64,000 bases of DNA from Arcobacter defluvii (GCF_013201725.1 NZ_CP053835.1:744001-808000), one strand, 5' to 3'; positions 1-64,000 are shown, counted from the stretch's first letter. The notes: generated by a model from the letters alone, not told the origin. Made by a program: numbers and translations.

Positions 1-575
1 CGAGAAATAAAATCATAAGTTTTAGAATCTGATGTAATACTTACATCCCGTGGAGCTAATTTTTTTATCTCTTCTAAATCAACTTTTATATTTAAAACTT
101 CATTTTCATTTTCATAAACTATAAAATATGCTTGTTGATTTATATAAACTTCTTTAGGTTTTATCGAAAGACCATTTATTAATTCAATAGGGATATTTTC
201 TACTTTTTTAGGTTTTCTATTTGGAAAAGTCATCTCTATATAGTCATCTTCTAATTTTTTTATACAAAGATTTCCTACAGTTCTAGTTTCAAATATTATT
301 TCATTTAGTGTTAGATTTTCTTCAAATAATACATAAGCAGTAGCAAGTGTAGCATGACCGCAAAAATCAATCTCAGTTATAGGTGAAAACCATCTTATTT
401 CATAATTATTGTTGGCAATTTTTTTTGCAAATGCTGTTTCTGATAGATTATTTTCTGTTGCAATTGCTTGCATAAGTTTTTTATCTAACCATTCATCAAG
501 TATTATAACAGCTGCATAATTTCCTTTGAATATTTTATCAGTAAAAGCATCTATTTGATATATTTTTAATTTCAT
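1..575 (-). CDS. PhzF-family isomerase/epimerase-like protein, partial (3' end outside window)
   Basis: The frame stays open from an ATG at 575 to the window edge, giving 191 codons of the N-terminal part. The opening KIYQIDAFTD, then GNYAAV, the NNLSETAF stretch and DFCGHATLA are the typical signature blocks of the PhzF (diaminopimelate-epimerase-fold) family. In that family the Glu in the SETAF block is the general acid/base. Family members isomerise small metabolites, but most bacterial copies have no known substrate and I cannot assign one here. The protein looks intact as far as it is visible. It lies next to a stretch of decayed genes, which suggests an accessory location. Confidence 0.85.
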   Translation of the reverse strand, partial: MKLKIYQIDAFTDKIFKGNYAAVIILDEWLDKKLMQAIATENNLSETAFAKKIANNNYEIRWFSPITEIDFCGHATLATAYVLFEENLTLNEIIFETRTVGNLCIKKLEDDYIEMTFPNRKPKKVENIPIELINGLSIKPKEVYINQQAYFIVYENENEVLNIKVDLEEIKKLAPRDVSITSDSKTYDFIS

Positions 576-645
576 AATTTTTCCTAAGTTTAAAACTCTA
601 TTGTACAGTTTTTTTAGTTATTTTAATTAATAGAAGAGTTTTTAA

Positions 646-1053
646 GTTTATATTTTATTAGATCCTTATGATAATAGTTTATTTTTTGAAAATGAAGAAA
701 TAGCTAATGATTATTATATAAAATCTTGTAGTCAAGAAAAGTATTATGAAAAAGCTTTTGAAATTTCAAAAAAAGAAAATATAGAAATAATTATTGGTTT
801 TAGTATAAGTGGAACAATCGTATGGAGATTAAGTAAAAATAGATTTAATAAATTAAAAAAAATAGTCTGTTTTTAGTCTTCTCAAATTAGGAATAATTTG
901 AATATTGAATCAAAAATTGATACAAAGATAATTTTTGCAAAAAAAGAAGATAGTTTTGATACTCAAAAAATGAAAGAAATTCTATCAATAAAAGAAAATG
1001 TAAATATAAGAGTAGAAATTAGTGATTTTGAACATGGATTTATGAATGAATAA
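646..1053 (+). pseudogene. Decayed dienelactone hydrolase-like (alpha/beta hydrolase) gene
   Basis: One frame is open from 646 to 1053 apart from a TAG at 874-876. It has no usable start, because a TAA sits at 643-645 and the N-terminal third of the fold is missing. The remnant reads DPYDNSLFFENEE, then GFSISGTIVWRLS, which is a nucleophile elbow with Ser in the G-x-S-x position. After the stop it continues SSQIRNNLNIESKID and ends with FEHGFMNE, where the HGF would be the catalytic His. This order fits dienelactone-hydrolase-like proteins. A 5' truncation plus a nonsense codon makes it a pseudogene. The family assignment rests on motif recall only. Confidence 0.6.
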
Positions 1054-1061
1054 GATATTTA

Positions 1062-1527
1062 TTAAACATTTGTTGAATCTCTTAGTTTATTTCTTATAAA
1101 AATAATTGAGTCAATAAGTGGTTTTTTTTCAATATTATATTTATATGATTTTTGAAGAGCTTTTTCGATACTTGTTTCAGAAAAAGGTTCTTTTGGATTA
1201 CAAACAGTTTTTATTATGTTTAAGATTTGTGCTTTTTGTTTATATTCAATAGGACAATTTTCAATGTCATCAACAAACTCAATTGTTTTTATTAAATTAC
1301 TGCTTAGTTTCCAATATTTAAATATTTTAAAAGTTATCATTTGTAATTTGATAGGGCTCTAAATCAGTTTTTAATAAATTTTGTATAGTTTCATTTATTG
1401 TTATATAAATAGTAAATTTTATTCCTAATAAGTTGATAATTTTTCTTGGAGTTTCAACCTTTGAACGAAAACCAAAAATAGAAGAATTTGATATTTTTAA
1501 TAAAGTTGAAACAGCTAAAGAGTCTTT
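1062..1527 (-). pseudogene. Decayed HDOD-domain gene in two frames
   Basis: Two frames read in order on the minus strand look like pieces of one HDOD protein. The upstream piece (1527-1327) reads SLAVSTLLKISNSSIFGFR and then KVETPRKIINLLGIK, the HDOD block normally seen as LLRLANSALFG...I..AI..LG. It ends at TAA 1327-1329. The second piece (1340-1062, 92 codons) reads YWKLSSNLIKTIEFVDD, then the EYKQKAQILNIIKTV stretch and PFSETSIEKAL, like the HDOD C-terminal half. The central part of the domain is missing and the frame changes between the pieces. HDOD proteins are usually signalling or regulatory adaptors. The 92-codon piece has no ribosome-binding site and should not be read as an independent gene. 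Confidence 0.6.
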
Positions 1528-1625
1528 TTATAAAATTTTTGATTATTGAATTTTATTTTGTTAATTTTTTTATCATTTTTTGTTTCTATATAAAAAAATA
1601 GATAAGTATGATTTTCTTTATACAT
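1515..1625 (-). CDS. Small 36-residue ORF, divergent from the XRE regulator; possible gene remnant
   Basis: An ATG at 1625 follows an AAGGA Shine-Dalgarno sequence with six-base spacing and opens a 36-codon frame ending at TAG 1515-1517. The product is lysine- and asparagine-rich (begins MYKENHTYLFFYIETK) and I do not recognise it. It overlaps the 5' end of the HDOD remnant in another frame, so it may be the surviving start of a gene whose body was deleted. The 18-bp palindrome at 1644-1661 lies just upstream of its ribosome-binding site, so any operator there could control both this ORF and the XRE gene. Confidence 0.3.
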   Translation of the reverse strand: MYKENHTYLFFYIETKNDKKINKIKFNNQKFYKKTL

Positions 1626-1643
1626 TTAATGTCCTTAGAAATA

Positions 1644-1661
1644 AAACTACTATAGTAGTTT
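1644..1661. promoter_or_regulatory. Perfect 18-bp palindrome, candidate operator
   Basis: AAACTACTATAGTAGTTT is identical to its own reverse complement. It lies between the small minus-strand ORF and the XRE regulator. Its core TACTATAGTA recurs 56 bp downstream (centre to centre) in front of the XRE start. Paired palindromes around a small XRE gene usually mean autoregulation; binding is inferred, not shown. Confidence 0.6.
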
Positions 1662-1700
1662 GTTATGAAACTATATTACAACTAAACTTAACATAAAATA

Positions 1701-1717
1701 AATTACTATAGTAGGTT
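1701..1717. promoter_or_regulatory. Second copy of the TACTATAGTA palindrome next to the XRE start codon
   Basis: TACTATAGTA at 1704-1713 repeats the core of the palindrome at 1644-1661, with imperfect outer arms (AAT / GGTT). It sits only about 10 bp before the GTG at 1723, and the AGG that best serves as Shine-Dalgarno lies at its right edge. A protein bound here would block transcription or leave no room for initiation. A TAAAAT -10-like hexamer lies just upstream at about 1694-1699. Confidence 0.55.
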
Positions 1718-1722
1718 TTGAA

Positions 1723-1986
1723 GTGGCAAAATTTGATTTTACAAATAAAGAAATAGAAGAAATACATAAAATTGTAGGAAAAAATGTAAAAAAATATAGA
1801 GTTTTAAGAGGTTTGACTCAATTAGATTTATCTTATGAAATGGGTAATAAATCAGTAAGTTTAGTTTCTGCTTGTGAACCTTGTAGTAATGGAAAGCATT
1901 TTAATATAGAGCATTTATATAAAATTAGTAAAATTTTAGATGTTCCAATAGGCAATTTTTTTGAAATTGAAGAAGAAATAGTTTAG
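1723..1986 (+). CDS. XRE-family helix-turn-helix transcriptional regulator (87 aa)
   Basis: The whole protein is one Cro/C1-type DNA-binding domain. KNVKKYRVLRGLTQLDLSYEMG forms helices 1-2 and the start of the turn, and a later HLYKISKILDVPIGNFFE is the typical final helix ('LYKIAKALDVPI'). The recognition helix region (NKSVSLVSACEPCS) is less standard and carries two Cys four residues apart (positions 51 and 54). The start is GTG at 1723 with a weak AGG at seven-base spacing. The size is that of restriction-modification controller proteins and antitoxin-like regulators, but no toxin, methylase or endonuclease lies beside it. Autoregulation through the two upstream palindromes is likely. It converges on the suf operon. 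Confidence 0.8.
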   Translation: MAKFDFTNKEIEEIHKIVGKNVKKYRVLRGLTQLDLSYEMGNKSVSLVSACEPCSNGKHFNIEHLYKISKILDVPIGNFFEIEEEIV

Positions 1987-1993
1987 TTAATAT

Positions 1994-2018
1994 AGCTATG
2001 TCTTAGTAAGACATAGCT
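1994..2018. terminator. Hairpin between the convergent XRE and suf transcripts
   Basis: An 11-bp perfect stem (AGCTATGTCTT with AAGACATAGCT) and a three-base loop lie where the XRE gene and the suf operon converge. The stop of the sufT-like gene is within the stem. There is no clear U-tract on either side, so termination strength is uncertain. Confidence 0.45.
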
Positions 2019-2356
2019 GCTCCACTTGCTCCCATAATCTCTTTCGCATCTTCACTCATCATAGATGGATCCCAAATAGGCTCAAACACTAGATTTACTT
2101 TTACTTCATCAACTTCATCAACTGCCAAAGTTACATATTTTACTTGTTCAAGTAAACTATCTGCAACTGGACAAGCTGGACTTGTAAGTGTCATATCTAT
2201 TTCACAATTAAGATAATTTCCTCTTTCTTCAAGTCTTATATCATAAATTAATCCAAGATTATAAATATCAGCTGGAATTTCCGGGTCATATACTTTTTTT
2301 AAATTTTCTATTATTTTTTCTTTTATATTTTCTAAATCAAAAATTTTATCATCCAT
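2003..2356 (-). CDS. sufT: SufT-like iron-sulfur assembly factor (MIP18/DUF59 family)
   Basis: The 117-residue protein carries the MIP18 (DUF59) domain. VYDPEIPADIYNLGLIYDI at about 22-40 matches the family hallmark DPE(I/L)-P-V-N-I-x-D-LGLIY. LTSPACPVADSLLEQV at about 57-72 contains the conserved T-S-P-x-C-P motif, whose Cys is the probable cluster or metal ligand. SufT/MIP18 proteins help mature Fe-S proteins. As the last gene of the sufBCDSE series, 10 bp after sufE, it is almost certainly part of this operon. The C-terminal tail ends in a short Gly/Ala-rich stretch. I am confident of the family; the symbol follows usage for suf-linked copies. Confidence 0.85.
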   Translation of the reverse strand: MDDKIFDLENIKEKIIENLKKVYDPEIPADIYNLGLIYDIRLEERGNYLNCEIDMTLTSPACPVADSLLEQVKYVTLAVDEVDEVKVNLVFEPIWDPSMMSEDAKEIMGASGAAMSY

Positions 2357-2366
2357 TTTAAATCCT

Positions 2367-2777
2367 TTATGCTTTTAAAGCATACTCTTTTATTTTTTTC
2401 ATCATTCCAATAACTCCACTTTGTCTATTTGGAGTTATAACTTCACTAAGTTTCAGTTCATGAACAATATCCATATCAATATCTTTTAATTCTTGTATAG
2501 TTGCACCAGAAAAAATTTTTAATATCATATAAACTAAACCTTTTACAATTATTGCATCACTTGTACCGTGAAAATACATTTTTCCATCTTTTATCTCATG
2601 TGTTAACCAAACTTGAGAAGTACAACCATGAACTATATTTGCTGGTATTTTGTCAGTTTCATTAAACTCTTCTAGTTTTTTTCCTAAATCAATAATATAT
2701 TCATATTTTGCAAGTTCATCATCAAAAAAATCTAAATCTTCTTTTATCTCATTTACTCTTTCTTCAATGCTACTCAT
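2367..2777 (-). CDS. sufE: Cysteine desulfuration protein SufE
   Basis: This 136-residue protein has the SufE sequence IVHGCTSQVWL around residue 52. C52 is the conserved Cys that takes persulfide sulfur from SufS. SufE stimulates SufS and passes sulfur on to the SufBCD scaffold in the cytoplasm. It lies one base after the sufS stop, in the usual SufS-SufE order, and length matches the family. Nothing is odd. Confidence 0.93.
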   Translation of the reverse strand: MSSIEERVNEIKEDLDFFDDELAKYEYIIDLGKKLEEFNETDKIPANIVHGCTSQVWLTHEIKDGKMYFHGTSDAIIVKGLVYMILKIFSGATIQELKDIDMDIVHELKLSEVITPNRQSGVIGMMKKIKEYALKA

Positions 2778-2778
2778 T

Positions 2779-3963
2779 TTATCCCTTTAACATCGTTAAG
2801 GCTCTTTTTAATGCCTCAATTAATTTATCAACATCAACATAATCATTATAAAAAGCTGTGCTAACTCTAATAGTTCCTTTTACTCCAAGTTTTTTCATAA
2901 TAGGTTGTGCACAGTGATGACCAACTCTTAGAGCAACTCCCATTTTATCAAGAAGTATTCCAATATCGTCGTGAACTATTCCTTTGAAGTTGAAACTTCT
3001 ACTTCCAATTGCATTTGTAATGTCATTGTAAAATACAATATCTGGAAGTTTTGCTAACTCTTCATCTAAATATTTAAAAACTTTATGTTCTAAATTTTCA
3101 ATATTTTCATATCTTACATGATTTATATATTCTAATGCTTTTCCAAAACCTATAACACCAGCAATATTTTGTGTTCCTGCTTCAAATTTATATGGAGAAT
3201 CAAGTAAAGTTGAACCATTAAAATCAACTTCATGTATAGTTGCTCCACCAGTTTGATAAGGTTTTATATCTTTTAGATATTTTTCTTTTATATAAATTGC
3301 TCCAACACCAGTTGGTCCAAATGTTTTATGACCAGAAATTGCAAAAAAATCAACATCAAGTTTTTGCATATCTACTTTTAGATGAGCCAAACTTTGAGCT
3401 CCATCACACATAACAACAGCTCCATAAGAGTGAGCTAGTTTTGTAATAGCTTCTATATCATGGATTTTTCCAAAAGCATTTGAAATATGAGTAATACTTA
3501 CAAAAGCATTTGGATTAGCTTTTAAAAGTTCTTCAAAATGGTTCATATCAAAATCTAAATTTTCATTACAATTTACAACTTCAAGACCATTTCCCAAAGT
3601 TCTTCCTTGCATATGCCAAGGTACGATATTTGAGTGGTGTTCTAAACTAGAAATTATTACAGTTTTAAAATCTTTTGCAAAAGATGTTGCTATAAAGTTT
3701 AAAGATTCTGTTACACCTTTTGTAAAAACAATTTCCTCTTTTGCTGAAGCATTTATAAACTCTTTTAAAAGGATTCTTACTTTCTCAAACTCCAAAGTCG
3801 CCCTATTAGCATCGCCAAAGTTACTTCTATGAGTGTTTGAGCAATAATGTTCATAATATTCAACTTGCGAATCTATAACACTTTTTGGTTTTTGAGTTGT
3901 TGCTCCATTATCCAAATAAATAGTTTTTGAGTTTTGGAAGTATGGAAAATCATTTTTAAACAT
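2779..3963 (-). CDS. sufS: Cysteine desulfurase SufS
   Basis: This 394-residue PLP enzyme converts L-cysteine to L-alanine and an enzyme-bound persulfide. ISGHKTFGPTGVG places the PLP lysine at K213. RVGHHCAQP places the persulfide Cys at C351 in the short loop of group II desulfurases, which need SufE; that partner is the next gene. TYLDNGATTQKP-type N-terminus and SNAFGKIHDI are further class-V aminotransferase blocks. The start overlaps the end of sufD by 8 bp, showing tight coupling. It is distinct from the NifS paralogue at 10806-12002. Confidence 0.95.
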   Translation of the reverse strand: MFKNDFPYFQNSKTIYLDNGATTQKPKSVIDSQVEYYEHYCSNTHRSNFGDANRATLEFEKVRILLKEFINASAKEEIVFTKGVTESLNFIATSFAKDFKTVIISSLEHHSNIVPWHMQGRTLGNGLEVVNCNENLDFDMNHFEELLKANPNAFVSITHISNAFGKIHDIEAITKLAHSYGAVVMCDGAQSLAHLKVDMQKLDVDFFAISGHKTFGPTGVGAIYIKEKYLKDIKPYQTGGATIHEVDFNGSTLLDSPYKFEAGTQNIAGVIGFGKALEYINHVRYENIENLEHKVFKYLDEELAKLPDIVFYNDITNAIGSRSFNFKGIVHDDIGILLDKMGVALRVGHHCAQPIMKKLGVKGTIRVSTAFYNDYVDVDKLIEALKRALTMLKG

Positions 3964-4987
3964 ATTTTTCCCTTTTATAATTTTCTACAAACTCTTTTAT
4001 TATCTCATTTTTTATATTAGATTTTATTGTACTTTCAAAAGCATTTAATAACATTTCATAAGCTTTTTCTTTTTTTATACCACGTGAACAAAGATATAAA
4101 AGTTGTTCTTGGTTTAAAGTTCCTGTTGTTGCCCCGTGTGAAGCTTCAAGCTCATCTATTAAAATTTCAAGATGAGGTTGTGCAAAAATTGTTGCATCAT
4201 CACTTAATAATATAGTGTTACAGTTTTGAAATGCTTTTGTAAATGGTGCTGTTTCATTTACAATAGATTTTATTTTTACAACAGCTTTTGAACTATCTTT
4301 TAAAGAATTCTTATAGTTTATTGAACTTGTAGAATTTTTTTCGTTATGCACTGTTTTTACTAAAGTTGCAGTTGTTGAATCATTTGATAATTTAGTCAAT
4401 CCATTTAATTCATAGTTCACAAACTCTTTATTTATAATATTTTCAAAACTATTTACTATAAAACCATCACCAAACTCAAGATTTGTTATTTCAAGATTTG
4501 AGCTTTTTTCTTGTTTTATACTATTTGCAAAAATCATAGAATTTGAAGCATTTATATCTTGAATTTTTACATATTCCAAAGAGGCATTTTCTTCTAAAAC
4601 TATATTTCTATTTACTGTAAAAGCAGAGTTTGTAGAACTGTTTACAAAAACTTCTACAACTTGAGCTTTGATATTTTCTTTTACTTCTATTTTTAAAGAG
4701 TTAGAAAAAAGTGTTTCATCTTCTTTTATTTTATGAATTAAAAAAATTGGTTCAGCAATATTTTTATCTATAGTTAAAACTTTTTGATTTTCATCTAAAC
4801 TTTTTGTAATATTAAATAAAACAGATTCATAAGAGTTTTCATCTTTTATAGTTTTTAAACCCATAATATCAAATTCATAAGTTTTAGTTTCTTTAAATTC
4901 AGTAGAAAACAAAGAATCAAAATTTATTTTTAAAAACTCTTCATCTTTTTTATTTGGAAGATTGGTGTTTAATTCATTTATTTTCAT
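3956..4987 (-). CDS. sufD: Fe-S cluster assembly protein SufD
   Basis: The 343-residue protein belongs to the SufB/SufD beta-helix family. The C-terminal half has the conserved pattern, including ATIFAQPHLEILIDELEASHGATTG followed by LYLCSRGIKKEKA; the H in ASHGAT is the conserved SufD histidine. SufD partners SufB and the ATPase SufC in the SufBC2D scaffold that builds clusters. It overlaps sufC by 14 bp upstream and sufS by 8 bp downstream. The N-terminal 100 residues are divergent and shorter than in E. coli SufD. Confidence 0.9.
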   Translation of the reverse strand: MKINELNTNLPNKKDEEFLKINFDSLFSTEFKETKTYEFDIMGLKTIKDENSYESVLFNITKSLDENQKVLTIDKNIAEPIFLIHKIKEDETLFSNSLKIEVKENIKAQVVEVFVNSSTNSAFTVNRNIVLEENASLEYVKIQDINASNSMIFANSIKQEKSSNLEITNLEFGDGFIVNSFENIINKEFVNYELNGLTKLSNDSTTATLVKTVHNEKNSTSSINYKNSLKDSSKAVVKIKSIVNETAPFTKAFQNCNTILLSDDATIFAQPHLEILIDELEASHGATTGTLNQEQLLYLCSRGIKKEKAYEMLLNAFESTIKSNIKNEIIKEFVENYKREKYV

Positions 4988-5741
4988 CTTTTATTCCTAT
5001 TGCTTCATAACCTTTTTCATCTAGTTCTAAAGCTAAGTTATAATCTCCTGTTTTAGCAATTTTTCCATCATTTAAAATATGAACAAAATCAGGTTTAATA
5101 AGTTCTAAAAGTCTATCATAGTGTGTAATCATTAAAATTGATCGTTTTCCATCAAGCATTGAGTTTATAACATTTGCAACAGTTTTTATAGCATCTACAT
5201 CAAGCCCTGAATCTATCTCATCAAGTATTATTAAATCAGGTTTTAGCATAAGTAGTTGGATTAATTCATTTCTTTTTTTCTCCCCACCACTAAATCCATC
5301 ATTTAAATCTCTTTGTAGTAGTTTTCTATCAATATTAAATTTTGAAGTTTCTTCTTTTACAAGTTTTAAAAATTCCATTGCATCAAGCTCTTTTAGTCCT
5401 TCATATGCTCTTTTTTCATTTATTGCTGTTTTTAAAAAGTAACTATTGTTAACACCTGGAACTTCAACAGGAGTTTGAAAACTCATAAAAATTCCTTCAT
5501 TTGCTCTTTGTGCTACATCCATTTCAAGTAAATCTTTATTTTTATAAGTTATTTTCCCTTCAGTTACAATACAGTCATAATGAGCACTGATTGTTTTTAC
5601 CAAAGTAGATTTTCCTGCTCCATTTGTTCCCATAAGAACATGAACTTCACCTTCATTTATCTCTAAATCTATACCTTTTAAAATCTCTTTATCTTTTATA
5701 TTAACTTTTAAATTTTCTATTTTTAATAATCTATTTTTCAT
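4974..5741 (-). CDS. sufC: Fe-S assembly ATPase SufC
   Basis: A 255-residue ABC-type ATPase. Walker A is GTNGAGKST (about 39-47), the Q-loop sits in FMSFQTPVEVPG, the signature is GFSGGEKKR, and Walker B is LIILDEIDSGLD with a D-loop, all specific to SufC. There is no membrane domain, so it works as the soluble energy unit of SufBC2D. It sits 3 bp after sufB and overlaps sufD. Length is normal. Confidence 0.96.
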   Translation of the reverse strand: MKNRLLKIENLKVNIKDKEILKGIDLEINEGEVHVLMGTNGAGKSTLVKTISAHYDCIVTEGKITYKNKDLLEMDVAQRANEGIFMSFQTPVEVPGVNNSYFLKTAINEKRAYEGLKELDAMEFLKLVKEETSKFNIDRKLLQRDLNDGFSGGEKKRNELIQLLMLKPDLIILDEIDSGLDVDAIKTVANVINSMLDGKRSILMITHYDRLLELIKPDFVHILNDGKIAKTGDYNLALELDEKGYEAIGIKDENK

Positions 5742-5744
5742 AAT

Positions 5745-7181
5745 TTATCCCACACTTCCTTCAAGCGATATATTTAATAACTCTTTTGCTTCTGCTGCAA
5801 ATTCCATTGGCAATTCTTTTAAAACTTCTTTACAAAAACCATTTACAATCATAGCAATAGCATCTTCTTCTGCAATTCCTCTTTGATTTAAATAAAATAG
5901 TTGTTCATCAGAAATTTTTGAAGTTGTTGCTTCATGTTCTATATTTGCACTGCTATTTCTTATCTCATGATATGGATAAGTATGCGCATGACATTTATTT
6001 CCAATCAAAAGTGAATCACATTCAGAAATATTTCTTGCATTTGAAGCATTTTTTCCAACTCTAACAAGTCCTCTATAAGCATTTACTCCGTGCATTGCAG
6101 AAATACCTTTTGAAATAATTGTTGATTTAGTATTTTTACCTAAATGAACCATTTTTGTTCCAGTATCTGCTTGTTGTGCTTTTGAGGCAATTGCAACTGA
6201 ATAAAACTCTCCAACGCTATTATCTCCTTGAAGTATACAAGAAGGATATTTCCAAGTGATTGCACTTCCAGTTTCAACTTGTGTCCAAGAAATTTTAGAG
6301 TTATCACCTTTACATAAACCTCTTTTTGTTACAAAGTTTAATATTCCACCTTTTCCATTATCATCACCTGGAAACCAGTTTTGAATAGTTGAGTATTTTA
6401 TTTGTGCATTTTTTAAAGCGCATAGTTCAACAACAGCTGCGTGAAGTTGTCTTTCATCTCTTGTTGGAGCAGAACATCCTTCATTGTAAGAAACATAACT
6501 TCCTTCATCACAGATTATCAAGGTTCTTTCAAATTGTCCTGTATTTAAAGCATTTATTCTAAAATAAGTTGAAAGTTCCATCGGACATCTAGTATTAGGT
6601 GGAATATATACAAAACTACCATCAGTAAATACTGCACAATTTAAAGCTGCAAAATAGTTATCAGTTGGTGGAACAACACTTGCTAAATATTCTTTAACAA
6701 GTTCAGGGTATTTATGTGCTGCTTCACTGATTGAACAAAATATAATTCCTAATTTTTCAAGCTCTTCTTGATATGTTGTTTTAACTGAAACAGAATCAAA
6801 AACAGCATCAACTGCAACACCTGCAAGTTGTTTTTGTTCTTCAAGTGGAATACCAAGTTTTTCATAAGTTTTTAAAATTTCAGGGTCAACTTCATCCAAA
6901 GAATTTAAAGCTCGTTTAGGAGCAGAATAGTAAGCAATATCTTGATAATCAATTTTTGGATATTTCAAATGAGCCCAAGTTGGTTCTTCCATCTTTAGCC
7001 ATTTTTTGTATGCTTTTAATCTAAAATCTAAAAGCCAAGATGGTTCATTTTTTTTTGCACTTATGGCTCTTATTACATCTTCATTTAAACCTTTTTCAAA
7101 AGTGTCACTTTGAACTAAAGTTTCAAATCCGAGTTTATACTCTTTATTTATTACGTCATGTATTTGTTGATTCTCACTCAT
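5745..7181 (-). CDS. sufB: Fe-S cluster scaffold SufB
   Basis: This 478-residue protein is highly conserved Suf[21 protein letters not shown] and the following [22 protein letters not shown] carry the core, where the Cys is conserved. [23 protein letters not shown] contains the Cys assigned to cluster assembly in the family. It is the first gene of sufBCDSE-sufT. The ATG at 7181 is preceded by TTGGAG with a short spacing. The promoter region upstream carries two inverted repeats (7210-7234 and 7238-7257) described separately. Confidence 0.96.
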
Positions 7182-7209
7182 GACTTCTCCAATATAATAT
7201 TAATTTTTT

Positions 7210-7234
7210 AAATAAGATAAAAATTATCCTATTT
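7210..7234. promoter_or_regulatory. Inverted repeat in the sufB promoter, Fur-box-like and shared with nifS
   Basis: AAATAAGATAA (7210-7220), three bases, then TTATCCTATTT (7224-7234): 11-bp arms pairing at 10 of 11 positions. The centre GATAAAAATTATC matches a 6-1-6 Fur core (GATAAT-n-ATTATC) at 11 of 12 defined positions. Read on the minus strand, GATAAT can serve as the sufB -10 box, so a bound repressor would cover the promoter. The same two 11-mers occur before nifS. Regulator identity is inference. Confidence 0.55.
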
Positions 7235-7237
7235 AGA

Positions 7238-7257
7238 ATACTATCATAAAGTAGTAT
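7238..7257. promoter_or_regulatory. Second inverted repeat upstream of sufB
   Basis: ATACTA (7238-7243) and TAGTAT (7252-7257) are perfect 6-bp arms separated by 8 bp, located just upstream of the presumed sufB -10. The half-site TACTA is the same as in the XRE palindromes at 1644 and 1704, but the spacing differs. It could be an operator or chance in AT-rich DNA. Confidence 0.35.
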
Positions 7258-7393
7258 ACAATGTAAAGATAAATTATTTTATAAAAATTATATAAATCTA
7301 ATAAAGATTATTTTCAAAATATATTATTTATTTCAAATAAAATTTTAATAAAATTTGTTATAAGATTAAAAAAACTTATAATTGAAAGCCACA

Positions 7394-9169
7394 ATGCACA
7401 TAGAAAAATTCAGAAATTTTATAGAAGAATCAATTTTAACAATTGTTATTTTTTTCTTTTTATTATTCACATCTTTTTTTTATTTTAAATTTCAGTTAGA
7501 AAAAGAGATACAAACTTATTTAACTAATTTAAAACAATTATATGCAACACAATATGATACTATTTACGATAATTTTAACAAACTTTCTCAAAATAGTTTT
7601 TATGGAATTATAAATAAACCAGAAATTTATGATTTAGTAAAATATGCATATAAACAAGATAGTGAACTTCAAAGCTTTTATCGAGAACGTTTGTATCAAA
7701 AATTAATATCTGATTATATTAGATTAAAAGAGTACAAATTTTATCAAATTCATTTTCATTTCCCAGATAATACAAGTTTTTTAAGAATGCACGAAAAAGA
7801 TAAATTTGGAGATAATCTAACAAAAGATAGATTTAGTGTAAAAGAAGTAAATGAAAATTTAAAACCAGTATATGGTTATGAAATAGGGAAAATGGTTGAT
7901 GGATTTAGATTTGTATATCCTCTTTTTGATGAAAAACTTTTTCATATAGGAAGTGTTGAATTATCTGTTAGCTCAGATTTTTTTGAAAAAAATTTTGAAA
8001 CAAGTTTTGATGTTGATGTTCATTTTTTAATTAAAAAATCTATCGTTGAAGAAAGAGTTTTTAAAGAGTATTTGAAAATTTTTGACATTAGTAATGAAAA
8101 TGATGAATATTTATATAAAGAAGATAAAACTAAAGAGTTAAATCATTTTACAAATGAAAATTTCTATACAAATGAAGAAAGAAATCTTATTAAAATAAAA
8201 ATGAAAAATAGTGAAAATTTTTCAATTTATAAAAAAATAAATGGAAATTATATTGCAATTTCATTTTTATCAATAAAAAATACTCAAAATGAAAAAAATG
8301 CAGCTTATATGGTTTTATATAAAAATTCAGATTTTATAAAACAAGTTATGAATAATTATCATAAGATGATTTTGATATTAATTTTAATCTCTATAATTTT
8401 TGTTTTTTATATAAATTATAGATACAAAAAAATACAAGAAGAAAAGAATAAAGAGTATATTTTATCTCAACAGACAAAAATGGTAGCTCTTGGTGAAATG
8501 ATACAAAATATTTCTCATCAATGGAGACAACCTTTAAGTGTTATATCTGTTTTAGCAAGTGGATTAAAACTCAAAAAAGAGGTTAATATTTTAGAGGACA
8601 AAGAATTTTTTGAAAGTTTGGATGGAATACTACATAATACTACTTATTTATCAAATACGATAGAAGATTTTAGAAATTATTTTAATGAAAGTTTAGAAAA
8701 AAGAGCTTTTAATTTAAAAGATACAATTTTACAATGTACTGCAATGTTCAAAGAAGATTTGAATGCAAAAAATATAATTTTAATTGAAAATTTAATCGAT
8801 ATAGAATTATTTACTTATGAAAATGATTTAAAACATGTACTTATAAATCTATTAAAAAATGCAAAAGATTTTACGAAACAAGGTGTAATTCTTGTTGAAA
8901 TGAAAGAAGAAAAAAATGAAATTATTATTGAAATACAAGATAGTGCAGGGGGAATCCCAAAAAATATAATTGAAAAGATTTTTGAACCATATTTTTCTAC
9001 AAAACATAATTCATCGGGAATAGGCTTAGGATTATATAGTGCTTATGAAATAATCACTAAAAAATTTAATGGAAATATTTTGGTTGAAAATAGAACTTTT
9101 GATTACAATTTTGAGAGTTATAAAGGTGCTTGTTTTTCAATAATTTTAGACAAAAAGAATTTACAATAA
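7394..9169 (+). CDS. Membrane sensor histidine kinase, dCache_3-like sensor, HQWRQPL type
   Basis: I take the ATG at 7394 rather than the TTG at 7382, giving 591 residues. TM1 is about 13-33 and TM2 about 325-342, with a periplasmic region between. FHFPDNTSFLRMHEKDKFGD at about 121-140 resembles the double-Cache (dCache_3) block with its SFLR.H...FGD pattern. After TM2 a short helix leads to the phosphoacceptor H375 in ISHQWRQPL. The HATPase part has N-box NLLKNAKDF, then DSAGGIP and GIGLGLYSAYEI. No response regulator lies nearby, so it is an orphan kinase and the signal is unknown. The next gene starts 8 bp downstream and is probably cotranscribed. Confidence 0.88.
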   Translation: MHIEKFRNFIEESILTIVIFFFLLFTSFFYFKFQLEKEIQTYLTNLKQLYATQYDTIYDNFNKLSQNSFYGIINKPEIYDLVKYAYKQDSELQSFYRERLYQKLISDYIRLKEYKFYQIHFHFPDNTSFLRMHEKDKFGDNLTKDRFSVKEVNENLKPVYGYEIGKMVDGFRFVYPLFDEKLFHIGSVELSVSSDFFEKNFETSFDVDVHFLIKKSIVEERVFKEYLKIFDISNENDEYLYKEDKTKELNHFTNENFYTNEERNLIKIKMKNSENFSIYKKINGNYIAISFLSIKNTQNEKNAAYMVLYKNSDFIKQVMNNYHKMILILILISIIFVFYINYRYKKIQEEKNKEYILSQQTKMVALGEMIQNISHQWRQPLSVISVLASGLKLKKEVNILEDKEFFESLDGILHNTTYLSNTIEDFRNYFNESLEKRAFNLKDTILQCTAMFKEDLNAKNIILIENLIDIELFTYENDLKHVLINLLKNAKDFTKQGVILVEMKEEKNEIIIEIQDSAGGIPKNIIEKIFEPYFSTKHNSSGIGLGLYSAYEIITKKFNGNILVENRTFDYNFESYKGACFSIILDKKNLQ

Positions 9170-9177
9170 GGTATGTT

Positions 9178-10644
9178 ATGAAAAATAGTTTTAGTTTAAA
9201 GATTTCATTTTTAGTAGGAGTTTTAACTTTTATAGTTGCTTTAATGGTAGGATTTTATTCTAATTATATATCAACACAACAACTTGAAGTAAATTCAGGT
9301 GAATCATTGCTTAAGTTATCAAAAAGAGTAAATGATATTCTTGATAGAGAGATGTTAGAAAGATTTAGAGAAATCAGATTTGCTGCATCTTTACCAATAA
9401 TGACAGATGAAAATAGTTCAATAAACGAAAAAAGAGAATTGATTCAAAAAATCAAAGATAATTATAATCACCATGAATGGATAGGTTATGCACTTCTTGA
9501 TGGAACAGTTGAAGTTGGAACAAATGGTTATTTAGAAGGTAAAAATGTAAAAGCTAGACCTTGGCATCCAAATGGTTTAAATGGTCCTTATATTGGCGAT
9601 GTTCATGATGCTTTATTATTGGCTAAATTATTACCAAATAATAGTGGTGAAGCTATTTATTTTTCTGATGTGGCATTTCCAGTTATAAATAAAAATGGTA
9701 AAACACTTGGTGTTTTATGTACACATTTAACTTGGCAATGGACAAGAGATGTTATAAGAAGTATTCAACAAGAGCATGGTGTAGAAATCTTTTTATTATC
9801 TAAAGATGGATTGATTTTAGTAGGACCTGAAAATACTGAAAGAGCTAATATCTCAGATATATCTTTAAATGTAGCTCAATTACTTAAAACAGATGAAGAA
9901 TCTTTTAAAATTCTAAATTGGAATAATAATGTTAAATATCTAACTGCAAGTAGTGTAAGTAAAGGATTTGAAGAGTACAAAGGTTTTTCTTGGAAAGTAA
10001 TAGTTAGACAACCAGTTGATGAAGCTTTTAAAATAGCTCATAAAAATACAAGTTTAATTCTTTTAATAAGCGTATTTTTAGGAATTTTAGGTGCGATAAT
10101 TGGAATTATAATATCAAATAAAATCTCAAAACCACTTAATAAGTTAAATCAAATAGTAGATGATATTACTAACAATAAAGAAGTAAAATTTTTGAAAAAT
10201 GTTTCAAATGATGAAATAGGAAAATTACATAATGCTTTAGAAAATTTATATAAAAATTTAATTGAAGAATCTAAAGATAAAAAAAATGCGCAAATTAAAG
10301 TAGAATTGTCATTAAAAATATTTGAACAAGCTTTAGAAGGGATTATTATTTGTGATAAAAACAACAATATAATCTTAGTAAATAGAGCTTTTACTCAAAT
10401 TACAGGATATGAATTAAATGATATTTATGGAAAAAATCCATCAATATTAAATTCTGGTTTACAAAATCAAGAGTTTTATGAAAATATGTGGAATAGGTTA
10501 AGAAAAGATGGAAAATGGGATGGACATCTGAAAAATAAAAGAAAAGATGGAACAATTTATGATGAGTATTTAAAAATCTCAACTCTAAAAGATAGAAAAG
10601 ATGAAATTGTAAACTATTTAGCCACATTTAATAGCGGGTTTTAA
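9178..10644 (+). CDS. Cache-HAMP-PAS sensor lacking an output domain (probably truncated)
   Basis: The start is ATG 9178, preceded by AAGG with six-base spacing; an in-frame TTG at 9130 would overlap the kinase and is less likely. The 488-residue product has TM1 at about 8-28, a periplasmic Cache region with WIGYALLDG and AIYFSDVAFPVINKNGKTLG, TM2 at about 286-309, a HAMP linker (ISNKISKPLNKLNQIV), then a PAS domain from about 372 (NNIILVNRAFTQITGY). It ends abruptly at YLATFNSGF where relatives continue as ATFNDIT... into GGDEF/EAL or kinase modules. No remains of such a module are visible in the 160 bp downstream, so the 3' part seems deleted. It may be non-functional, or act by interacting with the adjacent kinase. 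Confidence 0.75.
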   Translation: MKNSFSLKISFLVGVLTFIVALMVGFYSNYISTQQLEVNSGESLLKLSKRVNDILDREMLERFREIRFAASLPIMTDENSSINEKRELIQKIKDNYNHHEWIGYALLDGTVEVGTNGYLEGKNVKARPWHPNGLNGPYIGDVHDALLLAKLLPNNSGEAIYFSDVAFPVINKNGKTLGVLCTHLTWQWTRDVIRSIQQEHGVEIFLLSKDGLILVGPENTERANISDISLNVAQLLKTDEESFKILNWNNNVKYLTASSVSKGFEEYKGFSWKVIVRQPVDEAFKIAHKNTSLILLISVFLGILGAIIGIIISNKISKPLNKLNQIVDDITNNKEVKFLKNVSNDEIGKLHNALENLYKNLIEESKDKKNAQIKVELSLKIFEQALEGIIICDKNNNIILVNRAFTQITGYELNDIYGKNPSILNSGLQNQEFYENMWNRLRKDGKWDGHLKNKRKDGTIYDEYLKISTLKDRKDEIVNYLATFNSGF

Positions 10645-10676
10645 AACTTTGATTAGTATAATAAAACTTACTGTAT

Positions 10677-10716
10677 AAATAAGATAAAAACAATTAAGAC
10701 AAGATTTATCCTATTT
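10677..10716. promoter_or_regulatory. Split inverted repeat before nifS, same 11-mers as before sufB
   Basis: AAATAAGATAA (10677-10687) and TTATCCTATTT (10706-10716) are exactly the two arms found at 7210-7234, here 18 bp apart instead of 3 bp. The right arm ends five bases before the TAAAAT -10 candidate at 10721-10726, a position suited to an operator. Confidence 0.55.
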
Positions 10717-10720
10717 TCAT

Positions 10721-10726
10721 TAAAAT
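10721..10726 (+). promoter_or_regulatory. -10 box candidate for nifSU
   Basis: TAAAAT followed by ACG lies about 80 bp upstream of the nifS start and directly after the inverted repeat arm at 10706-10716. It is the best -10 match between the truncated sensor gene and nifS. Confidence 0.4.
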
Positions 10727-10766
10727 ACGAAAAAGTTTTTATTTGTAACAATTAATTTTGGAATAG

Positions 10767-12002
<1,236 letters not shown>

Positions 12003-12035
12003 TAGAAAATCGAATAATATTTAAAGGAAAATAAG

Positions 12036-13016
12036 ATGGCAAAAAATAGTTTAATAAGCGGATCGATTTGGGATGAATACTCAAATCAAGTTGTAAATAG
12101 AATGAACAACCCTAAACATCAAGGGGAAATTACTGAAGAAAAAGCTGCAGAACTTGGAGCAAAATTAATTGTTGCAGATTTTGGAGCGGAATCATGTGGT
12201 GATGCTGTAAGACTTTATTGGGCAGTTGATGAAAATACAGATAAAATTTTAGAATCAAAATTTAAATCTTTTGGTTGTGGTACTGCAATCGCATCATCTG
12301 ATGTTATGGCTGAATTATGTATTGGAAAAACAGTTGATGAAGCTGTAAAAATTACAAATATTGATGTTGAATTTGCATTAAGAGATACTCCTGATGTTCC
12401 AGCTGTTCCACCTCAAAAAATGCACTGTTCGGTTATGGCTTATGATGTTATCAAAAAAGCAGCAGCTGAATACAAAGGTGTTGATATGGAATCTTTTGAG
12501 GAAGAGCAAATCGTTTGCGAATGTGCAAGGGTTTCATTAGCTACTTTAAAAGAAGTAATCAAAATCAATGATTTAAAAACTGTTGAAGAAATTACAGATT
12601 ATACAAAAGCAGGAGCTTTTTGTAAATCATGTATTAAACCAGGTGGACATGAAGCAAAAGATATCTATTTAGTAGATATTTTAAAAGATGTTAGAGCTGA
12701 AATGGAACATAATAAATTAAAAACAGCAGCAGATGCAAGTGCAGCTGGTGAATTAACATTTGATAAAATGACATTAGTTCAAAGAATTAAAACTATTGAT
12801 TCAGTTTTAGATTCAGACATTAGACCAATGTTAGTTATGGATGGTGGAAATATGGAGATTATTGATATCAAAGAAAATCTACCACATTATGATATTTATA
12901 TCAGATATTTAGGTTCTTGTTCAGGATGTTCGTCTGGAAGTACAGGAACTTTATTTGCAATTGAATCTGTATTACAACAAAAAATTGATGAAAATTTAAG
13001 AGTTTTACCAATCTGA
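12036..13016 (+). CDS. nifU: Fe-S scaffold NifU, three-domain
   Basis: The 326-residue protein has the complete NifU layout. The IscU-like scaffold has Cys at 54, 81 and 131 (ESCGDA, FGCGTA, MHCSVM). The central Bfd-like [2Fe-2S] domain has C161, C163, C196 and C199 (CECARVS and CKSC). The C-terminal NifU-like domain carries C295 and C298 (GSCSGC). It receives sulfur from NifS and hands clusters to apo-proteins. Start ATG 12036 has AAGGA upstream. A strong terminator follows the gene. Confidence 0.95.
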   Translation: MAKNSLISGSIWDEYSNQVVNRMNNPKHQGEITEEKAAELGAKLIVADFGAESCGDAVRLYWAVDENTDKILESKFKSFGCGTAIASSDVMAELCIGKTVDEAVKITNIDVEFALRDTPDVPAVPPQKMHCSVMAYDVIKKAAAEYKGVDMESFEEEQIVCECARVSLATLKEVIKINDLKTVEEITDYTKAGAFCKSCIKPGGHEAKDIYLVDILKDVRAEMEHNKLKTAADASAAGELTFDKMTLVQRIKTIDSVLDSDIRPMLVMDGGNMEIIDIKENLPHYDIYIRYLGSCSGCSSGSTGTLFAIESVLQQKIDENLRVLPI

Positions 13017-13036
13017 TTTTTCCAATTTTTTAATTT

Positions 13037-13070
13037 AAAAAAGGGACTTGTTTTTTCAAGTCCCTTTTTT
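13037..13070. terminator. Strong bidirectional intrinsic terminator after nifU
   Basis: A 14-bp stem of AAAAAAGGGACTTG and its complement flanks a T6 loop. The G+C pairs form the centre, with a T-tract on the plus side and the mirrored tract on the minus side. It separates nifU from the convergent LysE-type gene. Confidence 0.92.
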
Positions 13071-13699
13071 TATATTTTATAAATTATCATCAAAGCTACA
13101 AACGTAAGAAAAACTGCAGAGATTTTTTCTATTAGATAAATATATCTATTAAAAAGTTGTTTTATTTTTTTTAAATTTAAAATATAAACTATAAAAACAT
13201 CCCAAATTAGAACTGCAAAAAACATCCATAAACCATAAATAGTTTGAATAAAAAAAGGTGTATTATTTTGAAATGTTATACTAAACATAGAAAAATAAAA
13301 GATAAAATTTTTAGGATTTAAAATGGCACTTAAAAAGCCTTTGAAAAAACTTGATAGGTGATTGTCAACTTTTCTATTTTTTGATACATTTTCAAACAAA
13401 TTTTTTCTCTTTGATTTAAATAAATAATATGAAATATAAAATAGATACACACAACCTGAAAGTTTTAAAAAGTTAAAAATAAATAGATTGTCTTTTATAA
13501 ACATAATTCCAAAAAGAGCTAAAAGTATATAAACTAAATTTGCAATGGCAATTCCAAAAGCTACTATTATTCCAGCTCTTTTACCATTTTTTATAGTTGA
13601 ATTAATGATAATAAAAAAATCAACTCCAGGACTAATCAAAGCTAAAAAATGAGCGAAAGCAAGTATAAAAAAACTTTGTAAATAAATCTCTATTTCCAT
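13070..13699 (-). CDS. LysE/RhtB-family exporter
   Basis: A 209-residue hydrophobic protein with about six predicted membrane segments. The N-terminal ALISPGVDFFIIINSTIKNGKRAGI matches the LysE/RhtB signature (x-PGP-D... around residues 22-45). The first half continues with an aliphatic segment (VAFGIAIANLVYILLALFGI). LysE/RhtB proteins export amino acids or related small molecules; substrate cannot be predicted. An AraC-type regulator lies 45 bp upstream on the same strand, a frequent pairing for such exporters. Confidence 0.85.
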   Translation of the reverse strand: MEIEIYLQSFFILAFAHFLALISPGVDFFIIINSTIKNGKRAGIIVAFGIAIANLVYILLALFGIMFIKDNLFIFNFLKLSGCVYLFYISYYLFKSKRKNLFENVSKNRKVDNHLSSFFKGFLSAILNPKNFIFYFSMFSITFQNNTPFFIQTIYGLWMFFAVLIWDVFIVYILNLKKIKQLFNRYIYLIEKISAVFLTFVALMIIYKI

Positions 13700-13744
13700 A
13701 AATCCCCTTTTATTTTGAAGATTGTATAAAAAGAGAAGAATTAA

Positions 13745-14551
13745 TTATTGTATAAAATTGTCCTGATACTCTTTTGGAGTAATTGCAACTATTTTTTTGA
13801 AGTTTCTATGAAAATGACTTTGGTCAAAAAAGCCACATTCAAGGGCAGTTTCTACTATGGAAAAACCTTTCTTTAGTAACTCTTTTGCAAACTCAATTTT
13901 TAGATTTATAAAGTATGAATGAGCTGAAATATTAAGTTCTTTTTTGAAAAGTTTTATGATATAAAAAGTTGATAGATTAAACTCTTTTGATAAACAATTT
14001 AAACTAATATCTTCTTTTAGATGATTTTTCATATATAAAATGATATTTTCAATTTTTTCACTGGTTTTTAACTCTATTTGTATATTTTTGTTATATTTTG
14101 TGTATAAAGAGCAAAAAAAGTCAATAATACAACTCTCTTTTTCCAAAATCAAAGCATTTGAAAATAGTAATTCACAAAGAGTTATAAACTTTTTATATAG
14201 AGTTTTATTTTTTAATATTTCATTTGAAAAAGGAATAAACTCATTTATGTTTGGAAATATACTTTTTTGAAGCTCAAAACACCAGTTTTTATCTAAATAT
14301 AACATATAAATTTTATTTACAATTTTTGAAGAGGAGTTACAACTATGAATAGTATTTGGGTTTATGATAGCTAGTTGATTTTTTTCTAAAGTTATAGTTT
14401 TATTTTTATTTGTATAGATTCTTTGTCCATCAAGTATTGCACCAATTGAAAGGCTATTATGAATATGTTGTTTATAACATTGATTTGATATTGAGTATCT
14501 AAGTTCTAAAAAATCCAATTTTTCATAGCTAAAATATAGTGTTTTATTCAT
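13745..14551 (-). CDS. AraC-family transcriptional regulator
   Basis: This 268-residue protein has an N-terminal cupin-like half (HIHNSLSIGAILDG at about 29-42; NQLAIINPNTIHSC, the AraC ligand-pocket pattern). The C-terminal HTH pair comprises LNCLSKEFNLSTFYIIKLFKKEL and SIVETALECGFFDQSHFHRNFKK, ending with the canonical ITPKEYQ. It probably controls the LysE-type exporter immediately downstream; the inducer is unknown. Confidence 0.87.
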   Translation of the reverse strand: MNKTLYFSYEKLDFLELRYSISNQCYKQHIHNSLSIGAILDGQRIYTNKNKTITLEKNQLAIINPNTIHSCNSSSKIVNKIYMLYLDKNWCFELQKSIFPNINEFIPFSNEILKNKTLYKKFITLCELLFSNALILEKESCIIDFFCSLYTKYNKNIQIELKTSEKIENIILYMKNHLKEDISLNCLSKEFNLSTFYIIKLFKKELNISAHSYFINLKIEFAKELLKKGFSIVETALECGFFDQSHFHRNFKKIVAITPKEYQDNFIQ

Positions 14552-14624
14552 TGGAAAATAGTAATGTAAAATTTGTTATAAAGCCTTTAACAAAAACGTA
14601 AATTTTTCTAAGTTAAAATCCCAG

Positions 14625-17003
14625 ATGGAAATAGCAAAGTTAAAAGAACTATGCCTAAATCAGGCACAATTTTATTATGAATATGTAAAAAAATATAGTG
14701 AAAACAATGAAAAAAGTATAGACAAAGTTGTATCTATAAAATACCAAAAAGATAGTTCACCAAAACTCTATGAAATAAAACTCGAAAAAGCTATTTATGA
14801 TTTTGAAAAGACTTATTATAAAAACAATCAAACAAATGAATATTACTTTAATAAAAAAGATATTTTAATCAAAGAGTATGATGAAAAAAATAGGCTTTTG
14901 TATGTTCAAGTTTTAAATCCTGATATTGAATTTGAAAAGATAAAAAGTGATGATTTTTTTGTTGTTACTGATTTACTTTTTTTGATTAAAAATTTGATTG
15001 AATGGTATGAAAAAAATTCACATAAACTTACTTTTGATGATAAATTAACTTTTGATTTAAAACCAAATTTAGAGATTTTAAAAGATACAAAACTAAATCA
15101 AAATCAAATTGAAGCTGTAAGTTCTATATTTAAAAATTCTTATTCTTACATTTGGGGACCTCCTGGAACTGGAAAAACAAAAGCTGTTTTATCAACTGCT
15201 TTGATAAACTATATAACTTCAAATAAAAAAGTTTTGATTGTTGCTCCAACGAATATTGCCTTAGAACAGATACTTTTTGGAGTTTTAGAAAATACTGAAA
15301 AACTTCAAATCCAAAATGAAAAGATTTTACGAATAGGAATTCCTTCAAAAGATTTTTTTGATAAATATAGTGAAGTTTGTGAAACAAAAGGAATAGAAAG
15401 AGTTTTAGAATCACTTGAAAATGAGATAAATATATTAAGTAGAGTGATTAAATATCGAGAAGGTAGAATAATCAGTGAAGATTTAGAAAAAATCTTAGAG
15501 CATTTTTCAAAACTTCAAGAAAACAAAATAAAAATTATAAAACTTGAAAATGAAAAAGAGTATCTTCAACCTTTGATAAATCTTTTAACTTTACCTTTAA
15601 AAGCTTATCATTTTTCAAATAATTCAAGAATGATAAAAGATGCGATTAAAAAACATGAAAAAAATTATTGTATAAATTATGATGAAAAACTTATTGAAGA
15701 AAATAGATTAAAAGAAGTTGTAAATATAGATTGTATTAGAAAAGAGTTAGAAAATAAAGATGAAAAGATAAAAAAAATAAATCAAGAAAACTTTGAAATA
15801 TTAACACTTTGTAAGAAAATAATAAAAAGTGAAAAGATTTATAATGAGATATTTAAAGATTTAACTCAAACAAATCTAGATGAAAAACAACTTCAAATTA
15901 ATCAAAAAATATCCCAATTAAATCTTTGGTGCAAAAGAAGTTTAGAATCAATCAAAACTTTAGTAATGCAGACAAATGATGAGTTGATAAATCAAGCTTT
16001 AGATATACATCATAAAAATTTTGATGATAAAAAATTAAAAGAGAAATTAGCTTTTTTAATCGATGAAAAAGATTTATTGATTGAACAAAGTACAAAACAA
16101 AGAGTAAAAAATAGTTTAGTAATTGCAATGACTATTGATGCATATATTCAATACACAATAAATGAGAATATTGAAGTAAATCATATCTTTTGTGATGAAG
16201 CTGGATATATGTCAACAATTAAGGCTTTGAGTTTATTTAAGTCTAATAGTTCAATTACATTTTTGGGTGACCATATGCAGCTTCCACCTGTTAGTGAAAT
16301 AAAAACAGATGATATAAACTCATATAAAAAGAGTTTTTTATGGAGTCAATCTGCACTTTTCTTTGAGACACTTTTTTTGAAAAATAGTGTTGAAGAGATT
16401 TATTTTGACTTTACAAATAATACAACGCCAAAGTTTGAAAAAACATCACAAGTAAATCTACTTTCAACTCATAGATTTGGAAAAAATTTAGCACAAATTT
16501 TAAATAAATTTGTTTATAAATTTGGTTTTGAGTCAGCTTTGAATATTGATACAAATCTATTTTTTATAGATAGTAATTCAAATGTAGATGAAGCAATTGA
16601 GCGTTCATCTTTAGAAGAAGTAATTATAATAAAAGAGTTAGTAAAAAAGTTTGAAGGAAAATCTTTTGTTATATTAACTCCATATAAAAAGCAAGTGAAA
16701 CTGCTAAAAGAGCATTTAGGTAGAAAATATTTTGAAAATATTATGACAATACACAAATCCCAAGGAAGTGAATGGGACAATGTGATTTTTAGTGTTGTAG
16801 ATGATTCAAATAGTGGAAAAAGAAGAATGTTTTTTACAAATACTATAAATGAAAACTTTAAAGGTTTAAATCTAATAAACACAGTTGTAAGTAGAACGAA
16901 AAAAAGATTAATCATTGTTGCAAATGAAGACTTTTGGATAAAACAAAAAGATACTCAATTAATAGGAAATCTAATCTTTAATTCGAAAAAAGTTATAGCT
17001 TGA
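14625..17003 (+). CDS. SF1 (Upf1/DNA2-like) DNA/RNA helicase
   Basis: The 792-residue protein carries the full set of SF1 motifs: Walker A GPPGTGKT (178-185), Walker B/II in FCDEAGYMS, motif III GDHMQLPPVS, motif IV-like LLSTHRFG, motif V TIHKSQGSEWDNVIF, and motif VI NTVVSRTKKRLIIV. The AAA_11/AAA_12 halves are interrupted by a long charged, coiled-coil-rich insert (about 240-480). This arrangement fits the SF1B Upf1/DNA2-like group. No nuclease domain is visible. The exact role is unknown. It stands alone, with about 60 bp on each side. Confidence 0.85.
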   Translation: MEIAKLKELCLNQAQFYYEYVKKYSENNEKSIDKVVSIKYQKDSSPKLYEIKLEKAIYDFEKTYYKNNQTNEYYFNKKDILIKEYDEKNRLLYVQVLNPDIEFEKIKSDDFFVVTDLLFLIKNLIEWYEKNSHKLTFDDKLTFDLKPNLEILKDTKLNQNQIEAVSSIFKNSYSYIWGPPGTGKTKAVLSTALINYITSNKKVLIVAPTNIALEQILFGVLENTEKLQIQNEKILRIGIPSKDFFDKYSEVCETKGIERVLESLENEINILSRVIKYREGRIISEDLEKILEHFSKLQENKIKIIKLENEKEYLQPLINLLTLPLKAYHFSNNSRMIKDAIKKHEKNYCINYDEKLIEENRLKEVVNIDCIRKELENKDEKIKKINQENFEILTLCKKIIKSEKIYNEIFKDLTQTNLDEKQLQINQKISQLNLWCKRSLESIKTLVMQTNDELINQALDIHHKNFDDKKLKEKLAFLIDEKDLLIEQSTKQRVKNSLVIAMTIDAYIQYTINENIEVNHIFCDEAGYMSTIKALSLFKSNSSITFLGDHMQLPPVSEIKTDDINSYKKSFLWSQSALFFETLFLKNSVEEIYFDFTNNTTPKFEKTSQVNLLSTHRFGKNLAQILNKFVYKFGFESALNIDTNLFFIDSNSNVDEAIERSSLEEVIIIKELVKKFEGKSFVILTPYKKQVKLLKEHLGRKYFENIMTIHKSQGSEWDNVIFSVVDDSNSGKRRMFFTNTINENFKGLNLINTVVSRTKKRLIIVANEDFWIKQKDTQLIGNLIFNSKKVIA

Positions 17004-17064
17004 AAAAATTATTAACTATTTATCAAATAATCTGTATCATCATACTATCAATAAGGAGTAAAAT

Positions 17065-17688
17065 ATGTTTGCAATATATAATAATGGAAGAGTAGGTTTT
17101 AGAAGTACTGTTGATAATTTATATAATTTAAAAAATGTTGATGAATTAGATAAAACTAGATTTAAACCTGATGAGGGATTAATCCAAAGTTTTTCAAATG
17201 AAGAAAAAGAAGAACAAAAAAAAGAATTTTTAAATTCATATAAAAAAATGGCAAATATTGATACTCTTGAACCTGTATATTATATAAAAGATATTATGAC
17301 TAGAGATGTTTTTTCATTGGATAATAAAGCAACTATTGAAGATGCGTATAATTTTTTGAAAGATAATAAAATTACACAAGCTCCAATTATTGATTTTGGG
17401 AAAAAAATAATTGGAATGATTAATAAAAAAATAATACTTAATTTACTGATGGAAGATATTGAAAATATAAAATCAATTTTAAATAAAAAAATAGAAGATA
17501 TTTATCTTCCAGAAGTAATAACATCTGAACCACTTTCTGAAGTAAGAACAGTTGTAAAAGTGATGTTAGATTTTAAACTTGAAGCAATACCAATTGTTGA
17601 TGAGGATGGTATTTTATTAGGAATTGTTTCTCAAACAAATATTTTAAAAGCAGTTGCACATCTTCCAAAATTACAATTATGGTCATAA
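17065..17688 (+). CDS. CBS-domain protein
   Basis: The 207-residue protein has two tandem CBS motifs, from about 75 to 205. The first has IMTRDVFSLDNKATIEDAY and ITQAPIIDFGKKIIGMI; the second has ITSEPLSEVRTVVKVM and LEAIPIVDEDGILLGIVSQTNIL. CBS pairs bind adenosine ligands and act as regulatory modules. The N-terminal 70 residues are polar and not recognised. Start ATG 17065 follows AAGGAG. No fused catalytic domain is present, so the partner is unknown. Confidence 0.87.
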   Translation: MFAIYNNGRVGFRSTVDNLYNLKNVDELDKTRFKPDEGLIQSFSNEEKEEQKKEFLNSYKKMANIDTLEPVYYIKDIMTRDVFSLDNKATIEDAYNFLKDNKITQAPIIDFGKKIIGMINKKIILNLLMEDIENIKSILNKKIEDIYLPEVITSEPLSEVRTVVKVMLDFKLEAIPIVDEDGILLGIVSQTNILKAVAHLPKLQLWS

Positions 17689-17737
17689 AAAATATTATTT
17701 TATGAAATTTTTGTATAACTTTTATATAATTTTTTGA

Positions 17738-17743
17738 TATACT
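17738..17743 (+). promoter_or_regulatory. -10 box for the TauE-type gene
   Basis: TATACT after a T-rich run, followed by TCGC, 23 bp before the ATG at 17767. This matches the Campylobacterota pattern of a good -10 without a defined -35. Confidence 0.5.
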
Positions 17744-17766
17744 TCGCAAAAAAATAAAGAGTATAT

Positions 17767-18534
17767 ATGGATTTTTTACAAGAAATAACCACTTTGTGGA
17801 TTATTATTTTTATGATTACGGGATTTGTTGCAGGTTATATTGATTCTATTGCTGGTGGAGGAGGAATGATACAAGTTCCTGTTTTACTTTATAGTGGTAT
17901 TCCTCCTATTTTTGTTTTAGCAACTAATAAAATTGCATCTCTATTTGGAACTTTAATGGCAACAATAAAATATTTTTTAAGTAAAAAAATATCATTTAGA
18001 ATTGTTGCTATTGGTTTGATTCCTTGTTTATTAGCTTCTTACATTGGAAGTAAACTTGTTATGTATATTCCAGATTATGTTATAAAATGGGCAATATTAA
18101 TAGCAATTCCAATTGCACTATTTTTTTTATTAAAAAAGAGTAAAAGTATAGCTGAAGAAAATACAAAATTAACGAATAAAAATATAATACTAGCAACTGC
18201 ACCAATAGGGTTTTATGATGGTATTTTAGGACCTGGAACGGGAACTTATTTGACTATTTCTATGAAAAAGTTTTTACATTTAGATTATATTATTGCAACT
18301 GCGTCAACTAAACCTTTAAATTTAGCTACAAATGTAGGTTCTGCTATTGCTTTTATAATGGCAGGAAAAGTTTTATGGATGATTGCAATTCCTATGGCAA
18401 TTTCAAATATGTTAGGTTCTTATGTTGGAAGTCATTTTGCAATTAAAGGTGGAGAAGTTTTTATAAAAAAAGTTTTGATTTTTGTATTAATTTTTATGCT
18501 GATTGCAAATATAATAAAGATTATTCTATCTTAA
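17767..18534 (+). CDS. TauE/SafE-family membrane permease
   Basis: A 255-residue integral membrane protein with about seven or eight segments. The N-terminus has GYIDSIAGGGGMIQVPVLL, the TauE/SafE signature (G.iD...GgGgg...P.L), and the repeat half has FYDGILGPGTGTYLTISM. Members export sulfite/sulfoacetate or transport other anions; the substrate here is not predictable. No sulfonate genes lie nearby. A terminator overlaps the end of the gene. Confidence 0.88.
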   Translation: MDFLQEITTLWIIIFMITGFVAGYIDSIAGGGGMIQVPVLLYSGIPPIFVLATNKIASLFGTLMATIKYFLSKKISFRIVAIGLIPCLLASYIGSKLVMYIPDYVIKWAILIAIPIALFFLLKKSKSIAEENTKLTNKNIILATAPIGFYDGILGPGTGTYLTISMKKFLHLDYIIATASTKPLNLATNVGSAIAFIMAGKVLWMIAIPMAISNMLGSYVGSHFAIKGGEVFIKKVLIFVLIFMLIANIIKIILS

Positions 18535-18547
18535 TAGAATAATCTTT
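18516..18547. terminator. Bidirectional terminator between the TauE-type and GGDEF genes
   Basis: A 14-bp perfect stem (AAAGATTATTCTAT with its complement) and the four-base loop CTTA are followed by T residues on the plus side. The TauE-type stop codon lies in the loop. It ends both convergent transcripts. Confidence 0.8.
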
Positions 18548-19795
18548 TTATATCTCTATTCCATTATCAAAGATTATTTTATCTCTTCCTTTATGCTTAG
18601 CTTCATAAAGTAACTCATCGGCTCTTTTTTTAGCTTCTAGAAAAGAATCATATTTATTTCTATAACTAATTCCTGCTGAAAATTTTATTTTTATTTCAAT
18701 ATCTTTGTATATAAAATTACAGTTTTCAATAGTTTTTTTTACTCTTTTTAAATATCTTTGAACTTCTACTTCTTCTTGATAATTAATAAGTGCGATAAAC
18801 TCTTCACCACCATATCTAGCAATAATATCTTCTTTTCTTGTTAAATCTTTCAAAATACCTGCAAAACTTTTTAAAACTAAATCTCCGCATGAGTGTCCAA
18901 ATTTATCATTTATATCTTTAAAGTGGTCAATATCATAAAAAACTATTGCATAATCTGCATCAAAAATCGAAAATTTCTTTTCCATTTTGTCAACTTCTTG
19001 ATGATAAGCTCTTCTATTTAAAATATTAGTTAAATAATCAATTTGATGTTCTTCTTTAACTAAAACTAACTCTTTTTGAAGATCTTCTATTTGTTTATTT
19101 AAATGCTCAAATTTTTCTCTACTATTAGTAATAATTTTACGATTTTCTTTTATAGAGTTTTCTAATTTATAGATAGTATCTATAAGTTTTTTTTGTACAA
19201 TTTTTAATTCTCTATGTGAAGAATTTGATATATTCAGATTGATTAACTCATCTTTTATTTTTAATATTTCTTCTGTTGAATTTTCACCTTCACTTAAAGT
19301 TTTGTCAAAATATCTACTCATTAAAGATGTAAGTTTTACTATGTCATCTGTTTTATCTTTTAAAACTTTTCTATCTGCGTCTATTCTATGTTTTGAAAGT
19401 TCTTTTAATTTTGAAATAGAGTCAGTTGATGTTAATTTTTTAGGATCTTTTAAAATTTTCAGGATAAATTCTTCAATATCTTCAATAAAACTAAAATCAA
19501 CAGAAGGTATTAAAATATCATTAAGTGCTTCAACTAACTGTTTTAATTCTTCAGTACTTGTTCTTTGTATTAAGATATTTGCTAAATCATTGAAAGATTC
19601 TAGTTTTGAAGATTTTTTTTCTTCTTCTGTTAAATTTTCTTTTATTTTTTCAAATAATTCAAATTCTTTTAAATTTACATTATTTAATTTTGCTTGTTTT
19701 TTGAATTCTATAAAATAGTGTTCAGGCGTAGTGGCGATATTTTCTTCTTTTAATTGAAAAAGTGTATCTTTTGTTAGTTCTTTAATATTTACCAA
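18548..19795 (-). CDS. Diguanylate cyclase with helical N-terminal region
   Basis: This 415-residue protein has a C-terminal GGDEF domain: DYLTNILNRRAYHQ, FYDIDHFKDINDKFGHSCGD, and the active-site RYGGEEF. RKED lies five residues before GGEEF and forms the RxxD inhibitory I-site. The first 240 residues are charged, helical and soluble (coiled coil at about 200-245). They include an opening ENIATTPEHYFIEFKK block seen in other Campylobacterota cyclases. No membrane segments. Start is TTG at 19795, with AAGG upstream. It should make cyclic di-GMP; the input is unknown. Confidence 0.9.
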   Translation of the reverse strand: MVNIKELTKDTLFQLKEENIATTPEHYFIEFKKQAKLNNVNLKEFELFEKIKENLTEEEKKSSKLESFNDLANILIQRTSTEELKQLVEALNDILIPSVDFSFIEDIEEFILKILKDPKKLTSTDSISKLKELSKHRIDADRKVLKDKTDDIVKLTSLMSRYFDKTLSEGENSTEEILKIKDELINLNISNSSHRELKIVQKKLIDTIYKLENSIKENRKIITNSREKFEHLNKQIEDLQKELVLVKEEHQIDYLTNILNRRAYHQEVDKMEKKFSIFDADYAIVFYDIDHFKDINDKFGHSCGDLVLKSFAGILKDLTRKEDIIARYGGEEFIALINYQEEVEVQRYLKRVKKTIENCNFIYKDIEIKIKFSAGISYRNKYDSFLEAKKRADELLYEAKHKGRDKIIFDNGIEI

Positions 19796-19871
19796 ATAAT
19801 AATACCTTATACTTTTAATGTTACTAATTATAGCAATTAATTAATAATAATAAAAATAAAAAGGAATAAAA

Positions 19872-20069
19872 ATGACAGCACAAGATAAAGAATTGGCTCA
19901 ACTTCACGATGCTATCGTAGATGATGTTAAATTATTAGTTGATAAATATATGTCAATTATTGGTTGGGATGTTCCAGAAAATGATGAAAATAATGCAAAA
20001 AGTAAACTTTTATATATTATAAAAGATGCAATAGAAGAAATTGAGGAAGAAGAAAATAGTATTGATTAA
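19872..20069 (+). CDS. Small acidic protein of unknown function (65 aa)
   Basis: ATG 19872 with AAGGA upstream opens a 65-codon frame. The product is helical and very acidic at its end (EEIEEEENSID). It has a central IIGWDVPENDENNAKSKLLY stretch. I do not recognise a family. It reads in the same direction as the hemerythrin gene, but a TATAAT lies between them, so they may be separate units. Confidence 0.6.
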   Translation: MTAQDKELAQLHDAIVDDVKLLVDKYMSIIGWDVPENDENNAKSKLLYIIKDAIEEIEEEENSID

Positions 20070-20097
20070 TATCAATTAAAAAGATTTTTAATTACTT

Positions 20098-20103
20098 TAT
20101 AAT
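20098..20103 (+). promoter_or_regulatory. -10 box for the hemerythrin gene
   Basis: TATAAT 27 bp before the ATG at 20130, followed by AATAAGG as ribosome-binding site. It lies 28 bp after the stop of the small acidic protein gene. Confidence 0.5.
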
Positions 20104-20129
20104 TTAAGAAAAATAATAAGGTAGATATT

Positions 20130-20564
20130 ATGAATACGATTTCAGAATTTTTAACAACTGATCATAGATGTTGTGATGAAAGCTTTGCAAGTTTAGAAAA
20201 TAGTGTTGCAATTCAAAACTGGGAAGAAGCAAAAGAAAAAATACAAAAATTTTCTTTTGATTTATTACATCATTTTGATATGGAAGAAAAGGTAATGTTT
20301 CCAACCTTTGAAGAAAAAACTGGTATGACTCAAGGTCCAACTATGATTATGACAATGGAACATAATCAAATGAGGCAACTTTTAAGTGTATTAGAAAATG
20401 ATATTGAGAAAAAAGATAAAAATCATTTTTTTGGAGTTAGTGAAAGTTTGATGATGTTAATGCAACAACATAATATGAAAGAAGAGCAAATGCTTTATAA
20501 AATGGCTGATGCACATCTTGGAAGTTTAGTAAATTCAGTTATTGAAAAGATGAAGGCTTTATAA
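20130..20564 (+). CDS. Hemerythrin-domain protein
   Basis: The 144-residue helical protein has the hemerythrin/HHE ligand pattern: TDHRCCDE near residue 10, LLHHFDMEEKVMFP at about 48-61, MEHNQMRQLL at about 75-84, and QQHNMKEEQMLY at about 112-123. These provide the His/Glu/Asp ligands for a non-haem di-iron site. Such proteins bind O2 or respond to NO and oxidative stress. The membrane protein gene starts 3 bp after its stop, so the two are cotranscribed and probably work together. Confidence 0.9.
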   Translation: MNTISEFLTTDHRCCDESFASLENSVAIQNWEEAKEKIQKFSFDLLHHFDMEEKVMFPTFEEKTGMTQGPTMIMTMEHNQMRQLLSVLENDIEKKDKNHFFGVSESLMMLMQQHNMKEEQMLYKMADAHLGSLVNSVIEKMKAL

Positions 20565-20566
20565 TT

Positions 20567-21835
20567 ATGTTTAATCAAGGTCTAAGTCTTGACCAAGCAC
20601 CACCTATTTCTATCCCATTTCGGTTTTTTCTAAGTGCTCCTTTTTTTGGAGTACTTATATCTTTAGTTTTTTTGATTTTCCCTTTTGATGAAGTATCAAA
20701 TCAATACATACATTTTGCAGTAGGAGTTGTTCATCTTTTTACTTTGGGAATTTTAACAATGATAATTTTTGGAGCGATGCAACAAATGATGCCAGTTCTT
20801 GCAGGTGCAATAATTAAAAAACCACAAGTATTTGCAAATATTGTACATTCTTGTTTAGTCATTGGAACTTTAGGTTTAAGTTTCTCTTTTATTTTAGAGT
20901 TGAAATTTTTACTTTATATGGGTGTATTATTTTTATCTATTTCTTTTCTTACTTTTTTTATTGTTTCAATAAAACTTTTATTTCAAGTAAGATTTATGAC
21001 TTCAACAGTAAAAGCCATGAGGCTTTTTTCACTAGCTGGAATAATTACTTTTATTTTTGGATTTTATTTGGCAGTTTGTCACATAAATTTAAATTTAGGT
21101 GAGCATTATTTTGCATTTATTAATATACATATTTTATTTGGATTTTTTGGTTTTGCATTTTTACTTATAATGGGTGTTTCCTTTCAAGTTATTCCTATGT
21201 TTTATGTTGCATTAGATTTTCCAAAATTTATTCAACATAAATTTCCAGTATTAATATTTATTTTACTTTTCATCTCTTTTTTATTTTTTTATTTTGATAT
21301 AAATTTTTTAATTTTAAAAATTTTATTTGTTTTATTGATTTGTTTCTTTACATATTTTGCTTTAAAATCTTTAAATAATAGAAAAAGACCTGTTTTTGAT
21401 GTGACCTTATGGTATTGGAAATTTTCTTTAATATCTTTATTTATAAGTATGATTATTTGGTTATTTGATATTTTTGATACAAACTATGTTCTAGCAATCA
21501 TTTTTGCTTTTGGATTTTTATATTCTCTTTTACAAGGAATGGTTTATAAAATAATTCCATTTTTATCATGGTTTCATTTAAATTCAAAAGGATATTTTTC
21601 TATTCCAACAATTAGAGAGTTTATAGATGAAAAATATATAAGGATTCATTTCTTTCTTCATATTCTTTCAATAATATTTTTTGTAATAGCATATTTTCAA
21701 AATATTTTTATCTATTTTGCTTCAATTATATTTTTAATATCAAATATTTTGTTTTTTATAAATTCAATGATAGCAGTAAAAAAATATATAAATATCTCAA
21801 AAACTAATCCTATGGATTTTTCTTCTTTTAAATAA
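20567..21835 (+). CDS. Polytopic membrane protein, NnrS / haem-copper-oxidase-subunit-I-like
   Basis: The 422-residue protein has about 12 hydrophobic segments and histidines placed like haem ligands: HFAVGVVHLFTLG (about 50-62), then GAMQQMMPVLAG, INIHILFGFFGF, and GVSFQVIPMF. The HLFTLG...PV.AG and IH...G...IGVS.QVIPMF arrangement recalls NnrS and single-subunit relatives of oxidase subunit I. I cannot decide between them. Cotranscription with a di-iron hemerythrin supports a role in NO/O2 handling. The assignment is inference from pattern. Confidence 0.6.
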   Translation: MFNQGLSLDQAPPISIPFRFFLSAPFFGVLISLVFLIFPFDEVSNQYIHFAVGVVHLFTLGILTMIIFGAMQQMMPVLAGAIIKKPQVFANIVHSCLVIGTLGLSFSFILELKFLLYMGVLFLSISFLTFFIVSIKLLFQVRFMTSTVKAMRLFSLAGIITFIFGFYLAVCHINLNLGEHYFAFINIHILFGFFGFAFLLIMGVSFQVIPMFYVALDFPKFIQHKFPVLIFILLFISFLFFYFDINFLILKILFVLLICFFTYFALKSLNNRKRPVFDVTLWYWKFSLISLFISMIIWLFDIFDTNYVLAIIFAFGFLYSLLQGMVYKIIPFLSWFHLNSKGYFSIPTIREFIDEKYIRIHFFLHILSIIFFVIAYFQNIFIYFASIIFLISNILFFINSMIAVKKYINISKTNPMDFSSFK

Positions 21836-21847
21836 TATCACTTGTGT

Positions 21848-21853
21848 TATAAT
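21848..21853 (+). promoter_or_regulatory. -10 box for argH
   Basis: TATAAT preceded by TTGTGT and followed by GTTGCC, 42 bp before the argH ATG. Leader length would be about 35 bases with AGGA as ribosome-binding site. Confidence 0.55.
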
Positions 21854-21895
21854 GTTGCCACAATTTAAAGGCACATTATAATTTTAGGAAACCAA

Positions 21896-23287
21896 ATGGC
21901 AAATCAAAATAATCAGATTTTAAAAAATACAAATGCACAAATCTTAGATGAGTTCAATGCTTCAATAATGTTTGATAAAGAACTTTATGCTCAAGATATT
22001 AGAGGTAGTATTGCTCATTCACAAATGTTAGCTCAACAAGGTATTTTAACAAGTGAAGAGCAAAAAGCAATAGAAACTGGACTTTTACAAGTTAAAGAAG
22101 AGATTGAAAGTGGAGAATTTAAATTTACATTAGCTTATGAAGATATTCATATGGCTGTTGAAACAAGACTTACTGAAATCATTGGAGAACCTGGAAAAAG
22201 ACTTCATACTGCACGAAGTAGAAATGATCAAGTTGCAACAGATTTTAGACTTTATGTTCAAGATAAATCTTTAAGTATAAAAGAGCAATTAAAAGAGTTA
22301 ATTGAAACTTTTGTAAATGTTGCAGGCAAATATACAACAACTTTAATTCCAGGAATGACACATTTACAACATGCTCAACCTCTTAATTTTGGTTTCCATT
22401 TATTAGCTTATGCAAATATGTTTAAAAGAGATTATGAAAGATTTGAAAGTTCTTATGATAGAAATAACTATTGTCCTTTAGGAAGTGCTGCACTTGCTGG
22501 AACACCACACAATATAAATAGAGAATTAACATCTTCTAAACTGGGATTTATTTCTCCTACACTTCATGCAATGGATACAGTATCAGATAGAGATTTCGCT
22601 TTAGAAATTTTATTTAATATAAGTACAACAATGATGCATATTAGTAGAATTTCGGAAGAGTTGATTTTATGGTCATCTTATGAGTTCCAATTTGTAAGAA
22701 TGAGTGATGAATATGCAACAACAAGTTCAATTATGCCACAAAAGAAAAATCCAGATGTGCCTGAACTTCTAAGAGGAAAAACAGGTCGAGTTTATGGAAA
22801 TTTAATCTCTCTTTTAACAGTGATGAAGGGTTTACCATTAGCTTATAATAAAGATACACAAGAAGATAAAGAAGGAGTTTTTGATTCAGTTAAAACAGTA
22901 GAAATTTCAATTTCAATTTTAAATGAAGTTATAAAAACTATGATTGTGAATGTTGAAAAAATGGAACAAGCTTGTAAAATAGGGCATTTAACAGCAACTG
23001 ATTTAGCTGATTATTTAGTACAAAAACAAAATATGCCATTTAGAACTGCTTATTATATTACAAAAGATGTTGTAGCTCTTGCAAATAAATTAAATAAAGA
23101 TATTAGTGAATTAAATATTTATGAAATTAGAAGTGCAAATGAAGAGTTAAAAAATGTAAGTGATGAAATTGTTATGTACTTAGATTTAAGAAACTCAATG
23201 AATGCAAGAAATTCATTTGGTGGAACTTCGACAATTCAAACAGAAAGTCAAATTAAATTTTTTGAAGAGTGGTTAAAAAATATATGA
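21896..23287 (+). CDS. argH: Argininosuccinate lyase
   Basis: The 463-residue enzyme splits argininosuccinate into arginine and fumarate, the last step of arginine synthesis. The fumarase-superfamily signature [19 protein letters not shown] is present at about 279-297, with the catalytic Ser in the SSIMP loop. Other blocks are [20 protein letters not shown], and [10 protein letters not shown]. Length is typical. It stands alone with its own promoter and terminator; no other arg genes are nearby. Confidence 0.96.
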
Positions 23288-23316
23288 ATAAGATGAGTTT
23301 TATTACTCATCTTATT
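23287..23316. terminator. Terminator between convergent argH and cheV
   Basis: A 12-bp perfect stem (AATAAGATGAGT with its complement) and six-base loop. The T-tract following on the minus strand (TATATTTTTT) makes it strongest for cheV; on the plus side it is followed by A residues. Confidence 0.75.
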
Positions 23317-23325
23317 TAAAAAAAG

Positions 23326-24234
23326 TTATTTTAATAAGAATTTTTTAGTTAATTTAAAAAGACTTGAAATATCAGTTTTTCCAACAAAACCATCAACTCC
23401 AACTTGATTCATTTTACCTCTTACTGCATCTGTTGTCATTGAAGAGTTTACAATGATTGGAATATGTGCTAAGTTTTTATTATTTTTTATAAATGATGCA
23501 ACTTGATAACCATCAGTTCCTGGCATTTCAATATCTGTAATTACCATACCAATTTTATCAGGATTTAGTTCTTCTAATCTTTTTATTAATAATGTACCAT
23601 TTGTATAAATTTCATAATCAAGACCTGTTTCTTCAAAAAATGAACTTAAAACTTCTCTAGCAACACCTGAATCTTCAGCTGCCAAAATTAGCTTATCAGA
23701 ATGAAGTTTTTCTTCTACATATTTTTTGATTTCGTCAGAACCATCATCCGTCCATTTAATATCTCTTAAAAGTTGTTCAGCATTAAATACAGTACATAAT
23801 TCATCTTTATTATTTACTTTTACATATGTTGTGTAAGTTATTTTTGAATTTGTTTCTTCTGTATGTCTTAATTCCTGAGTTGTTTTTTCAACTATATCAA
23901 GCATATCTTTTACTAAAAAACCAATTTTTTTATGATTAAATTCACAAAAGATAATAAGTTTATAATCTTTTACAGCTAATGCTGGAAGTCCTAACCAAGC
24001 ATCAAGATTGATTAATGTTACAGGTTCTCCTCTGATTGTTGCAATTCCTGCAATAACATTAGTATCTTTTGGAGTATCATTAATTGCTACTTCTTCTGTG
24101 ATTATAAAAGCTTTAACTTTTGCTATATTAATTGCGTAAATATTATTATGACCAGTGTAAAATACTGCTAATTGTTGAACATTTCTTAAATGTCCTTGCG
24201 TCATTTGCTCTACACTACCGCTAATACCGCTCAT
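23326..24234 (-). CDS. cheV: Chemotaxis coupling protein CheV
   Basis: The 302-residue protein has an N-terminal CheW-like domain (about 18-165; GIATIRGEPVTLINLDAWLG) and a C-terminal receiver domain (about 180-300; AAEDSGVAREVL; phosphoacceptor D234 in VITDIEMPGTDG; conserved Lys in GFVGKTD). CheV couples chemoreceptors to CheA and tunes adaptation by phosphorylation. It is a single gene with about 60 bp upstream. Campylobacterota often encode one to three CheV copies. Confidence 0.93.
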   Translation of the reverse strand: MSGISGSVEQMTQGHLRNVQQLAVFYTGHNNIYAINIAKVKAFIITEEVAINDTPKDTNVIAGIATIRGEPVTLINLDAWLGLPALAVKDYKLIIFCEFNHKKIGFLVKDMLDIVEKTTQELRHTEETNSKITYTTYVKVNNKDELCTVFNAEQLLRDIKWTDDGSDEIKKYVEEKLHSDKLILAAEDSGVAREVLSSFFEETGLDYEIYTNGTLLIKRLEELNPDKIGMVITDIEMPGTDGYQVASFIKNNKNLAHIPIIVNSSMTTDAVRGKMNQVGVDGFVGKTDISSLFKLTKKFLLK

Positions 24235-24295
24235 GTGAATCCTTTTTCATGTAAGTTAATTATTATATATCTTTTAAACTTTGAGTATCTTTAAG

Positions 24296-24946
24296 TTATT
24301 TTTCCATCTTTTTTAATAATTTTTGTACTGTAACAGATGCCATCATTAAACCAAATGAACCAGTAACTCCCTCAAAACTACCCTTTTCAATACATTTTGG
24401 ATTTTCCGATGAAAAAATTACTTTAAATTTTTTCTTAAATCCTTGTTTCTTTAACTCTTCTCTAATCTTTTTAATAAATGGATCATTATATGTATCCCAA
24501 ATAGAAATATATTCTATTTTACTTGGATCAATTCTTTTTGCTCCACCACTTGTACTAATAACTTTAGTAAAGTATTTTTTTATTAGATGAACTTTTGGTC
24601 TTATATCATCAATTGCATCTAAAATATAATCATAAGATGAAAAATCAAAATCATCAATCCATTCTGGCGTGATTTTTACATGAATAGGAGTAACAGTTGG
24701 ATATTTTTCTTTTAAAGCTTCAACCTTTATTTTTCCAATATTTCCATGGCTACCAAGTTGTCTATTCATATTTGATTCTTCATAGGTATCAAAATCAACT
24801 ATTGTGATATCTGTAATCCCAGTATTATAAAGAGCATCAAGTGCAAAACTTCCAACACCACCAACTCCTAAAAGTATTAATTTGGCATTTTTCAAATTTT
24901 CAAATGCCTCATCACCAAATAGCTTTTTTGTTCTATCATATCTCAT
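24296..24946 (-). CDS. tcdA: tRNA threonylcarbamoyladenosine dehydratase TcdA (ThiF/MoeB-like)
   Basis: The 216-residue protein has the E1-like adenylation fold. GVGGVGSFALDALYNTGI is the nucleotide-binding Rossmann segment (about 28-45), followed by DFDTYEESNMNRQ. The later GVTGSFGLMMASVTVQKLL is typical of the TcdA/CsdL branch, which cyclises t6A37 to ct6A37 in tRNA. There are no C-terminal rhodanese or Cys motifs, arguing against MoeB. It is close to but divergent from greA. Confidence 0.85.
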   Translation of the reverse strand: MRYDRTKKLFGDEAFENLKNAKLILLGVGGVGSFALDALYNTGITDITIVDFDTYEESNMNRQLGSHGNIGKIKVEALKEKYPTVTPIHVKITPEWIDDFDFSSYDYILDAIDDIRPKVHLIKKYFTKVISTSGGAKRIDPSKIEYISIWDTYNDPFIKKIREELKKQGFKKKFKVIFSSENPKCIEKGSFEGVTGSFGLMMASVTVQKLLKKMEK

Positions 24947-25007
24947 CTAAACTTCTCTTTTACTATTTTTAGGTATTATAACATAAATAAATTTATTGGA
25001 GATGTTG

Positions 25008-25496
25008 ATGGATAAAGAACCAATGACAATGGCTGGATATAATAAAATTACAGGAGAATTGGAGTTTTTAAAAAAAACTGAAAGACCAGAAACTGTAATT
25101 GCATTAGACGAAGCTAGACAATTAGGAGATTTAAAAGAAAATGCTGAATATCACTCTGCAAAAGATAAATTAGCATTAATTGATTCTCAAATTGCTGAAT
25201 TAAATGCGGTTATTTCAAAAGCAGTAATAATCGATCCTTCAACTCTTCCTCATGATAAAGTAAGTTTTGGTTCAACTGTTAGTTTAGTTGATGTAAATAC
25301 AAATGAAGAATTTACTTATACAATAGTTGGTGGAGTTGAGTCTAATGCTGATAAAGGAATGATTTCTTTTAATTCACCACTTGCAAAACAATTAATGGGA
25401 AAAGAAGAGGGTGATGAAGTAAGAGCAACACTTCCAGGTGGAGTTAAAACTTATGAAGTTTTAGCTGTAGGTTACAAGGATATAGCGTTACTATGA
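25008..25496 (+). CDS. greA: Transcription elongation factor GreA
   Basis: I choose ATG 25008 because TTGGAG lies at 24996-25001 with six-base spacing; the TTG and ATG just upstream overlap that site. The 162-residue product has the N-terminal coiled coil with LKENAEYHSAKDKLALID (acidic tip region) and the C-terminal FKBP-like domain (ISFNSPLAKQLMGKEEGDEV). GreA rescues backtracked RNA polymerase by stimulating transcript cleavage. Confidence 0.95.
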   Translation: MDKEPMTMAGYNKITGELEFLKKTERPETVIALDEARQLGDLKENAEYHSAKDKLALIDSQIAELNAVISKAVIIDPSTLPHDKVSFGSTVSLVDVNTNEEFTYTIVGGVESNADKGMISFNSPLAKQLMGKEEGDEVRATLPGGVKTYEVLAVGYKDIALL

Positions 25497-25588
25497 ATAT
25501 AATTATTTTTGAAATTTTTAATAATTATCAAAAATTTAATATTTTATATGCCATAATTCAAAATATTAGAAGAACTGCAAGATAGCTC

Positions 25589-26299
25589 ATGGATTTTTTT
25601 ATAAAACAAGGAGCTATTTTTGTAGCTGACTCACATTTTAATCAAAAAAATAAAGAATTTTTGATACTTCTAAAAAAAATAGAAAATAAAGAAATTTTAC
25701 CTCCTCAAATCTTTTTAATGGGTGATATGATAGATTTTATTTCAAGTGAATGTAAATATTTTGTTAAACAAAATATGGAGATAATAGAACTTTTAAATAA
25801 ATTATCTAAAGATATTGAAATTGTTTATTTAGAAGGAAATCACGATTTTAATTTGAAAGAACTTTTTTCAGAAATAAAGATTGTAAAAAGAGAGAATCAA
25901 CCACTTTTAGCAAAATATGAAAATAAGACTGTTAGTTTATCTCATGGTGACAATTTTATAAATTGGAAATATGATTTATTTTGTAAAATTGTAAGAAATA
26001 GATTTTTTTTGAAATTTATGAATTTTATAGATGTAAACTTTTTTATTTCAAAAAAAATAGAAGAGGTATTATGTAAAAAAAATATTTGCCATAAAATAGA
26101 TAATTTTGAAAAGATAGTTTTGAAAAGATTAAAAAATTACAATACAGATATTGTAATAGAGGGACATTATCACCAAGGAAAAATTTTTTTTATTGAAAAT
26201 AAGAAATATTTAAATGTTCCATCATTATGCTGTCAAAAAAAATATATGAAATTTAATAATTCAAATTTTGAAGAGGAAAGTATATGCATCTTACCATAA
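25589..26299 (+). CDS. Calcineurin-like phosphoesterase, LpxH-like
   Basis: The 236-residue protein has the metallophosphoesterase motif set in order: VADSHFN (D-x-H, about 14), MGDMIDF (about 46), EGNHDF (about 80), LSHGDN (about 116) and EGHYHQG (about 191). This order and length fit UDP-2,3-diacylglucosamine diphosphatase (LpxH), a lipid A step, but other small phosphatases share it. Its 3' end overlaps the next gene by 16 bp, so they are translationally linked. Confidence 0.7.
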   Translation: MDFFIKQGAIFVADSHFNQKNKEFLILLKKIENKEILPPQIFLMGDMIDFISSECKYFVKQNMEIIELLNKLSKDIEIVYLEGNHDFNLKELFSEIKIVKRENQPLLAKYENKTVSLSHGDNFINWKYDLFCKIVRNRFFLKFMNFIDVNFFISKKIEEVLCKKNICHKIDNFEKIVLKRLKNYNTDIVIEGHYHQGKIFFIENKKYLNVPSLCCQKKYMKFNNSNFEEESICILP

Positions 26300-26823
26300 T
26301 AGGTATAGTAATAGTAATTACTATCTTATTGTTGATTATTTTAATTTATTTATTAATGAACAATGAAAATAGTACAAATCCTAATAATAAAAAAGAGATG
26401 GTACAATCTATAAAAATTGTAAAATTAGAAGAGATAAAATTTCCTAAAAATGTGGAAAAGATGAATATTAATGCTTTATCAAAAGCTTGTAGAGTTATTT
26501 TAGATTCTTATAGAGCATTGGATTATGTAAGTAAATTGCCAAGTGCAATGGATAAAATAGAGTGGCATACTTGGCAAGTTTCTATTCTTTTACATTTTTT
26601 AAAAACTGATGGTAAATTAACAGTTTCAAATAGTGATAATTTTTTTCATATAACTATTTTAGAGTTAAGAGATGAACTTAGAAAACAAGATATGCAAAGA
26701 ATTTTAAATAAATATTTGAATAATGCAAATATTGAAAAAGATAGAGATACTTTAAGTCGAGATGTTATTTGGACAGCAAGAGATGTATCAATTATTTTAT
26801 ATGAAATCCTAAAAGATAGATAA
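26284..26823 (+). CDS. Membrane-anchored protein of unknown function (179 aa)
   Basis: A single N-terminal membrane helix (about 4-25; [20 protein letters not shown]) is followed by a polar linker and a helical soluble domain. [35 protein letters not shown] and [20 protein letters not shown] are the most structured stretches. I recognise no family. It overlaps the LpxH-like gene by 16 bp and ends 10 bp before uvrB's apparent AUA start, so it belongs to an lpxH-like/unknown/uvrB/nth series. Confidence 0.75.
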
Positions 26824-26833
26824 AGGAGTTCCC

Positions 26834-28807
26834 ATAGCAAATTTTAAAGTAGTAAGTGATTATGAACCAAGTGGAGACCAACCAAAAGCAATAAAGGCTT
26901 TGAGTGATAGTATAGAAGCTGGAAACCAATATAACACGCTTTTAGGAGTTACTGGAAGTGGTAAAACTTATACAATAGCTAAAGTTATTGAAAAAGTTCA
27001 AAAGCCAACTCTTATAATGACTCACAATAAAACTTTAGCAGCTCAGCTATACTCTGAATTTAAACAATTTTTCCCAAACAATCATGTTGAATATTTTATT
27101 TCTTATTATGATTATTATCAACCAGAAGCTTATATTCCGAGAAGTGATTTATTTATTGAAAAAGATAGTTCAATAAATGAAGAATTAGAAAGATTAAGAC
27201 TTAGTGCAACAGCTTCACTTTTATCTTTTGATGATGTTATTGTAATTGCTTCTGTTTCTGCAAACTATGGTTTAGGAAATCCTGCTGAATATAAAGCAAT
27301 GGTTCAAAGAGTTGAAGTAGGTTTTGAGTATTCACAAAAAGAGTTTTTATTAAAACTTGTAGAAATGGGTTATAAAAGAAATGATAAATTCTTTGATAGG
27401 GCTGATTTTAGAGTAAATGGTGATGTAATAGATATTTTTCCTGCTTATTTTGAAGATGAATTTATTAGAGTTGAATTTTTTGGTGATGAGGTTGAATCTA
27501 TTTCAAAACATGAATATATCACAAATAATAGAGTAAAAGATTTACAAGAAGTAATAATTTATTCAGTTAATCCTTTCGTTGTTTCAAATGATAAACTTGC
27601 AAATGCTGTAAAAGAAATTGAAGAAGAGTTAGATGAAAGACTTGAATACTTTCAAAAAGAGCAAAAGTTAGTTGAATATCAAAGGCTAAAACAAAGAGTT
27701 GAGTTTGATTTAGAGATGATTGAAGGAACTGGAATGTGTAAAGGAATTGAAAACTATGCACGACATCTAACAGGTCAAAAACCAGGTGAAACTCCTTATT
27801 CTTTACTTGATTATTTTGAACAAATGGAAAAAGATTTTTTACTTGTAGTTGATGAATCACATGTTTCACTTTCTCAATTTAGAGGAATGCATGCTGCTGA
27901 TAGAAGCAGAAAAGAGGTTTTAGTAGAGTATGGATTTAGACTTCCTTCTGCACTTGATAATAGACCATTAAAATTTGATGAGTTTATAAAAAAAGCTCCA
28001 CATTATGTATTTGTAAGTGCAACTCCAAATGAACTTGAACTTGAGATGAGTTCAGTTGTAGCTGAGCAGATTATCCGACCAACTGGACTTCTTGATCCAG
28101 TTATTGATATTGTTGATAGTGAATTTCAAGTGGAAAAACTTCACGATGAAATCAAAAAAGTAATTGCAAAAAATGAAAGAGTTTTAGTAACTGTTTTAAC
28201 TAAAAAAATGGCTGAAGAGTTAGCAAGTTATTATGCTGATTTAGGAATAAAAGTAAAATATATGCACTCTGAAATTGATGCGATTGAAAGAAATCAAATA
28301 ATTAGAGAATTAAGACTTGGAACTTTTGATGTATTAATCGGAATTAATCTTTTAAGAGAAGGTTTGGATATTCCTGAAACTTCTTTAGTTGCTATTTTAG
28401 ATGCAGATAAAGAAGGTTTTTTAAGAAGTCGTACTTCACTTATTCAAACAATAGGAAGAGCAGCTAGAAATGAAAATGGAAGAGTTATTTTATTTGCCAA
28501 AAAAATCACAGCTTCAATGCAATTTGCAATAGATGAAACAAATAGAAGAAGAAAAATCCAAGAAGAACACAATATCAAAAACAATATAACTCCAAAATCT
28601 ACAAAAAGAAAACTAGATGAAAATTTAAAACTCGAAGAGTATGATGATGTGGCTTGGAAAAAACAAAAACTTGAAAAAATGCCAGCAGCTGAGAGAAAGA
28701 AAATCTTAATAGAATTAAATAAACAAATGAAAAAAGCAGCTTCTGATTTAAACTTTGAAGAAGCTATTAGATTAAGAGATGAGATAGCTAAGATTAAAGA
28801 GATATAA
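26834..28807 (+). CDS. uvrB: Excinuclease ABC subunit UvrB with apparent ATA start
   Basis: From 26834 the frame gives 657 residues, the normal UvrB length. The N-terminus contains the essential GDQP adenine-recognition motif (14-17). Walker A GVTGSGKT is at 38-45, the beta-hairpin block [12 protein letters not shown] follows, and later come helicase motifs and the C-terminal UVR motif ([17 protein letters not shown]) that binds UvrC. No ATG, GTG or TTG exists in frame between the TAA at 26810 and the TTG at 26900, and starting at 26900 would remove GDQP. ATA 26834-26836 has AAAGGAG five bases upstream, so it is the most likely start. The nth gene begins 1 bp after the stop. Function: nucleotide excision repair. 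Confidence 0.9.
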
Positions 28808-28808
28808 G

Positions 28809-29456
28809 ATGAAAAAAGCAACAAAACAAGATATAGAAATAATCAAACAAGCTTTTATTGAAAAGTATAGTGATGCAGTTACAGAGCTAAATTATCGAAA
28901 TGATTATGAATTATTAATAGCTATTATTTTAAGTGCTCAATGTACAGATAAAAGAGTAAATATAATAACTCCAGCACTTTTTGAAAAATATCCAAGTGTT
29001 AAAGAGTTGGCTGTTGCTGAACTTGATGATGTGAAAGAGTTATTAAAATCTTGTTCATTTTTTAATAATAAAGCAAAAAATATCATTAAAATGGCTCAAA
29101 GTGTTTTGATGAATTATGATGGTGAGATTCCCCATGACCAACAAAAACTAATGAAATTAGCAGGTGTTGGAAACAAAACTGCAAATGTTTTTATGATTGA
29201 GTTTGAGGGTGCAAATCTTATGGCTGTTGATACTCATGTTTTTAGAGTTTCTCATAGACTAGGACTTAGTGACGGAAAAACAGTTGATATAACTGAAGCT
29301 GATTTGGTTAAAAAACTAAAAGGGCATGATTTACATATTTTTCATCAAGCAATGGTTTTATTTGGAAGATATATTTGTAAAGCTGTAAAACCTGAGTGTG
29401 AAAATTGTTTGTTTCCTCAGGTTTGTAAAAGTAAAAGTGGATTTAAACCAGCATAA
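28809..29456 (+). CDS. nth: Endonuclease III
   Basis: The 215-residue protein has the helix-hairpin-helix LAGVGNKTANVFM with the catalytic Lys (about 118) and the catalytic Asp in MAVDTHVFRV (about 136). The C-terminal [4Fe-4S] ligand set is C-x6-C-x2-C-x5-C (CKAVKPECENCLFPQVC). It removes oxidised pyrimidines in base excision repair. It directly follows uvrB. Cluster loading would depend on the suf/nif systems in this window. Confidence 0.95.
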   Translation: MKKATKQDIEIIKQAFIEKYSDAVTELNYRNDYELLIAIILSAQCTDKRVNIITPALFEKYPSVKELAVAELDDVKELLKSCSFFNNKAKNIIKMAQSVLMNYDGEIPHDQQKLMKLAGVGNKTANVFMIEFEGANLMAVDTHVFRVSHRLGLSDGKTVDITEADLVKKLKGHDLHIFHQAMVLFGRYICKAVKPECENCLFPQVCKSKSGFKPA

Positions 29457-29489
29457 AAGAAGAGTTACTTTAACGTACATTCTTCTTTT
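29455..29489. terminator. Weak inverted repeat at the convergent nth / unknown gene ends
   Basis: AAAAGAAGA (29455-29463) and TCTTCTTTT (29481-29489) are 9-bp perfect arms with a 17-base loop covering the stop codons of both convergent genes. The long loop makes termination uncertain. Confidence 0.4.
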
Positions 29490-29875
29490 AAATTTGAGAA
29501 ATCTTTAAATACAAAATTATTTTCTATTTTGTCTATTTCAACATTTGAAGATACACATAAAAACTCTTTGTCATTTTTCTTTATAAGATATGTAAATTTA
29601 TAAATAAATTTTGTTTTAGAACTTACTACTTTGTTGTTTAATAGTTCAGCTGTCAATCCTTCTATACTTACATTTTTTTCTTTTTCATATTTTTCTTTAA
29701 ACATTTTAGGAAAAAAGTTCTCTTGGTTTTTTTCATATACTATGAAAGCAACAGTAGAAATAATAATAATCAATAAAAGGATTATAAACTCTCTTTTTTC
29801 AAATTGGCTATTTACTTTATACAATATCAAAGTAATAGCTATGATTAAAATAGCAATGGCAATAATTATTTGCAT
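29465..29875 (-). CDS. Membrane protein of unknown function (136 aa)
   Basis: Two N-terminal membrane helices (about 3-20 and 29-48) are followed by an 85-residue soluble region, predicted beta-rich (KFIYKFTYLIKKNDKEFLCVSSNVEID). The start ATG 29875 has AAGGAAT upstream. No family recognised. It is convergent to nth and has its own start region of about 80 bp shared with glpD. Confidence 0.7.
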   Translation of the reverse strand: MQIIIAIAILIIAITLILYKVNSQFEKREFIILLLIIIISTVAFIVYEKNQENFFPKMFKEKYEKEKNVSIEGLTAELLNNKVVSSKTKFIYKFTYLIKKNDKEFLCVSSNVEIDKIENNFVFKDFSNLKEECTLK

Positions 29876-29953
29876 TTAATTCCTTTTTATTTATTTTTAT
29901 TATATCCTAGCTTAGCAAAAAGCTTTTTTTAAATACCTTTAATTGAGAAAAAT

Positions 29954-31543
29954 ATGATAAATTCAATAGATGAAAACTATGATATTGTTGTGATTGGCGG
30001 TGGAGCTGTTGGAAGTGGAATATGTCTTGATGCAACACTTAGAGGTTATAAAGTTTTACTTTTAGAAAAAGATGATTTTGGAAGTAAAGCTAGTTCTAAA
30101 AGTTCAAAATTAGTTCATGGTGGAGTTAGGTATCTTGAAAAAGCAATTAAAGAGTTTGATAAATCTCAATATAATTTAGTAAAAGAAGCTTTAAAAGAAA
30201 GAGCAATTTTTTTAAAAAATGCTTCAAATATATCAAGAAAATTAAAAATAAATATTCCAAATTATTCTTATTTTAGCCTAATTAAAAACTATATAGGTTT
30301 GTTTATTTATAAAATAATTTCATTTAAAAATAGTTTAGGTAATAGCACTTTTTTAAATAAAGTTGTTAGTAGCTACTATTTTAAAAATTTAAGAAAAAAG
30401 AATTTAAAAGCATGTATTTCATTTTACGATGGAACTTTTTTAGATTTTAGAATGATAATCTCACTTATACAATCAGCTTTTGAAAATGGTGCAGTTGTTA
30501 AAAATTATTGTGAAGTTAAAAATTTTTTATATGATGATAATCATAATATTTTAGGTGTGAAGTATTTTGATAAAGTAAAAAATGAAGAGTTTGAAATCAA
30601 ATCAAAAGTTATCATAAATGCAACAGGTGCAAATGTTGATAATATGAGATTTTTAGATAATGAAACAAAAGAAGTTTTAACTTTAAGTAGTGGAATTCAT
30701 ATTGTTGTTTCAAAGGATTTTTTATCTTCTGATGAAGCAATTTTGATACCAAATACAAGTGATAATAGAGTTATTTTTGTATTGCCTTTTTTAGAACATT
30801 GTTTAATAGGAACAACAGATAATAAAACTTTTTATGAGGAAAATTCAAAAGTAAAAGATGAAGAAATAGAGTATTTATTAAAAGAGGTAAATAATTATTT
30901 TGATAAAACTTTATCAAAAGATGATATTTTATCTTCATGGAGTGGAATTCGACCTCTTGTAAAAAGTGACAAATCAAAAACAGAACAAATAAACAGAGAA
31001 CATTCGATTTTTACTTCAAAAAGTGGTTTAGTTTCGATTTGCGGTGGAAAATGGACTACTTATAGAAAAATGGCAAATGATATGATGGATTATTTAATAA
31101 AGCAAGAAAAAATTGAAAAGAAAGAGCTGTGTAAAACAAAAAAATATAAACTTGTAGGAAATAAACAAAAGAAAAAAAACTTAGAAAAATTAACTTCATT
31201 TTATCCTATTTCAAAAAAAACAAAAAAATCTTTGATTTCACTTTATGGAGATAATTCAACAAAGATTTTAGCACTTGCAGATGAAAATAAAGATTTTGAT
31301 TTATTACATGAAAGATTTCCTTATTTAAAAAAAGAGATAGAATATTGTATAAAAGAAGAGTTTATTCAAAAACCAATAGATTATTTAGCAAGAAGAATAG
31401 GGCTTTGTTTTGTAGATAAAAAATCTTCTTTAGAACTTGTTGATATTGTTTGTGAAAAAATGGCAAAAATTTTGAAATGGGATATTGAAAAAAAAGAAAA
31501 AGAGAAATTTGAAGCAAAAGAGTTTATTCAAAACTATTTTTAA
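29954..31543 (+). CDS. glpD: FAD-dependent glycerol-3-phosphate dehydrogenase
   Basis: The 529-residue protein has the N-terminal FAD-binding IGGGAVGSG (14-22), the GlpD signature SSKSSKLVHGGVRYLE (about 51-66), and the substrate-region GTTDNKTFYEE and CGGKWTTYRKMA blocks. It oxidises glycerol-3-phosphate to dihydroxyacetone phosphate and passes electrons to quinone at the inner membrane. No glpK or glpF is nearby. Unusually, the C-terminal domain is lysine-rich and divergent. Confidence in family is high. Confidence 0.88.
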   Translation: MINSIDENYDIVVIGGGAVGSGICLDATLRGYKVLLLEKDDFGSKASSKSSKLVHGGVRYLEKAIKEFDKSQYNLVKEALKERAIFLKNASNISRKLKINIPNYSYFSLIKNYIGLFIYKIISFKNSLGNSTFLNKVVSSYYFKNLRKKNLKACISFYDGTFLDFRMIISLIQSAFENGAVVKNYCEVKNFLYDDNHNILGVKYFDKVKNEEFEIKSKVIINATGANVDNMRFLDNETKEVLTLSSGIHIVVSKDFLSSDEAILIPNTSDNRVIFVLPFLEHCLIGTTDNKTFYEENSKVKDEEIEYLLKEVNNYFDKTLSKDDILSSWSGIRPLVKSDKSKTEQINREHSIFTSKSGLVSICGGKWTTYRKMANDMMDYLIKQEKIEKKELCKTKKYKLVGNKQKKKNLEKLTSFYPISKKTKKSLISLYGDNSTKILALADENKDFDLLHERFPYLKKEIEYCIKEEFIQKPIDYLARRIGLCFVDKKSSLELVDIVCEKMAKILKWDIEKKEKEKFEAKEFIQNYF

Positions 31544-31608
31544 TAATTAACAGTAAATTAACAGCTCTTTGTAATACTTTCATAAATTTTTAATACAAGG
31601 TAAAATTT

Positions 31609-33606
31609 ATGAATAGAATTATTTCTCTATCACTTGTAACAACTGCTGTTTTATTTGCAAGTGAAACTAATACATTGGAAACTATCAGTGTAGTTGAAAC
31701 TGCAAACTCAAAAATAGTAAAAGATGTTAGCAGTGAACAAATAAAAAGTGCCGATTTAGCAGAAGCATTGATGAAAAATATACCATCAATTTCAATTGTA
31801 AGAAGAAGTGGAATAGCAAATGATATTATTTTAAGAGGACAAAAAAAAGATAATATAAATATTTTACTTGATGATGCAAAAATTTATGGAGCTTGTCCAA
31901 ATAGAATGGATCCAGCAACATCTCATGTTTTAACTAATAATATTGAAAGTGTAAAAGTAATTGAAGGTCCTTATGATGTTGAAAACTTTGGAACTTTAAG
32001 TGGTTTAGTTCAAGTTAAAACTAAAGAACCAACAAAAGATCTTCATGGTGAAATTAACTTAAATGCAGGAAGTTATGGTTATACAAAAGCTAGTGCAACT
32101 GTAAGTGGTGGAACAGATAGATTTAAACTTTTAGTTTCTGCTTCAACTGAAAGAAGTGATCAGTATGAAGATGGAAATGGGAATGATTTTTATGAACAAC
32201 AAATATTAAAAGGAATGAATGCTATTCCAAATGCAATGAATCCAATGATGCCAGCAACTAATGCTACATATATTAATCCAAACCAAAAAGCATATGAGAA
32301 ACAAACTGTTTTAACAAAAGGTCAATTTAATATAGATGATGATCAAGAAATAAAACTTTCTTACACAGCAAATAGAAGTGATAATGTTTTATATCCAACA
32401 GGAACAATGGATGCTGATTATGATGATTCAAATATTTATACAGTTGGATATACTGCAAGAAATTTAGGAGATTTTTCTAAACAATTAGATTTAGATTATT
32501 ACTATTCAGATGTTGATCATCCTATGAGTACAAGATTGAGAAATAGTGGATTAACAACTTATAATACTGCTCATTATAAAACTTCAATTTGGGGAACTAA
32601 AATAAAAAATAGCGTTGAAGTTGCAGATTCATTAGTTACTGTAGGATTAGATACAAGTGTAAGAAACTGGAGAGGTGAAAACTTTAGAACGGATACAACA
32701 ACAGGAATTACAACTTATACAGGTTCTAGTTTAGCATCAACTGATACAACAAATAAAGCCATTTTTTCAAAAATTGAAAAATCATTTGGAAAATTAGATT
32801 TAGAAATGGGTGCAAGATATGATTATACAGATATTGATTCATCAAGTATTTTAAAAACTGATAAAAAATATGCTTCATTAAATGCAAATATTTTTGGAAT
32901 TTATAATGCTGATGAATATACAAAATATTTTGCAGGAATAGGAAAATCAGCAAGAGTTCCAGATGCAAGAGAACTTTATACAACTGGTATGGGAACTCAA
33001 GGAAATTCTGATTTAGAAGATGTAAAAAATTATGAAGTAGATTTAGGATTTGATAAGACTATTGGAAATTTCAATATAAGACCAAAATTATTTTATTCAG
33101 TGCTAAAAGATTATATTTATAATACTGGAAATAAATTTGAAAATATTGATGCAAAAATTTATGGATTTGATGTAAGTGGACTTTATGTAGTTACAGATAA
33201 TTTTTCATTTGATTATGGTATAGCTTACCAAAGAGGTAAAAAAGATGAGGATGTTACTGATAAAGATTTAGCAGAAATACCACCATTAAAAGTAAATCTA
33301 GCTTTAAATTATGAACAAGATAAAGCTAAATATACAGCTGAGGTTATTGCAGTTGATAGATGGGATAGTTATGATGATAGTGCCAGAGAACAAGAATTAG
33401 GTGGTTATGCAGTTGTTAATTTAAAATATACAAATCAATTACATAAAAATTTTAGTTTAACACTTGGTATTGATAATATATTTGATAAAACTTATGCTTC
33501 AACAAATACATATCAAGATATTACGTATGCAACAATTAATTCAGAAAGAGTGTTACTTAATGATCCAGGACGTTATGGATATGTAAACTTAAAATATAGC
33601 TTTTAA
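31609..33606 (+). CDS. TonB-dependent outer-membrane receptor, OprC/NosA-type copper receptor
   Basis: The 665-residue protein has a signal peptide (about 1-17, cleavage near LFAS-ET). A plug domain runs to about 140 with VEGPYDVENFGTLSGLVQVKT-type ends, followed by a beta-barrel closing with YVNLKYSF. C96-P-N-R-M100 in YGACPNRMDP and H304-P-M306 in the barrel form the CxxxM-HxM set known to bind copper in Pseudomonas OprC. A Met-rich barrel stretch (M203, M210, M213, M214) adds to this. It probably imports copper through the outer membrane with TonB energy. No inner-membrane partner is adjacent. Confidence 0.85.
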   Translation: MNRIISLSLVTTAVLFASETNTLETISVVETANSKIVKDVSSEQIKSADLAEALMKNIPSISIVRRSGIANDIILRGQKKDNINILLDDAKIYGACPNRMDPATSHVLTNNIESVKVIEGPYDVENFGTLSGLVQVKTKEPTKDLHGEINLNAGSYGYTKASATVSGGTDRFKLLVSASTERSDQYEDGNGNDFYEQQILKGMNAIPNAMNPMMPATNATYINPNQKAYEKQTVLTKGQFNIDDDQEIKLSYTANRSDNVLYPTGTMDADYDDSNIYTVGYTARNLGDFSKQLDLDYYYSDVDHPMSTRLRNSGLTTYNTAHYKTSIWGTKIKNSVEVADSLVTVGLDTSVRNWRGENFRTDTTTGITTYTGSSLASTDTTNKAIFSKIEKSFGKLDLEMGARYDYTDIDSSSILKTDKKYASLNANIFGIYNADEYTKYFAGIGKSARVPDARELYTTGMGTQGNSDLEDVKNYEVDLGFDKTIGNFNIRPKLFYSVLKDYIYNTGNKFENIDAKIYGFDVSGLYVVTDNFSFDYGIAYQRGKKDEDVTDKDLAEIPPLKVNLALNYEQDKAKYTAEVIAVDRWDSYDDSAREQELGGYAVVNLKYTNQLHKNFSLTLGIDNIFDKTYASTNTYQDITYATINSERVLLNDPGRYGYVNLKYSF

Positions 33607-33618
33607 AAGCTATATTTT
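33591..33618. terminator. 28-bp perfect palindrome at convergent gene ends
   Basis: AAAATATAGCTTTT and its exact complement lie with no spacer and carry the stop codons of both the TonB receptor and the convergent HD gene. With the flanking T residues it should act as a bidirectional terminator. Confidence 0.75.
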
Positions 33619-34846
33619 AATCAAAATCCATTCTAGCTTGTGTTTGTCCTGTTGTTCCAAATTCATAATCGATTTGAGTAGCAATTGCTTTGAAATCTAT
33701 TCCTTGAATCTCTTTTAAACTTTTTAAAATCTCTTTTTTACCACTTATTAATTCTTTAGATTTTATTCCATGTGAGATTGATAAACTAGCTTCCACAAAT
33801 GCTGATAATTTATCACACTGTTTTAATGCAAGTCCATCAATTGCTTCATATTTATCAATGTTATATTTTGAAATATCTTCTACAACTTCAATTTTTCCAT
33901 TGTGTTTGATTTTATTTGTAAATTCTTCTTTAATTCCATCATAAAGACCTAAGATATAAGAAAACTCTTCATGCAAAGTTTCTGGAATATTTGGCAGAAT
34001 ATCATCTTCAATTTTTTCTATTTCATACTCTGCAATTATGTCAGATAATTCATCAACGCAGTATTTTACAGGAGTAATAATATCTCGTGTTAAAGCTTCA
34101 GGTAAATCATGAAATAAAGCTGTAAAAAAATTGTTTTGTAATCTTTTATCACAAGCTTTTACTTCAAGTGAGAAAAAATATCCAAATATTGCAACAGTAA
34201 GCATATGTCCTAAAACTGATGTTTCAGGGATTCTTGGAGTTTGAGCCCATCTTTTTTGGAATCTTAATCTACCACTTAAATCTACAATTTTTCCTAATTT
34301 TTTATTTAATGCAATTTTTCGCACTCCAATTAATTCATAATAATCTTCAAGCTCTTCATCAACACTTTTTTTTACATCTTCAATATCATTTAAAAATTGA
34401 CTTGTTTGATAAACTATTGAAAACTCCCATTTTGTTGCAAGATATGAAGCTGCTTTTAAAATAAATCTCTCTTTTTTATACATTTCTGGATTGTTTAAAA
34501 ACTCTTCAAATTTTTGTAAAAAAGTTCCATTATCAATATCTTTTATAGAAGAAGATAATTTTGAAATAACCCAACTATTAATCTCTTTTGATTTTTTTTG
34601 TAAAGCTTTTCTAAAAACATCAGGTCTTATATCAGTTACAACTACACGTCTTAAAAATTCAAAAATACCAGCTTCTATTAAGTGTGTAAAATTTATATCT
34701 TTTTCCAGTTTTGCTATAAAATAAGCAATTATAAATTTGTGAGCTTGTTTATCAAGTTCTACTAGTTCAACCATTCTTGGATAATCATTCCATCTTTGAA
34801 TAGATGCACTTGAGAAAATATAATCTATAATCTTTGGATTTATCAA
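33617..34846 (-). CDS. HD-domain phosphohydrolase
   Basis: The 409-residue protein carries an HD-type metal-binding set in its second half: PETSVLGHMLTVA (first His), FFTALFHDLPEALTRDIITPVKY (HD pair, like the YfbR/HD_3 nucleotidase group), and later KQCDKLSAFVEA (distal Asp). The first 190 residues are helical, with RVVVTDIRPDVFRKAL suggesting a degenerate second copy. Substrate is unknown, possibly nucleotide 5'-monophosphates. The start is TTG 34846 with AAGGA six bases upstream; it overlaps the stop of the small gene upstream by four bases. Confidence 0.78.
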   Translation of the reverse strand: MINPKIIDYIFSSASIQRWNDYPRMVELVELDKQAHKFIIAYFIAKLEKDINFTHLIEAGIFEFLRRVVVTDIRPDVFRKALQKKSKEINSWVISKLSSSIKDIDNGTFLQKFEEFLNNPEMYKKERFILKAASYLATKWEFSIVYQTSQFLNDIEDVKKSVDEELEDYYELIGVRKIALNKKLGKIVDLSGRLRFQKRWAQTPRIPETSVLGHMLTVAIFGYFFSLEVKACDKRLQNNFFTALFHDLPEALTRDIITPVKYCVDELSDIIAEYEIEKIEDDILPNIPETLHEEFSYILGLYDGIKEEFTNKIKHNGKIEVVEDISKYNIDKYEAIDGLALKQCDKLSAFVEASLSISHGIKSKELISGKKEILKSLKEIQGIDFKAIATQIDYEFGTTGQTQARMDFD

Positions 34847-34956
34847 TTTTTATCCTTTGGATCTTTTTTATCATCGTTAAAAAACATCATTTTTTTGCCA
34901 AGTAACATTAAACTAACAACAATAAACATCATTAAATATACTTGCCAATCATTCAT
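34843..34956 (-). CDS. 37-residue single-pass membrane miniprotein
   Basis: ATG 34956 opens a frame of 37 codons. It has a hydrophobic helix (YLMMFIVVSLMLLG) and a charged C-terminal tail (FFNDDKKDPKDKN). Its TGA overlaps the TTG start of the HD gene (TTGA), a typical translational-coupling arrangement, and the HD gene's AAGGA lies inside its 3' end. Methionine-rich. It resembles CcoQ-like or other small membrane subunits only in size. No family recognised. Confidence 0.55.
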   Translation of the reverse strand: MNDWQVYLMMFIVVSLMLLGKKMMFFNDDKKDPKDKN

Positions 34957-35058
34957 AAAATATGCCTTTTTAAATTTGTTTGATTATGTCATAATATTGA
35001 TAAATAGGCACTTATAAGAAATATTTTATCACTTTGATGCAAAATCAAAAATTAGATG

Positions 35059-35064
35059 TATAAT
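35059..35064 (+). promoter_or_regulatory. Extended -10 box for the DUF2156 gene
   Basis: TG-TATAAT followed by TCGC, 31 bp upstream of the ATG at 35095. The 138-bp gap before it is divergent promoter DNA shared with the minus-strand miniprotein/HD unit; nothing else is visible in it. Confidence 0.55.
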
Positions 35065-35094
35065 TCGCAAAAAATTTCTTAAGGAAAAAACAAA

Positions 35095-36075
35095 ATGTCA
35101 ACTTTGACAATAAACAATCATACTTTAGAACACTTTGATTTAAGTGCAAAAGATACGATGAATGAATACTTAAAATTAATAAATGTTGATTTAAGTGATT
35201 ATACATTTGCTGGAAATTACATATGGTTATCAACAGCAACAGGATTTTATGCAATAGTAAATGATACTTTTTGTCTGTTTATTCTAAATTCTGGAACATT
35301 AACTATGCTTTTACCTCCAATTGGTAAAAAAGAGAATACTTATGAAGCAATGCTTAAATGCTTTGAAATAATGAATGCACATAATAGTAATAGAAATTAT
35401 TCAAAAATAGAGTATGTTCATGAAGAGTTACTCGAAGGTTTTGTTGATTATTTAGAAGAGGGGACTTTAGTTTATGAAATGCTAAAAGATTTTATTGTAG
35501 AGAAGAAACTTGTAGATTATATTTATAAAGTTGAAGATTTAATAGATTTAAAAGGCGATTCATACAAATCAAAAAGAAATGAAATAAATAGATTTAGAAA
35601 AGTTTATCCAAATCATAGATTAGAAATTTTAGACAAAGAAAAACATTCAAAAGAAGTTTTAGCTCTTTTTAACAAATGGGTAAAAGATAGAACAACTTAT
35701 ATGCCAAAAGAAGAGGTTGAAGCTTTTTTAGATGGAATATATTTTGAAAGATTTGCAGTTAAAAGACTGATAAATGATTATGACAAATTAGATGTTATAG
35801 GTTTAGTAATTTATATAAATGATGAAATAAAAGGTTTTACTGTTGGTGAAAAAATAAATGAAACTACAGCTAGTGTAATTATAGAAAAAACAGATTTTGA
35901 AGTTTTAGGTTGTGCTCAGTTTATTTTTAGAGAGTTTACAAAAATACTAAAAGATAAATATGCAATCGAATATATTAATGTTGGTGATGATATGGGATTT
36001 GAAAATCTTAAAAAAGTAAAAATGTCATATAGACCTAAAAAAATTGTTCCTAAATATGTAATTTATCAAAAATGA
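35095..36075 (+). CDS. DUF2156 (phosphatidylglycerol lysyltransferase C-domain-like) protein
   Basis: The 326-residue soluble protein looks like a stand-alone DUF2156 domain, a double GNAT fold related to the catalytic part of MprF/LPG synthase. GDSYKSKRNEINRFRKVYPNHRLEIL in the centre is the family's conserved K..R..I..F.K.YP block, and the C-terminal YINVGDDMGFENLKKVKMSYRPKKIV is its closing block. The transferred group is unknown. The following GNAT gene overlaps it (ATGA), so they are coupled. Confidence 0.78.
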   Translation: MSTLTINNHTLEHFDLSAKDTMNEYLKLINVDLSDYTFAGNYIWLSTATGFYAIVNDTFCLFILNSGTLTMLLPPIGKKENTYEAMLKCFEIMNAHNSNRNYSKIEYVHEELLEGFVDYLEEGTLVYEMLKDFIVEKKLVDYIYKVEDLIDLKGDSYKSKRNEINRFRKVYPNHRLEILDKEKHSKEVLALFNKWVKDRTTYMPKEEVEAFLDGIYFERFAVKRLINDYDKLDVIGLVIYINDEIKGFTVGEKINETTASVIIEKTDFEVLGCAQFIFREFTKILKDKYAIEYINVGDDMGFENLKKVKMSYRPKKIVPKYVIYQK

Positions 36076-36485
36076 TTAAAAAAGCAAAAAAAGAAAATCT
36101 AAAATTTTTATATGATTTAGAAAACAAAGTTTTTACAAATGACCCTTTTTCTTTAAGTAAAGAGTCTTTTAAATATCATATTTTGAAAAACTATTTATAT
36201 GTATTTGAAATAGATGAAAAAATTGTTGGTTATATTTTATGGCTTGAAAGAAAAAACTATTTTAGATTATATTCTTTAGCAATTGATAGTGATTTTCAAG
36301 CTTTAGGAATTGCTTCAAAATTACTTGAATATAGTTTTGAAAATCTCAAAAATAAAAATTACTCATTAGAAGTTAAAATAACAAATATAAAAGCAATAAA
36401 ATTATATGAAAAATTTGGATTTAAAATAAAAAAAGTTTTAAAAGATTATTATGAAGATAGTGATGGATATTTGATGGTAAAGTAG
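36072..36485 (+). CDS. GNAT-family N-acetyltransferase
   Basis: The 137-residue protein has the GNAT core: LYSLAIDSDFQALGIASKLLEY (beta-4 and the acyl-CoA pyrophosphate loop, about 67-88) and the end pattern VKITNIKAIKLYEKFGFKIKKVLKDYY typical of RimI-like enzymes. The canonical Q/R-x-x-G-x-G/A is present as QALGIA. The substrate is unknown. Its ATG overlaps the DUF2156 stop. Confidence 0.88.
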   Translation: MIKKAKKENLKFLYDLENKVFTNDPFSLSKESFKYHILKNYLYVFEIDEKIVGYILWLERKNYFRLYSLAIDSDFQALGIASKLLEYSFENLKNKNYSLEVKITNIKAIKLYEKFGFKIKKVLKDYYEDSDGYLMVK

Positions 36486-36505
36486 AGCATAATATTATGC
36501 TCTAC
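36482..36505. terminator. 24-bp perfect palindrome at convergent GNAT / rpiB ends
   Basis: GTAGAGCATAAT and its exact complement are contiguous and contain both stop codons (TAG 36483-36485 plus, TAA 36495-36497 minus). No T-tract follows, so terminator strength is uncertain, but position suggests bidirectional termination. Confidence 0.55.
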
Positions 36506-36950
36506 AACTTCCCATTTTCCCTAAGGCATTGATTTTTTCAACTCTTTGAGAATGTCTTCCACCTTCAAATGAAGCTTTATCCCAAGCATCAACGATAGCT
36601 TCAATCATTCCATAACCTGAAACTCTTTCGCCTAAACAAATAACATTTGCATCGTTATGTTCTCTTGCCATTTTTGCAGAGTATTCATTGTGGCATAAAG
36701 CGGCTCTTATTCCATCAAATTTATTTGCAGCCATACTCATACCTATTCCTGAACCACAAATTAAAATTCCTTTAGAACCTTCATCTTCTAATACATTCTT
36801 ACAAACAAGTGCAGCAAAATCAGGATAATCAACTCTATTTTTATTATTTGGACCTAAATCTATAACTTCATGTCCTTTTTTCTCAAAAAGTTCTTTAACA
36901 TAAGCTTTGATGTCTATTCCCGCATGATCAGCACCAATATAATATCTCAT
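36495..36950 (-). CDS. rpiB: Ribose-5-phosphate isomerase B
   Basis: The 151-residue protein has the RpiB features ADHAGIDIKAYV at the N-terminus, the catalytic Cys in GILICGSGIGMSMAANK (about 66), and the later HNDANVICLGER. It interconverts ribulose-5-phosphate and ribose-5-phosphate in the pentose phosphate pathway. Its start is 1 base from the lepB stop, part of folD-lepB-rpiB. Confidence 0.94.
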   Translation of the reverse strand: MRYYIGADHAGIDIKAYVKELFEKKGHEVIDLGPNNKNRVDYPDFAALVCKNVLEDEGSKGILICGSGIGMSMAANKFDGIRAALCHNEYSAKMAREHNDANVICLGERVSGYGMIEAIVDAWDKASFEGGRHSQRVEKINALGKMGSCRA

Positions 36951-37735
36951 TAATAGATTCCTTCTTGATGATTTATTTCTATATTTTTTGTATCCATATT
37001 TTCTTCAATACTTTTTACACTTTTTAGAACTCTATCCCATCTGATTTCTTTATTCTCATCCCAAGAAAAATATACAAACCAAGGTGTTCCTACAATAAAT
37101 TTATATGGAACTGTTCCCCAAAATCTTGAGTCATTTGAGTGATCTCTATTGTCTCCCATCATAAATGTTTCATCTTCAGGAACAATTATAGGCATCATAT
37201 TAAATAATTCACTAGGATTTAAACCATTATTTACAACAGATGGATCATGATGAATTCCAGGATGTTCATGCATATAAGGATCAACAACCCAAAGTTTATC
37301 TTCAACTTCAATAATATTTTCTTTTGGATAATTTGCTTTTACAAATTCATTACCTTCTTTTGGATGTAATAAAAGATGTTTATCTTTTATTGCAACTAAA
37401 TCTCCACCTGTTGCAACTGCTCTTTTTACATAGTGAATTGTTTCATTTTTAGGATATCTAAAAACAACAATATCACCACGTTTTGGTCTTTCACCTTCAA
37501 TTAAATGACCATTTCCATTAAAATCAGGTAAAACTTTTATTTCAAGCCATGGAATTCTTGGTGTTGGAATTCCATATGAAAATTTTTTTACAAAAAGCAT
37601 ATCTCCAATAAGTAAAGTATTTTTCATACTTCCACTTGGAATTACAAATGCTTGTGCAATAAAAAATATAATTGCAAGAACTATTACTATTGTTCCCGTC
37701 CATGAAGAGGACCAGTTATATATTTTTTTTAACAT
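36950..37735 (-). CDS. lepB: Signal peptidase I
   Basis: The 261-residue protein has an N-terminal membrane anchor (about 15-32), the catalytic Ser S36 in IPSGSMKNTL, the catalytic Lys K104 in HYVKRAVATGGD, and the late GDNRDHSNDSRFWGTVP box. It cleaves signal peptides of exported proteins on the periplasmic face, for example the TonB receptor and amidase here. It sits directly after folD. Confidence 0.96.
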   Translation of the reverse strand: MLKKIYNWSSSWTGTIVIVLAIIFFIAQAFVIPSGSMKNTLLIGDMLFVKKFSYGIPTPRIPWLEIKVLPDFNGNGHLIEGERPKRGDIVVFRYPKNETIHYVKRAVATGGDLVAIKDKHLLLHPKEGNEFVKANYPKENIIEVEDKLWVVDPYMHEHPGIHHDPSVVNNGLNPSELFNMMPIIVPEDETFMMGDNRDHSNDSRFWGTVPYKFIVGTPWFVYFSWDENKEIRWDRVLKSVKSIEENMDTKNIEINHQEGIY

Positions 37736-38596
37736 TTATTTTATTTCTCTTTTATCTCTTAATTTAGCAGCTTTGATAGTATTTTTTAATAACATAGCAA
37801 TAGTCATTGGACCAACTCCACCAGGAACTGGAGTTAAAAAAGAACATTTATCTTTTAAACCTTCAAAATCAGCATCTCCAACTAATTTTCCAGTTTCAAG
37901 TCTATTAATACCAACATCAATAACAACAGCGCCATCTTTTACCATATCAGCTTTTAATAGATATGGAACTCCAACTGCAATTACAACAATATCAGCTGCA
38001 AGTGTATGAGCTTTTAAATCTTTTGTTCTTGAATTACAAACAGTTACAGTTGCTTTTGCATTGATTAAAAGTGAAGCCATTGGTTTTCCAACAATATCAC
38101 TACTTCCAATAACTACAACATTTTTTCCACTTAATTCAATCCCATACTCTTCAAACATTCTCATAACACCAAATGGAGTTGCAGGTAAAAAGGCATCAAG
38201 ATTTGAAACCATTCTTCCTACGTTGTATGGATGGAAACCATCAACATCTTTTAAAGGATTAATTGCTTCAAGAACAATTGTTGTATCAATATGTTTAGGA
38301 AGTGGAAGTTGAACTAAAATACCATCAAGTTTTGGATTTTCATTCATTCTTGCAATTGTTTCAAGTAATTCTTCTTGAGTTATACTTTCAGGCATTTCAT
38401 GAACAACAGAGTAGATTCCTGCATTTTTACATGATTTTGCTTTACTTGCTACATAAGTTGCACTTGCTGGATCATTTCCAACTAAAATTACTGCAAGTCC
38501 TGGAGTTATTTGTTTCTCTTCTACAAGTTGGGCAACTTCAACTTTAACTTCTTCTTTGATTTTTTCAGATAATGCTTTTCCATCTAATAATATCAT
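37736..38596 (-). CDS. folD: Bifunctional methylenetetrahydrofolate dehydrogenase/cyclohydrolase
   Basis: The 286-residue protein has the two FolD signatures, YVASKAKSCKNAGI (with the catalytic Lys) at about 50-63 and PVPGGVGPMTIAMLLKNT at about 258-275. It also has ILVQLPLPKHI and the NADP-fold VVIGSSDIVGKP. It interconverts one-carbon tetrahydrofolate forms. First gene of folD-lepB-rpiB; glyA in this window feeds the same pathway. Confidence 0.96.
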   Translation of the reverse strand: MILLDGKALSEKIKEEVKVEVAQLVEEKQITPGLAVILVGNDPASATYVASKAKSCKNAGIYSVVHEMPESITQEELLETIARMNENPKLDGILVQLPLPKHIDTTIVLEAINPLKDVDGFHPYNVGRMVSNLDAFLPATPFGVMRMFEEYGIELSGKNVVVIGSSDIVGKPMASLLINAKATVTVCNSRTKDLKAHTLAADIVVIAVGVPYLLKADMVKDGAVVIDVGINRLETGKLVGDADFEGLKDKCSFLTPVPGGVGPMTIAMLLKNTIKAAKLRDKREIK

Positions 38597-38713
38597 CGGA
38601 TTTTAACCTTATATTTGTTTTTTATTGAGGTAATTATGTTATCTAAAATTCTATTAATAAAAGTTAAATAAATAATTAATAAAAACTTAAACCAATATTT
38701 AGTTAAAATTAAA

Positions 38714-38719
38714 TATAAT
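38714..38719 (+). promoter_or_regulatory. -10 box for rplY-pth
   Basis: TATAAT followed by CCCGTC, 38 bp before the rplY ATG, within the 160-bp divergent gap from folD. AT-rich T/A tracts lie upstream as usual in this group. Confidence 0.6.
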
Positions 38720-38756
38720 CCCGTCTCAAATTATAAAATTAAACAAAAGGATCGTT

Positions 38757-39293
38757 ATGTTAGAGGGTATCATTAGAGATAGTATGACAAAACAAGCTAC
38801 TAAAACTTTAAGAAGAGAAGGATATTTAATTGCAAATATCTACGGTAAAGGTTTAGAAAATATTTCAGCTGCATTTAAAAGAAATGAATTTATTAAATTC
38901 TTAAGAAATAAAGAAACATTAGCATTTGATGTTAATTTATCTGGAAATGTATTAAAAGTTGTAGTTCAAGAGTATCAAAAATGTCCATTAACTTCTGAGT
39001 TATTACATGTTGATTTAATGGTTGCACAAGCAGGTGTTAAAACTTCATATAAAATTCCAGTTAAAACTACAGGTATTGCTAAAGGTCTTAAAAATAAAGG
39101 TCTTTTAATGGTTCATACAAAAAGAGTACCTGTTAAATGTACAATTGAAGAATTACCAAACAATATTACTTTAGATGTAACAAATTTAGATACAGGTGAT
39201 AATATCTTAATTAGAGATTTAACTTTACCAGAAAATATAGATTGTTTCTTAGATCCAAGAGTACCAGTTGTTGGTGTAATTAAAGCTAAATAA
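38757..39293 (+). CDS. rplY: 50S ribosomal protein L25 (CTC form)
   Basis: The 178-residue protein has the L25 5S-rRNA-binding N-domain ([19 protein letters not shown]) and the longer CTC C-terminal domain with [25 protein letters not shown]. It binds 5S rRNA in the large subunit. Start has AAGGA upstream. pth follows, a common arrangement in Campylobacterota and many bacteria. Confidence 0.95.
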
Positions 39294-39302
39294 TAAAAAT
39301 TT

Positions 39303-39854
39303 ATGCATTTAATCGTAGGTCTTGGAAATATTGGTGAAAAGTATCATTTAACAAGACATAATATAGGATTTTTAGTTATCGATGAGATGACTAAAAATCT
39401 TTCTACTTCAAATATAAATAATTCAAATTTCCAATCAACACTTTTAAAATCAGGATATAACCTTTTTGCAAAACCAACAACATATATGAATAATTCGGGT
39501 GTTGCTGTTCATGCTATAAAAGAGTATTACAAAATTGAGTTAGAGAATATTATTGTAATTCATGATGATTTAGATTTACCATTTGGAACAGTAAAGTTTA
39601 AAATTGGTGGTGGGCATGGTGGACACAATGGTCTTAGATCTTTAGATTCTCACATTGGAAAAGATTATATTAGGGTTAGAATAGGAATTGGAAAACCAAC
39701 AGATAAAAATGATGTTGCAAATTATGTATTAAGTAACTTTTCAAAAGAAGAGTTAAATAAATTGCAAGATATAATACCACATACTATAAAAGCGATAGAA
39801 GCACTTAAAACTGAAGAAATCGATTATGTAAAATCTAAATTTACATTGAAGTAA
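39303..39854 (+). CDS. pth: Peptidyl-tRNA hydrolase
   Basis: The 183-residue protein begins HLIVGLGNIGEKYHLTRHN; H19 is the catalytic His. FAKPTTYMNNSG and IVIHDDLDLPFG (catalytic Asp) and the GGHGGHNGLRS loop complete the family set. It recycles peptidyl-tRNAs that drop off the ribosome. It lies 9 bp after rplY. Confidence 0.96.
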   Translation: MHLIVGLGNIGEKYHLTRHNIGFLVIDEMTKNLSTSNINNSNFQSTLLKSGYNLFAKPTTYMNNSGVAVHAIKEYYKIELENIIVIHDDLDLPFGTVKFKIGGGHGGHNGLRSLDSHIGKDYIRVRIGIGKPTDKNDVANYVLSNFSKEELNKLQDIIPHTIKAIEALKTEEIDYVKSKFTLK

Positions 39855-39856
39855 AC

Positions 39857-40924
39857 ATGAGCATATTAACAAAATATATTTTAAAAAGATACATACTTAA
39901 TTTTATTATTGTCTTAATCTCTCTTGAACTATTTTTTGTTGGAATTGATTATTTACAAAATTTTAAAAATGTTCCAACATCAGCAAATTTACAATTACTT
40001 TATATTTTATACAACAGTTTTTTTACTTTAACTTTAGCCTTACCCTTATCGATAGTTTTTGGTTGGGTTATTACTTTAGTAGTTTTTGTAAGAAATAATG
40101 AATTTGTTGCATTTAATGCTCTTGGTGCTACAAGAAAAGAGATATTTATGCCAGTTGTTTCAATTTCAATTTTACTATTATTTTTATTGATTTTTTTACA
40201 GATGACACCTCTTGCTTATTCTTATGATCAAAAAAGAAAGATATTAAATAATGAATATTTCACAAGTACAAAAAATGATATTTTTTTAAAATATAATGAT
40301 TATTATGTATATTTTGAAAAATTATTACCTTTAGAAAAAAGAGCTGAAAATATACATATCTTTAGAGTAAATAATAGTGATGTTGTTGAAAGTATTATAG
40401 GAGAAAAAGCATATTTTCAAAATAATAGATGGTATGTTGTTAATGTTAAAATAATAAATAAACCCGAAAATATTGATGTAGATAATTCAAAATTAGATAT
40501 AAAATATGAAAAATTTTTACATACTTTAGATGGATTTAAACCAAAAATTTTAGATAATGTATATGAAAGTAAAACAGATTTTTCTATTTTTGATGCAATT
40601 TCTGCATTGGTTTTATTAAAAGAACAAGGTATAAATACCCAAAAAATCAGAGGAGTGCTATATAATCAATTAGTTATTCCATTTTTTGTTATTCCTATAT
40701 TATTATTAATTTATGCATATGCATCTTTAAATAGTAGATTTTTTAATATTGGAAAGTTTACTTCTCTTTCAATTTTTGGAACATTGATTGTATGGGGATT
40801 TTTCTTTATGTTATTCAAACTTACAAGTTCAGGCAGTATTACTCCTGAAATATCTTTATTATTACCAATGTTATTTTGGTTGATTTTCTCTACATCTGTT
40901 TATAATAAAAAAATAAATTCTTAA
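39857..40924 (+). CDS. LptF/LptG-family LPS export permease
   Basis: The 355-residue protein has the YjgP/YjgQ (LptF/G) layout: TM1 about 10-30, TM2 about 50-80, TM3 about 95-125, a periplasmic beta-jellyroll of about 135 residues, then three C-terminal helices from about 275. ALGATRKEIFMPV is the coupling-helix block. The permease works with LptB to move LPS to the outer membrane. It begins 2 bp after pth. I cannot decide between LptF and LptG. Confidence 0.85.
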   Translation: MSILTKYILKRYILNFIIVLISLELFFVGIDYLQNFKNVPTSANLQLLYILYNSFFTLTLALPLSIVFGWVITLVVFVRNNEFVAFNALGATRKEIFMPVVSISILLLFLLIFLQMTPLAYSYDQKRKILNNEYFTSTKNDIFLKYNDYYVYFEKLLPLEKRAENIHIFRVNNSDVVESIIGEKAYFQNNRWYVVNVKIINKPENIDVDNSKLDIKYEKFLHTLDGFKPKILDNVYESKTDFSIFDAISALVLLKEQGINTQKIRGVLYNQLVIPFFVIPILLLIYAYASLNSRFFNIGKFTSLSIFGTLIVWGFFFMLFKLTSSGSITPEISLLLPMLFWLIFSTSVYNKKINS

Positions 40925-40938
40925 AAGGCTAAAACAAA

Positions 40939-41385
40939 ATGAGATCTCATGTTAAGGCATATGGTGTTGTACCATATATGGTAAAAGGTGATGATATAAA
41001 AATATTATTATGCCGTTCAATTGCAAGTAAAGATAAATGGGGTTGTTTAAAAGGAACAAAAAATAGAAACGAAACAGCTTATGAATGTGCAAAAAGAGAG
41101 TTTATTGAAGAGAGTTCAATAAATGTTGATATTGCATTATTTGAAGATTATTTTGAACAAATAAATATAGACAAAGATATTGGTATTTGGTTAGTAAATA
41201 GTAAAAATATTGAAGATTTAGAAAAATATTTTTTAAATGATACTTTAAAAAGTAACTATTTATCTTGGGAAAATTCAAAAGTAAAGTTTTTTTCTTTAAA
41301 TAATCTTCCAAGAATTAAAAATAAACAAGAGATTTTAATAAAAGAAATTACGGATTTTTTAAAAAGTAAGAATCTACACCATTAG
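40939..41385 (+). CDS. NUDIX-domain hydrolase
   Basis: The 148-residue protein has a NUDIX box, GTKNRNETAYECAKREFIEESSI, close to the GX5EX7REUXEEXGU consensus, with the REFIEES metal-binding Glu residues. The last G of the consensus is replaced by Ser. An N-terminal SHVKAYGVVPYM strand fits. It hydrolyses a nucleoside diphosphate derivative, unknown which. Its last 38 bp overlap the convergent amidase gene's 3' end. Confidence 0.85.
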   Translation: MRSHVKAYGVVPYMVKGDDIKILLCRSIASKDKWGCLKGTKNRNETAYECAKREFIEESSINVDIALFEDYFEQINIDKDIGIWLVNSKNIEDLEKYFLNDTLKSNYLSWENSKVKFFSLNNLPRIKNKQEILIKEITDFLKSKNLHH

Positions 41386-43099
41386 CAATTCCATTTGCTA
41401 ATAGTTGTTGATACTCTTTATTATACAATCTACGACTCTCTTCAGGATGAGATATATATCCTAACTCAACTAAAATTGATGGCATTTGTGCTCCAACTAA
41501 AACCCAAAATGGTCCTTCTCTTACACCTGAGTCACCTACATCTTTATATTTAGTACGAGCTGATTGCAAAATTCCAGCTTGTACATCAATTGCTAATTTA
41601 TGAGATGCAGTTATTCTTGGACGATTTAATGATTCTAAAAATACATCTTTAGAAGAAGAACTCATTTCTCTTATATCTGATTTATTTTCAAGTGCTGCTA
41701 CTCTTTTTGCTCTTTCACTTCTTGCTGGACTTAAGAAGAATGTTTCTATTCCAGCAACTTCATGAGCTTTTTCTTTTGGTACAGCATTAGTGTGAATAGA
41801 AATAAATATATCAGCATTTTTCTCATTTGCCAAAATAGTTCTATTCATAACTTTTATAAATCTATCATTGTTTCTTGTTAAAAATACTTTGTAACCTCTT
41901 TGTTTTAAAATAGTATATAAATATTTTGAAACATTTAGGTTTATAACTTTTTCATATTTTTTGTTTGGTCCAACTGCTCCAACATCATCTCCACCATGTC
42001 CAGCATCTATAACAATAATTTTATTTATTATTCTTTGTGGTGTAGTTTTAACAGCAGTATCTGTAGGTGTATTTACTGTAATTATTAATTCTCTTTGATT
42101 TAAAGAATAATTAATTTTACTATTTACTTTATTCGTTAATCTAATTCTTACTAAATTATTGCCATTTTGTGTTGAAACTATTTTGTCAATACCTAGAATA
42201 TTTAATTTTAAAGGAACAATATATTTGTATTTTCCATCTATATCAAAAATATTTTCATAGTTTCCATTTTGTTTAAAAGCTCTAAACTTGATATTGTTTT
42301 TTGAATAATTTTTATTAAATTTAACAATGATTTTATTATCTTCAGTTGTTATTAATCTAATAGAATTTTTTTCATCAATAAAATCATTTGTTGGATTCTT
42401 TACTTCTTTTATAGGAGTAATTTCTTCTATTTTTTTATCTAATATTGGTTCTTTTATCTTATTAGATGGAAGATTATTTACTGTAATAATAATTTGCCGT
42501 TTATTTATACTTATTGATGAACTGATAGCTTTTTTATCTGATAATACTATTCTCAAAACATTTGGTTTAAATTGTCCAAGAGTTATTTTATCTAATCCAT
42601 TAATATCAAGTTTAGTAGGTATTGCATCTTTAAAATAACCATTTATATCAAACACATCTTTATATAAACTTGTTTGATTTAACTCAAAAAATTTAATATC
42701 ATTTTTATCAATATCAACATTAAAATCAATAATAATTTGATTATTTGACGTATAAACAGATTTTATAGAGTAAATAATATTAGATGAATTACTATTTTTC
42801 TTATTATCAGATGCTTTTTCTATATTAATTGAAGAAGATGTATTGTTTTGAGAATTTTTATTTTGACGAGAGATAAGAATTTCTAATTTTTTCTTATCAG
42901 GGCGAACATCTTTTTTTAATTTTTCACCTAATTCAATCACTTTTTTTAGTTCATCAATCTTTAGCTGCTCATCTTTTTTCAAAGCAGCTTTTAAAAACTC
43001 TATTTTTGCTGCTCGATATTGTTGTTCTAAATTATCAATATAAGAATTTGCAAATAACAGATTAAATGTGATGATTAGAATAAAAAATTTTTTAAAGAT
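41348..43099 (-). CDS. N-acetylmuramoyl-L-alanine amidase with AMIN-like repeats; non-canonical start
   Basis: The C-terminal Amidase_3 domain has IDAGHGGDDVGA (zinc His), NEKNADIFISIHTNA (second zinc His) and ILVELGYISHPEE (catalytic Glu). Two similar AMIN-like repeats lie before it (each containing a ..FDI.G.(Y/F)K...P.KL.I.G.DKI pattern). The N-terminus is a signal peptide (KKFFILIITFNLLFANS) that can only be read from upstream of the TTG at 42982. The open frame there, up to TAA 43151-43153, holds no ATG, GTG or TTG. The best choices are ATC 43099 (GGAG at seven-base spacing) or ATA 43105 (overlapping the upstream stop as ATAG). I list the first. It splits septal peptidoglycan during division. 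Confidence 0.8.
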   Translation of the reverse strand: MFKKFFILIITFNLLFANSYIDNLEQQYRAAKIEFLKAALKKDEQLKIDELKKVIELGEKLKKDVRPDKKKLEILISRQNKNSQNNTSSSINIEKASDNKKNSNSSNIIYSIKSVYTSNNQIIIDFNVDIDKNDIKFFELNQTSLYKDVFDINGYFKDAIPTKLDINGLDKITLGQFKPNVLRIVLSDKKAISSSISINKRQIIITVNNLPSNKIKEPILDKKIEEITPIKEVKNPTNDFIDEKNSIRLITTEDNKIIVKFNKNYSKNNIKFRAFKQNGNYENIFDIDGKYKYIVPLKLNILGIDKIVSTQNGNNLVRIRLTNKVNSKINYSLNQRELIITVNTPTDTAVKTTPQRIINKIIVIDAGHGGDDVGAVGPNKKYEKVINLNVSKYLYTILKQRGYKVFLTRNNDRFIKVMNRTILANEKNADIFISIHTNAVPKEKAHEVAGIETFFLSPARSERAKRVAALENKSDIREMSSSSKDVFLESLNRPRITASHKLAIDVQAGILQSARTKYKDVGDSGVREGPFWVLVGAQMPSILVELGYISHPEESRRLYNKEYQQLLANGIANGVDSYFLKNP

Positions 43100-43101
43100 T
43101 T

Positions 43102-44181
43102 CTATTCTCCCATAGTTAATTTTTGCATTAATTCTTTTACTGTAATTATTTTATCAATTCTATAACCATTTGAACCTGAGAAAAATAGACCAGTTTCAAG
43201 ATCACCTTTATATGCTGCTCCTAGTCTATCTGCAATACAATATCCAACAAGTTTAGCTTCATGACCTCTATTACATGGACTTACACAATTTGAAACACAC
43301 TGAACTTTAGGTGCAGTATGATTTTCAATCGAAAATTGCAGATTTGTTCTTACACCACGTGCTGGAAGTCCAACAGGAGATTTCATAAGTTGAATATCTT
43401 CTTTTTTAGCATTAAGTAATACATTTTTAAAGTTTGCATCAGCATCACATTCAAATGTTCCTATAAATCTAGTTGCCATTTGAACACCAGCACAACCCAT
43501 TGCTAAAAATTTGTCTATGTCTTTTTTATCCCAAACTCCACCAGCTGCAATAACTGGAATATTTCCCCATTTTTTTGCTTCTTCTATTACTGGAGGAACA
43601 ATATTTTCTAACTGGAACTCTTCTTTATAACAATCTTCATATTTAAATCCTTGATGTCCACCACTTAGAGGTCCTTCAACAATAATTGCATCAGGAATTT
43701 TGTTATATCTTTCCCATTTTTTACAAATAAGTTTTAAAGCCCTTGCACTTGAAACTATTGGTACAAGTGCAACATCAGGATAATCTTTTGTAAATTCAGG
43801 CATATTTGTAGGAAGTCCAGCACCTGTAATAATAATATTAGCACCTGCTTCACAAGCATCATGAACAACTCTTCCATAATCATTTATTGCATACAATACA
43901 TTACAAGCAAGTGGAGCATCTCCACAAATTTTTCTAGCATTATCAAAAATCTCTTTTAAAGCATCTTTACTATAAAAATTGATTACATCTTTAGGCTTAT
44001 CTTTTTTTGTAATTATGTGAACATTCTCACTTTTATTTTTATAATATCCTGTTCCAACAGCTGAAATTACACCAAGTCCACCTTCTAAACTAACGCTTCC
44101 AGCTAATTGATCCCAACTTATTCCTACACCCATTCCACCTTGTATGATTGGATGCTTTATTTCATACTTTCCTATTCTCAA
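43102..44181 (-). CDS. Nitronate monooxygenase / FabK-like flavoprotein
   Basis: The 359-residue FMN TIM-barrel protein has KHPIIQGGMGVGISWDQLAG at the N-terminus, IIVEGPLSGGHQGF (the conserved His region), IPVIAAGGVWDKKDI and GCAGVQMATRFIGTFECDA. A Cys-rich segment (VQCVSNCVSPC) near 298-308 is notable. Family members oxidise nitronates or act as enoyl-ACP reductases; I cannot decide. Starts TTG 44181, with AAGG upstream. It is the gene before the amidase in the same direction. Confidence 0.8.
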   Translation of the reverse strand: MRIGKYEIKHPIIQGGMGVGISWDQLAGSVSLEGGLGVISAVGTGYYKNKSENVHIITKKDKPKDVINFYSKDALKEIFDNARKICGDAPLACNVLYAINDYGRVVHDACEAGANIIITGAGLPTNMPEFTKDYPDVALVPIVSSARALKLICKKWERYNKIPDAIIVEGPLSGGHQGFKYEDCYKEEFQLENIVPPVIEEAKKWGNIPVIAAGGVWDKKDIDKFLAMGCAGVQMATRFIGTFECDADANFKNVLLNAKKEDIQLMKSPVGLPARGVRTNLQFSIENHTAPKVQCVSNCVSPCNRGHEAKLVGYCIADRLGAAYKGDLETGLFFSGSNGYRIDKIITVKELMQKLTMGE

Positions 44182-44192
44182 AATTAGCCTTT

Positions 44193-45401
44193 CTATTTTA
44201 TTACTATCTTAGCGAAACTTTTTTTACCTTTTTGTAAAATATATTCACCTTTTTCTAAATTTAACTTATCATCATTTATTTTTTCTTGATTAATTGATAC
44301 CGCATTTGCTTTTATATCCCGTCTTGCTTGTGAAGTTGAATCAACTAATTTTGAATCAACTAAAGCTTGACAAATCCAGATAGAATCTTCAAAAATAAAT
44401 TCTGGCATATCTGTTGGAATGTCTTTTTTTGCGAATACTCTTTCAAATTCTTCTTTTGCTTTTTCACCAAAACCAGCACCATGGAATCTATCTACTATTT
44501 CCATTGCTAATTCTTCTTTTACTTTTTTAGGATGTAATGTACCATTTTTTACACCATTTTGAATATCTTCAATTTCTTTTAAAGATTTTGAAGATAATAA
44601 TTCAAAATATCTCCACATTAGTTCATCAGAAATTGAAAGAATTTTTCCAAACATATCAAAAGGTTCATCTGTAACTCCAATATAGTTACCTAAAGATTTA
44701 GACATTTTTTGAACACCATCTAATCCTTCAAGAATTGGCATCATTAAAACAGCTTGTTGTTTTTTACAATTGTATGCTTTTTGTAAAGTTCTTCCCATTA
44801 GAAGATTGAATTTTTGGTCTGTTCCTCCAAGTTCAATATCTGTATTCATAGCAACAGAATCATAACCTTGCAATAAAGGATATAAAAATTCACTTACAGC
44901 TATTGGTGTATTTGATGCATATCTTTTTGAAAAATCATCACGTTCTAACATTCTTGCAACTGTTAAATTTGAAGCAAGTGCAATTAAACCACCTGTTCCT
45001 AACTCTTTTAGCCAAGAACTATTAAATACTACTTGAGTTTTATTTGAATCTAAAATTTTAAATACTTGTTCTTTATATGTTTCTGCATTTTTTAATACTT
45101 GTTCACTACTTAAAACTTTTCTTGTTTCACTTTTCCCTGTTGGATCTCCAATAGTTGCAGTAAAATCTCCAATCAAAAATTGAATAATTCCACCAAATTT
45201 TTGAAAAGTTGCAAGTTTTTGAATTAATACTGTATGTCCTAAATGTAAGTCAGGAGCAGTTGGATCAAAACCAGCTTTTACAAAAAAATTTTCACCTGTT
45301 TCAAAATATTTTTTTATTAATTTTTCAATTGCTTCAATATCAATTATTTCTGCGCATCCTCTTTTTATTTCATTTAATGCTTCTTTAATTCTATTTTCCA
45401 T
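44193..45401 (-). CDS. tyrS: Tyrosyl-tRNA synthetase
   Basis: The 402-residue class I synthetase has [10 protein letters not shown] (HIGH motif, about 48-57), the tyrosine pocket [24 protein letters not shown], and [11 protein letters not shown] (KMSKS). The C-terminal S4-like RNA-binding domain follows ([19 protein letters not shown]...). It charges tRNA-Tyr. The sequence and length match the TyrS2 (YarS-like) branch common in Campylobacterota. Confidence 0.96.
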
Positions 45402-45420
45402 TAATTTTTTAACCCTTTAA

Positions 45421-47565
45421 TTATTTATTATAAGCATCTTTTTTTGAAAAGAACTCGATAACTTTAACTTTTTTCTCTATTATTCTTCTTACTTCATCAA
45501 TACTTGATTTATTTGTTTCAAATTCAATATCACAATATTGAATATATGAATGTTTTTGTCTTCCAAATTCTACACCTAAGATATAAAATTCATATTGTGC
45601 CATATAAGTTAAAACTTTGGCTAATTCACCTCTCGTATTTGGAATACTTATTACCATTTTGTATTGATATACACTATTTTGAGTCCATTTACAAAAAAGC
45701 ATTTCTTGATTTGTTTTTATTTTATTGTAAGCTTTATCACACATTTTGTGATGAATTATAGCATCATTACCATTTCTAAATGCTACTATGTCATCTCCAA
45801 ATTTAGGATGACAACAATGGTCAAATGATACAGAACTTATACTGAAATTTGAATATATTAAGATATTGTCAAATTTATACTCTTTTATTTTACTTGTTAA
45901 TATCTTAAATCTAGTCATTAGACCTTTATCTCTAATTATATTTTTTTCAATAATTAATTTTGTATGTTTGAAAAAATCTAAAATTTGAGGTATTTTATAC
46001 AATGATTCAACAGGATAAATTTTTGTTATATCTTCATAATATCTTGAAAAAACAGTATTAATAATATTTTTACCAGATAATTCATCAATCTCTTTTTGTC
46101 TATGTGCACAAAGTAGTTTTATCTGTTTTTTAGCACGCGAAGTTTTAATCATTTCTATCCATGAACATCGAACAACAGTCTCATCTCCAATTTCAATTGA
46201 TACAATATCGGTACTTTTTAAAACAGTTAAAAGAGATTTCTTTATTTTGTTAATATGACAAGAAACAGCACGTTTACCAATATTTGTGTGAACTGCAAAA
46301 GCAAAATCATAAGCAGTTGAACCAACTGGAAGTGTAAAAACTTCTCCCTTTGGTGAATAAACTATAATCTCTTCATTATACAAATCAGCTTTTGTTTCTT
46401 GATAAAATTCTTCTATATTTTCATTTGAAAATTCTAATGATTTTAACCAGTTAAGATTTGTTGTATTTTTTACACCAGTTTTATAAATCCAATGTGCTGC
46501 TATTCCATATTCTGCAATCTTATTCATTTCAAAAGAACGAATTTGTATTTCATAAACTTTAGAGTTATAAAATACTGTAGTATGAATTGTTTGATAACCA
46601 TTCTCTTTTGGAGTTGCAACATAATCTTTAAATCTTGAAATTAAAGGTTTATATTCTAAATGAATAAATCCTAAAACTTTATAGCAATCTATGTCTTTAT
46701 CAACTAAAATTCTAATTGCAAATAAATCTAAAACTTCTTCAATAGAAATACCTTTTCTTTGCATTTTTAAATAAATTGAATAGTGATGTTTTATTCTTGA
46801 GTATATTTTTATTTTATCTAAATCAAAACCATTTTTTTCTAATAAATTTTTAGTAGTAGTAATAAAATTATTAAAACTTAACTGCATTGCATGTTCATGT
46901 TCTTTTAAAAAAAGATCAATTTTTTTATATTCATTTGGATAAATATAAAAAAAGGCTAAATCTTCAAGAGAATTTTTTAAAGTTGAAATTCCTAATCTAT
47001 TTGCAATTGGAACATAAACAACCAATGTTTCTTCAGCAATTCTTTTTTGTTTATTTGGAGGTAAAACACTAAGCGTTAGCATATTATGAAGTCTGTCACA
47101 CAGTTTTACAACTAAAACTCTTGGATCATCTATTGATGCAATAAGCATTTTTCTAAAAGTTAGTGCAGAAGAGATAATCTTAGAATCATTTGCATCTTTT
47201 GAAGTTACAAATTCATGTTCTCTTATTTCAACAATCTTTGTAAGTCCATCAACCATATGTGCAATATCACTACCCCAAGCATCATTTACAAAATCTAAAG
47301 AATATTCTGTATCTTCTACTACATCATGTAGTAAAGCAGTTGCGATGATTGCTTCATCTTTTGAAAAACTAGCAGTTACACAAGCAACTAGTATTGGATG
47401 AACACAATAAGGCTCACCACTTTTTCTAAATTGACCCTCATGTGCTTCTATAATAAAGTTAATAATTTCATATAACTTAGGTGATATATCAATCTGAGTT
47501 TTTAGTTTGTTAATAGCATCTTCAACACTATTTATGTGCTGAATTTCTTTGAAAAATTGCTCCAT
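45421..47565 (-). CDS. spoT: Bifunctional (p)ppGpp synthetase/hydrolase (RelA/SpoT, Rsh)
   Basis: The 714-residue protein has an HD hydrolase domain (YCVHPILVACV, TALLHDVVEDTEYS; about 50-90), a synthetase domain (RIKHHYSIYLKMQRKG, FAIRILVDKDIDCY, TPKENGYQTIHTTV), TGS (EIIVYSPKGEVFTLPVGSTAYDFAF), and a C-terminal ACT region. Both catalytic domains look intact, so it should make and degrade (p)ppGpp. It follows rpoZ after a hairpin (47580-47605) and precedes tyrS. Confidence 0.95.
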   Translation of the reverse strand: MEQFFKEIQHINSVEDAINKLKTQIDISPKLYEIINFIIEAHEGQFRKSGEPYCVHPILVACVTASFSKDEAIIATALLHDVVEDTEYSLDFVNDAWGSDIAHMVDGLTKIVEIREHEFVTSKDANDSKIISSALTFRKMLIASIDDPRVLVVKLCDRLHNMLTLSVLPPNKQKRIAEETLVVYVPIANRLGISTLKNSLEDLAFFYIYPNEYKKIDLFLKEHEHAMQLSFNNFITTTKNLLEKNGFDLDKIKIYSRIKHHYSIYLKMQRKGISIEEVLDLFAIRILVDKDIDCYKVLGFIHLEYKPLISRFKDYVATPKENGYQTIHTTVFYNSKVYEIQIRSFEMNKIAEYGIAAHWIYKTGVKNTTNLNWLKSLEFSNENIEEFYQETKADLYNEEIIVYSPKGEVFTLPVGSTAYDFAFAVHTNIGKRAVSCHINKIKKSLLTVLKSTDIVSIEIGDETVVRCSWIEMIKTSRAKKQIKLLCAHRQKEIDELSGKNIINTVFSRYYEDITKIYPVESLYKIPQILDFFKHTKLIIEKNIIRDKGLMTRFKILTSKIKEYKFDNILIYSNFSISSVSFDHCCHPKFGDDIVAFRNGNDAIIHHKMCDKAYNKIKTNQEMLFCKWTQNSVYQYKMVISIPNTRGELAKVLTYMAQYEFYILGVEFGRQKHSYIQYCDIEFETNKSSIDEVRRIIEKKVKVIEFFSKKDAYNK

Positions 47566-47579
47566 GTTATTTGAAACCT

Positions 47580-47605
47580 AAAGATAAGTTTTTTAACTTA
47601 TCTTT
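47580..47605. terminator. Hairpin in the rpoZ-spoT gap
   Basis: An 11-bp perfect stem (AAAGATAAGTT with AACTTATCTTT) and four-base loop span the rpoZ stop codon and end 15 bp before the spoT ATG. On the transcribed (minus) strand no U-tract follows; the T-tract is on the plus side. It may be an attenuator, an mRNA-processing or stability hairpin, or a plus-strand terminator. Confidence 0.45.
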
Positions 47606-47822
47606 ATTTTTTATCAACAAATCCTTCAATTTTAAGAAGTCCACTTGCAATTTCATCTATTGCAATATCTGTATATTTCATTTTTTGAGTATTTAATTCT
47701 AATAAAGGTTTTGCACCTTTACTTAATTCATCTGCTCTTTGACCAACTGCAATTGCTAAAATATATCTGTCATTATCAACTTGTTTTAATGCTTTTGAAA
47801 TTCTCTCTTCTAATCTTATCAT
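47604..47822 (-). CDS. rpoZ: RNA polymerase omega subunit
   Basis: The 72-residue protein begins with the omega signature: RLEERISKALKQVDNDRYILAIAVGQRADELSKG. Omega helps assemble the beta' subunit and, with (p)ppGpp, forms a binding site. Its place between pyrH and spoT is the standard Campylobacterota order. Confidence 0.93.
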   Translation of the reverse strand: MIRLEERISKALKQVDNDRYILAIAVGQRADELSKGAKPLLELNTQKMKYTDIAIDEIASGLLKIEGFVDKK

Positions 47823-47842
47823 ACACTTTCCTTTGTATTTTT

Positions 47843-48580
<738 letters not shown>

Positions 48581-48606
48581 TTATCTAAAAATATATTAAC
48601 AAATTC

Positions 48607-49674
48607 TTAGCTTATAGCCCATTCATAAAAAGGAATTACATTTATTTTAATTTTTGGGTCATTAATTTTTTCACTATTTGAAATAGTTATTATATTTATT
48701 TCATTTATATTTAATTCAGATGCATTTTTTATTATTTTTTTTACTAAATTATTATTTAAAGAAGTATTAAAGAATGGAATTGAAACTATTGCTATATTTT
48801 TAGATTTTATATAAAAATCAATATTATCTAAATAAAAAATTTCGTCATTTTTATTTAAAAGTTCTAAAAAAATCATATTTGAAAATTCATTTTTAAACTT
48901 TTTCGTATATGATATGGCATTTAAAAAAGAGTAATTGTAGCAAAAGATTTTTTTTGATGTTTTTTCTTGATTATATTTTGATAAAAAAAATATAATTTTA
49001 TTATTTTCTAAAATTTTGCAGATTTCATAAAATTTATCTTTTGAGAGTTTGATTTTTGTTTTTAGTGAATTAAACAATTGAAAAAGGGATTTTTTTTCAT
49101 CAATATTTTCAATCATTATTTTAATTATTTCATATTGTGTCTCATCTTTACAAATAAGTTTAATAATCTCTTGTAACCGTTGAATTTTTTTATGCTCCTC
49201 AAGATTTATAATTTCAGGAAGATTTCCAAATTTTAAAAAACTATTAAAACTTTGAGTAATATTTTGATGTTTATTATCATGTAAAAGATACTCTTCAAAA
49301 TCTAATGCATTTAGATTTATTTGCTCAAAACCTTCAATATTTTGTTTCGAGGTTGTTGAAATTATGATGTTCTCACATTGAGGAAGTAAGAAAGAAAAAT
49401 CAAAATTTTCTAAAATTAAAACACTAATTTCATTTTTTTTTATAAATTCTTGTAAATTTTTTGAAATATCATTTAAATCATTTCTCAAATCTGAGAAATC
49501 TACATAAAGATAATCTTTTGCTTTAAAATTTGATAAAAAATCATAAATTAAATAACTTTTTCCTGTCTTTGGAGCACCACTTATGATAGTTTTTGGATTT
49601 TCAATTTTGACTTTTCTTTCTATAAAATTAATTTTCGAAAAATTAATTTCATAGCAAGCTTCTAAATTTTTCAT
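48607..49674 (-). CDS. AAA-type ATPase of unknown function within the pdx/pyrH series
   Basis: The 355-residue protein has Walker A SGAPKTGKSYLI (about 32-43) and a Walker B-like VLILENFDF (about 85-93). Later blocks resemble the AAA_14/DUF4143 pattern (SFLKFGNLPEIINLEE, ISTTSKQNIEG). It is low-complexity in places, rich in Lys, Asn and Ile. The start overlaps the pdxA stop (ATGA). I do not know its role; its place between pdxA and pyrH suggests the gene moves with this series in relatives. No toxin or membrane domain is visible. Confidence 0.75.
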   Translation of the reverse strand: MKNLEACYEINFSKINFIERKVKIENPKTIISGAPKTGKSYLIYDFLSNFKAKDYLYVDFSDLRNDLNDISKNLQEFIKKNEISVLILENFDFSFLLPQCENIIISTTSKQNIEGFEQINLNALDFEEYLLHDNKHQNITQSFNSFLKFGNLPEIINLEEHKKIQRLQEIIKLICKDETQYEIIKIMIENIDEKKSLFQLFNSLKTKIKLSKDKFYEICKILENNKIIFFLSKYNQEKTSKKIFCYNYSFLNAISYTKKFKNEFSNMIFLELLNKNDEIFYLDNIDFYIKSKNIAIVSIPFFNTSLNNNLVKKIIKNASELNINEINIITISNSEKINDPKIKINVIPFYEWAIS

Positions 49675-50606
49675 TTTTGTTTTGATACTAAATTTATTGC
49701 TTCTTTTATTGCATTTATATAACTTTGAGTATTTACATTTTCATTTTTATATGCAATGTTAAATGCAGTTCCATGGTCAACAGAAGTTCTAATTATTGGT
49801 AAATTTAGGCTTACATTTATACTTTCATCAAAATATAAAGCTTTGAGTGGAGCTAATCCTTGATCATGATACATAGCAACAAAATATGTATAATTTTTTC
49901 TTGAAAGAGGAGAAAATGCTGTATCTGGAACTAATGGCCCTTTAAAAATATCTTTTCCTAAATGTTTATTTGCTTTTTTTATAGCTTTAAAGATTTCTAC
50001 CTCTTCATCACCTAAAACACCATTATCACTAGCATGAGGATTTAAGCCTAAAACACCGATATTATCATTTTTTACATTGTTATAAAAATCTATTAAAAAT
50101 TGAGTTAGATCTTCTTCATTGATTTTTTTTGCAACTTTTCTTAAAGCAATATGTTCTGTAAATAAAGCTACAAACATTTTAGAACAACCAAGCATCATAA
50201 TGGCATTTTTACCAAAATAATCTCTTAAAACTTCTGTATGACCTTTGTATCTTATTCCAGCTTTATTCCAAGATTCTTTATTAATAGGAAGTGTACATAT
50301 TGCATCAACTTCTTTTTTATTTGCTAAATTTATTGCATCCATAAATGAATCATAAGAGTATTTACCTGATTTTTTTGTAACTGTTCCTGGTTTTATTTCA
50401 AATTCACCTTTTGTTTTATGAATTTCAAAATTTTCTGGAATTTTAGTTTTCAACTCTTCAGAAGCTTTTTTTAACATTTTATTATTAATGCAATAAATTG
50501 GGTGACAAATTTTTGAGATATCATCATGACATTTAAATGCTATTTCAATTCCAATACCATTTAAATCACCTATACTTATAGCTATTTTAGGTAGTTCTTT
50601 AGTCAT
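49671..50606 (-). CDS. pdxA: 4-hydroxythreonine-4-phosphate dehydrogenase
   Basis: The 311-residue protein has IAISIGDLNGIGIEI at the N-terminus, the zinc/substrate ligands in YKGHTEVLRDYF, GLNPHASDNG, YFVAMYHDQGLAPLK, and the closing SVDHGTAFNIAYK. It oxidises 4-phosphohydroxy-L-threonine in pyridoxal-5'-phosphate synthesis. It overlaps pdxJ by 8 bp, its partner step. PLP is used by SufS, NifS and GlyA in this window. Confidence 0.96.
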   Translation of the reverse strand: MTKELPKIAISIGDLNGIGIEIAFKCHDDISKICHPIYCINNKMLKKASEELKTKIPENFEIHKTKGEFEIKPGTVTKKSGKYSYDSFMDAINLANKKEVDAICTLPINKESWNKAGIRYKGHTEVLRDYFGKNAIMMLGCSKMFVALFTEHIALRKVAKKINEEDLTQFLIDFYNNVKNDNIGVLGLNPHASDNGVLGDEEVEIFKAIKKANKHLGKDIFKGPLVPDTAFSPLSRKNYTYFVAMYHDQGLAPLKALYFDESINVSLNLPIIRTSVDHGTAFNIAYKNENVNTQSYINAIKEAINLVSKQK

Positions 50607-51384
50607 TTTTTATTAATTCTTTCATATCAATTATTGCTTGATTTAATCCTGTAAAAATAGAACGTGCAATTATACTTTGACCTATATTTAACTCTTCAAT
50701 TTCAGGTACTTTTGAAATAAAAGTCACATTTTGATAGTTTAATCCATGCCCCGCTGCAACTTTTAAGCCTAATTTTTTTGCAAGTTTTGAAGAATTTTCA
50801 ATCTCTTTTATAGATTTATTAAGTTTTATTTTTAATTCACTTTTACTTAATTCTAGCTCTTTTATTGAGTGATGAGTTGAACTTAAATTTGAATAAAGCA
50901 TTGCATAAATATTCGCAAATGTTCCAGTATGAAGTTCAACCCATTCAACTTCTAACTCTTTTGATAATTCAATAATTTCATCTTTTGGATCAATAAAAAG
51001 AGAAACTTCAATCTCATTTTGGTGAAGTTTATCTATTACTTTTTGTAATTTTTCAAAATTTCCTTTGACATCAAGTCCACCTTCTGTTGTAACTTCATTT
51101 CTATTTTCAGGTACAAGAGTAGCCCTTGTTGGTTTTAATTTACAAACTATATCTATAATATCACTATTTATTGAACATTCTAAATTTACTGGAAGAGAAG
51201 AATTATTTATTATAGCAATCGCATCTTCATCGTGAATATGACGTCTATCTTCTCTTAAATGAATAGTTATTTGGTTTGCACCAGATAGTTTACATATATT
51301 AAGTGCATCAAGGGGATTAGGGTCGTTTATCTTTCTAGCTTCTCTCAAAACTGCAATGTGGTCAATATTTACACCAAGTAACAA
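50599..51384 (-). CDS. pdxJ: Pyridoxine 5'-phosphate synthase
   Basis: The 261-residue TIM barrel begins LLGVNIDHIAVLREARKI, then ITIHLREDRRHIHDEDA, NLECSI and the late GLKVAAGHGLNYQNV and EELNIGQSIIAR. It condenses the PdxA product with deoxyxylulose-5-phosphate. The start is TTG 51384 with AAGGA seven bases upstream. The conserved residues begin right at that start, so a shorter start is unlikely. A 13-bp hairpin lies between trpE and this start. Confidence 0.95.
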   Translation of the reverse strand: MLLGVNIDHIAVLREARKINDPNPLDALNICKLSGANQITIHLREDRRHIHDEDAIAIINNSSLPVNLECSINSDIIDIVCKLKPTRATLVPENRNEVTTEGGLDVKGNFEKLQKVIDKLHQNEIEVSLFIDPKDEIIELSKELEVEWVELHTGTFANIYAMLYSNLSSTHHSIKELELSKSELKIKLNKSIKEIENSSKLAKKLGLKVAAGHGLNYQNVTFISKVPEIEELNIGQSIIARSIFTGLNQAIIDMKELIKND

Positions 51385-51393
51385 ATTGTATCC

Positions 51394-51436
51394 TTTAATA
51401 TTGGCTTTTTAGTATGAAATAATAGCCAATATTAAA
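51394..51436 (-). promoter_or_regulatory. Hairpin in the trpE-pdxJ gap overlapping the pdxJ ribosome-binding region
   Basis: On the minus strand the arms TTTAATATTGGCT and AGCCAATATTAAA pair over 13 bp with a 17-base loop. The second arm ends in AAA and runs directly into the GGA of the pdxJ Shine-Dalgarno sequence. There is no U-tract, so it may affect translation or mRNA processing rather than terminate. Confidence 0.4.
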
Positions 51437-51444
51437 TTAAGAAA

Positions 51445-52860
51445 TTAAGATAAGTCTTTTAAAGTTGAGATATTAGCTGCAAGTTTATTTTGAACTTCAA
51501 GATATTCAAGTTCAGGATTAGAATCAGCAACAACTCCAGCACCTGCTTGGAAAATTACTGTATCATCAGTTAACATAGTAGTTCTTATTGTAATTGCACT
51601 ATCCATATTTCCATCAAAACCAAAATAAGCAATACTTCCAGAATAGAAGTTTCTTTTTATTCCTTCAAATTGTGCTATTAATTCCATTGCTCTTATTTTT
51701 GGAGCTCCTGTCATTGTCCCAGCTGTAAAAGTAGCCATAAATAAATCAAACATATCGTATTTGTCATCAATTATAGCTTCAACATCAGAAACCATATGCA
51801 TAACGTGAGAATATCTCTCCACTCTCATCAAGTCTGTTACTTTTACAGTTCCTGGCCGTGCAACACGTCCTACATCATTTCTCCCTAAATCTACAAGCAT
51901 GATATGTTCTGCTCTCTCTTTTGCATCATTTACCATCTCAAGTTCAAGTTCTAAATCTCTATCAGGATTTTTCCCTCTTTTTCTTGTACCTGCAATTGGT
52001 CTTAAAAGTAAATGCCCATCAACAAGCCTAATCATAACTTCTGGACTACTCCCTGCAATAGTGAATCTTTCAAATTCAAGTAAGAATAAATAAGGACTTG
52101 GGTTTTTACTTCTTAATGCTCTATAAAAACTTAAGTGATCCACGATAGCTTTTTGAGTGAATCTATTTGACATTAAAATTTGAAAAACATCTCCTGCTTT
52201 AATCATCTCTTTAGATTTTGAAACCATTTCAAAAAATTTTTCTTTTGTAAAATTGAATTTACCTTCATCTAAAATAGTTGCTTTTTTTAAAGGAGCATAT
52301 GAATAAGTTGTATAGAGAATATCTTCAATTATATCTAGTTCATTTTTTTTAGATTCGACAGATGTAACCATAACAAGTTTTGAAGTTTTATGAGAAAATC
52401 CTAAAATTATATTTGGTCTTATTAAGTCCAAATCAGGAATATCTAGTTGATCAACTAAATTATTCATTGAATTTTTTAATTTTGGTTCAAATTCTTTTCC
52501 AATATCATAACCAACATTCCCAATAAAACCATCTATTAAACTAATTCCTAATTCTAAAGCTTTATCTTTGTATATTTGTTTATCAAAATTTTTATAATAT
52601 TTTTTTAAAAAAGCTAAAGGATTTGAATCTACAATTTGAACATCACCTTGTTCATTTTTATAATAACAAGTATCTTTGTCATACCAAACTCTTTCTCTAT
52701 CTCCTATAATTATATAAGAGTAACTCCCTTCATTCGAATTAGTATTAATTGTACTTTCGAATAAAAAAGTAATCTCATTTTGATATAATGATTTTACTTT
52801 TTCATAAATTGAAACAGGTGTGAATTGGTCTAAAAAAAGTTCTTTTGTGTAAAAATTCAT
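51445..52860 (-). CDS. trpE: Anthranilate synthase component I
   Basis: The 471-residue chorismate-binding enzyme has FESTINTNSNEGSYSYI (a form of the feedback-site LLES region, about 34-50), LRPIAGTRKRGKNPDRD, ERAEHIMLVDLGRNDVGRVA, FMATFTAGTMTGAPKIRAMELI, and AGAGVVADSNPELEY. It makes anthranilate from chorismate and glutamine/ammonia for tryptophan. No trpG or other trp gene is adjacent, so the amidotransferase subunit must be elsewhere. Confidence 0.92.
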   Translation of the reverse strand: MNFYTKELFLDQFTPVSIYEKVKSLYQNEITFLFESTINTNSNEGSYSYIIIGDRERVWYDKDTCYYKNEQGDVQIVDSNPLAFLKKYYKNFDKQIYKDKALELGISLIDGFIGNVGYDIGKEFEPKLKNSMNNLVDQLDIPDLDLIRPNIILGFSHKTSKLVMVTSVESKKNELDIIEDILYTTYSYAPLKKATILDEGKFNFTKEKFFEMVSKSKEMIKAGDVFQILMSNRFTQKAIVDHLSFYRALRSKNPSPYLFLLEFERFTIAGSSPEVMIRLVDGHLLLRPIAGTRKRGKNPDRDLELELEMVNDAKERAEHIMLVDLGRNDVGRVARPGTVKVTDLMRVERYSHVMHMVSDVEAIIDDKYDMFDLFMATFTAGTMTGAPKIRAMELIAQFEGIKRNFYSGSIAYFGFDGNMDSAITIRTTMLTDDTVIFQAGAGVVADSNPELEYLEVQNKLAANISTLKDLS

Positions 52861-52872
52861 AATTTTCTCTTT

Positions 52873-53865
52873 TTAAAATTTAACAACAAAGGCACTTGTA
52901 AGATTAAGTTTTTGTTTTATGTCTTCCACACTTTCAGATGCAGCTGCTTTTGATGAATATGGTCCAATTAAAACTTTATTATATGTTACGCCTTTTATTT
53001 CTTGTTGATAAACTTTATATTTAAATTTGGCATTTCTTATTGTATTTATATAACTATCAGATGGTTTTTTTGTAAAAGCTCCAACTTGAACAAAATATCC
53101 AGATGAAATTGATGAAGAAGATGGCGAATCCATTAAATCTCTAACAGATTTTTTTTGTTCAACATTTCTTTCACTAACTTCTTTTACTGTATTAGCTTTT
53201 TTTTCTGATGTTTGAACTACTTTTTCTTTTTGAGTAGATTTTTTTTCTTCTATTTTTTTTATAGTTTCATCTAAAGTTTCATTAGAAATATTAGAAGGTG
53301 CTTCCTCTTGAATAGTTTCTCTTTCTTGTTGAGGCTCATTATCTGTTGTTTGTTGCATATTTTGAAGCCTTTGATCTGCTGGAATTGCATTTTCAGGGAT
53401 CATTGGTTCATTTGAATCTTTTTTTACTCTTTCATTAATAATTTTTTGGAAATTTTCCTCAATATTATTATTTTCAGATAATTTTTTTATTTCTGAAGAG
53501 TTAGCATTATTTGATGTGAATTGATCATCCTTAGCTGGATCATTTGTAAGAAGTCTTATAATAATAATAGTTAATAAAAATAGTACTACAAGAACAATAC
53601 CTAAGATTAGGTATTTTTTCTTATTTTCTTCATTATTATCATTTGAAGTTCCAAGCATAATATTATCAAGTTCATGTTCATTTGATTCAAATTGCGTATT
53701 TCTATTTAAACCAATTGAATCATTATTCATATTTAAATTATTATTAAGATTAATATCGTTAATTGAAACTTCAACTTCTTCAAGTTCACTTAGCTTTCGC
53801 TCTAACTCTTCTCTTTCTTGTTGAAGTTGAACTTTTTTTATGAACTCTTCACCTTTTATTTGCAT
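52873..53865 (-). CDS. SPOR-domain inner-membrane protein
   Basis: The 330-residue protein has a cytoplasmic coiled N-terminus (LQQEREELERKLSELEEVEV), an Asn-rich linker, one membrane helix (about 86-108; YLILGIVLVVLFLLTIIIIRLL), a long disordered Glu/Lys/Thr-rich periplasmic region, and a C-terminal SPOR domain (about 258-330; GYFVQVGAFTKKPSDSYI, VLIGPYSSKAAASES). SPOR domains bind denuded septal glycan, so it probably localises to division sites. The amidase at 41348-43099 is a functional counterpart. Confidence 0.88.
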   Translation of the reverse strand: MQIKGEEFIKKVQLQQEREELERKLSELEEVEVSINDINLNNNLNMNNDSIGLNRNTQFESNEHELDNIMLGTSNDNNEENKKKYLILGIVLVVLFLLTIIIIRLLTNDPAKDDQFTSNNANSSEIKKLSENNNIEENFQKIINERVKKDSNEPMIPENAIPADQRLQNMQQTTDNEPQQERETIQEEAPSNISNETLDETIKKIEEKKSTQKEKVVQTSEKKANTVKEVSERNVEQKKSVRDLMDSPSSSSISSGYFVQVGAFTKKPSDSYINTIRNAKFKYKVYQQEIKGVTYNKVLIGPYSSKAAASESVEDIKQKLNLTSAFVVKF

Positions 53866-53892
53866 AACTTATCCTTATTTTATCTCTAAATC

Positions 53893-55155
53893 CTAGAAAG
53901 TCGATTGATTGTAAATCACAAAGTTTGAAGCAAGTTCTTCTAACTCTTTGCTGATTTTAGCATGTAATGCTGAATCTTCAATGTTATCTAATACATCACA
54001 AATTTTGTTTGCAATAATTTCAAACTCTTTTTCTTTCATCCCACGTGCAGTTAATGCTGGACTTCCTATTCTAATCCCTGATGTTACAAATGGACTTCTT
54101 GTCTCACCTGGAACTGTATTTTTATTTACAGTAATCCCTGCATTTCCTAAAGCTGCATCTGCATCTTTTCCACTGAATGGTTTATTTAAAAATGATACTA
54201 AAATTAAGTGATTATCTGTTCCACCACTTACGATGTCATATCCTCTTTTTGTAAGTACTTCTGCTAATACTTTTGCATTTGCTTTTACTTGTTTTGCATA
54301 ATCTTTCCATGATGGATCTAAAATCTCTTTAAATGCAACAGCTTTTGCAGCAATTACATGAACAAGTGGTCCACCTTGTAATCCTGGGAAAATAGCACTA
54401 TTTATTTTTTTAGCAATGTCTTCATCATTTGTCATAATCATACCACCTCTTGGACCTCTTAAAGTCTTGTGAGTAGTAGTTGTAACAACATCAGCATATG
54501 GAAATGGACTCATGTGTTCACCAGCAGCAACAAGTCCTGCTATGTGAGCAATATCAGCAAATAAAATAGCACCAACAGCATCAGCTATTTCTCTGAATTT
54601 TTTAAAGTCAATTTCTCTTGCGTATGCAGAAGCACCACATACAATGATTTTTGGTTGACATATTTTTGCAATTTCCATAACTTTGTCATAATTGATTCTA
54701 CCATCTAATTCAACACCATAATAAAAAGCAGAATAGTTTTTACCAGAAAAAGAAGGTTTAGAACCATGAGTTAAATGTCCACCATGAGATAAATCCATAC
54801 CTAAGATTTTATCACCAGCACTTAATAATGCAGCATAAACAGCACCATTAGCTTGGCTTCCTGAATGAGGTTGAACATTAGCATAAGTACAACCAAAGAT
54901 TTTACAAGCTCTATCAATTGCTAATTGCTCAACAGCATCAGCAAACTCACAACCACCATAATATCTTTTATAAGGATAACCCTCAGCATATTTGTTAGTA
55001 AAAACAGAACCCATAGCTTGCATAACAGCAGGACTAGTGAAGTTTTCACTAGCAATCATTTCTAAATGATTTGTTTGTCTTTTTAATTCATTTTCTATTA
55101 TTGAAAATACTTCATTATCTGCTTCTTTTAGATTTGCGCTTGATACAAAACTCAT
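53893..55155 (-). CDS. glyA: Serine hydroxymethyltransferase
   Basis: The 420-residue PLP enzyme has [50 protein letters not shown] and [18 protein letters not shown], where the Lys of THKT binds PLP (about 226). It converts serine and tetrahydrofolate to glycine and methylene-THF, feeding FolD. It directly follows lysS (22 bp). Confidence 0.97.
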
Positions 55156-55177
55156 CTTCTCTCCTATTTCTTTTATT

Positions 55178-56695
55178 TTATATTTCTTGATCTGATAAAA
55201 GATCTATTTCTTGTTTAATTGGTTTCATTGCTGGGAAAAGTAATACATCTCTAATAGAGTGTTCATTTGTTAACATCATTACTAATCTATCAATACCAAT
55301 ACCTTGACCCGCTGTTGGAGCCATTCCATAAGATAATGCATTTACAAAATCTTCATCCATTTCATGTGCTTCATCATCACCACTATTTTTTGCTGCCATT
55401 TGTCCTTCAAATCTTTGAAGTTGGTCTAATGGGTCATTTAACTCACTAAAGGCATTTGCAATTTCTTTACCTGCAATAAATAACTCAAATCTATCTGTTA
55501 AATGTGGTTTTTCATCATTTCTTCTTGCAAGTGGAGAAATTTCTACTGGATATTCAGTTATAAATGTAGGATTGATTAATTTTTCTTCAACATATTCATC
55601 AAATAATTCACCTTGTAGTTGTCCTAAATTCATATTTTCATTTGCTTCAAGATTATTTGCTCTTAAAAATGCAAGAATTTTATCTTTATCTTCAACTATG
55701 TCTTGTGGTACTCCACCAATTTCATATAAAGATTGAATTAATGGAATCTCTGTAAATTTATTAAAATCAATTTTTAATTCACCATAAGGTAGAAGAGTTG
55801 GTAAATTTAAATGTTCAAATAAATATTCAAAATATTCTTTTGTAATAACAATTAAATCTTTGTAAGTTTTATATGCCCAATAAAATTCAATAGAAGTAAA
55901 TTCTGGATTATGAGTTGCATCCATTCCTTCATTTCTAAAGTTTCTATTAATTTCAAATACAGCTTCGAATCCACCAACTATTAATCTTTTTAAATATAAT
56001 TCTGGTGCAATTCTTAAAAATCTATCAACACCTAAAGCATTGTGATGAGTAACAAATGGTTTTGCATTCGCTCCTCCTGCAATTGGGTGCATCATTGGAG
56101 TTTCAACTTCTAAGAAACCTTTGTTTTCAAAGAATCTTCTTGTAAGACTTATAACTTTACTTCTAATTTGAAAAGTTTTTCTAACTTCACTATTCATAAT
56201 TAAATCTAAATATCTTTGTCTATATCTTAACTCTTTATCTTGGATTCCATGATATTTTTCAGGAAGTGGAGAAATGGCTTTTGTAAGTATTTTTAAACCA
56301 TCAGCGTGAAGTGAAAGTTCTCCTTGTCCTGTAACAAATGGGAAACCTGAAACTTCTATAATATCTCCAACTTCAACATTTTTTTTGAAAATGTCATTGT
56401 AAAAACCTTCTGGTAAATTATCTCTTGATACATAAATTTGAAGCATTCCACTTTCATCTTCTATTTTTACAAATGCAGCTTTTCCCATAAGTCTAAAAAA
56501 TTTAATTCTACCTGCAACTGTATAATTTCTATTTTCATCTCTTTTTTCTTCGATTTGTAAAATATCACTATTTACATTTAGATATTTTGCAATTGTACAA
56601 TTTCTTGAACTTTCATTTGAATAAGGGTTAATCCCTGCTTCTCTTAACTTCTCTGCTTTTTCTATTCTTTGTTGTATATAATTATTTTCAAACAA
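55178..56695 (-). CDS. lysS: Lysyl-tRNA synthetase (class II)
   Basis: The 505-residue protein has the N-terminal OB fold ([23 protein letters not shown]), motif 2 region [23 protein letters not shown], and motif 3 [20 protein letters not shown]. It charges tRNA-Lys. It continues the cvpA-lysS-glyA series and has normal length. Confidence 0.97.
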
Positions 56696-56707
56696 TATTA
56701 AATCCCT

Positions 56708-57442
56708 TTATTGATTTTCTTCTGGTTTATTTGCAATATTTTTTAATTTTTCTTTTATCGCATCTACTTGTTCCGAAGTTTTATTTGTAGAATCTTCTAT
56801 TTTTTCTTCTACTTGTTGTATAACTTCTTCTTTCACAGCTTCTTGAACATCATTTACAGTTGAATTAACTTCTTCTTTGATATTTGAAGTAGCATCTTTA
56901 ATAATTGGAGCATCTTTTACCGTTTTTACAGCTTTATCAAAACTATTAGCAATAGAATCGGTATCTAATTTTATGATATATGATCCAACGCTAATTAGAT
57001 GTGGCATTACAATAGAAGTTGCAAATTTCTCATCAATAACTTTTCTGAAAGAATGAACTTGATAAAGCGCATAGGCAATAACTGAAAAAATTAAAAATAT
57101 TTTAGCTGCACCAAATACAAATCCTAAAATTCTATCAATTATTCCTAATCCACTTGCAGAAAATATTTTACTAACCACAAGTCCAGCACTATAAACAACA
57201 AGCCAAACACCAACTAAAGCAACTACAAATCCAATTAATTTGATAGTTGCTTCATTTTCTAATACTAATATTGGAGCTAATAAATCACCTGTTTCTTTTG
57301 AAATCCTTGAAGCTACAAAAATTGCACCAATGATTCCAATAATTCCAAAAACTTCTTTGATAAGCCCTCTAAATAGACCTTTTAATCCTAAAATAAGAGT
57401 AATAGATATTATTATTAAATCAAAAATAGCAAAACCTTGCAT
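56708..57442 (-). CDS. CvpA-family membrane protein
   Basis: The 244-residue protein has four membrane helices within the first about 130 residues, with the CvpA pattern FDLIIISITLILGLKGLFRGLIKEVFG at the N-terminus. It then has IDRILGFVFGAAKIFLIFSVIAY. The C-terminal 90 residues are acidic and helical, rich in Val/Glu/Lys repeats (VKEEVIQQVEEKIED). CvpA proteins affect colicin V production and envelope stress survival; the molecular role is unclear. It begins the cvpA-lysS-glyA series. Confidence 0.85.
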   Translation of the reverse strand: MQGFAIFDLIIISITLILGLKGLFRGLIKEVFGIIGIIGAIFVASRISKETGDLLAPILVLENEATIKLIGFVVALVGVWLVVYSAGLVVSKIFSASGLGIIDRILGFVFGAAKIFLIFSVIAYALYQVHSFRKVIDEKFATSIVMPHLISVGSYIIKLDTDSIANSFDKAVKTVKDAPIIKDATSNIKEEVNSTVNDVQEAVKEEVIQQVEEKIEDSTNKTSEQVDAIKEKLKNIANKPEENQ

Positions 57443-57498
57443 AAAAATCCTTTTCTTATTAATGCGGGTATTGTATCTAATCTTTTCAAAATAGAAGT

Positions 57499-59574
57499 TT
57501 AATTAAAATCAATAATAAAATTAGTTCCAGAATATTCTTTATTCTCATAGTCAAAGGTTACATTTTTAATATCAATTTTATAAGCTAAATTTTTTACAAA
57601 AAATTCTTGAACTACATAAAGACCTAATCCAACGCCAAAAGCTTGGTGTTTTGTAGTAAAATATGGTTCTAGTATTTTTGAGAGTAATTTCTCATCTATT
57701 CCATTTCCTGTATCTTTTATTTGTAAGATTTTATTTGTAAAATCAATAAAAATATATCTCTCATCTTCCTGTTTATTTTCTATCAAAGCATAAACTGAGT
57801 TATCAAGAATATTTAAAATTGCTTGAGAAAAGTCATTTTTATTACAATCCAAAATCATATCATTGTCATAAGTAAATATGCATTTTATTGAATTTTTTTC
57901 AAATATTGAGTCAAAAAAATTAATGGTGTTTTTTATTGATTCTACAAAGGAAAATCTTACTATGCTATCATCTTTATTGAAAAAATTTGTAAAGTTTTCT
58001 ATTGTATTTGAAAGTCTTTGAGTATTATCTATTATGGTATTGCAAGAGTTATTAAAATCTTCATTAGTTAAAGAATTTAACTCTTTTTGGATTTTCATTC
58101 CACTTGCTATTGTACTTATTACACTTAAAGGTTGTCTCCATTGATGAGCAATATTTTTTAAAGTATCTGCAATCGCAGCTATTTTTGATTGTTGATAAAG
58201 CAATCTATCTTTTTCTTTATCTTTTTCTATTTGTTCAACTTCTTTTGTTATATCTGTAAATGTAGCTATTATGTAATTTTCATTATTTATCATTGAAGCT
58301 TTTAATGAAAAATGAGTAATTTTATCATTTGAGTTTTTTATAGCAACTTTAAAATTTTTATCTTCATTATTTAAAACATATTCCGCCCAATTTTTGCCAC
58401 CATAATCTTTTTTTATTATATAAAATTCATTGTCCATATCAAGAAAAGTATTACAAATACAAACATAATTCTTTCTAAATTCTTCTAGATTATTTGCATC
58501 TTTAAAAAAATCATATAATTTTTTATTTGCATCAATTATCTCTTCACCATTTGTAATTACGATTATATTTGATTGAGAATCTAAGATTGATTGTTTTTTA
58601 TTTTCTTGAGATTTTATCTCTTTTAGATGAGATGAATATAAATAGATTAGAAATGAGAAAAATATTATGATTAGTGCAATTACAGAAACCATGATAATTT
58701 GAACTTTAAATGATTTTACAATTTGTAAATCAATATTATTTAAATCCATAAAATTTATAATGTAAGCTAATTTTTCATTATTCTTGTTATATAAAATAAA
58801 ATTTGAAATTAGATAACCATTTTCAACAATATAATTTGGAATATTGATATATTTTTCTACATCATTGTTTTTTACATAATTTACTAAATCCATATTCGCA
58901 TTTTTATTTGCAATATAATAATCATCTATAAAAATATTTGTATATGGATATTTTAATATTTTTCTATATTTTTTATCAGTGATTACTAAACAATCAATAT
59001 TATTTTCTTTTAAATCTTTGGAGATAGAATTGAAGTGAGTGATAACTTCTAAAGCTCCTAAAAAATTGTTGTTATAATCAAAAATAGGTGTTCTTGCTTT
59101 TAATGTAAGATTAAATAAAGCTACACTTATTGAAGTAGAAACATTTTGATTTGTTAAAGTGTTTTTTAAATCTTTTCTAAAAAGTAAATTATCACCTTTT
59201 AAATCAGTCCAAGAACGATAAACACTTTTTCCATTTTTATCAACTATTTGAATCCAAACATTTTTATATTTTGAATATTGATTTAACTCATCTGAAATTT
59301 TTTTATATTCTAATTTATCATAATCTTTATTTTCCATAAGTCTATATAAACTATCATTTTTTGCAAGTGCAAGAGCTATTGCTAAAGTAGTATTTTGTTT
59401 GTCTTTTATAAGATTTTGAGTCGTTTTTACAATATTTATATGTGTTGAATTATAAATAGATTTTAAAAGATTCTCTTGTTTACTTGAAATATAATAATAG
59501 GTTCCTAAAATTATGAAAGTTGTAAGAGTTAAAAATAATAAAATTATGATGTAGATATTCTTTTTTGATGTCAT
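57499..59574 (-). CDS. Membrane sensor histidine kinase with Cache-like and PAS domains
   Basis: The 691-residue protein has TM1 about 7-28 and TM2 about 291-312 around a periplasmic Cache-like sensor (VWIQIVDKNGKSVYRSW; FLGALEVITHF). A cytoplasmic PAS-like domain spans about 325-445 and ends ATFTDITKE. H477 in NIAHQWRQPL is the phosphoacceptor. The ATPase part has NILDNSVYAL, IKDTGNGID and GVGLGLYVVQEF. No regulator lies adjacent. Its kinase core resembles the one at 7394-9169 (HQWRQPLSVIS), so the two are paralogues with different sensors. Confidence 0.9.
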   Translation of the reverse strand: MTSKKNIYIIILLFLTLTTFIILGTYYYISSKQENLLKSIYNSTHINIVKTTQNLIKDKQNTTLAIALALAKNDSLYRLMENKDYDKLEYKKISDELNQYSKYKNVWIQIVDKNGKSVYRSWTDLKGDNLLFRKDLKNTLTNQNVSTSISVALFNLTLKARTPIFDYNNNFLGALEVITHFNSISKDLKENNIDCLVITDKKYRKILKYPYTNIFIDDYYIANKNANMDLVNYVKNNDVEKYINIPNYIVENGYLISNFILYNKNNEKLAYIINFMDLNNIDLQIVKSFKVQIIMVSVIALIIIFFSFLIYLYSSHLKEIKSQENKKQSILDSQSNIIVITNGEEIIDANKKLYDFFKDANNLEEFRKNYVCICNTFLDMDNEFYIIKKDYGGKNWAEYVLNNEDKNFKVAIKNSNDKITHFSLKASMINNENYIIATFTDITKEVEQIEKDKEKDRLLYQQSKIAAIADTLKNIAHQWRQPLSVISTIASGMKIQKELNSLTNEDFNNSCNTIIDNTQRLSNTIENFTNFFNKDDSIVRFSFVESIKNTINFFDSIFEKNSIKCIFTYDNDMILDCNKNDFSQAILNILDNSVYALIENKQEDERYIFIDFTNKILQIKDTGNGIDEKLLSKILEPYFTTKHQAFGVGLGLYVVQEFFVKNLAYKIDIKNVTFDYENKEYSGTNFIIDFN

Positions 59575-59676
59575 ATGATTACAGTAACTTATTGCTAAAT
59601 TTATTAGCTTTGATTATATAAAATAACTTCTTTTTTTTTTATTAAAATGTTTCATATTAAATTAATATTTTTGTGA

Positions 59677-59682
59677 TAAAAT
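59677..59682 (+). promoter_or_regulatory. -10 box very close to the ispG start codon
   Basis: TGTGA-TAAAAT ends eight bases before the ATG at 59690, after T-rich DNA. With a normal 6-7 base gap, transcription would start at about 59689, leaving essentially no leader. No Shine-Dalgarno sequence is visible between. Confidence 0.45.
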
Positions 59683-59689
59683 CTCGTTT

Positions 59690-60751
59690 ATGATAAAAAG
59701 ATACCCAACAAAACAGATATTCGTAGGAAATGTTCCTATTGGTGGTGATGCACCAATTCCAGTACAATCAATGACTTTTTCAAAAACATCAGATGTTAAA
59801 GCAACAGTAGAACAAATCACAAAATTACATTTTGCTGGTGCTGATATAGTAAGAGTTGCTGTTCCAAATATGGAAGCAGCCTTGGCATTAAAAGAGATTA
59901 AATCACAAGTAGAATTGCCACTTGTAGCAGATATTCATTTTCATTATAAATTAGCTTTGGTTGCTGCTGAAGTTGTGGATTGTATTAGAATCAATCCAGG
60001 AAATATTGGTGATAAAAATAGAGTTCAAGAAGTTGTTAAGGCTTGTACAGAGCGAAATATACCTATTAGAATTGGAGTAAATTCTGGGTCGCTTGAAAAG
60101 CAATTTGAAGACAAATATGGACAAACGCCTCAAGGTATGGTAGCTAGTGCTGATTACAATATCAAGTATCTTGAAGATTTAGGATTTACAAATTTAAAAG
60201 TTTCACTAAAAGCAAGTGATGTTCAAAGAACAGTAGAAGCTTATAGAATGTTAAGACCTATGAATAATTATCCATTTCATTTAGGTGTTACAGAAGCTGG
60301 AACTCAATTTCACTCAACTATTAAATCATCAATAGCTTTAGGTTCACTTTTACTTGATGGAATAGGAGATACTTTAAGAGTATCTATGACAGGAGAACTT
60401 GAAGAAGAGATAAAAGTTGGACGTGCAATACTAAAAGATGTCGGAATTGCAAAAGAGGGATTAAATATCGTTTCTTGTCCTACTTGTGGAAGAATAGAAG
60501 CAGATTTAGTAAGTGCAGTTACAGAAATAGAAAATAGAACAAAACATATTAAAACACCACTAGATGTTTCAGTTATGGGATGTGTTGTAAATGCAATAGG
60601 TGAAGCAAAAAGTGCAGATGTTGCAATTGCATTTGGAAAAGGAAGTGGACTTGTAATGAAAAAAGGTGAAATCATAGCCAAACTTTCAGGTAGTGAATTA
60701 ATAAACAAATTTATTGAGGAAGTAGAAATAGAGGCAGAAAAAAGAAAATAA
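59690..60751 (+). CDS. ispG: 4-hydroxy-3-methylbut-2-enyl-diphosphate synthase
   Basis: The 353-residue GcpE/IspG protein has [40 protein letters not shown] and the [4Fe-4S] ligand set in [11 protein letters not shown] plus the later [17 protein letters not shown]. It converts methylerythritol cyclodiphosphate to HMBPP in the MEP isoprenoid pathway. Its last base is shared with the ATG of the diguanylate cyclase (TAATG), so the two are translationally coupled. The start has no clear ribosome-binding site. Confidence 0.96.
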
Positions 60752-62046
60752 TGCAAACTGCAAAAGCTAATTTTCAATTTTTTTTGGCGACTGAAGTTGA
60801 ATCTATCACTGATGAATTTTTGAAGAAGTATATTATAAATGTGCGAGATATTGAAGATGAAGAGTTTGAAGAGATAAAAAACTTTTTTTCTTTGATAATA
60901 AAATACATTTGTACAAGCCAGATAGATAAAGCAGTTATAATTTGTAAAGAGTTGATACATAACAACATTGGATTGGGCATTCCATATGTTATGTTGACTC
61001 ATGAATTAATCAATCTAATAGGCTTGATTATGAAAAAGTTACTTTATAAAAATGCAAAAAATGAACTTTATGAATTGTATCAGTTACAAGCAGTTTTTGA
61101 AGATACTATCGCAAAAATCTATTTAGATAAATATGTAAAAGATTTACAAAAGAAAAATTCTTTGAGAATATCAGGACTTAGTGATATATATGAACAAAAT
61201 ATTATTTTGTATTATAAATCTCATTTAGAATGGCTAACAGATTTATCAACAGCAGTTTCTCTAAGAGAAAATAGATTTTTCCCTGAAACAAATCATAATT
61301 TATGTGTTTTTGGTAAATGGTTATTAGATTCAGGAAAAAATATAATACAAAATAATTCAAAATATAAAAATATTTCAAAGTTACATGAAAATTTACATTT
61401 TATTGCAAAGCAGATTCAAAATTATATTTTAGAAGAAAAACCAAATAATCATATAATATTGACATATTTAGAAAAATGTGAAATGTTGTCTTTATCTTTG
61501 GGAACAGAATTGGCTTTGATTGATAATACTTTGATAAATTCTCAAGCTTCAAAAGACCCTTTAACAGGTGCTTTAAATAGACAAAGATTAAATAAACTTT
61601 ATACAAATCAACTAGAAATATCTTTTGCCACAAGCGAGCCTTTTGTTCTTGCTATGTGTGATTTTGATTTTTTTAAAAAAATAAATGATAATTATGGTCA
61701 TATAGCAGGAGATAAAATGCTTGAAAATTTTGTCCCATTAGTGAAACAAACTCTTAGAACTTCGGATATGATTATTAGATATGGTGGTGAAGAGTTTATA
61801 TTTATTTTACCTGCAATAAAAGAGAAAAAAGCAAGAGAATTATTGAATGAAGTAAAAGAAAATTTTGCAAAATTTGTATTAGATTATGAAAATCATAAAA
61901 TATCTACGACTTTAAGTATAGGGATGTATGAAATCAATCCTGAAAATTGTGATAGAAGTTTTTTTAGAGATTCAAATAATGCAATCTCAATAGTCGATAA
62001 AAAATTATATGAAGCAAAAAATAGCGGTAGAAATAGGGTTTGTTGA
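60751..62046 (+). CDS. Diguanylate cyclase with CZB zinc-binding domain
   Basis: The 431-residue protein has a helical N-terminal part (1-140, unrecognised), a CZB domain (about 150-230), and a GGDEF domain (about 265-431). H158, C185, H212 and H216 form the 3His-1Cys zinc set; the last three have the spacing of E. coli DgcZ (27 and 4). RYGGEEF is the active site, and RTSD five residues earlier is the I-site. It probably makes cyclic di-GMP under zinc control. Its ATG overlaps the ispG stop. Confidence 0.87.
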   Translation: MQTAKANFQFFLATEVESITDEFLKKYIINVRDIEDEEFEEIKNFFSLIIKYICTSQIDKAVIICKELIHNNIGLGIPYVMLTHELINLIGLIMKKLLYKNAKNELYELYQLQAVFEDTIAKIYLDKYVKDLQKKNSLRISGLSDIYEQNIILYYKSHLEWLTDLSTAVSLRENRFFPETNHNLCVFGKWLLDSGKNIIQNNSKYKNISKLHENLHFIAKQIQNYILEEKPNNHIILTYLEKCEMLSLSLGTELALIDNTLINSQASKDPLTGALNRQRLNKLYTNQLEISFATSEPFVLAMCDFDFFKKINDNYGHIAGDKMLENFVPLVKQTLRTSDMIIRYGGEEFIFILPAIKEKKARELLNEVKENFAKFVLDYENHKISTTLSIGMYEINPENCDRSFFRDSNNAISIVDKKLYEAKNSGRNRVC

Positions 62047-62098
62047 TACTTTAATTTGCTTTTAGATACAATCATTTCCTTAAAAAATTGGAGACGGA

Positions 62099-63541
62099 AT
62101 GGATAGTGTTTATAGTATAAATATTGAAAGAGCTGTATTAAGTTCTATTTTATTTAACCCAGAAGAGTTAGAAGATGTTTTAGGTGTATTAAAACCAAAA
62201 GATTTTTATCTTCCAGCTCATAAAAAAATTTTTGAAGTGATGGTAAAACTTCATAATGATGATATGCCAATAGATGAAGAATTTATACGAAAAAGACTTG
62301 ATTCTAAAGATGTTGATGACTCTATCTTACTTGAAATTCTTTCTGCAAATCCAATAACAAATACTTTAGCTTATGTAAGAGAAATCAAAGATGGTGCGGT
62401 AAAAAGAGAATTAGCCTCACTAGCAACAACTATAAAAAAAGTGGCTATTGAAGAAGAAGTAAGTGCAAATGAAGCACTTGATACTATTCAAGGTGAACTT
62501 TATAAAATATCAACAGATAGTGCAACTAGCGAATTAAAAGATATGCATACTATCACTCATGATACTTTATCTTATATTGAAAAGATGAAAAAACTTGGAA
62601 ATAAACATCTTATTGGTGAAACAACAGGTTTTGATGCACTTGATAGAAGAACGACAGGTTTTAATGAAGGGGATTTGATAATCATAGCAGCACGGCCAGC
62701 TATGGGGAAAACTGCCCTTGTACTTAATATGGCACTTAAAAATGTGGAAAGAGGAAAAGGAGTAATATTTTTCTCTCTAGAGATGCCAGCAGAACAACTA
62801 ATGCTTAGGATGTTGGCTGCAAAAACTTCTATTCCTTTACAAAATCTTAGAAAAGGTGATATGGATGATTCTCAATGGTCAAATCTTAGTGCAGCTTTTG
62901 ATGATTTAAATAAAAAGAAACTTTTTGTTGATGATGGTGGAAGTATTAATATCAACCAACTTAGAGCAAGAGTGAGAAAGTTAGCTCAAAATGAAGCAAA
63001 CAATATAAAACTTGTGATTATTGATTATCTTCAACTAATGCAAGGAACTGGAAATAAAGATAGACACCAAGAAGTTTCTGATATTTCAAGAGGTTTAAAA
63101 ATGCTTGCAAGGGAGATGAAAATACCTATTATTGCACTTTCTCAGCTAAATAGGGGACTTGAAAATAGACCAGATAAAAGACCTATGTTAAGTGATTTAA
63201 GAGAATCTGGAGCTATTGAGCAAGATGCTGATATCATCATGTTTGTTTATAGAGATGATGTTTATAAAGAGAGAGACGAAGCTAAAAAAGAAAAAGAAGC
63301 AAAAGATAAAGGTGAAGATTATAAATCTAAATTTATAAATAAACCAGTTGAAGAAGCAGAAGTTATTATAGGTAAGCAAAGAAATGGTCCAATTGGAACA
63401 GTTAAACTTGATTTCCAAAAAGCACTTACAAGATTTGTTGATAAAGAAAATGAAAATAGTGCAGCTCCAATAGAAGTGATATTTGAAAATATTGCTGATA
63501 CAGAAAAAGAGACAAATATTGATATACCTGATATTTTGTAA
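62099..63541 (+). CDS. dnaB: Replicative DNA helicase
   Basis: The 480-residue protein has the DnaB N-domain (NIERAVLSSILFNPEELEDVLGVL) and the RecA-like C-domain with Walker A AARPAMGKTALVLN (about 200-213), then GVIFFSLEMPAEQLMLRM, NIKLVIIDYLQLM, MKIPIIALSQLNRGLENR and SDLRESGAIEQDADIIMFVYR. It is the hexameric fork helicase. No intein is present. Start follows TTGGAG. Confidence 0.97.
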   Translation: MDSVYSINIERAVLSSILFNPEELEDVLGVLKPKDFYLPAHKKIFEVMVKLHNDDMPIDEEFIRKRLDSKDVDDSILLEILSANPITNTLAYVREIKDGAVKRELASLATTIKKVAIEEEVSANEALDTIQGELYKISTDSATSELKDMHTITHDTLSYIEKMKKLGNKHLIGETTGFDALDRRTTGFNEGDLIIIAARPAMGKTALVLNMALKNVERGKGVIFFSLEMPAEQLMLRMLAAKTSIPLQNLRKGDMDDSQWSNLSAAFDDLNKKKLFVDDGGSININQLRARVRKLAQNEANNIKLVIIDYLQLMQGTGNKDRHQEVSDISRGLKMLAREMKIPIIALSQLNRGLENRPDKRPMLSDLRESGAIEQDADIIMFVYRDDVYKERDEAKKEKEAKDKGEDYKSKFINKPVEEAEVIIGKQRNGPIGTVKLDFQKALTRFVDKENENSAAPIEVIFENIADTEKETNIDIPDIL

Positions 63542-63687
63542 TTTAGAATAACAATAATTTTTAAAAAATAATATAATTATCCCTTATAATTAGTTACTAA
63601 ATGACACATAAAATGAGATTTGTTTGAGATTTTAATATTAAATTTTCAATATTTAAAAAAAGAGTCCAAAAAGAGTCATTTACAAGT

Positions 63688-63693
63688 TATAAT
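63688..63693 (+). promoter_or_regulatory. -10 box for the Wzz-type gene
   Basis: TATAAT followed by AACAAC, 33 bp before the TTG at 63727, in the 185-bp gap after dnaB. The gap also holds a short direct repeat, AAAAAGAGTC twice (from about 63656 and 63669), just upstream of the -10. Confidence 0.5.
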
Positions 63694-63726
63694 AACAACT
63701 AATTTTAGAATAGGGAAGATAGAGTT

Positions 63727-64000
63727 TTGCAAGAAAAAGAATATATAGTTGAAGATGAAATAGATTTGAAAGAGTTATTTAAAGTACTTTGGAACAAAAG
63801 AGTATTTATTTTAATTATTACAGCAATTATTACACTATTAGCAATAATTTATGTAAATATAAAAACACCAATTTATGAGGTAAAATCAGTAGTACGAATA
63901 GGTTATATTGGTGGAGCTTTAGTTGAAAATAGTAATGTTTTAGAAAAAAAATTAAGGCTTATTTTTAATGTTGATATTCCTCAACAAATAACAAAAGATG
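63727..64000 (+). CDS. Wzz-family polysaccharide chain-length/export protein, partial
   Basis: The frame runs from TTG 63727 (AGGGAAG upstream) to the window end, 91 codons. EDEIDLKELFKVLWNKRVFI followed by a membrane helix (LIITAIITLLAIIYVNI, about 29-45) and TPIYEVKSVVRIGYIGG is the N-terminal Wzz layout. Wzz proteins set O-antigen or capsule/exopolysaccharide length; a polysaccharide locus probably begins here beyond the edge. Confidence 0.8.
   Translation, partial: MQEKEYIVEDEIDLKELFKVLWNKRVFILIITAIITLLAIIYVNIKTPIYEVKSVVRIGYIGGALVENSNVLEKKLRLIFNVDIPQQITKD

Follow-up and report, generated by a model that had tools for sequence, protein, structure and literature searches.

In E. coli, two Fe-S cluster assembly systems are controlled by IscR, a winged-helix protein of the Rrf2 superfamily with three conserved cysteines, which acts from palindromic sites that overlap the promoters. 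The type 1 site of IscR is 25 bp long, with GACT...AGTC arms, and the cysteines of the protein follow the pattern C-X5-C-X5-C, with His107 as the histidine ligand. Oxidation of the cluster and superoxide relieve the repression of isc (PMC12594620). The IscR protein of Rhodobacteraceae has a single cysteine and acts at iron-uptake and storage genes through a 19-bp Iron-Rhodo-box (PMC4618611). NsrR, RsrR, RirA and CymR have a fold in common with these proteins. For Campylobacterota, the open-licence papers searched describe no regulator of Fe-S assembly, and they yielded nothing relevant on an epsilonproteobacterial IscR.

The stretch of DNA analyzed here, a 64-kb window, spans positions 744001-808000 in a complete Arcobacter-group genome of 3.02 Mb. 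It carries a suf operon on the minus strand and nifSU on the plus strand, flanking two signal-transduction genes that code for a histidine kinase and a dCache-PAS protein (Table 1). We found a palindromic element common to the suf and nifSU promoters, which is highly likely to be the operator of an IscR-like, three-cysteine Rrf2 regulator shared by the SUF and NIF systems; the assignment to this protein is drawn from comparison of sequences.

Table 1. Features of the suf and nifSU loci, numbered from the first base of the window
Feature	Position	Strand	Basis or remark
suf operon	2003..7181	-	ORFs
SufT-like gene	2003-2356	-	Pfam FeS_assembly_P
sufE	2367-2777	-	Pfam SufE
sufS	2779-3963	-	translation reading
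sufD	3956-4987	-	translation reading
sufC	4974-5741	-	translation reading
sufB	5745-7181	-	translation reading; also relatives 73-97% identical
suf operator, AAATAAGATAA-AAA-TTATCCTATTT	7210..7234	.	0 mismatches to palindromic consensus; would act on leftward sufB promoter
suf -10-like TAGTAT (TATTAT in several relatives)	7238..7243	-	putative; conserved block, 24-promoter alignment
suf -35-like TTTACA	7262..7267	-	putative; conserved TTTACATT block
extra left half-site, AAATAAGATAA	10677..10687	+	exact; 15 bp upstream of left half of nif operator; not conserved
nifSU compact operator, AATTAAGACAA-GAT-TTATCCTATTT	10692..10716	.	0 mismatches to relaxed consensus; missed in the preliminary description
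nif -10-like TAAAAT (TAGAAT in most relatives)	10721..10726	+	putative; conserved CATTAGAATAC block by operator
sigma-54-like -24/-12 element, TTTGGAATAGTTATTGCAAA (GG-N10-GC)	10757..10776	+	between nif operator and nifS
nifS, cysteine desulfurase	10806..12002	+	Pfam Aminotran_5; relatives
nifU, Fe-S scaffold	12036..13016	+	Pfam NifU_N + Fer2_BFD + NifU

A preliminary description of the window had pointed to two 11-mers that occur in the same order before sufB and before nifS, and both are indeed exact copies: AAATAAGATAA lies at 7210-7220 and 10677-10687, and TTATCCTATTT at 7224-7234 and 10706-10716. As it had also stated, the halves form an inverted repeat with 10 of 11 positions pairing. 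Both are more frequent than expected in the 64 kb, with two occurrences of AAATAAGATAA against about 0.35-0.47 expected per strand and three of TTATCCTATTT against about 0.13. Far from being scattered at random, the ordered pair, with a spacing of 0-30 bp, is found only three times in the 3.02-Mb genome (the reversed-pattern control gave none), before suf, before nif and, with a 3-bp spacer, upstream of selO. The 18-bp spacer ascribed to the nif copy, however, results from a misparse. The nifSU promoter has a compact 11-3-11 site of its own, to which the right half TTATCCTATTT belongs, and consequently the half-site at 10677 is an extra one. Both promoters thus carry the 25-bp palindrome AAWTARGAYAA-N3-TTRTCYTAWTT, with a core GAY-AA-N3-TT-RTC, outer AAATARG arms and GAC/GAT variation.

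With a position matrix derived from the suf and nif promoters of the genus, the suf site scored 30.8, the nif site 30.1 and the third-best place in the window 5.2, a ranking that is partly circular since both sites belong to the training set; the test in other families described below is not circular. Genome-wide counts were obtained by pattern searches allowing up to three mismatches. The palindrome with at most three mismatches was found at 18 places, against three for the reversed control, and the relaxed consensus with at most two mismatches at 12 places, against one in the control; a few matches that were terminator-like or inside genes were left uncounted. The best sites in the genome precede suf, nifSU, mrp/apbC (184311; Pfam NUBPL-type, the site lying directly after a thiC-like gene) and selO (728255). 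Weaker sites were found before tpx (678372), the superoxide reductase (893025) and glutathione peroxidase (937060) genes and a Crp-like regulator gene (2932917), and upstream of napA (476268) and ccoN (2718896). Another weaker site, at 1492028, has a neighboring gene arrangement that recurs in relatives, with a TonB-receptor-like gene some 1.7 kb away. The matches at mrp/apbC, selO, tpx, napA and the superoxide reductase gene would fit a regulon of Fe-S and oxidative-stress genes.

The operator is real and conserved. A match with at most one mismatch is present in 25 of 25 genomes of the genus, and in two of 16 genomes outside it. In all 24 testable genomes of the genus the aligned operator precedes sufB, at -46 to -63, and it was found in all 12 nifS promoters of the genus, so that its absence from the promoters of relatives, named beforehand as a refuting outcome, did not occur. 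An alignment of 14 nifS promoters shows the compact site kept in all of them; the half-site at 10677 is matched in the nearest relative alone (G017), as AAATAGATAA, with a 1-nt deletion. Furthermore, a position-conserved site precedes the superoxide reductase gene in two other families. The earlier proposal that a single regulator coordinates both Fe-S routes agrees with this common operator, which is found before sufB and nifS in the genus and before nifS in the order.

Which protein would recognize this operator was approached by comparing, in 110 Campylobacterales genomes, the presence of one type of Rrf2 protein (L035-type) with the highest score that the genus-trained matrix reached in the 250 bp preceding nifS, a test made outside the genus. 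Among 72 nifS promoters from genomes with this protein, 61 score above 5.5, 60 of these at least 10, with a mean of 17.4; among promoters from genomes without it, one of 16 has a site and the mean is -9.4. For shuffled promoters the average is about -11, whichever group they come from. The association is significant by promoter (Fisher p = 3e-9) and by family (site in 15 of 16 families with the protein and in none of four without it, p = 0.001), although it is phylogenetically correlated, with about four or five independent lineages lacking the protein. G060, the only genome with a site but no such protein, is an 82%-complete assembly, and the protein is present in its genus-mate G045. Eleven promoters are site-negative despite the protein, including six from family f15, two of second nifS copies and one from G066, which is apparently misplaced because the retrieved segment started off the nifS start. 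Members of f15 have a diverged Rrf2 protein (32-41% identity) and no recognizable nifS site, and a different operator in this family is plausible.

The candidate regulator gene of the genome under study lies outside the window, at G000:C1:483031-483429, and the named relatives of its product come from Aliarcobacter, Arcobacter, Poseidonibacter and Malaciobacter. Rrf2/IscR-type proteins had already been named in the preliminary description as candidates to be tested. The product belongs to the Rrf2 superfamily, scoring 112.8 bits against a cut-off of 73.3 with TIGR00738 and over the cut-off with PF02082. It falls below the scores that define IscR equivalogs (75.9 against 207.55 bits with TIGR02010; 46.2 against 275 with PRK10857), and far under the cut-offs of the NCBIfam models for RirA, CymR and NsrR. 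Among proteins of solved structure, E. coli IscR is the closest in sequence (E = 2e-9). The winged helix and the long dimerization helix are present in an AlphaFold model (pLDDT 86.7) of a relative with 84% identity, and this model matches RsrR, IscR, CymR and NsrR with TMq values of 0.7-0.8. Three cysteines, spaced C-X6-C-X7-C, are invariant in 15 diverse members; when 26 members are compared, two remain invariant and the third is almost so. In a HMMER alignment in which the gapped loop is uncertain, the third cysteine falls on the position of the IscR histidine ligand, and we infer that the three cysteines may ligate a cluster. Most likely, the protein works like IscR but is no IscR equivalog.

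The gene is placed between rpsO and a DHH-type gene (names by reading), and none of 30 loci read has suf or nif genes near the Rrf2 gene, except for a SufC-like ABC match of 28% identity, so that, in contrast with IscR, the candidate is coded apart from isc, suf and nif. In 12 of the 78 named genomes, a site of at least 10 bits lies no more than 130 bp upstream of the Rrf2 gene, compared with one of 1560 shuffles; sites before this gene were likewise seen in members of families f1 (G116), f7, f9, f18 and f20. This resembles the presence of IscR sites before the regulator's own gene, and ties regulator and operator independently of nifS. The Rrf2 gene of our genome has no site upstream, and autoregulation is consequently not general. 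Two further Rrf2 proteins are coded in this genome, one between metY-like and cysK-like genes and one by a sulfate-binding-protein-like gene with CACTAAAT-type boxes of its own; both were rejected as binders.

In the preferred reading, a dimer of the Rrf2 protein would bind the 25-bp palindrome, in its compact form, before suf and nifSU alike. The suf operator lies 3 bp from the -10-like element, and it therefore probably covers the transcription start (in the alignment of 24 promoters, the spacer between the -35-like and -10-like elements is 17-18 bp); the bound protein would thus sit just downstream of the -10-like element. The nif operator is directly upstream of its -10-like element, and binding would cover that region. 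These placements suit a repressor, and repression would be expected at both promoters. By analogy with IscR, the form carrying the cluster would act as the repressor; iron or oxidative stress, the presumed signal, would remove the cluster and derepress SUF, NIF, the Mrp/ApbC carrier and the oxidative-stress genes. Such a system would differ from that of E. coli in its targets (SUF together with NIF-type NifSU), in the operator core and in the C-X6-C-X7-C pattern with a cysteine at the IscR histidine position. It would resemble IscR of Rhodobacteraceae as a lineage-specific Rrf2 protein with a palindrome of its own, atypical cluster ligands and sites that overlap or lie near the -35 and -10 elements, but with three conserved cysteines, a 25-bp site, and Fe-S assembly and stress genes as targets. 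The latter also set it apart from NsrR, RsrR, RirA and CymR, regulators whose targets concern NO, cysteine or iron uptake.

Other readings of the element have to be weighed. In the preliminary description, the tight suf copy, around GATAAAAATTATC, was likened to a Fur box, and split half-sites were proposed at nif; Fur would then bind at both promoters. The core GATAA...TTATC at suf does resemble Fur boxes, the targets are linked to iron, and the genome has four Fur-family genes. However, the conserved palindrome is longer than a Fur box and differently spaced, with its outer arms and GAC/GAT variation, no obvious iron-uptake gene adjoins the best genome sites, and Fur-family genes are present in 110 of 110 genomes, including those with site-less nifS promoters. 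The operator does not follow Fur, as 15 of the 16 promoters of Rrf2-less genomes lack it, but tracks one Rrf2 protein, which argues against Fur as far as gene presence can tell; we regard Fur as a very unlikely binder. Another regulator lost alongside the Rrf2 protein, such as one of its paralogues or a member of the Crp/Fnr family, is also unlikely to be the binder. Lineages without the protein may have lost several regulators, and the palindrome at 2932917 precedes a Crp-like gene, but Crp/Fnr sites are known to be shorter. Furthermore, the L035-type protein is the single Rrf2 match over the Pfam cut-off in several families, and in G027, G028, G030, G032 and G039, that keep the site; G025, whose Rrf2 protein gives the shorter, CymR-like kind of match and which has no L035-type protein, has no site; and several families carry sites before the Rrf2 gene itself.

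With the L035-type Rrf2 protein as the preferred binder, the half-site at 10677 might still co-operate with the compact nif site through two dimers or looping. It is exact and only 15 bp away, the half-site consensus has just two exact forward-strand copies in the window, and the isc promoter of E. coli is described as having two type I IscR sites (PMC8262890). Nevertheless, a 25-bp operator placed with its first base at 10677 would score -13.8, the half-site is unconserved beyond the degenerate trace in G017, and the compact site alone matches the sites of relatives. The separated half-sites, looping and 1.5-turn spacing proposed earlier for nif are consequently set aside, and a contribution of this half-site seems quite unlikely. 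A coincidence in AT-rich sequence, or a terminator of transcription or other stem, would be in keeping with the G+C content of both intergenic regions (13-17%) and with the few terminator-like matches, but is exceedingly improbable given how far the counts exceed those of the reversed and shuffled controls, and given the position-conserved footprints across families.

Downstream of the operator, the nifSU promoter region contains a sigma-54-like element. Within the genus, all seven genomes with full nifH have this element, as does G016, which carries a fragment of nifH; in the four genomes that have nifS but no nifH, it is either missing or too short by one base. A conserved GG-N10-GC element, recognized by eye, is also present upstream of nifH (TGGAACACAAAGTGCA and variants). 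This tracking of nifH, and the similar element at nifH, suggest that nifSU may have two promoters, from which it would serve nitrogen fixation in addition to housekeeping.

An operator present across the order makes both regulon and regulator directly testable, and SUF and NIF systems in one genome can have one common switch. It is quite possible, if still short of probable, that an undescribed Fe-S-sensing Rrf2 protein, with a cysteine where IscR has its histidine, acts as the master Fe-S switch of most Campylobacterales, and that in nitrogen fixers a sigma-54 promoter below the operator fits the single nifSU operon to nitrogenase as well. In C. jejuni 81-176, CJJ81176_0891, annotated as 'RrF2 family protein, putative', is listed among the determinants of a transposon-sequencing fitness study (PMC5438104). 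The sigma-54-like element was also observed in G091, a genome of another genus.

The sigma-54-like promoter element that lies 5' of nifS is kept in relatives that carry nifH, and in relatives without nifH it either contains a 1-bp deletion or is absent. Because the element thus tracks the presence of nifH among relatives, it suggests that nifSU has a second promoter, one that would serve nitrogen fixation. Nitrogenase may itself be a further target of the predicted Rrf2 regulator, since a degenerate copy of the operator is found about 170 bp 5' of nifH at the same position in three genomes (L364, L365 and L366; matrix scores 3.6, 13.3 and 10.3).

Features and their coordinates
Feature	Location
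Histidine kinase and dCache-PAS protein without output domain, between suf and nifS	window 7382-10644
Sigma-54-like promoter element 5' of nifS	window 10757-10776
Degenerate operator copy, ~170 bp 5' of nifH	nifH upstream region, L364 / G000:C1 ~38.0-38.3 kb
selO (YdiU) operator, 5' of the gene	L017 5256-5345; G000:C1:728255
Different three-Cys Rrf2 protein with repeated boxes on its flanks	L033 1248-1980

sufB and nifS form a directly divergent pair in several relatives, a few hundred bases apart, and in two of the genomes compared (G011 and G004) a kinase-sized gene adjoins sufB too. Genus members with no NifS match (loci L048 and L057) retain the operator 5' of a nifU-like gene adjoining suf.

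The selO operator is among the strongest. In the A. defluvii genome (G000) it is followed by a sigma-54-like element, TTGGTAGAGTTCTTGC, which the selO region of G018 lacks. In Salmonella, Fur is UMPylated and inactivated by YdiU (PMC9239237); if YdiU acted on Fur in the same way here, the selO operator would tie iron uptake to Fe-S status.

In family f15 (G038, G055, G070, G083, G096 and G121) the Rrf2 protein has diverged, with 32-41% identity, and the operator is not recognisable in the nifS promoters of these six genomes; the binding site of the f15 protein probably differs from the 25-bp operator. The Rrf2 protein of locus L033 is adjoined by a sulfate-binding-protein-like gene and, together with its boxes (like CACTAAATNGGTGAA), looks like a separate sulfur regulon.
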